Part shown: positions 1 to 24,543 of the stretch, piece by piece | How positions within the stretch are numbered: position 1 is the stretch's first letter | Layout of the letters: the number at the start of each line of letters is the position of its first letter | Virus record (IMG/VR): IMGVR_UViG_3300035698_013814 | Location: 1-24,543 of that record | Reading direction: 5' to 3' (one strand) | Source: a virus | DNA: 24,543 bases | The notes under the pieces: model-generated | The model's database searches: none | The model's input: the letters and a program-made list of their open reading frames with translations, nothing else | Told to the model about the DNA's origin: nothing | Program-made: the position numbers and the translations under genes

Positions 1-1
1 A

Positions 2-658
2 GCAGGCTCAAGCTTTGATTACATGGTGGCAGTCCCTAATGAAAAAGGTGACGCTCCAATTGAGGGGTTACTTGAAATAAAAAATGTCGATTGGCTGCAG
101 ATTAAAGCCAAGTGGATCATCGAGGATGGCAGTGTTATCGAAGCGCCAGCCCATATCGAATTGCAAGTGCAGCATCAGCTCATGGTGACAGGCTATCCGT
201 TTTGTTATATTGCAGCCCTTGAAGGTGGCAACAAAGTCCACCTCATTAAGCGAGTCCCACAGCCACAGATTATAGGTGCCATTAAAAATAAAATTAATAA
301 GTTCTGGGAGTCCATTGAGAGTAACAGGCCACCTGCATTTAATTTCGAGCGTGACGCTGACTTTATAGCAAAGCTACACAATCACGCTGAGCCTGGAAAA
401 ATAATCGATGTGCCAGATCCAAGGATTGATCAGTTAGCTGAGGAGTACAAAAAAGCGTCAGCAGATGTTAAGGCTGCAGAGATAAAAAAGAAAGCTGCAA
501 AGGCTGAGATCTTAACACTCATTGGCGAGTCTGAGAAAATCCTCGGTGGTGATTACACAATAAGTTGTGGCGTTACTGGACCCAGCCAGATTGAGGCTTA
601 TGAGAGAAAAGGTCTTAGGAATTTTAGAATTAACTATAAGAAGGAGAGAAAGAAATGA
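2..658 (+). CDS. YqaJ/lambda-exonuclease-type recombinase nuclease, 5'-truncated by the window edge
   Basis: The reading frame is open to the left edge, so the true start lies outside the window; the first in-frame ATG at 23 is internal. The visible part has the core of the YqaJ/lambda-exonuclease (PD-(D/E)XK) fold. An Asp in the SSFD stretch (codon 17-19) is followed by the ELK-like motif in GLLEIKN, and then by a Gln/His-rich helix (HIELQVQHQLMVTG), as in this family. Such enzymes resect double-stranded DNA 5' to 3' and load the partner annealing protein. The C-terminal third is Lys/Glu-rich and probably helical. The stop overlaps the recT start as ATGA, so the two are translationally coupled. 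The exonuclease-plus-RecT pair is a standard phage recombination module. The family call is firm; the missing N-terminus cannot be assessed. Confidence 0.9.
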   Translation, partial: AGSSFDYMVAVPNEKGDAPIEGLLEIKNVDWLQIKAKWIIEDGSVIEAPAHIELQVQHQLMVTGYPFCYIAALEGGNKVHLIKRVPQPQIIGAIKNKINKFWESIESNRPPAFNFERDADFIAKLHNHAEPGKIIDVPDPRIDQLAEEYKKASADVKAAEIKKKAAKAEILTLIGESEKILGGDYTISCGVTGPSQIEAYERKGLRNFRINYKKERKK

Positions 659-1434
659 GCAAACAATTAACACCCATAGCAGACATTAGGAATAATCTTG
701 AAAGAATGGCACCTGAATTTGAGAAGGCTTTGCCTGCTCATGTGTCTGTAAAGAAATTTATTCGAGTGGCACAGACAGCGATAACCACAAATCCAGCACT
801 GATGAAGTGTGACAGAACAAGTCTATTTGCAGCGATCACAAAGGCTAGCCAAGTAGGGCTCATGCCAGATGGAAAAGAGTCAGCCATAGTACCCTTTGGA
901 ACCACAGCGACATTCATGTCGATGGTAGCTGGCAAGATGAAACTCGCTAGAAACTCTGGAGAGATTAAAACTTTAGACTCTCAAGTTGTTTACGCAAATG
1001 ATGATTTTAAATATTGGATCGATGAGGATGGCCCTCACATTAGACACATTCCAAACATCGAATCAGATCGAGGTCTTGTAAAGTGTGCCTACGCCATTGG
1101 AGTTACAAAAGATGGCGGTTGCTATATCGAAGTTATGACAGGCGAGCAGCTTGGCGCTGTCGAGTCAGTCTCAAGAGGGAAAAATGGACCGTGGTCAGGA
1201 CCCTTTAAGTCAGAGATGCAACGCAAATCCGTAATGAATCGATTACTCAAAAGAATGCCAACCTCCACAGACATTGATATGGATATTGATAACGATTACT
1301 CGCTTCACGATACCACTCCTGAGCCCGAGACGCCCACTGAGGCTGTTGAAAAAACTGTCGAGCCTAAAGATGTGACAGCACCTAGCAGGCTGGCTGAGGC
1401 TATTCAAGAGGAGTCCTCTGAGGTGCCTATATGA
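655..1434 (+). CDS. recT: RecT-family single-strand DNA annealing protein
   Basis: A 259-residue protein of the usual RecT length. The family signature is clear. The N-terminal half has a helix (FIRVAQTAITTNPALMKCDRTSLFAAITKASQVGL, given in parts: residues about 35-69) followed by MPDGKESAIVPFG. The conserved C-terminal basic segment PWSGPFKSEMQRKSVMNRLLKRMP follows at about residues 179-202. RecT proteins bind the single strands produced by the partner exonuclease and anneal them to complementary DNA, in recombination or replication repair. The start ATG overlaps the stop of the exonuclease gene and has an AGGAG site 8-12 bases upstream. The last about 50 residues are acidic and Pro/Thr-rich, a disordered tail of the kind often used for SSB or partner contacts. 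The end overlaps the next gene as ATGA. Confidence 0.95.
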   Translation: MSKQLTPIADIRNNLERMAPEFEKALPAHVSVKKFIRVAQTAITTNPALMKCDRTSLFAAITKASQVGLMPDGKESAIVPFGTTATFMSMVAGKMKLARNSGEIKTLDSQVVYANDDFKYWIDEDGPHIRHIPNIESDRGLVKCAYAIGVTKDGGCYIEVMTGEQLGAVESVSRGKNGPWSGPFKSEMQRKSVMNRLLKRMPTSTDIDMDIDNDYSLHDTTPEPETPTEAVEKTVEPKDVTAPSRLAEAIQEESSEVPI

Positions 1435-1640
1435 GTAAGAAAAAAAGTATTCTCCTAACAACTGCAGAGCTTGCCGAAAGGCTTGGAATGCACGAGAAGA
1501 GTCTCATTAGATGGAGGGCCGAGAAAAAAGGTCCTGCATTTATGCGCTCAGGAGAGGGTGAGAAGGGAAGAGTTTTTTATAGGCTCGAGGATATCAGAAA
1601 GTGGGAGGTGCAATATGAGTACGTTAGAAGGATCAGATAA
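1431..1640 (+). CDS. Small MerR/excisionase-type helix-turn-helix DNA-binding protein
   Basis: A 69-residue basic protein consisting of a single winged-helix (HTH_17/MerR-like) domain. The residues LLTTAELAERLGMHEKSLIRW form the two helices and turn, and the wing follows around GRVFYRLEDIRKWE. Proteins of this size are excisionase, AlpA or Cox-type regulators or recombination directionality factors. No integrase is visible, so a role in excision cannot be claimed; local transcription control is equally possible. The start overlaps the recT stop (ATGA), with GAGGTG upstream. The last 26 bases overlap the next gene. Confidence 0.8.
   Translation: MSKKKSILLTTAELAERLGMHEKSLIRWRAEKKGPAFMRSGEGEKGRVFYRLEDIRKWEVQYEYVRRIR
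1604..1608 (+). promoter_or_regulatory. Ribosome binding site that sets the start of the next gene
   Basis: GGAGG lies six bases before the ATG at 1615. It supports that internal ATG, rather than the first ATG of the open frame at 1471, as the real start of the 72-residue protein. Confidence 0.6.
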
Positions 1641-1833
1641 TATCACCGTGGAAATTGTTGATGTGTTAAGGACTACGATCAAAGAGTACCGGACACTTTT
1701 AAACGCAGCCGCTGCGATCATTATAAAAGATCAAGAGCGTGAGGATAATCAAGCTTGGCTGGCAGCAGCTGATCAGTACGGAGGAATAGTAAATGTTTGT
1801 GATAAAGACACTTCTAAACGGACTCAAGGCTGA
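1615..1833 (+). CDS. Small early phage protein of unknown function (72 aa)
   Basis: The open frame extends upstream to 1471, but that part is merely the +1 shadow of the HTH gene. The ATG at 1615 has a strong GGAGG site and gives a 72-residue protein starting MSTLEGSDN. The first about 50 residues look helical (VEIVDVLRTTIKEYRTLLNAAAAIIIKDQERE), followed by a polar end. It overlaps the HTH gene by 26 bases and the next gene by 41, consistent with coupled translation in a dense early operon. I do not recognise the family and assign no function. Confidence 0.65.
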   Translation: MSTLEGSDNITVEIVDVLRTTIKEYRTLLNAAAAIIIKDQEREDNQAWLAAADQYGGIVNVCDKDTSKRTQG

Positions 1834-2014
1834 GGCTAATATCGTCAGCGAAGAGGATGAGATCGGAGATCCAAACGTGATCAATGGGCTCCAGCGAGTT
1901 ATTAACCATGAGGTCGATGAGATATATATCTATGAGCATGACGCTGATATCACCGATCAGATTTCAGAAGAGGATCTCGAGTCTTATAAGCAAGAGATCC
2001 TTAATAATCTTTAA
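1793..2014 (+). CDS. Small, strongly acidic early protein of unknown function (73 aa)
   Basis: The protein begins MFVIKTLLNG and is preceded by GGAGGA seven bases before its ATG, so translation is well supported although the gene starts inside its neighbour. It is very acidic: by eye 18 Asp/Glu against about 4 Lys/Arg, most of the acids lying in the second half (EVDEIYIYEHDADITD, then SEEDLESYKQE). Small acidic phage proteins can be DNA mimics or inhibitors of host proteins, but composition alone does not show this. Its TAA stop interlocks with the stop of the opposing gene. Confidence 0.65.
   Translation: MFVIKTLLNGLKAEANIVSEEDEIGDPNVINGLQRVINHEVDEIYIYEHDADITDQISEEDLESYKQEILNNL
1971..2001. 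terminator. Candidate terminator hairpin between the convergent early and LamG operons
   Basis: AGGATCTC (1971-1978) and GAGATCCT (1994-2001) form a perfect 8-bp stem with a 15-base loop. On the + strand it is followed by TAATAATCTTTAA, a broken U-rich tract. It lies in the last codons of the + strand gene, just before the point where the two operons meet, and there is no other intergenic space for a terminator. The long loop and imperfect T tract keep this at candidate level. The opposite strand has only a weak tract (CTTCT). Confidence 0.4.
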
Positions 2015-2331
2015 GCTGGTTGATCTGCTGCAACTTCTGTCTGAGCAATACCATAGCTGATCCAAAATCCATCACCACTTGTATCAACATCAAGATACAA
2101 GTCTTTGAGATTAAAATTTTGTCCAGCGATAGCCCATGAAAAGGGCTTTGTTGCAGTGATCGCAGGGTAAGTGTTGTCACAGGTAGTGGAGCAAGATCGG
2201 TATCCATTTGACCCAGTATTTGCAGACTTAAACTCAACGATAAACCATGAAACCCAGAGATCACTCGCTGATGCTGGCAGCTCTGTGCCTGCTGTTGCAA
2301 TATCTCTTCCTATTGTATTTACTCTTGCCAT
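2011..2331 (-). CDS. Hypothetical protein downstream of the LamG-like protein (106 aa)
   Basis: The ATG at 2331 has an AGGGAGAG site 6-7 bases upstream. The protein is Ser/Thr/Ala-rich with many aromatic residues and a Cys pair in RSCSTTCDN. The C-terminal part (DLYLDVDTSGDGFWISYG) looks beta-rich, like an exposed virion or fibre-tip protein. An overlapping frame on the same strand (2001-2300) is a shadow: this one has the ribosome site and the more protein-like composition. It is the last gene of the - strand, and its stop shares the TTAA at 2011-2014 with the stop of the opposing gene. I do not recognise the family. A role with the LamG protein, 58 bases upstream, is inferred from position only. 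Confidence 0.65.
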   Translation of the reverse strand: MARVNTIGRDIATAGTELPASASDLWVSWFIVEFKSANTGSNGYRSCSTTCDNTYPAITATKPFSWAIAGQNFNLKDLYLDVDTSGDGFWISYGIAQTEVAADQPA

Positions 2332-2389
2332 TTCTATGCTCTCCCTAAGCTTGAAGTTTGATCTAATGAATCACTATAAATATTTGCCA

Positions 2390-3169
2390 TTAGACCTGTA
2401 TTCCACCGAGATTTATACTACCAGAACCACCAGCAGCAAGAGCGTCAAAGCTATCAACATCAACATAAGCCGTCCTTGAAGCCCCGCTTAGAGAACCCGA
2501 CCCGCTAGTTAAAGTCACGTTTGTCGGATCTATAACCGTATCCCAGACAACAAATTCATCGACAGAGTAATGGACGTTTCTGTTGGCATAATCAGCTCCT
2601 ATGAGAATATTGTGGCAACATCTTTGCTGGTTAGCATTGTATGTCGGAAGGCCCCTAGTCATGGTGTCCGTTAATTTCGCCACGCCATTAACATAAACTA
2701 TAAGCCCACCAGCACTTGTTGTGCCATCCCAAGCAACTACGATGTCAAAAAAAGCACCCGTAGTAATTCCACTTGATGCCGTAGTTCCGGAGTCCGTTTG
2801 CCCAGATTCGTTCCCAACAGTCGCTATGATTTCAGGAGTGTTGTTTATAGATAACCCTAGATAGTTTATCTGACTTCTCACTACCCCACCCATGCTAAAT
2901 AACGCTATAGTTGAAGAAAGACTAGCGAAATTAACCCGCATCAACACCGACCGCGTAACAGCAGCCGGAGTGTTTAAAATGCCTGTATAGTTTAATGTGC
3001 GAAATGTTAAAAAGCTTCCAACCATATCAATTGAGTTCACGCCATTAATTCCAGGCGTATCGGTGGTGACTTCAGGGGCTCCTTGCGGACCCATAATTCC
3101 TGGGCTTGCCCCATTGCTGGAATATCTAGCGTTTAAATCATCGCCTCTAACCGCAAAAGTAATAGCCAC
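2390..3169 (-). CDS. LamG/concanavalin-A-like lectin domain protein, probable virion surface or receptor-binding protein
   Basis: A 259-residue protein. The middle and C-terminal parts fit the laminin-G-like jelly roll: strand-rich FFDIVVAWDGTT, IVYVNGVAKL, and the terminal signature NVHYSVDEFVVWDTVIDPTNV at about residues 195-215. Phages use such domains in fibres, appendages or capsid decorations that touch glycans. The N-terminus has a short collagen-like stretch (GASPGIMGPQGAPEV), which could be a trimeric stem. Translation probably starts at GTG 3169, sharing a G with the stop of the upstream gene (TAGTG); only a weak GATGGG precedes it, so coupling is likely. The end (ALAAGGSGSINLGGIQV) is glycine-rich. 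The fold is fairly sure; the role is inferred. Confidence 0.75.
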   Translation of the reverse strand: MAITFAVRGDDLNARYSSNGASPGIMGPQGAPEVTTDTPGINGVNSIDMVGSFLTFRTLNYTGILNTPAAVTRSVLMRVNFASLSSTIALFSMGGVVRSQINYLGLSINNTPEIIATVGNESGQTDSGTTASSGITTGAFFDIVVAWDGTTSAGGLIVYVNGVAKLTDTMTRGLPTYNANQQRCCHNILIGADYANRNVHYSVDEFVVWDTVIDPTNVTLTSGSGSLSGASRTAYVDVDSFDALAAGGSGSINLGGIQV

Positions 3170-3420
3170 TAGATGCCCATCATTGAGTTGACACTGGCGA
3201 CAGCATCGCCATTCATATCAAGGTCTTGAATAACCTCATAATCCGTTGCAAATGCTGCTCGTGTTACATGAATTTCGTTTGAAACTTCATCAACCTGATA
3301 CTCATCAGAGACATTTGGATTTTGAATAACTTTCTTCAAAACAACGCTAGATACGCCATAAAAAACGACTACATAATAAGGCGTTGTTCCTGCTAATAAT
3401 TTATAAACTTTACCGAACAT
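3169..3420 (-). CDS. Hypothetical protein, first gene of the LamG module (83 aa)
   Basis: An ATG start at 3420 preceded by TGGAG at good distance. The sequence alternates hydrophobic and polar residues (YYVVVFYGVSSVVLKKVIQ), which suggests a beta sheet rather than a membrane helix, and it lacks a signal peptide. It overlaps the start of the LamG gene by one base, so the two are probably made together and may form one appendage. I do not recognise the family. Its own transcription must start in the 65-base gap to the divergent gene at 3486, or read through from the lysis genes. Confidence 0.65.
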   Translation of the reverse strand: MFGKVYKLLAGTTPYYVVVFYGVSSVVLKKVIQNPNVSDEYQVDEVSNEIHVTRAAFATDYEVIQDLDMNGDAVASVNSMMGI

Positions 3421-3421
3421 A

Positions 3422-3451
3422 TTGACTCCATAATTAAGTTTCCCCTATTGT
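3422..3451 (+). promoter_or_regulatory. Candidate sigma70-type promoter for the lone + strand gene
   Basis: TTGACT (3422-3427) and TATTGT (3446-3451) are separated by 18 bases, matching the consensus hexamers at 5 and 4 of 6 positions. They lie about 35 bases before the ATG at 3486. The -35 hexamer overlaps the ribosome site of the divergent gene. Spacing and one hexamer are off optimum, so this is only a candidate. Confidence 0.3.
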
Positions 3452-3485
3452 CGTGTGTAACGAGTAAAAAAGATAAGGATGACGC

Positions 3486-3716
3486 ATGGCAAAAGTTACG
3501 ATTACGATTGAGGATATTGCTGGTGGTGTGGAGATGAAAGTCCTGCCAGGTGGCGTGACTAGAATCGTCCAGAGGATTAAAGATGGCGCTGATGTTTCGG
3601 ATGCTGAATACTACACCGTAAAACTTGCCCGAATATTTCGAGACATTGTCAAGATTGAGCAACATAACCGTCAGGCAAAAAGTCCGATTATCTTACCAAA
3701 GAAAATTAGTTTATAA
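3486..3716 (+). CDS. Small + strand phage protein of unknown function, against the late genes (76 aa)
   Basis: The ATG at 3486 follows AAGGAT five bases upstream. The protein begins MAKVTITIEDIAGGVEMKVLP, a short beta-hairpin-like start, followed by an amphipathic helix (SDAEYYTVKLARIFRDIVKIEQ) and a Lys-rich tail. Small proteins with such an ITIED N-terminus are common in phages, but I know of no assigned function. It stands alone between two - strand blocks and has its own candidate promoter, like a moron or regulatory insertion. A - strand frame of 90 codons across it (3393-3665) has no ribosome site and overlaps a real gene, so I prefer this one. Confidence 0.65.
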   Translation: MAKVTITIEDIAGGVEMKVLPGGVTRIVQRIKDGADVSDAEYYTVKLARIFRDIVKIEQHNRQAKSPIILPKKISL

Positions 3717-3742
3717 TAAAGCTGGTGGGCTCACTGGCTGAG

Positions 3743-3766
3743 GGGACTCTCAAGGATTGAGGTCCC
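3743..3766. terminator. Hairpin at the convergent end of the lysis cassette and the lone + strand gene
   Basis: GGGAC (3743-3747), a bulged T, then CTCAA (3749-3753) pair with TTGAG (3757-3761) and GTCCC (3762-3766). This gives a ten-pair stem with a GGA loop. The outer base touches the endolysin TAG (3766-3768), so the hairpin sits directly after that gene and also about 26 bases after the + strand gene. Neither strand has a following T run, so it may end transcription poorly, or act in mRNA stability instead. Confidence 0.4.
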
Positions 3767-4155
3767 TAAAGCAATTCAAAATGGGGTAAATCAAAAAACG
3801 TTTGATCCTTAAGATCGTTATTTCCATCCCAGTCGCCACCCCATCTAATTTTTATATCCATTTCTGCAGCGATGCCTTTTATAATGCCAGCCATGTAAAC
3901 AAATCTCTCGCGATCATTCCAGTCCACAGGATATGGCACCACATCAACAGCCATCGATGGGATTTTATTATGCTTTGATCTAGGGTATTTTAATTTAGAT
4001 TTACCAGCGTGATAGGCTTTGTTCTGTTCAGCCTCACCGCGATGACCCTCTATTATAGAGCAGTCATAAACCTGAATTACTTTTAGAAATAATTTCTGCA
4101 AGTCAGGATGACACTCTCTCAAATTTTCTTTTGATCTCTCACTGAATTTGAACAC
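3766..4155 (-). CDS. M15-family (VanY/endopeptidase-like) metallopeptidase endolysin
   Basis: A 129-residue protein with the full signature of the Peptidase_M15_4 group used as phage endolysins. EGHRGEAEQN is at about residues 37-46 and RSKHNKIPSMAVDVVPYP at about 60-77. The zinc ligands His and Asp are expected in SKHN and AVD, and the final ligand His in DLPHFELL at the C-terminus, close to the catalytic Asp/Glu. Enzymes of this class cut peptide bonds in the peptidoglycan stem (L-Ala-D-Glu or cross-bridge), and there is no signal peptide, so a holin is needed for release. The start is GTG at 4155, inside the upstream gene (17-base overlap). The nearest purine-rich site (GAGG) is about 13 bases away, so translation probably depends on coupling. 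The exact bond cut cannot be read from sequence. Confidence 0.9.
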   Translation of the reverse strand: MFKFSERSKENLRECHPDLQKLFLKVIQVYDCSIIEGHRGEAEQNKAYHAGKSKLKYPRSKHNKIPSMAVDVVPYPVDWNDRERFVYMAGIIKGIAAEMDIKIRWGGDWDGNNDLKDQTFFDLPHFELL

Positions 4156-4423
4156 TTAATTTATTTAACCTCTCGTTTAATTCGTCATACTTACCAAACA
4201 AAGTATTAGTTTTATTTTCCTGGACAGCCATGGACTTACCGAGCTCAATGATGACTTTTAATTCACCCTTAATTTCTTTCATCTGGCCAGATAAAACGTC
4301 AACCTTATGAGCCATGAGCTTAATTTGATCTAGTTTATCAAGGCTTGATTTAATCCACCACCCAATAGCTGCAGGGGTTGCTATCATGAGAACACCTATG
4401 ACCTGATCAGTCGTTACTTGCAC
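4139..4423 (-). CDS. Membrane-anchored coiled-coil lysis protein, i-spanin or holin candidate (94 aa)
   Basis: One hydrophobic segment near the N-terminus (VIGVLMIATPAAIGWWI, about residues 8-24) is followed by a charged, heptad-like helix (residues about 30-94). This is the shape of an inner-membrane spanin subunit (Rz-like), and also of some small phage holin-associated proteins. The start is GTG at 4423, with GAAAGG about eight bases upstream. The gene overlaps the lipoprotein gene by 10 bases and the endolysin by 17. Sitting between a lipoprotein and an endolysin favours the i-spanin reading, but no specific homology is visible to me. Confidence 0.7.
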   Translation of the reverse strand: MQVTTDQVIGVLMIATPAAIGWWIKSSLDKLDQIKLMAHKVDVLSGQMKEIKGELKVIIELGKSMAVQENKTNTLFGKYDELNERLNKLSVQIQ

Positions 4424-4587
4424 TGGCTAAGCCTTTCGTAAAGTTTCTCAGGGTCCTCACAAATCATAGTCTTACCCTCAACTTCAATGATCTTAAACTG
4501 CCAAACAATAGGATCATCCATCTCAATGGTAGACATGCACCCAGTGTTAAAGAGAATTAAAAACATCATTGAGAGCTTTCTCATCAT
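4414..4587 (-). CDS. Short predicted lipoprotein in the lysis cassette, o-spanin (Rz1-like) candidate (57 aa)
   Basis: Too short for most gene callers, but well supported. ATG at 4587 (a second ATG follows at 4584) has GAGG just upstream. The product starts MMRKLSMMFLILFNTGC: two basic residues, a hydrophobic core, and a Cys at residue 17 at a lipobox-like site. Cleavage there would leave about 41 residues, including DPIVWQFKIIEVEGKTMIC, with two more Cys. The -3 position is Asn rather than Leu, which is unusual. The gene overlaps the upstream 65-residue gene by 41 bases and the downstream membrane protein gene by 10. This nesting recalls Rz/Rz1 pairs, and an outer-membrane spanin is the likely role. 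It is not proline-rich as Rz1 usually is. Confidence 0.65.
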   Translation of the reverse strand: MMRKLSMMFLILFNTGCMSTIEMDDPIVWQFKIIEVEGKTMICEDPEKLYERLSQCK

Positions 4588-4744
4588 TTTCCTCTATGGC
4601 TTTAGAAATCTTTTTCAAGTTTTTTTTGATTTCTTTTTTCTTATTGATCTGATCACTATCTCCACGCCTGTCCATTTGCAAACACATAGCCTTTATTAAA
4701 GTTATGATTTCAGGAATAGCGTGGAGAAAAGCTAGGAAGCTCAC
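4547..4744 (-). CDS. Small protein with hydrophobic N-terminus and charged coiled coil, lysis cassette (65 aa)
   Basis: GTG start at 4744, overlapping the upstream TGA as GTGA, with AAGGAA about ten bases upstream. Residues 2-24 (FLAFLHAIPEIITLIKAMCLQM) are hydrophobic or amphipathic. The rest is strongly charged and helical (NKKKEIKKNLKKISKAIEENDEKALND). With the following overlapping lipoprotein gene it could form an Rz/Rz1-like pair, or serve as an antiholin or small regulator. I do not recognise a family. The strong case is its coupled position, not its sequence. Confidence 0.6.
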   Translation of the reverse strand: MSFLAFLHAIPEIITLIKAMCLQMDRRGDSDQINKKKEIKKNLKKISKAIEENDEKALNDVFNSL

Positions 4745-4965
4745 TTTGCTTTTTGTTCCTTATAAACTTCCTCTAACTTTTTAGTCCGAGGATTGCTCCC
4801 AATAGTTGGGAGCATGTTAATATACTTCCAAATCTTTCCAGCTAATTTTTCAGCCTTGAGATCGTCGTTTTTATTTGGCGTTAGTTTAACTATGATTGTT
4901 GCACCAATAGTTATGTAGCCTAAAATCTGTGCCACTAGTGGCGCGTACTCTTGTATGTATTCCAT
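4741..4965 (-). CDS. Small single-span membrane protein, holin candidate (74 aa)
   Basis: ATG at 4965 follows AAAGGAAATAAAG, a good ribosome site. One clear membrane segment (LVAQILGYITIGATIIVKL, about residues 9-27) is followed by a basic, Lys-rich tail with LPTIGSNPRTKKLEEVY. It is the first gene of the cassette that ends in the endolysin, and it is the best holin candidate by size, topology and place. Other small membrane proteins of the cassette could also make the hole. The sequence does not settle membrane orientation. Confidence 0.6.
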   Translation of the reverse strand: MEYIQEYAPLVAQILGYITIGATIIVKLTPNKNDDLKAEKLAGKIWKYINMLPTIGSNPRTKKLEEVYKEQKAK

Positions 4966-4980
4966 CTTTATTTCCTTTGT

Positions 4981-6723
4981 TTAGTTCCATTGTGTAACCG
5001 GGACTCTAATTGTGAAAGAATTTTCAGAATTATCAACTAAGCTGTTTCCGTTTAATAAAGAAAAGCCACTGGTTGCAGTACCATTGCGACCTAGATTGAC
5101 GTAAGCGTTTCCACCGTCACCCAGGACATGAAAGCCATAACCTCCAGCGGTTGAGGCTGAGGTTGTCCAATAACCGAGGCATTTAATAGTCGCCAGGGCT
5201 GTGGAGTCTATAGTTAATGATCCGGGTAGGCCTATTCGCCCTTCAACTCCAGTGCAAGTTCCTGTCCTAAACTCAATAGACATAACAACATCTTTCCCAT
5301 CTCTAGCCCAAAAGCAATCAATACTAGCAAGAGTTCCAAAGCCCTGATCGCTTGGAGTATATGATAAGTATTCCATAGGAATAACTCTAGACTTTATTAT
5401 CCAATTAGCGTTATCAGAAATTATAATAAGAGTTTCACCACGAGTGTTAAGCGTTGTCGTCAAGTCTCCACCAATAGTTTGAGAGCCCAAGCCATCCAAA
5501 GTCAGCGCGTTAGCAAAGCCTGAATCAGAATACTGATAGGTTAATTCTAAACCCTCGTTTCCCACAGCAGTAGGGAGCGTCCCTGTAAAGGGAGCACTTG
5601 AGGTATCACATGAAGTAAAAGTTTCACTAGCAAGCCCTGTAAACGTAGTAGTCTTTGTCACTAGTCCATGCTTACCAACAACTCCTGAGGCGAGCTTTGC
5701 AGTAGTGATCGAGCCATCAGCCACTCCACCAAAACTAAGGGCAGAATAATTATCTGGAGACCCGTCAGTGTCTGCCACTAATTGCAAACCCTCCCCACCT
5801 GTCGAGATTACTGTCGATGTGCCACTCTCAATTGTATCGGTCGCTGACCTGCTGATGGTAACGGTATTCCCAGCTGTAGCTAGCAGAAAAGTTATATTAA
5901 ACGGCAAGCTCAGTGTGGCAATCTCAGGAACAGTCACTGCTAAGGTGCCACTGCTTGAATCAATAGAATATAGTTTACCATTGTCAGCTTGGGTTATAGT
6001 GATCGGAGAATCAGTGTTATCAACATAGACAACATCTCTAAAAAATGCACTGGCCAAGGCAGCAGCAGCGCCAGCAGCACTTGCAGCAGCAGCAGTTTCG
6101 CTAACTCCAGAAGCTGTTTCACTGGCAGCAGCGGCTGTCGCACTCGCATCAGCAGCGACCGCGTACCCTTGAGCACTTGAGATCTCATTAGCAGTGGGTC
6201 CGACAATAAAAGCATCGCCTGCTGGGTTTGTTATAATCGTCGAGTCTGCTGTCTCAATATCCACAGGCAGAGTCGGATCAAAATCAGAACTTAAAATAGA
6301 CTCAGGTAATTTTAACGAGCGGTCGATCTCATCTTGTTGGCTCTGATTCTGGTAGACAGTTTTATCAAACTGATTCTCATGAGCCTGAGGATAAAAATCC
6401 CCCTGGTTTCTAATGTCTGTTTCTTGTAAAATTGTGGGCTTTCTTCTGATCAGTAACTTGTACCCAGTATCTAGAAAACTTGAGCCATCAATCCAAGCCT
6501 GACCTGCGTCCACTAAAACAATGTTTCCACCAGCAGATTCTCCAACACCTGTCACAGTGTAGTCCGTAGTTATTGCCAACGTAGTGAGAGCACCTGTCGC
6601 CACAGTCTCAACTATCACCTGTAAGTCAGCCTGATTAAAAACATGAAACGCATAAGCGTATGCAGCTGTAGTACCGTTACCCGTATAAGGCGTTTGTCTG
6701 CTAGTCTCTGATCCAACACTCAT
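4981..6723 (-). CDS. Tail fibre or tail spike with T7 gp17-like N-terminal anchor
   Basis: 580 residues with the layered plan of podophage fibres. Residues 1-150 match the T7 tail-fibre N-terminal domain, which attaches to the tail: an SRQTPYTGNGTTAAYAYAFHV start, YTVTGVG, LLIRRKPTILQETDIRNQGDFYPQAHENQFD. Residues about 180-230 form an Ala/Ser-rich repetitive stem. The rest (230-580) is beta-rich and Ser/Thr/Gly-rich, ending FTIRVPVTQWN, and presumably binds the receptor. ATG at 6723 has AGGGAG upstream. No catalytic residues for a depolymerase are obvious by eye. The gene follows the ejection protein gene by 29 bases and precedes the lysis cassette, the usual place for fibres. The anchor call is firm; receptor unknown. 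Confidence 0.85.
   Translation of the reverse strand: MSVGSETSRQTPYTGNGTTAAYAYAFHVFNQADLQVIVETVATGALTTLAITTDYTVTGVGESAGGNIVLVDAGQAWIDGSSFLDTGYKLLIRRKPTILQETDIRNQGDFYPQAHENQFDKTVYQNQSQQDEIDRSLKLPESILSSDFDPTLPVDIETADSTIITNPAGDAFIVGPTANEISSAQGYAVAADASATAAAASETASGVSETAAAASAAGAAAALASAFFRDVVYVDNTDSPITITQADNGKLYSIDSSSGTLAVTVPEIATLSLPFNITFLLATAGNTVTISRSATDTIESGTSTVISTGGEGLQLVADTDGSPDNYSALSFGGVADGSITTAKLASGVVGKHGLVTKTTTFTGLASETFTSCDTSSAPFTGTLPTAVGNEGLELTYQYSDSGFANALTLDGLGSQTIGGDLTTTLNTRGETLIIISDNANWIIKSRVIPMEYLSYTPSDQGFGTLASIDCFWARDGKDVVMSIEFRTGTCTGVEGRIGLPGSLTIDSTALATIKCLGYWTTSASTAGGYGFHVLGDGGNAYVNLGRNGTATSGFSLLNGNSLVDNSENSFTIRVPVTQWN
6049..6171 (-). repeat. Low-complexity Ala/Ser-coding stretch in the tail fibre gene
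   Basis: The stretch is dominated by gcagca-type triplets and encodes an Ala-rich segment of the fibre stem (ASATAAAASETASG followed by SETAAAASAAGAAAALAS). It is a probable trimeric coiled stem. Slippage or recombination could change its length. Confidence 0.6.
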
Positions 6724-6752
6724 ATTAAATTTCTCCCTGATTTATATACATC

Positions 6753-9700
6753 TTACTTAGTTCCTGGCTTGCCTGTAACTAGACCACGCACATAGTCAAC
6801 TGGTCCAGATGGCCTTGCTTTTCCTGTGTTCACATCTCTTTGATAAATAATTGGTTTGGCTAGTGGCCCTGTGGGTAGGCCCATAATAATACCGAACGCT
6901 GATAGTCCGTCTTTAATCTCTCTGTTCTTTATATCGCCGTCAGTGTATTCACCTTTAGTTGTATCACCCAGTGCCCGACCAATGACACCCACAGCCTCTG
7001 CTGCTGGAGATGCTCCAATCTTAGTCATATAAGGTTTACCACCAGTGGCTTGGCTATAAAAGGCAGCGCCACCAGCACCGATCACTGGCACCATGGCAAA
7101 TCCCAACTCAATCTGAGATCCAACAAATACCTCATAGAGATCATCAGAATACTTTCCATCATCATCCTCATCAAGATCACCGCTTGCCAGCTTACCGATG
7201 ATGGCTGAGATAATTGCAATAGGTGCATAGTTCATAAGGTATGAAAAGAAATATTCTTTATTCTTATCCTTAAGACTTAGATCAGAATAGTATATCTTTT
7301 GCAGAGCAGCAGAATTGAGATTGCCCATCTGTAAAAAGAAACTATAAAAGTTACTAAAAAAGTTTAGCATCTGACTAGTCTCAATTCCAGCAACATCAAA
7401 CGATCTCCTCGATGTTTGCGTTAAGCGTACATCTGAATCAGCTTTTCTAACAGCTTGCTTTTCAGTCTTACCATCAGCGATAGATCCATTATAAGACCCA
7501 AGCCATACGACATTATCGAGCTGGTTCTGAAACATTGACTGAGTCAAGTAGGCGTGACTAGTTCCCCAATCATTTACAGTCTTATAATTCTTAACTGCCT
7601 TCTCCACCTTAGTCGCCGCGACATCAAATATTTCTCTGGATGCTTTGTCGATTAAGTAAATTTGATCATCAGTCCTAGTCCTCATCGCCACTGATTTTTC
7701 AAGTATCATTTTAGATATCTCTCTTGGATTCTTTAAATACTCAGCATGAGCTTTAGCTAGATGAGCGCCACCTATTCTGTATTGAGCAGGGAAAACTCCA
7801 GCCACCTGCTCAGCTGTATTTTTAATATTGAAAAACATGAGCTGCATGATCGCATTTTGTCTCAAGCCATTAAGCAGCCCAGAGATGAGAGGCGAAAGTC
7901 TAGCGTCATCAGCATATATATTATCCTTATCAGCCCTGTTAAGAGAAGGCACTATAAGATCACTAACTACAGCTCTGTCTATATCTCCTATGATGTCTTT
8001 AAACTCTTGGTTGGTTGCAATCTTTGCAGCATCGATCACTGCTGGCTTAACCATGGCATACTTTAGCGCCTCCGATAAGTGGTTTCCAACAAGGCTAATA
8101 TTTAACATCAGCGGTTTATTGTAATTTTCCACACGATTCTTGGTTAATCCACTGCCACCAGCAGCAGGCCATGTAAAATTAGGGTTACTCTTTATGAACT
8201 GCTCAAGGTCTGCTCTCCTTGCCTGATCGGAAACTGCATAAGGATCGACCTTAGCTGGAGCGTACCCACCTTTATATGTTCCAAAAGGAGTTTTGAATTC
8301 GTTGGTTGTTATCTCATCAAAGAAATATCCATTGATTTTCTTATGAGCTTTCTGAGCCATGGGCTTAATTTCTTCCATCATATCCCAAACAGACTGGATA
8401 TAATCATAATCCTCTTTGGTCAGTACCTTTTCATCCCACATTCTTTGGATAAACTTATCCCACTTGGTCGAGACCAGCTCACCATTTTCATCAAGCGTCC
8501 CCCAGCCATAACCAATGACAAGTTTTTTCATGTTTGATTTATTTCCAGTATGAAGCAAGGCGCCAAGCAATTCGTACTTAGTTCTAAATCTAAAAGCCTT
8601 TCCCTCAAATTCTAGTTCTGGAGCTACGATCTCTTTTTCGTAGTCCTTCCTATTTTGAAAGGGCTCTGATAAATCCATTAATCTTTTTTTATACTTAGCT
8701 TTAGCCTCATGATAACGATCAAGAGCCTCACTCACTGGAGTCCACAGATAGGCTCTAAAAGGCCCGTCGATTTTACCCATATCCATGAGATCAATCCAGT
8801 TCTCAAGCCGTTTAAAAGATGCTTTTAGATTTAGGATCTTTGCTTGAAATTTATCATTCTTGCTAGCTGTTTCATTATATTTTTTCTGCTGTCCTTTTTT
8901 TCTAAAGACATTTAAATTCTTATTCATTTCGTCAACGGCTGATTTTATTGAAACCTTTTCCCCATCAATCTCAATCTCTTTCATGTCCTTGCTCAAATTC
9001 CACAGAGCCTCAAGGGATTGTCTGACATCCTCAAGCCTACTCTGAGTAATCTGTTTATAATCAGCGGCTTCATCCATAACACTTGTAACAAGACCAGCCA
9101 CAGTTTCATAAGCATCAGGATTATACTCTTTAATCTTAGCGATGTATTGCATGGGCTCTTTGTTTGATTTACCTAAGCCATACCTTGCCAGGACTGCTCT
9201 ACCTGCAGCAACCATATCCATGTCACGAGTCTTTGCTATTTTCTGATCGTTACCAAAAAACTTTTTAGCAAGCCTTTGAGTTTTACCAAAAGTTTCCTTG
9301 GCAGATTGAGCCTCTTTAAAGAGGTAGTAATTCAAAAGCTCTCTTTGTTTGGCCATCATCGCGCCCTCAAGATCACCCTTTGCTAAAAGCTTTCCAGCCT
9401 CTTTTGCATAACGTCTCTCAGATAAACGATATTGATTAGGCCTAATAGACCCAACAGCTGTATCTCCGATGAGTCTTTTTGCAAGAGCTCGCATATCAGA
9501 GTTGCTCGGTGGCCTGCTAGTTACTTTCCTAGTGATTTCGTTAGCAAGACCTTTGTGATTTGTAGCGATGTGCTCCATCTCTAATCTTAAACGCTTAGCT
9601 CTTGAATCATTATGGAGAGCATCCATTGCAGAACCTTCTAAAGACTCAGCCGTTTCTTCAGCAGCGAATTGCTCATCGGTCAAACGGTTCACTTCATTCT

Positions 9701-12700
9701 CAACAACTTGTTTCATAGTGGGCGCTGCGTTTATAGCTGTTACTAATTCACTTCCAGAATTAAAGCCAATGATCTCAGCGACTACATCAGTAGGCAAGCC
9801 ACCCTCATCAGCATACATCCCTCTAAATTTATCTGACCCATAGATTTCTGGGAAGGCAGCTTTAAAAGACTTGCGATCAAATTTTAATGGAGGTGCCCCG
9901 TCCTCAAGGTCCTTAGACTTAAGAGATTCAATGGCCTTGTAAAGTGGCTCCTCTCTAACAGTGTCCTCTATTCTTTTTCTATTTATCTTGGCCTGGATTT
10001 TCTTTCTTTTAAGAACGTCTTTTTCAGCCTTCTTTAAATGCTCCTCTTTTGCCTGAAGCAATGCTTCTTCCTGAGCGTCCCTGTATCTCTCTGAATTCTT
10101 TTTATTCATACCCATCGCCACAGGATCAACAAACATTGGAATGTCTGCCAACTCGTTTCGAGCCTCAGCGATTTCTTCTTCTGTTGCCAGCAGGCGATCC
10201 ATAATCCCTCTGATATCGTCATTGATTTCAACATCAAGTTGAGAGACACGCTTGTAAATATTTGTAAGCCAAACCTTGAAAGTATTAAAAGCTTTTCTCA
10301 TTGCAGCAGATGGAGATTTTCCCTCCCTCATGTAAGCTTCAAATCCTCTGGCCCATTTCTCATGGTGCTCGACCTTGATCTGATCAGCAGACTCCACACC
10401 AAGCCATTTCAACACGCCTTGAAAGTCCTCTTTTAAAAGAGGTGTTGCTTTAGGATCGTCACTAAAAGATCTCATCATCTCCAGAAATAAATGTCCCGAC
10501 TCGTGAATAAAAGTTGATTTATCAGCGCCCTTAAAAAGATCAATAGTCACTTTGTTATTTGGAGCAAATGATATACGCCCACGGTTTTCTTGGTATAGCT
10601 CCTGCCCCTCATTCAAGATTGTTTCTTTCATCTTGTCTGTGATTGGTAGAGTGTAGTCTTGGTATTTGGTGCCTTCAATGTCATATCTGGATTCGACAGC
10701 GCCACCCTCTAGAGATTCTGCTTCAACAGAAACATCCTGTATTGGCCAATCATCAGCAGTGGTTTCTGGATTTTCCTCAACCAACCTCTCGACAGCCGCC
10801 TCAGCCTCATCACTAGTATTGTGTATTTCTTGGACATCATTCTCGCCAGCCCAGACTCTCCATATATAACCATCGGCATCGCCAGTTAATTCATTCCCCT
10901 CAAACTCTACGCTGGCATTAGATAAAACAACCTCTTCAATAGGCAGAACATTCTCTTGTAAAAACGAGAGTAACTCTTCTTTGGATACTTTCTTCTTACC
11001 CTCAAGAAACTGTTCGATGCCTGACCACTCGATCTCATCTGACTTGGATTCTTTTATAATAGCTCGGACCTGCTCGACCGTGGCAGAATTTCCCATCTTA
11101 GACTCAATGGATTTTTCCATCTTAGAATAAAATGCAGGAGCCTCTTCTTTTGAAATCTTTGGTTGATTAAAAACCTGGCCACCGCTTGGTGTTTCGGCAT
11201 CTTTAATCTCTTGAATGTTTAGATCAAACCTCTCAGCGACCTCTTCAAAAGTATAGCCCAAGTTTTTTGCAAACGTGTTGTAAGTGCTAACCACATGCTC
11301 AGCCTCTATCGGGTCTCTGCCTGCAGCCTTTAGCTGAGTGACTAACTTTTCTTTAAAAACTTTCTCAGCCTCGATGTCCTTGTCTCTTTTCTTCTTTTCA
11401 ATCTTAGCCTCAGCTGCCAACTGATCGATATCTCCAGGAATATTATTAATGACTTCCCTAGCCTCAGCCACAGTCTGCCCATCAGGTAACGTGCGAACGA
11501 TCTGCATAACCTCAGCATAATCCTGACGTTTCTCACCCATGACTTTTAAAAAATCTTTTAATTTAACCTCAACGGTCTGGCCACTCTGAGCAGAATCATC
11601 ATAGCTTTCCATGGCTAGGAATTCCTCAGCTTTTTCCACAGGACTAATGCCCTTGGATTGCCACATCTCATCCCACTCTTCTTTTTGAAAAAACACAGCC
11701 TGATTGTCATCAGCGTTTGAATGCTCTACAAATTCCGAGAACACCTCTGGATTGCGCTCTCTTAGTTTTGACTTCTCTGCATTGGCCACCATCTGATCAA
11801 GTGCTTGTAAACTCGATACAGACTCCTGAGCCGTTTGCACGTTAGTTAATAAATCGTCAGCTTTTTCTGTAAACGTTTGAGGAGATGGATATTTGTCATT
11901 AACACTTTTGATTTTGTCTTTTACTTTTCCAGCGATCTTTTCTTTAGCCGTATCGACGCCAGGAGTTTTTGATAATATCTTTTTCCCACCGCCAACTATA
12001 ACTGACTCAGCAGCCGAGTGACCCATGGAAACAAAACCCTCCATAAGAACTTCTGTGAAATCAATCTGATGTAAGTTACCACGAGCAGCCGCTTGACCTG
12101 CAGCCTCACTCAAGGACTCACCAGTCATTTGTATTGCAACGTCAGTCGTGGCAGCAACGGCTTTCTTGGCCACACCTTTACCGACCTTGGCCAGCTGTCC
12201 ACCAGCAACGGCTGAAAACAAGCCATCCACTGCAGCCGTGGCGATACCTTTTCTAGCAGCCTCTTTTCTGATCTCAGTCATTAGGGCTTTATCACTGTAG
12301 GCTTTCTTTAAACTGTCCACATCAGCGACATCATAACCACGCTCGGTCATAGCCTGGTTAATCCAAGCGCCAGTCTCGACAGCAGCTGATCCAGAAAATG
12401 TCCCTAAAACAGTTCCACCAACATAACCAGCTCCTGCTCCAAACGGCCCACCACCAGCGCCCACTGCAGCCCCTGCAAGCCCTGTCACTTGCCCTTGAAC
12501 TAATGCTGGTAAACTAAACGCAGCACTTTCAGTCGAGGCTCTAAACAAACCCTTGGGCCTTCTAATTGTTTCTTGCAAGAGATCTAAAAGCTCAGCAGCA
12601 GTTCCGATCTTACCCTTACTATGCTCGATAAAACCGTCTATGATCTTGCCTTCTCTAGCCATATCAAGGCCTGCCTTGGTACGCTTATGAGCCTTGACTA

Positions 12701-13295
12701 TATCGCCAGCTTCCCTTTGAAACATTTCTGTGAATTCTTTAGCGTACTCAGGAATTCTCTCTTGTCGCTCTCTTATTTTTTTATTTCTCTCAGCAATCAT
12801 CGGCAAGACTTCATCCTGATTACCGTAACCAAACGTCAAACCAAGGTGCAAACCACTAGCTCCTAGCTGGTCAACCCCTGTATCCCAAGCCTCTCCGAGA
12901 TCACGCTTGTAAGATGGCCCATCATTATAAGCCCGAATACGACCAGTGTCCTTTTCGATCTTACTCAACGTGTCCAGATCATCTCGAGAAACACTGGCCC
13001 TATTCGGGTCCTGAAGCCAAGCGCCTAATCGGGGGGATCTTGCAGCAGCAGCCTCAAATCCCATATCGGCATTGAGCTCTTTTTTCTTAAAGCTCTCCAG
13101 GTTTCTCTCTGCAAATTCCACTGGCACATTGTATTTCTTTGAAATATTAAAAGCTTCAGATGTTTGCTCAGGGTTTTTCTTCTTAACAACAAACTGAGAT
13201 TGCTTTAACGCCTGAGTCTTTGGGTCCAGAACGCTATCAAATTTTGATGGTTCTTTTTTTGGCTCTGGAAAAAGGCTGTCGAATTTACTTTCCAT
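6753..13295 (-). CDS. Giant internal virion (DNA ejection) protein with HExxH zincin-like site and LPD38-like C-terminus
   Basis: 2180 residues, by far the largest gene here. It lies third after two proteins of gp14 and gp15 type, the place of the T7 gp16 ejection protein. Residues about 250-315 are Gly/Ala-rich and hydrophobic (VTGLAGAAVGAGGGPFGAG), suited to membrane insertion. HESGH at residues 931-935 (codon for H931 at 10505-10503) and a downstream HEKWARGFEAY with Glu 986 match the zinc site of gluzincin-type domains seen in phage polyvalent proteins. Long charged coiled coils fill much of the middle. The last about 350 residues, with hydrophobic segments near 2020 and 2065, resemble the LPD38 large polyvalent protein domain. 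ATG at 13295 follows AAAGGGG and overlaps the upstream gene by 11 bases. The protease activity is inference. Confidence 0.8.
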   Translation of the reverse strand: MESKFDSLFPEPKKEPSKFDSVLDPKTQALKQSQFVVKKKNPEQTSEAFNISKKYNVPVEFAERNLESFKKKELNADMGFEAAAARSPRLGAWLQDPNRASVSRDDLDTLSKIEKDTGRIRAYNDGPSYKRDLGEAWDTGVDQLGASGLHLGLTFGYGNQDEVLPMIAERNKKIRERQERIPEYAKEFTEMFQREAGDIVKAHKRTKAGLDMAREGKIIDGFIEHSKGKIGTAAELLDLLQETIRRPKGLFRASTESAAFSLPALVQGQVTGLAGAAVGAGGGPFGAGAGYVGGTVLGTFSGSAAVETGAWINQAMTERGYDVADVDSLKKAYSDKALMTEIRKEAARKGIATAAVDGLFSAVAGGQLAKVGKGVAKKAVAATTDVAIQMTGESLSEAAGQAAARGNLHQIDFTEVLMEGFVSMGHSAAESVIVGGGKKILSKTPGVDTAKEKIAGKVKDKIKSVNDKYPSPQTFTEKADDLLTNVQTAQESVSSLQALDQMVANAEKSKLRERNPEVFSEFVEHSNADDNQAVFFQKEEWDEMWQSKGISPVEKAEEFLAMESYDDSAQSGQTVEVKLKDFLKVMGEKRQDYAEVMQIVRTLPDGQTVAEAREVINNIPGDIDQLAAEAKIEKKKRDKDIEAEKVFKEKLVTQLKAAGRDPIEAEHVVSTYNTFAKNLGYTFEEVAERFDLNIQEIKDAETPSGGQVFNQPKISKEEAPAFYSKMEKSIESKMGNSATVEQVRAIIKESKSDEIEWSGIEQFLEGKKKVSKEELLSFLQENVLPIEEVVLSNASVEFEGNELTGDADGYIWRVWAGENDVQEIHNTSDEAEAAVERLVEENPETTADDWPIQDVSVEAESLEGGAVESRYDIEGTKYQDYTLPITDKMKETILNEGQELYQENRGRISFAPNNKVTIDLFKGADKSTFIHESGHLFLEMMRSFSDDPKATPLLKEDFQGVLKWLGVESADQIKVEHHEKWARGFEAYMREGKSPSAAMRKAFNTFKVWLTNIYKRVSQLDVEINDDIRGIMDRLLATEEEIAEARNELADIPMFVDPVAMGMNKKNSERYRDAQEEALLQAKEEHLKKAEKDVLKRKKIQAKINRKRIEDTVREEPLYKAIESLKSKDLEDGAPPLKFDRKSFKAAFPEIYGSDKFRGMYADEGGLPTDVVAEIIGFNSGSELVTAINAAPTMKQVVENEVNRLTDEQFAAEETAESLEGSAMDALHNDSRAKRLRLEMEHIATNHKGLANEITRKVTSRPPSNSDMRALAKRLIGDTAVGSIRPNQYRLSERRYAKEAGKLLAKGDLEGAMMAKQRELLNYYLFKEAQSAKETFGKTQRLAKKFFGNDQKIAKTRDMDMVAAGRAVLARYGLGKSNKEPMQYIAKIKEYNPDAYETVAGLVTSVMDEAADYKQITQSRLEDVRQSLEALWNLSKDMKEIEIDGEKVSIKSAVDEMNKNLNVFRKKGQQKKYNETASKNDKFQAKILNLKASFKRLENWIDLMDMGKIDGPFRAYLWTPVSEALDRYHEAKAKYKKRLMDLSEPFQNRKDYEKEIVAPELEFEGKAFRFRTKYELLGALLHTGNKSNMKKLVIGYGWGTLDENGELVSTKWDKFIQRMWDEKVLTKEDYDYIQSVWDMMEEIKPMAQKAHKKINGYFFDEITTNEFKTPFGTYKGGYAPAKVDPYAVSDQARRADLEQFIKSNPNFTWPAAGGSGLTKNRVENYNKPLMLNISLVGNHLSEALKYAMVKPAVIDAAKIATNQEFKDIIGDIDRAVVSDLIVPSLNRADKDNIYADDARLSPLISGLLNGLRQNAIMQLMFFNIKNTAEQVAGVFPAQYRIGGAHLAKAHAEYLKNPREISKMILEKSVAMRTRTDDQIYLIDKASREIFDVAATKVEKAVKNYKTVNDWGTSHAYLTQSMFQNQLDNVVWLGSYNGSIADGKTEKQAVRKADSDVRLTQTSRRSFDVAGIETSQMLNFFSNFYSFFLQMGNLNSAALQKIYYSDLSLKDKNKEYFFSYLMNYAPIAIISAIIGKLASGDLDEDDDGKYSDDLYEVFVGSQIELGFAMVPVIGAGGAAFYSQATGGKPYMTKIGASPAAEAVGVIGRALGDTTKGEYTDGDIKNREIKDGLSAFGIIMGLPTGPLAKPIIYQRDVNTGKARPSGPVDYVRGLVTGKPGTK

Positions 13296-14949
13296 TTCGT
13301 TGCCCCTTTAACCATGTCGCATAAGCCTCTGTAACAGCCTCATCACTGCTGTCCCTACCATTAGCTTCAAGAACTCTCTTAAGCTCAAGCCTATCGTCAG
13401 TAGGGATGTTTTCAAATCTAACAATCATCTCATCACCTGGCTCGACTTCAAACAGTCGTTTCTCAGTATCCCAGAACCAACCTTTTTGAGTGACTACTTT
13501 AAACATTAAGTTATCAGCTAAGTCCTGGACCTCAGCATTCGTGACTTCTTTTCCCGTGGCGCTTTGTTGCTGAACAACTAGCTCATCAAGTTTCTTTCTA
13601 AAAAGAGGGACACTCGCATCTTTTTTATCTATACCAGCCTCTTGTAAGACACCAGTAACAATCTGGCTATGAGTTTGAATTCCATCAAGCAATTTATCTT
13701 TACCTTTTTTAGACTCAGACTGCAGGTTGATGAGTGTTTTCTTTTCAGCATTGCCTAGCTTATCAAAATATTCAGGGAGATTTAATCTCTTAAATTCATC
13801 CCTAGTGGCAGAGTTTCCTGCCATCATTTTCAAATTGTAATAAGTATCCCAGTCTGTCTGACCAGTTCCATATTTAATATCATTAGCAATCTTTTTTAAT
13901 TTCTCTTTTTTATCAGGCTCCATCTCTGCCCACTGAGCACGAGGGATCGACTCTAGGACACCGCCAGTTTTTTCAAGCACATCATAGGCTGAATTAAACG
14001 ACTGCCTGCTTTCATGAATCTCGGCAAGCTTGTTGTCAGCGTAACGATTCTTCAAACGCCTGGTAGCCTCATCTCTTTTCTCAGTGTCTTTAATCTTGGC
14101 CACTTCTTTAATAGCCTTGCCCATGTCATCAGGATATTTGTTAAAAATCTTATCACTGGCAAACTGTGAATCGCGATCAATGAGCCCCTCTTTTAGAGCC
14201 TTATCAAGATCAATGCGGTCCTCTCCAGTAACTTCATCTCTATACTTGGCATAATACTGCTGAGCAGATGTGATACCGCCACTATTTAGAATCTTACTGA
14301 ATACTGATTTATGAGTCTTGCTCTGAGTATCCTCAAGCAATCTATCTGTGGACTCTTGGCTTAAGCCATTTCTATCAGCGTGAGATAATATAGCGCCCTT
14401 CATTCGATCCATAGACAATTTAATTCTCTCAGGATCATGCGCGTTTTCAATAGCTGCGTTAATCTCGTTTGAAACATAATCTTTAGTAACTTGATCATCA
14501 TAAGTTTTAGTTTCTTTTGAAACATGTCTTTGTATCTGCTTATCAACATGACCACGCCTGTTGCCAAGCATCTTTTGAAAGCTCATCCTTTGAAAATCGT
14601 TAGATAAGCCCTCTCCAATTTCCCCGGCACGAGCGTCAAAGTCAGGGAGCTCAGTATCGGGCAGGGCAAAAGAATACTTGCCACGAGAATTCATCGCTCC
14701 AGTTTTAGGGTCATATAACATCGAGGTTTCAAGGGCAGACAACTTTTGGTCTGCATCCATGATGGCCAGCTGATCAGCTTTTTTTTGCTCAGCCTCCTCC
14801 AACTTATTTCTATAATTATTTAATTCGTCAGCAGCCCTTTGAGTCTGTCTTGCAGCTCTTGGATCATTAGTCTGCTGAGTCTGAATTCGACCCATCTTTA
14901 ATGGCTGTTGTGAAACTCTGTTCCTATCGAGCGTTGGGACTTTTGGCAT
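13285..14949 (-). CDS. Internal virion protein, T7 gp15-like position (554 aa)
   Basis: A 554-residue, highly charged, mostly helical protein. The N-terminus MPKVPTLDRNRVSQQPL followed by a basic Gln/Arg-rich region and a coiled coil (RAADELNNYRNKLEEAEQKKAD) is typical of the second internal virion protein of BPP-1/T7-type podophages. These proteins leave the capsid with the DNA and build the ejection conduit. I see no enzyme motif and no lytic transglycosylase signature. ATG at 14949 shares an A with the stop of the upstream gene (TAATG) and has AAAGGA nearby. The role is inferred from order and composition more than from motifs. Confidence 0.75.
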   Translation of the reverse strand: MPKVPTLDRNRVSQQPLKMGRIQTQQTNDPRAARQTQRAADELNNYRNKLEEAEQKKADQLAIMDADQKLSALETSMLYDPKTGAMNSRGKYSFALPDTELPDFDARAGEIGEGLSNDFQRMSFQKMLGNRRGHVDKQIQRHVSKETKTYDDQVTKDYVSNEINAAIENAHDPERIKLSMDRMKGAILSHADRNGLSQESTDRLLEDTQSKTHKSVFSKILNSGGITSAQQYYAKYRDEVTGEDRIDLDKALKEGLIDRDSQFASDKIFNKYPDDMGKAIKEVAKIKDTEKRDEATRRLKNRYADNKLAEIHESRQSFNSAYDVLEKTGGVLESIPRAQWAEMEPDKKEKLKKIANDIKYGTGQTDWDTYYNLKMMAGNSATRDEFKRLNLPEYFDKLGNAEKKTLINLQSESKKGKDKLLDGIQTHSQIVTGVLQEAGIDKKDASVPLFRKKLDELVVQQQSATGKEVTNAEVQDLADNLMFKVVTQKGWFWDTEKRLFEVEPGDEMIVRFENIPTDDRLELKRVLEANGRDSSDEAVTEAYATWLKGQRNGK

Positions 14950-15548
14950 TATGCAGTCCTTTCGATCATTCTTTGAGTTTCATAAGTGGCTGGATCGTAA
15001 TTTTGCGCGACCTTCTTTTCCACCTCTTTAGGCTCACTCGAATTTGATTTAAAATTTCTATAAGACTCACTAGCTTGCCTAGAAAACCTCAAGGCACCAG
15101 TGATCAATGTTGAATCAGCCGCTTGATTAGCTCTGTTTTTTGCAGCCAACCCTCCAGCTCTTGAATTAAAAGCGTCCTGCTGTAAGCCAAACGATTTTCT
15201 CCAGGCATTGTTTCTGATAGTTCTTTGCTCATCCTGGCCAAGTTCAATGGTTTGCTTCCTAACGGCTAGAGCTGTGCCTGAATCCACCTTAATATTCCCA
15301 CCTGCAAACGCTGCCTTTTGCTTGCCAACCAGTTGATTGATCTGCTTACCATGTTCGCCTGCTTCCTTGTCGCCAGCAGAAATTACTTCCTTAGCTTCCA
15401 TCTCTGCAAATCTTGCATTCATCTCACCAATCTTGGCAGCGTAATCACCTTGAGCTCTCATCGCATTTGATTGAGCAACGCCTGAAACCATACCACCCAG
15501 CGATGTTGCAAAGTCTACTCCGAAACTAACATTCTTATTGTATTCCAT
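14949..15548 (-). CDS. Virion core protein, T7 gp14-like (199 aa)
   Basis: 199 residues with the features of the T7 gp14 virion core family. A short hydrophobic Gly-rich segment at the N-terminus (VDFATSLGGMVSGVAQS) is followed by an Ala/Gln/Met-rich helix (NARFAEMEAKEVISAG). The middle has AAFAGGNIKVDSGTALAV, a frequently seen motif of this family. The protein is expected to form the outer-membrane part of the ejection channel. The ATG at 15548 directly follows the stop of the nozzle gene, with GAAGGG upstream. Three consecutive internal virion genes (199, 554 and 2180 residues) mirror T7 gp14, gp15 and gp16. Confidence 0.8.
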   Translation of the reverse strand: MEYNKNVSFGVDFATSLGGMVSGVAQSNAMRAQGDYAAKIGEMNARFAEMEAKEVISAGDKEAGEHGKQINQLVGKQKAAFAGGNIKVDSGTALAVRKQTIELGQDEQRTIRNNAWRKSFGLQQDAFNSRAGGLAAKNRANQAADSTLITGALRFSRQASESYRNFKSNSSEPKEVEKKVAQNYDPATYETQRMIERTA

Positions 15549-18206
15549 TTATTTACCCTTCTTTATTGGATATTGCCCAGTCGGTGCAATTGCTAAGACT
15601 GAGGCTGGCAATGGGTCAACTTGTCTTATAAAAACTCTGCCGTTATTATTCCACTGAGCCTTGATCAAACTTTCCATCGGGCCTGTATTCAAAGCAATTG
15701 GAGATTCATAACCTTCTGAATTTCTCATCTTTAACTCACTCAAGCCCTCAAGTGGATCAAGAGCATCATCACTAGGAGGCTCTGATCCAGCCCATAGACC
15801 TCGAGTCTCTTCAGTCATTAAGGAGATCTCACCGCTATTTTTAAACTTATTGAGTAAAGTCTCAGCGTTAGTGACATCGATATCAAGTGTTTCGATGTCA
15901 CTAGTAAAAGGAATTCCAACATGGATCACAGCATAGCACTTATCTAAAGTTACATAAGCACTGTCCACAGTGATAGTGTCATAGGCTGTATTATTAGGAC
16001 TTGCCACAACAAACCCATCACCCAATACAGACACTGACCTTCCCTCAAGATGAAGCAATCCAGAAACTACCTTAACAGCCTTTGACCAATTTGTTGTCGC
16101 TGTGGCTTGCAGTCCCACAGGAACAGTCTTATGAGGCTTGCCAGTGACTACTGTCGCTGAGCTGTAGGTATCAATCGACATCCTAATAATGTCGCCATCA
16201 GTATCAGTTAAATGGATTTCGCTACCAACATCATCAGCAATAAAATAACTAGTGCTAGATGTAATTGTCAGAGTCTCATCATAAGTCCAGTCAGTTCCAC
16301 CAGACAGAGTCATAGTCGCTGTTCCTGTGTTTCTGCCGTCATAGGTAACGCTGCCATCTAAAAATTTAGAGTCAGCAACAGATGTGTATTCTCTAGTGGA
16401 CATTCTTTCCACTGCTACCTTTGTAGCAGCGTCACCCTCAACATTTGTGTAATCCCTTGAGACCAACATATAAACGTAGTCCTCGCCCTGCTCTGAGATA
16501 CTAACAGTGTCACTTACAATGGCACCTTCCATATCATGTCTAGACCAAGCCACCATAGATTGCTCTCTTAAATAAGTAAGGCATAAAAGAGTCCCATCAC
16601 TTCTAGCAGCCCAAACATTTGAATGTGGCACCTGCTGATAGGTCCAGCGGTTGATATCGTAACCATCAAAAAGATGTGAACTAAAAAGTGTCAGATCATT
16701 TCCCTTATACCCATCACTCTGGAAGTCATACCCGAAATCTCTAACGATAGACCCTCTAGCTTGAACGTATAAACATGAGTTTGTAATAACTAGAGGTGGA
16801 ACACTACTCGCTCCATTATAAGATTGCTGCTTTAGATTTAATGTTGTTGGAGTCAATACCCCAAGGTCTGACCCTTCGAGTGTCCACTCGCCACTGGTTG
16901 TAAACATAACCAATCGACCGATATCAACAATATGTTTTATGTTCTGGATCTGCCTGCCAGAAATCTCAAAGACAATTGAATCGTCAGCCTGTATAGGGTA
17001 TTTAATACTGAAATTTTTAAAGTGGCCAGTACGACTCATGAATACTTTTTCTGGATTGTTATTTGTAGCAGCCAAGATCAATCGCTGCTGAAAGTATGCC
17101 ACCACTCCAGGAACTTTATTAACCCCGACAAAATACCCAGGGTTTGTCGGTGGCGTTTTGCTAAAGTCAGGGCTGACACCAATATCAACAAAGCGACCTT
17201 TTGCTGCGTTACTAGGGTCAACGTAACCAACGCCCACTAGCCCAAAGTTATTGGTTTGGTCATCGGCTCGGAAAACATTATATTGATCGGCACCAGACAC
17301 TACATTCCAAGAGACAGTACCCTTGTTAGTGAGACTTATTGGAGCATTTGAGCTCGTTACTGACGCTGTTCCTGGCAGTGACTCCTCAAATCCAGGGTAG
17401 CTAATAGCCGTCACATTCCATGTATAATAATCTACAGCTCCTCCAGCGATAGTGCCAGAGATACTAGTCGGAGCTGTCACACTAGGTGCAAAACTTATTG
17501 TAGCTTTAGCCCAACTCGTGTCACTAGTCCTAGTGATTTCAATCGGATCATTGTCAGGATGCACTATAGTTAAAACATTTTCTTTTTGTGCAAACTGAAT
17601 ATCAGGGAGTGATGCGTTTATAATACCTGTCGCAAGTTCATAAATCTTAGCAGCAGTTCCACCACTCAGAGACTCAGTCCATAGAGGAGTGTCAATAGTT
17701 CCACCATAAAAAGTCTCCTGGAGCTGTAAAATATTAACATCCACCACAGTCACATTATAATAATTTCCATTAACTCTAAAGCCCTCTGAAACTCCCGATA
17801 TATATATTTGATCACCAGTGGAATAACCATGGCCAGCGATTGTTATTCGTGCAAACGTCACACCATAATTCCAATTAGTTATTGTCTTGGCAGATTGCAA
17901 AACAGGAGCGCCCTCTTTATGAACACGCATGTATCCAGCTTTCGAAATCAAGGCACCACCACCGAATTCTAAAACGCAGCTTGACGTTGCATCGATCTGA
18001 AAAGGTATGAGTCGGATTTCGCCTAGTTCAAAACCACAGTGAGCAGAATACTCTGTCCCCGGCCTGTTCTGAGCACCACCATGCCTCATGATAAAAAAGT
18101 TTCTGCAAGTTCTTAAGCCTGTTTGATACTTATAGAAATCCACTCTTGAATAAAGAGCAGGCGTTATCTCACCACTGGCAAAACTTCTTTGGATTAACGT
18201 TGACAC
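15549..18206 (-). CDS. Tail nozzle or stabilisation protein (T7 gp12-like role) with FCCH-like and Fn3-like inserts
   Basis: 885 residues. The N-terminus (SFASGEITPALYSRVDFYKY, then NFFIMRHGGAQNRPGTEY) is diagnostic of a podophage tail protein family that closes the tail tube. An FCCH-like insert follows at about residues 118-163 (ITIAGHGYSTGDQIYISG), often annotated by resemblance to ubiquitin-activating enzymes; here it is only a small beta domain with no such activity implied. A fibronectin-III-like domain follows at about 244-345, then a long beta-rich region with MVAWSRHDM. Translation starts at GTG 18206 immediately after the staple stop (TAAGTG), with GGAGG upstream. It lies after the adaptor and staple genes, as expected for the nozzle. 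A strong inverted repeat lies within its 3' part. Confidence 0.85.
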   Translation of the reverse strand: MSTLIQRSFASGEITPALYSRVDFYKYQTGLRTCRNFFIMRHGGAQNRPGTEYSAHCGFELGEIRLIPFQIDATSSCVLEFGGGALISKAGYMRVHKEGAPVLQSAKTITNWNYGVTFARITIAGHGYSTGDQIYISGVSEGFRVNGNYYNVTVVDVNILQLQETFYGGTIDTPLWTESLSGGTAAKIYELATGIINASLPDIQFAQKENVLTIVHPDNDPIEITRTSDTSWAKATISFAPSVTAPTSISGTIAGGAVDYYTWNVTAISYPGFEESLPGTASVTSSNAPISLTNKGTVSWNVVSGADQYNVFRADDQTNNFGLVGVGYVDPSNAAKGRFVDIGVSPDFSKTPPTNPGYFVGVNKVPGVVAYFQQRLILAATNNNPEKVFMSRTGHFKNFSIKYPIQADDSIVFEISGRQIQNIKHIVDIGRLVMFTTSGEWTLEGSDLGVLTPTTLNLKQQSYNGASSVPPLVITNSCLYVQARGSIVRDFGYDFQSDGYKGNDLTLFSSHLFDGYDINRWTYQQVPHSNVWAARSDGTLLCLTYLREQSMVAWSRHDMEGAIVSDTVSISEQGEDYVYMLVSRDYTNVEGDAATKVAVERMSTREYTSVADSKFLDGSVTYDGRNTGTATMTLSGGTDWTYDETLTITSSTSYFIADDVGSEIHLTDTDGDIIRMSIDTYSSATVVTGKPHKTVPVGLQATATTNWSKAVKVVSGLLHLEGRSVSVLGDGFVVASPNNTAYDTITVDSAYVTLDKCYAVIHVGIPFTSDIETLDIDVTNAETLLNKFKNSGEISLMTEETRGLWAGSEPPSDDALDPLEGLSELKMRNSEGYESPIALNTGPMESLIKAQWNNNGRVFIRQVDPLPASVLAIAPTGQYPIKKGK
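15869..15903. repeat. Perfect 12-bp inverted repeat inside the nozzle gene
   Basis: TAGTGACATCGA (15869-15880) and TCGATGTCACTA (15892-15903) are exact reverse complements separated by 11 bases. On the coding strand it spans the codons for TSDIETLDIDVTN. There is no T tract after it. It may fold in mRNA, bind a protein, or be a by-product of the repeated Asp-Ile codons. Confidence 0.7.
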
Positions 18207-18518
18207 TTATCCTCCGTAAAACTCTGTGGCTTTGTCCTTTTCTTCCTTCTCTTCTTTAAGATCCATATCTGTAATCTGTAAACTCATAGACACATTATCG
18301 ATCTCATTATTCATTTCTTTTCGAGCTTCCTTAACCACGCACTTGGCTAAAAGCATGAACGACTGACCAACCTTTGGGACCTCTTTGATCTCAAGTCTAG
18401 CCATCATCTCATCATCTATATAAATGCACAGGCCATGAGGGTAGGATTCACGCTCACTAATTGCAGTGGGCGTTGCCATATCTTTTTTTTCTTCATCACT
18501 TAACATCATTGATTTCAT
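18207..18518 (-). CDS. Probable capsid staple protein (103 aa)
   Basis: The frame is open to 18602, but the best start is ATG 18518: an AGAGGG site lies just upstream, and the ATG sits one base after the stop of the adaptor gene, avoiding an 83-base overlap. The 103-residue product has the pattern of capsid staple proteins: a Met/Lys start, SYPHGLCIYIDDEMMARLEIKE at residues 25-46, PKVGQSFMLLAKCVV, and SMSLQITDMDL near the end. Staple proteins bind the outside of podophage capsids and lock neighbouring subunits. The end is Lys/Glu-rich. The gene contains a run of eight A in the coding strand (18483-18490), in frame. The family assignment is by eye, fairly good. Confidence 0.75.
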   Translation of the reverse strand: MKSMMLSDEEKKDMATPTAISERESYPHGLCIYIDDEMMARLEIKEVPKVGQSFMLLAKCVVKEARKEMNNEIDNVSMSLQITDMDLKEEKEEKDKATEFYGG

Positions 18519-18519
18519 A

Positions 18520-19143
18520 TCATCCCTCTCGCGATCTTTCGAACTCGGATTTTGGTAATTCATCATCTTGAATTTCATTCTGATCATTTGACTGAGCGCC
18601 ACTGATCTCCATCTCGTAATATTCTTTCATCTGTTTCTTTGCACCAAAAGGATCTCCAGCCGAAACTCTAGGAACAATCAACTCAGCTAATTTATAAGAA
18701 AGTGCTAAATCAAAATCAGCAGGAAACACTGTCACATCAGTAACATTTTTCGTATAAATTAATCGAGCATTCTCCACATCACAGTAAATCAATTTCGTGT
18801 TACCACTATTTTGCAATAGATAAGATTGCCTTGATTGTCTGCTGTCAGTTCTAGCACCACTACCAATCCTGCGAATCATCAAACAGTCAGTCGGGTATTG
18901 ATAGGAGTAAGTCCACTCTGCATTTGCATCGAGAGTTTTTAACTCCTCAACTAAACTTAGATCAAACAAAACTCTAGCAAAACTCCATGGGAAATCACGC
19001 AAGCAAAGCTTTTTTGCAGTCTCATAGAATTGTCTGCAAGCCTTAGCCTCCTGAGATGTCTCAGTCTCGAGATCAGAAATATGTTTACCCTGACCAATGT
19101 GAGAGAGCGCCATGTTTGCAATTACTGTTTTTGAATCTGCCAT
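18520..19143 (-). CDS. Head-tail adaptor (T7 gp11 / tail tubular protein A-like)
   Basis: 207 residues with a typical gatekeeper or adaptor N-terminus: VIANMALSHIGQGKHISDLE, ACRQFYETAKKLCLRDFPWSFA, and later DCLMIRRIGSG. These helices form the ring between the portal and the nozzle. The ATG at 19143 has TTTGGAG upstream. It is the first gene after the hairpin at 19159-19180, so its level probably depends on how much transcription passes that point. The C-terminus overlaps no other protein if the staple gene starts at 18518. Confidence 0.85.
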   Translation of the reverse strand: MADSKTVIANMALSHIGQGKHISDLETETSQEAKACRQFYETAKKLCLRDFPWSFARVLFDLSLVEELKTLDANAEWTYSYQYPTDCLMIRRIGSGARTDSRQSRQSYLLQNSGNTKLIYCDVENARLIYTKNVTDVTVFPADFDLALSYKLAELIVPRVSAGDPFGAKKQMKEYYEMEISGAQSNDQNEIQDDELPKSEFERSREG

Positions 19144-19158
19144 ACTTACTCCAAAAGA

Positions 19159-19180
19159 AGGGGGAGAAAATACTCCCCCT
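19159..19180 (-). terminator. Terminator-like hairpin between capsid and tail genes
   Basis: AGGGGGAG (19159-19166) and CTCCCCCT (19173-19180) form a perfect, GC-rich 8-bp stem with a six-base loop. On the transcribed - strand it is followed by TCTTTTGG, a short U-rich tract. It sits in the only sizeable gap of the late operon, directly before the adaptor gene's ribosome site. The short tract suggests partial termination, so downstream tail genes are still read. Confidence 0.75.
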
Positions 19181-19186
19181 AGTTAA

Positions 19187-19387
19187 TTAGATCACGCCAT
19201 CATCATCGTCGAAATTATCCTCTTCGATTTCTGGCTCAATAGACTCATCATTTTTAGGAGCTTCTTTCTTGTCGATTTTAATCATCCAAGCTTCTGAGAA
19301 TTCCTTCTCAGATTTGATGTTAAAAACCTGACCCTCTTTTCTTCTCCGCATATCATAAAAACCCATTCTAATTGCTTTTACTAACAT
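19187..19387 (-). CDS. Small conserved virion-module protein with acidic tail (66 aa)
   Basis: The ATG at 19387 is preceded by AAGGAG at good spacing. Residues 1-45 (MLVKAIRMGFYDMRRRKEGQ, then VFNIKSEKEFSEAWM) are basic and form a small compact motif frequent downstream of podophage capsid genes. The last 20 residues are almost all acidic (EEDNFDDDDGV). It may be a minor capsid or assembly protein. No function is known to me. It is the last gene before the hairpin. Confidence 0.7.
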   Translation of the reverse strand: MLVKAIRMGFYDMRRRKEGQVFNIKSEKEFSEAWMIKIDKKEAPKNDESIEPEIEEDNFDDDDGVI

Positions 19388-19397
19388 TCATAGCTCC

Positions 19398-19832
19398 TTA
19401 GCTAATAGTGAAACCACTTGCATAACTCTCGTACTTACTAATATCAGTAGTGATAAAAGAAGTAAAAGACCCAGCGCTCAAGTTTCCACCTGCTACAGTG
19501 TAAGCAACGTTTATGTACTGATACTGCAATGGGGCAGAACCAGGATCAAGCTTTGCATACTTAACCGTACCAGCTGCAGATAACGCAGGAAAAACATAAA
19601 GATCCTGCGTAGCATCTGGAGTGATGGTGGTAGTCGAGTCACCTTGCAAGGCAACAGTGATTGTTGAATCAGACCCAGTGTCAGCCATAGTCACATCACA
19701 AACAGTAACCATGTACAAAGTCTCACCAGTACCAATATCGCGAGCGATACCAGCATCAATGATGTTTGTTGAGTCAGCTGAAGCTGTAACAGCCTGAGCG
19801 TCACTTAGTAATAATTTTGCATCTACATACAT
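19398..19832 (-). CDS. Bbp16-like capsid cement (decoration) protein (144 aa)
   Basis: 144 residues, beta-rich, Thr/Ala/Asp-rich, with MYVDAKLLLSDAQAVTASADS as the N-terminal signature and ARDIGTGETLYMVTVCDVTM following. This fits the Bbp16 family, found directly after the major capsid gene in BPP-1-type phages, where it decorates and stabilises the head. A strong AAAAGGAG site precedes the ATG at 19832, as expected for a high-copy protein. It lies 18 bases after the capsid gene. Confidence 0.85.
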   Translation of the reverse strand: MYVDAKLLLSDAQAVTASADSTNIIDAGIARDIGTGETLYMVTVCDVTMADTGSDSTITVALQGDSTTTITPDATQDLYVFPALSAAGTVKYAKLDPGSAPLQYQYINVAYTVAGGNLSAGSFTSFITTDISKYESYASGFTIS

Positions 19833-19850
19833 AATAAATCTCCTTTTAAA

Positions 19851-20852
19851 TTAAGATACGAGGCTTTCAGTCTCAAGAATTGAGTCAACCTTGCGAATAG
19901 GAATACCCCTAAAGTTTGGAACCAATTTCCCATCAACTTCATTATAAGTCATGCCAGCTGCAGCAACATCATCGCGACGTTGGATATCAAGCTGCTGAAA
20001 AGATGTTCTGTTCATATAGAACGCGCATCGACCCATGTTCATGCTTGGCAATCTGTGCATAGCTTTAATCATAAGATTGATTAAGTCAGCCTGAGAACCA
20101 GAGTTAGCTGTCAAATCAGAGACATCAATGTTCGGAATACGAACTGCAAATCTCCAATCTTTTAGTGCAATACCACACTTCCACTGCCACTGATCCTGGT
20201 AAGCTCTCAAACGGCTAGTAGCCACACCGGTTGAATCCTGGACAGTTACTTCCCCATGATCAAAATGCTGTAAACCAGCGTTTGATCCTTTTGGAAAAAT
20301 ACCGTGAACAGAATTCTGTCCCCAACAAACTAACCATACAGAAGTATTGTCAGCTCCAGAACCACCGCCAAGAATAACGTTCTGACCGTTTCCTGCAGTA
20401 GTTGATGAGTAACGGTTAGCCAATCCAGTAAATTCTTCTGGAGAAGTTGATCCGTTTCCATAAATTAACGTTGATGCCATCTCTTGATTCATCGCTTCGA
20501 TAAATGCTTGAGCCTCAGATAAACGAAAGCTTGCAGTGTTTCCGTTTAACATTGCGATATCAACGTCAACCTCACACCATGCTTCCATGATACCAACAGC
20601 TTCATCGATCTGAGCAGTGGTACTTTTAGAAGGCTGAACACCTTGATTTAAAAGTTTCCATGCAACAGTCGGTAAACCTGTGCGAACTGTAGTTCTATGC
20701 CCCGTTGGAAGGTTTCCCTCAACCCAAAGCATGTCATCGAGGATCTCGTTTGTTTGCATAAGCAATTCAACGATGCTCGAAGTTTTCCCGTCAGGGTCTT
20801 TTCTCTTTGCCCAATCTATAAGAGTCAGGGCGTTTCCACTTAATACTGCCAT
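19851..20852 (-). CDS. Major capsid protein
   Basis: 333 residues, of the HK97-fold coat family of BPP-1-like podophages. Diagnostic stretches include LTLIDWAKRKDPDGK, LMQTNEILDDMLWVEGNLPTG and HRTTVRTGLPTVAWKLLNQG in the first 80 residues, and FYMNRTSFQQLDIQRRDD near the end, before the C-terminal PNFRGIPIRKVDSILETE. The ATG at 20852 has one of the strongest ribosome sites in the window (TAAGGAGAA). It sits between the scaffold and cement genes, the normal order. It forms the icosahedral shell. Confidence 0.93.
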   Translation of the reverse strand: MAVLSGNALTLIDWAKRKDPDGKTSSIVELLMQTNEILDDMLWVEGNLPTGHRTTVRTGLPTVAWKLLNQGVQPSKSTTAQIDEAVGIMEAWCEVDVDIAMLNGNTASFRLSEAQAFIEAMNQEMASTLIYGNGSTSPEEFTGLANRYSSTTAGNGQNVILGGGSGADNTSVWLVCWGQNSVHGIFPKGSNAGLQHFDHGEVTVQDSTGVATSRLRAYQDQWQWKCGIALKDWRFAVRIPNIDVSDLTANSGSQADLINLMIKAMHRLPSMNMGRCAFYMNRTSFQQLDIQRRDDVAAAGMTYNEVDGKLVPNFRGIPIRKVDSILETESLVS

Positions 20853-20876
20853 TATAATTCTCCTTAAAAGTTTAGT

Positions 20877-21569
20877 TTATACGTCATCAGGATAGAACTG
20901 TTGCTCTAACGTCTTTTCAGTTTTCATGTGATTTTCTGAAACATGAAGAGAGTCAGGCGACATTGCCCTACCAATTCGAGCGAACACTCTAACAACCTCT
21001 GGATTATTGCCAAACTTAGTCTCGTCGAGAGACTCAAAGAGCTCTTCAGTTCCAAACTTTTTAAGAGCTTTATTTGCCATCGACAGGCTCTCATCAAATT
21101 TTTCACCACCGATTTCTTTATCAGCTTTTGCATCATCCACCCATTTATTAGATAGTTCACTATGTGTCTGACTTAGATTTGATTGATTCTCTTTTAAAGT
21201 TTCTTGAGCAATGTCCACATACTTCTGAGCAGCTTCCTTTCCGAGTCCTTCTTCCTTCGCACGAGTAAGAATCCTCTCCATGTCAGCGTCATTTAATAGT
21301 GAATCCTCGGGAGCATCTAGCGAATCATATTCTTTGTCATCACCGTCTGCTTTTTTAGAATCAGTTTCCTCATCCTTTTTTTCCTTGGGCTCTTCGTCAC
21401 TTTCTTTTTCTTTAACCTCAGCATCATCACCATCATCAGACTCTTTGTCTTCATAGAGAGGAGCTGGCCCCTTCTCTTTTGCTTCTGGTTTTTCTTCTGT
21501 GATCAAACTTGAATCAGTCTTTACATCATCAGCTGGCTCTGTTTCTGCAGCTTTAATTTCATCAGACAT
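20877..21569 (-). CDS. Capsid scaffolding protein
   Basis: 230 residues, extremely charged, with long acidic and Lys-rich runs in the first 100 residues (ESDDGDDAEVKEKESDEEPK) and helical segments after it (MERILTRAKEEGLGKEAAQK). The C-terminal end (TEKTLEQQFYPDD) is likely the part binding the coat protein. The position directly before the capsid gene is standard for a scaffold. ATG at 21569 has AAAGGAG. There is no protease gene in the window, so the scaffold is probably released, not cut. The identification rests on composition and place. Confidence 0.85.
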   Translation of the reverse strand: MSDEIKAAETEPADDVKTDSSLITEEKPEAKEKGPAPLYEDKESDDGDDAEVKEKESDEEPKEKKDEETDSKKADGDDKEYDSLDAPEDSLLNDADMERILTRAKEEGLGKEAAQKYVDIAQETLKENQSNLSQTHSELSNKWVDDAKADKEIGGEKFDESLSMANKALKKFGTEELFESLDETKFGNNPEVVRVFARIGRAMSPDSLHVSENHMKTEKTLEQQFYPDDV

Positions 21570-21898
21570 TAATTTACTCCTTTATTATTAAAATTTTCTA
21601 TCATTAACTTTCCTAAAACCATTTCATCAGCCTCAGCAATTTCAGCCATTACAAAATGACCTACGTCTTGCTTCCCAGATATATAGTAAGTGTCCCCATA
21701 ATTAGCTCTTCTTACAGAACCAAAAGTTTCACACTCCTCTAAAAGACGCCAAACAAAACGCCTCCCACACTCGGTGGCCATCATCGCCTTTATATCGTCA
21801 AGCTCTTGATCGCGACCGATTCTCTCCATCGCTTGGCTTTGCTTAACTTGCTTTTCATCAGATGCGTTTTTCACATAGGCGTCTTTCTTATCCCTCAC
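21569..21898 (-). CDS. Bbp19-family protein, conserved between portal and scaffold (109 aa)
   Basis: A 109-residue protein with a conserved central segment, LDDIKAMMATECGRRFVWRLLEECETFGS (about residues 33-61), characteristic of the Bbp19 family that sits between portal and scaffold in many podophages. Its function is unknown. Translation appears to start at GTG 21898, overlapping the portal end by 11 bases (GTGAGGGATAAG). Only a weak G-rich site precedes it, so it depends on coupling to the portal gene. The end overlaps the start of the scaffold gene by one base. Confidence 0.8.
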   Translation of the reverse strand: MRDKKDAYVKNASDEKQVKQSQAMERIGRDQELDDIKAMMATECGRRFVWRLLEECETFGSVRRANYGDTYYISGKQDVGHFVMAEIAEADEMVLGKLMIENFNNKGVN

Positions 21899-23660
21899 CT
21901 ATACCCCCACCCTGCATCGCTGCAGCTAGGGCTGATCCATCATCCATCGGTGCCTGACTCAAGTCTTTCATTGCGCTCGCTGCCATCTGTGCCTGTTCTG
22001 CTTTTTGTTGCTGTGCCTGAGCCTCAGCCTGCTTTTGTCTCACGGCATTTACTTCCTCTTGATCTCTAACAATACCTGGTGGGATCGATGTAAACTGTCC
22101 ATAAACCTCAACCAGCTCATCACCATTAACTTTATCCAGAATACCTGGAGCTATCTGCGCCACGCCACTAACAAAATTAGTGAATCTCTCAACACCACTA
22201 ACGCCAACAAGCTTTTGAGCCTGAGCCATAATTGATATGTACTCAACTTTTAAGTCAGCCTCTGCCAACTCTTCAGGTGGCTCTGGTAACATTCCCATTT
22301 CCATCATTTCAAAAAACACGTTATCTATTAACGGATCGAGCAAATCTTGATTCAATTGCTCAAGCACTGGACCCAGGGCCAAAAGTTTTTCTTCTCTACG
22401 CTCATCGATTTCTGTTGCTGTAATTTGACGCCTGTCACTTTGGGCAAGCATCAAAAATAAGTCCTCATAGAATCCTCTCTGGATTCTCTTCCTCACTTGC
22501 TCTTGCTTAGATTCTAACGCTTGAATATCAAAACGTGTTTCATAGACTGGTCTAAACCCAGCGTTACCATCTCGAGTATCTGCATACGTTATATCTCCAG
22601 GCAAAACTGAGGTCTTTGCTTTTTTCATTGCAGTCGGCGCGATCATTGGAGGATTAACCATTTTCTCAATGGCCTGCAGAGATCTCTTCTCACCAGTCTG
22701 TAATTGCTTAACATCACCGATCACGGTCATGCCTGGGCAATTAGTACCATAGACATCCTCTCCAGTGGTCTCCCACCGAGGACACATCACCGGAAAATAG
22801 TCATAACCCTTTTCACTTAGAAACTTATCAGCATCAATTCCACTAGGGCCTTGAAAACCCGAGGCTGTAGACTTTCCAGCAACACCACGCTCGTAATAAA
22901 TAGATTCAAATTTCTTGTATTTGCTCTCAAGCTTTTTAGAATCATGGTTATCATTAGGCCTAATGCAGTGAGCAATTTGAACCCAAGCCTCAGCGTTTCG
23001 AGCCTCATATAAACCCTTAACCATGCTGGAAATATTACTCCAGTCGATATCCATGGGCTTGTCTGGATTTGTGCGACCAAACTTTTCAACAATCTGCCCA
23101 ACAGTCATTTGAAATTCTCTGTAAAATGTATTCACCACATGATTGGAGTCTTGAGAAATCATGTATGATCCAATTGGAAATGAGAAAAATCTCAATCCAA
23201 ATTTAGGATCTCGCTCCATGTAAATGGCTGCAGTTCCAAAGGTACCCATGTCACCATAGGTTATTGGCAAAACATTATATAGATTTGATCTTATAAATAA
23301 CGTACGCATTCGCTCGCCCACATCATAGAGCCACTGCTTAACAGGACCCGAGTCAGCCATCTCTGGATTTGATGTGCTTAATCTAAACCATGGACGCGCT
23401 GGACTTGTAACTCCACCCATCATTCCAGAGCGTAACGTTCTGACTGCAAGTGTTGCTGTCGTATCGAGAATGTGTAAATTTCTTCTGTCGCCACGGTTTG
23501 AATCAGTTACGAAAAATCGCCCACGCCTTGGCAAGATGTAATCATTAAGATCACGCCACTGCTTTTCAAAGCTTGCACGTTCACGCTCAAGCTGAGCTCT
23601 TAGAAACTCAAGCTTTTGGCGCTTGTCATAGTTGACCTTTCCCCACATCTGAAACGACAT
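21888..23660 (-). CDS. Portal (head-tail connector) protein
   Basis: 590 residues, the usual size of podophage portals. The N-terminal half has the Head-tail connector family pattern: FEKQWRDLNDYILPRRGRF, LDTTATLAVRTLRSGMMGGV, SPARPWFRLSTSN, and later YGDMGTFGTAAIYMERDPKFG. The C-terminal region is helical and Gln/Ala-rich. The dodecameric portal forms the DNA entry and exit channel and docks the terminase. ATG at 23660 follows directly on the upstream stop (TAGATG) with TAGGAG as ribosome site. It is the strongest evidence that this is a podovirus-type structural module. Confidence 0.95.
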   Translation of the reverse strand: MSFQMWGKVNYDKRQKLEFLRAQLERERASFEKQWRDLNDYILPRRGRFFVTDSNRGDRRNLHILDTTATLAVRTLRSGMMGGVTSPARPWFRLSTSNPEMADSGPVKQWLYDVGERMRTLFIRSNLYNVLPITYGDMGTFGTAAIYMERDPKFGLRFFSFPIGSYMISQDSNHVVNTFYREFQMTVGQIVEKFGRTNPDKPMDIDWSNISSMVKGLYEARNAEAWVQIAHCIRPNDNHDSKKLESKYKKFESIYYERGVAGKSTASGFQGPSGIDADKFLSEKGYDYFPVMCPRWETTGEDVYGTNCPGMTVIGDVKQLQTGEKRSLQAIEKMVNPPMIAPTAMKKAKTSVLPGDITYADTRDGNAGFRPVYETRFDIQALESKQEQVRKRIQRGFYEDLFLMLAQSDRRQITATEIDERREEKLLALGPVLEQLNQDLLDPLIDNVFFEMMEMGMLPEPPEELAEADLKVEYISIMAQAQKLVGVSGVERFTNFVSGVAQIAPGILDKVNGDELVEVYGQFTSIPPGIVRDQEEVNAVRQKQAEAQAQQQKAEQAQMAASAMKDLSQAPMDDGSALAAAMQGGGIGEG

Positions 23661-23987
23661 CTAGACTCCTAGCAATGTTTTGCCGGATTTTGTCGCTCCG
23701 AGCTGCTTAACAGCGCCTGGATCACCAGCGCCACCTGTTGCTAAAGTTCCACCAGCTGTCGGCCCATCAGATTCGGCTGGCCCAGATTGCTGCTTAGAAT
23801 AAGCCGAATCACGAGCAGACTCAGCCTTCTCTTTAGCCTTTTGATTTTTCTTTTTGACATCCATCTCTGATTTCTGTCGGTCGGCTGCTTGACCAGCCTG
23901 CCTTGATTGCTCAGCTGCTTGCTCACCCTGATGGATCGATGCACCTGTTGCCACTGCAGCCACTACTGCTGACGTTACTACTGCCAT
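23661..23987 (-). CDS. Small Ala/Gln/Lys-rich protein upstream of portal (108 aa)
   Basis: 108 residues. A short hydrophobic start (AVVTSAVVAAVATGASI) is followed by a helical coiled-coil region rich in Gln, Ala and Lys, then a Gly-rich stretch (TAGGTLATGGAGDPGAVKQL), ending GKTLLGV. It resembles small virion-associated proteins that some podophages encode next to the portal. I do not know a function. The ATG at 23987 overlaps the stop of the acetyltransferase gene, and GGAGG precedes it at good spacing. An overlapping frame on the same strand (23741-23944) is a shadow. Confidence 0.7.
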   Translation of the reverse strand: MAVVTSAVVAAVATGASIHQGEQAAEQSRQAGQAADRQKSEMDVKKKNQKAKEKAESARDSAYSKQQSGPAESDGPTAGGTLATGGAGDPGAVKQLGATKSGKTLLGV

Positions 23988-24442
23988 TAAATTACCTCCA
24001 GAACGAATGCGGTTTCTTTCTTCTTAAACCCTCGACTTAAAAAAACACGCTCATCAATTGGCGTGTCATCTTCTATTGTCATATAAATTAAATCAACATT
24101 GTTCTTTCCCCAAGACTCATAAGTCTCGAGTAGTTCAAGACCAATTCCAGTCTTTCTATAGTCCTTGCCGACCCACCAAAAAGCCTCAGCCAACGTTTTA
24201 ATGTCTGGATTATAAATGTGATCACAAACGTAACCTGCAATAAAACCAACTATGCTCTGGCAATCATCAGTAACAGCAACATAAAAGAGATGATTCTCGA
24301 TCATGTTCTTTAAAACTTTAGAACTAGTTTCCTGGTCTTTATACGGGGGGTATTCCGTGGAATAATCGTCTGAGAATTGTTTGAGATGAACACATAATTG
24401 ATCAATATCATCAACCATAGCCTCTCTAATTTGATACGACAT
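23987..24442 (-). CDS. GNAT-family N-acetyltransferase
   Basis: 151 residues from ATG 24442, which has a strong GGAGGGGA site; the frame runs open to a GTG at 24472 without a ribosome site, so the shorter start is preferred. The fold is clear: the acetyl-CoA loop RKTGIG (R-x-x-G-x-G) lies at about residues 109-114, in KDYRKTGIGLELLETYESWG, followed by the usual beta strand (LIYMTIED) and FLSRGFKKKETAFVLEVI. The enzyme transfers acetyl groups from acetyl-CoA to an unknown amine. Phage GNATs near the portal have been seen repeatedly but their targets are not known; modification of a virion or host protein are both possible. Confidence 0.85.
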   Translation of the reverse strand: MSYQIREAMVDDIDQLCVHLKQFSDDYSTEYPPYKDQETSSKVLKNMIENHLFYVAVTDDCQSIVGFIAGYVCDHIYNPDIKTLAEAFWWVGKDYRKTGIGLELLETYESWGKNNVDLIYMTIEDDTPIDERVFLSRGFKKKETAFVLEVI

Positions 24443-24450
24443 TCCCCTCC
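24443..24450 (-). promoter_or_regulatory. Ribosome binding site deciding the acetyltransferase start
   Basis: GGAGGGGA on the - strand abuts the ATG at 24442 (about three bases between GGAGG and ATG). The alternative GTG at 24472 has no comparable site. Confidence 0.6.
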
Positions 24451-24470
24451 AAATTGTTTGGTAACAGTTC

Positions 24471-24499
24471 ACTATCGTTATATTTATAAATTAAATCAA
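24471..24499 (-). promoter_or_regulatory. Weak candidate promoter for the late virion operon
   Basis: TTGATT (24499-24494) and GATAGT (24476-24471) on the - strand are 17 bases apart. Each matches the sigma70 consensus at four of six positions, in an AT-rich leader before the acetyltransferase gene. Related ACGAT or ATCGT boxes surround it. The window ends about 45 bases further on, so a stronger promoter may lie outside. Confidence 0.25.
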
Positions 24500-24543
24500 G
24501 AGTATAGCTTTACGATACACTTAACGATTAAAAGGGTCATAAT

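Follow-up and report, generated by a model that had tools for sequence, protein, structure and literature searches.

The third gene of the ejection cassette in the window (the whole 24,543-nucleotide stretch of viral DNA analysed here) encodes a 2180-residue protein that, judged by its sequence and gene order, is the gp16-like ejection protein of a BPP-1-like podophage; its packaging, and its entry into the bacterium before the DNA, are predicted. Comparison with its relatives shows that the protein is a fixed chassis, consisting of an N-terminal module (N-module), a zincin-like domain, and a C-half, with a single variable site located directly before the zincin. The presence of a zincin in this ejection-protein family was already published in 2013, when residues 700–1000 of Bbp10 from Bordetella phage BPP-1 were included among the seeds of the CLCA_X zincin family (PMC3650047). 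The more useful finding is therefore not the presence of the zincin but its fixed place in a delivery chassis.

The genes of the cassette follow each other in the order tail tube, gp14-like protein, gp15-like protein, 2180-residue ORF, and tail fibre (Table 1). An earlier note on this DNA had described the ORF as placed like T7 gp16, and its position after the gp14-like and gp15-like genes agrees with that description. The plus strand across 6753–13295 contains stops throughout, and the gene lies on the minus strand. No PADLOC match was found in 12 homologues of the protein.

Table 1. Features of the ejection cassette and of the gp16-like protein, with window coordinates.
Feature	Coordinates	Strand	Basis
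Tail tubular protein	15549..18206	minus	PHROG 376, E 3e-180
gp14-like internal virion protein	14949..15548	minus	PHROG 418, E 6.6e-22
gp15-like ejection protein, 554 aa	13285..14949	minus	Profiles of the slot flanks: residues 1-246 (E 1.6e-66), residues 321-543 (E 4.9e-57)
Empty muralytic slot of gp15-like protein, residues 247-320 (74 aa)	13990..14211	minus	Slot lengths in 86 relatives
gp16-like ejection protein, 2180 aa	6753..13295	minus	ORF, ATG start; PHROG 9880 (function unknown), E 4e-303; homologues include Bbp10 of BPP-1
LPD22 domain opening the fixed N-module, residues 34-119	12939..13196	minus	Pfam PF18834, E 2.4e-17; in 11/12 homologues, window counted
Second conserved N-module block, residues 497-696	11208..11807	minus	Window protein matched by iterated profile, E 5.9e-38
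Cargo slot, residues 697-886, with only a trace left of the cargo seen in L022, the closest relative	10638..11207	minus	N-module-to-zincin gap varies 1-2229 aa in 102 loci
Zincin-like domain, residues 887-1037	10185..10637	minus	AlphaFold2 model, fold neighbours, conservation
HESGH, residues 931-935	10491..10505	minus	H931/E932/H935 kept in 160/160 relatives
Second active-site helix, H978-E986, with E979 and E986 as candidates for the third ligand	10338..10364	minus	E979 159/160, E986 159/160; predicted helix 975-990
Helical C-half, residues 1038-2180; length varies little among relatives	6756..10184	minus	Profile and AlphaFold2
C-half part resembling phiM1 ejectosome protein and T7 core protein, residues 1495-1872	7680..8813	minus	VIA-align rows 1 and 3
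Hydrophobic segment 2016-2034	7194..7250	minus	Kyte-Doolittle scan
Hydrophobic segment 2056-2074	7074..7130	minus	Kyte-Doolittle scan

HESGH is the sole HExxH among the 26 window ORFs scanned. Such a motif by itself is weak evidence because 49 of 2000 shuffles of the 2180-residue protein contain one, and it is conservation that decides. In an alignment of 12 rows (the window and 11 phage records), no substitution occurs at H931, E932, H935, E979, E986, or Y988, and 11 rows have H978. The same holds in a wider set of 160 relatives with the zincin domain, which are loci from viral and bacterial contigs of many hosts (L013, lacking a zincin ORF, was left out). There, the H/E/H triad is complete in all 160, E986 and E979 are kept in 159 each, and H978 in 157; the exceptions at the two Glu positions are a Leu at E986 in L050 and a single Asp at E979. 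As a check on selection bias, HExxH was present in 80 of 80 bacterial-genome loci that had been found without HExxH in the search, and Glu was kept at E986 in 37 of 38 viral loci that lack the pattern around E986. Conservation of this extent indicates that the zincin site is not a product of chance, and it bears out the earlier note, which had singled out HESGH and the downstream E986 within HEKWARGFEAY (978–988). E979 rather than E986 may serve as the third zinc ligand; both residues are near-invariant and sit on one predicted helix (975–990).

Structure prediction, which the earlier note had suggested, yields a zincin-type order with HExxH on the helix after the strand sheet. In the AlphaFold2 model of residues 880–1072 (mean pLDDT 85.8), a helix (887–896) is followed by strands at 900–902, 906–910, and 916–920, the HExxH helix (926–946), and the Glu helix (975–990). 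This is the core order given in 2017 for the MPTase zincins of polyvalent proteins, namely an N-terminal helix, three strands, an HExxH helix, and a Glu helix, and those zincins include that of the N4 virion RNA polymerase (PMC5512222). In both groups the zincin also occurs together with ART, PBECR, and further domains; BPP-1 is named 0 times in the main text of that article. A structure search with the whole C-half barely probes the zincin, and a separate zincin-only model was built for that purpose. In the VIA search with this model, rows 1–5 are all the protease domain of anthrax lethal factor (Z 4.5 to 3.1). These five entries represent one protein, matched at Z ≤4.5 over about 100 residues, and are to be read as a fold neighbour rather than as evidence of a shared target. 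Foldseek against the PDB gave no match at E ≤ 0.001 with either the whole C-half model or the zincin-only model. The sequence profile of the zincin against PDB zincins was not significant (Spartan E 0.84, FtsH E 0.97), with the unrelated penicillin acylase ranking above both, and the Pfam MPTase families gave no match to the domain at E ≤ 1.

The window domain is homologous to the Bbp10 seed region of CLCA_X, with 42% identity to the BPP-1 row of the 12-row alignment; the HExxH of Bbp10 is at 797. In contrast to the CLCA_X consensus HExxHxxxD (PMC3650047), the window protein has Glu 939 at the Asp position, at which 104 of the 115 rows have Glu and 5 have Asp, and the near-invariant Glu residues of the window family lie 44–51 residues further on. 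Since the CLCA_X article includes Bbp10 despite this mismatch, the claim made here is homology to a CLCA_X seed and not membership by motif. The passages of that article on the family do not mention a role in ejection.

The architecture of the chassis was derived from the same 160 loci. More than 1000 of the 1270 profile columns are covered in 130 of them; the 30 loci without a full C-half and 19 more that start at a contig end were dropped, leaving 111, of which 21 have no recognised gp15-like neighbour and 9 have no N-module. In 102 of the 111, the gap between N-module and zincin ranges from 1 to 2229 aa (median 302), and the distance from zincin start to ORF end has a median of 1269. Pfam domains found in the N-halves of 26 proteins are ART-PolyVal, PBECR nucleases, LPD3, MuF_C, GGDEF, and GNAT, and a scan of 40 proteins added Zeta toxin, ddrB-ParB, and Polbeta; near-duplicates were excluded from the Pfam scans and from the tree (71 rows). 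In L041, the Zeta toxin match stops about 60 residues ahead of the zincin stretch. The slot of the window protein is nearly empty: local matches leave 26 residues (853–878) against 492 in its closest relative (857–1348). All 12 members with at most 40 cargo residues have an intact zincin. Because the site is kept in these 12 as in all 160 relatives, the zincin is regarded as part of the chassis and not as cargo. In two loci, L170 and L171, one ORF encodes the N-module and another, overlapping it in a different frame, the zincin-C-half; this arrangement is consistent with halves able to work separately but could also reflect sequencing frameshifts. A fixed chassis with one slot suggests a simple way to look for further proteins that phages inject, which is to inspect the stretch between N-module and zincin.

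The position of the domain in the fixed chassis, outside the cargo slot, favours action on its own protein. In the best reading, which we find plausible without calling it probable, the zincin is tentatively predicted from sequence to be a peptidase with which the ejection protein processes itself. The zincin would act during or after ejection and cleave the chain it belongs to, at or close to the junction immediately ahead of it. The N-module and any cargo would thereby come away from a C-half that, by analogy with T7 gp16, would be placed in the inner membrane. Such a cut would free the cargo into the cell and help dismantle the channel. Cargo release cannot be the sole explanation of the zincin, as cargo-free members keep the site; in the window phage, with its cargo nearly gone, the zincin would remain of use in processing the ejection protein itself. 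After DNA entry the ejectosome has to close or disassemble, by a mechanism described as unknown (PMC12633501). A predicted protease built into the chassis and kept even without cargo is a candidate for this step.

Both P1 DdrB and the zincins of polyvalent proteins have been proposed to process themselves; against this speaks the N4 virion RNA polymerase, described as packaged unprocessed although it carries a domain of this kind (PMC5512222). The N4 case also bears on processing before or during virion assembly, in which the zincin would trim its own protein or its two internal partners ahead of packaging. P1 DdrB is reported to be processed prior to packaging (PMC5512222) and the fixed chassis position would fit too, but given the uncut N4 protein this timing appears improbable. 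Zincins of polyvalent proteins have also been proposed as possible effectors (PMC5512222). In this view, the domain would enter with the ejection protein and aid infection by cutting a protein of the bacterium, which might lie in the cytoplasm or the inner membrane, and both the resemblance to the protease domain of a secreted toxin (lethal factor) and the effector-type domains clearly carried in the adjoining slot lend themselves to this view. Effectors in this family do swap, however, whereas the zincin is unswapped over 160 relatives of many hosts and would require a substrate common to all of them, so that a host-directed role is considered unlikely.

A conserved HExxH need not imply proteolysis, and the zinc site or the zincin fold might instead serve folding, packing, or a shape change on ejection. 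L050, with its altered ligand candidate (E986L) in an otherwise conserved protein, points in this direction. In the zincin protease mechanism, the Glu of HExxH (here E932) is the general base (PMC5512222); a structural site would not need E932, yet it is invariant in 160 of 160 relatives, and a purely non-proteolytic role is accordingly hard to favour and rather unlikely.

The C-half is modelled by AlphaFold2 (residues 880–2075, mean pLDDT 85.4, pTM 0.77). Residues 1495–1872 align with the ejectosome protein of phiM1 (Z 6.2, 220 aligned) and a T7 core protein (Z 5.9, 222 aligned), Z values that alone are below proof level. The window protein has its gene in the same place as T7 gp16 and the tetrameric phiM1 ejection protein and, like them, has hydrophobic segments close to its C terminus; the fold resemblance would be a further point in common. 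It has no sequence match to their PDB chains. In contrast to T7 gp16, it lacks the N-terminal transglycosylase and has a zincin and a cargo slot instead. The C-terminal domain of the N4 virion RNA polymerase is described as C1 with HExxH and a helical C2 (PMC12633501). The order is the same as in the window family, i.e., payload, zincin, and about 1,100 helical residues, but the payload is an RNA polymerase. One N4 entry is among the fold rows of the C-half (9pnt, Z 3.9), and a profile-profile search against the N4 C-terminal domain, with shallow profiles (12 and 7 rows), found no similarity (probability 0.4%). It is conceivable, if somewhat doubtful, that T7 gp16, the N4 polymerase, and the window family have one common ejection chassis with a helical inner-membrane C-half, preceded in N4 and here by a zincin and, before that, a payload. 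On this view, the polymerase of N4 would count as a further cargo of the slot that in other members is taken by ART, nuclease, or Zeta toxin or is empty, and the zincin would be a common device for release or dismantling.

The earlier note had also looked by eye for a lytic transglycosylase motif in the three internal proteins of the virion and seen none, and a Pfam scan of the three likewise gave no muralytic match at E ≤ 1. Judged from these sequences, the absence is real and ordinary. Among 86 relatives, the muralytic slot of the gp15-like protein is filled in 51 (187–554 aa) and empty in 35 (67–147 aa), with a threshold of 160 aa chosen after both groups were seen. A virion peptidoglycan hydrolase is absent in P22 and Sf6, is required in T7 only under certain conditions, and has been seen to move from one to the other of the gp16 and gp15 homologues (PMC8954989). 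The lack of such an enzyme, which the note had taken to leave cell-wall opening unexplained by the usual enzyme, is therefore not a puzzle. With the slot of the window phage empty, the zincin might be thought a peptidoglycan endopeptidase that opens the wall in place of the transglycosylase. Zincin-bearing loci, however, are spread evenly over gp15-like neighbours with a transglycosylase-profile match (25), long ones without that match (39), and short ones (26), which rules out replacement and leaves an endopeptidase role very improbable. The zincin likewise occurs next to gp15-like proteins that have a different muralytic domain. The note was right that this gp16-like, polyvalent ejection protein contains a domain of zincin type, while a link between the zincin and the missing transglycosylase is not supported. 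Cargo is not significantly longer where the muralytic slot is empty (median 411 vs 302, p = 0.09).

Two other muralytic candidates were rejected. LPD22 occurs both with and without the transglycosylase. The gp15-like protein owes its PHROG annotation as 'endolysin' to relatives, as residues 1–272 match 1–279 of a 700-position profile and the catalytic part is missing. Among the Pfam-scanned ORFs of the 24.5 kb fragment (five plus ten proteins), the one muralytic domain is that of an M15-type endolysin at 3766–4155 (Pfam E 0.0031, below the Pfam cut-off; PHROG 465 endolysin, E 2.4e-43).

The window (a virus record of 24,543 bases) carries a short-tailed-phage structural cassette on its minus strand, comprising portal, major head protein, Bbp16-like protein, tail proteins, gp14-, gp15- and gp16-like internal proteins, tail fibre and endolysin. 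The gp16-like protein matches 43 records in the phage collection, each at less than 60% identity and BPP-1 Bbp10 among them. Most of the matches listed start at about residue 900, that is, at a zincin-like domain (residues 887-1037). The Bbp16 homologue links the head module with BPP-1, and the GNAT gene, which stands alone here, is of a cargo type in relatives. The taxonomy line of one relative, Limnohabitans phage DC33 (PQ492659.1), says Inoviridae, yet the record carries this tailed-phage cassette.

Features of the window, all encoded on the minus strand
Feature	Position	Strand	Length	Pfam match
gp16-like protein	6753-13295	minus	2180 residues	
Bbp16 homologue	19398-19832	minus		E 5.5e-16
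Laminin-G-like lectin domain, close to lysis genes	2390-3169	minus		Laminin_G_3, E 1e-9
GNAT acetyltransferase, stand-alone, adjoins portal gene	23987-24472	minus		E 5.1e-11

HESGH at residues 931-935 is the sole HExxH among the 26 window ORFs scanned. An alignment of 12 proteins shows no variation at the two His, the intervening Glu, E979, E986 or Y988. A domain search gave at least 80 loci in viral contigs and at least 80 in bacterial contigs, and the domain was recovered from 160 of 161 loci examined; H931, E932 and H935 are kept in all 160, E979 and E986 in 159 each. Because the search patterns may have selected conserved residues, pattern-free loci were counted separately. HExxH is present in 80/80 bacterial loci, where the search did not require it, and in 8/8 viral loci without the first pattern; among loci without the pattern that contains or adjoins E986, Glu occupies this position in 37/38 from viral contigs and 23/23 from bacterial ones. 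Judged from sequence, the metalloprotease-like site described in the earlier note is real, conserved and probably catalytic, and the picture drawn from it is correct in part. Its proposed third ligand, E986, is possible, but E979 is no less constant and stays in one locus (L050) where 986 is Leu.

Structure prediction was the note's proposed check for a zincin fold. An AlphaFold2 model of residues 880-1072 (alignment of 115 rows; mean pLDDT 85.8) predicts a helix, three strands, the HExxH helix, another helix and then a helix bearing E979 and E986, the same core as that described for polyvalent-protein zincins in PMC5512222. Foldseek with this model returned no significant match, and VIA-align scores do not exceed Z 4.5: ranks 1-5 are five entries for a zincin, anthrax lethal factor (Z 4.5 to 3.1), a single protein counted once, and the following row is unrelated (Z 2.8). 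On the model, a zincin fold is likely, short of proven.

Around the zincin, the protein is built as a chassis. An N-module is present in 102 of 111 loci with a closed N end. In these 102 loci the ORF start and the end of the N-module are 551-903 residues apart (median 640), and 1 to 2229 residues (median 302) separate the N-module from the zincin. The part from the zincin start to the ORF end measures 1269 residues at the median and ranges from 531, where a contig ends (L078), to 1474. Almost all size variation therefore lies directly before the zincin. The helical C-half (residues 1038-2180) keeps more than 1000 of 1270 columns in 130 of 160 loci. In the window, 26 residues of cargo are left versus 492 in the closest relative (L022), and the start of the L022 cargo is common to both. 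Where the gap is 40 residues or shorter, as in 12 members, both His, the Glu between them, E979 and E986 are always retained. Pfam scans of N-halves, giving counts without positions and including the window protein as one row in each, found ART-PolyVal, PBECR nucleases, LPD3, MuF_C, GGDEF, RadC and GNAT in 26 proteins, and ART-PolyVal, LPD3, PBECR5, Zeta toxin, ddrB-ParB and others in 40. A separate scan of 10 proteins took only the region that runs roughly from the end of the N-module up to the zincin; five of them have a hit with E <= 0.001, to GNAT (two proteins), ART-PolyVal, Zeta toxin and Phage_L5_gp82.

Some loci depart from this layout. At L170:7158-14119 and L171:2397-10996, two overlapping ORFs in different frames hold the N-module and the zincin-C-half, by natural split or frameshifts. 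Zincin-C-half proteins occur in symbiont genomes (L132:9599-13642, L139:9773-13639), with no N-module found in the locus. Five further loci (L118, L126, L070, L128, L176) have the zincin within long ORFs without most of the C-half profile; thus the zincin also moves independently of the chassis.

The AlphaFold2 model of residues 880-2075 is almost wholly helical (mean pLDDT 85.4, pTM 0.77). It has 86 BFVD matches at E <= 0.001, and among the best 50 of these identity falls to 10-14% and several bear cargo-domain names; the chassis extends beyond the sequence family. Foldseek against PDB gave no match at E <= 0.001. In a VIA-align list drawn from 350,542 chains, the phiM1 ejectosome protein is row 1 (Z 6.2) and a T7 core protein row 3 (Z 5.9), values that may arise by chance among helical proteins. 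Both cover one model stretch, 616-993/994; row 2 (Z 6.1) is an unrelated 51-residue match. That ejectosome proteins top the list is suggestive for the modelled C-half. N4 vRNAP is row 14 (Z 3.9), and profile comparison of the C-half with N4 found no similarity.

Since the zincin belongs to the machine and not to the swapped load, self-processing by a putative cleavage is tentatively preferred as its mechanism, at somewhat less than an even chance. A 2013 survey naming the CLCA_X zincin family took Bbp10 residues 700-1000 as a seed (PMC3650047), and a 2017 paper, in which zincins are the commonest domain of polyvalent proteins, proposes that they act on host proteins or in self-processing, the latter either ahead of packaging or once injected (PMC5512222). 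The motif and the target ideas of the note were therefore already in print for such proteins. A literature search on ejection or internal virion proteins with a zincin, HExxH site or metalloprotease, and on polyvalent proteins as ejection proteins, in which subscription journals were mostly uncovered, did not find the family as an ejectosome protease. Proteins of this kind are known, and what is new lies in this member and in the quantified chassis.

The transglycosylase that the note did not find by eye in the internal proteins is lacking here from the place it has in relatives. There it sits between two conserved flanks of the gp15-like protein, and BPP-1 bbp11 carries the annotation. This stretch spans 67-147 residues in 35 of 86 relatives and 187-554 in 51, and the transglycosylase profile matches it in 22/51 long slots and 0/35 short ones; the window's slot, at 74 residues, is empty like those of the 35. 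Other gp15-like proteins carry M23, GH108, Phage_lysozyme2, CHAP or M15 domains, with 9 such family matches in a set of 55. At least 17 changes between the two slot states are required on a FastTree built from 71 C-halves, so the state switches often. Muralytic domains are known to swap between gp16 and gp15 homologues (PMC8954989), and the phiM1 gp15-like protein has a lysozyme-like domain (PMC11440229). The transglycosylase profile occurs elsewhere in 2 of the 35 empty-slot loci, in a separate ORF of L033 and at residues 4-113 of the gp16-like ORF L161:7217-13801, the place it has in T7 gp16.
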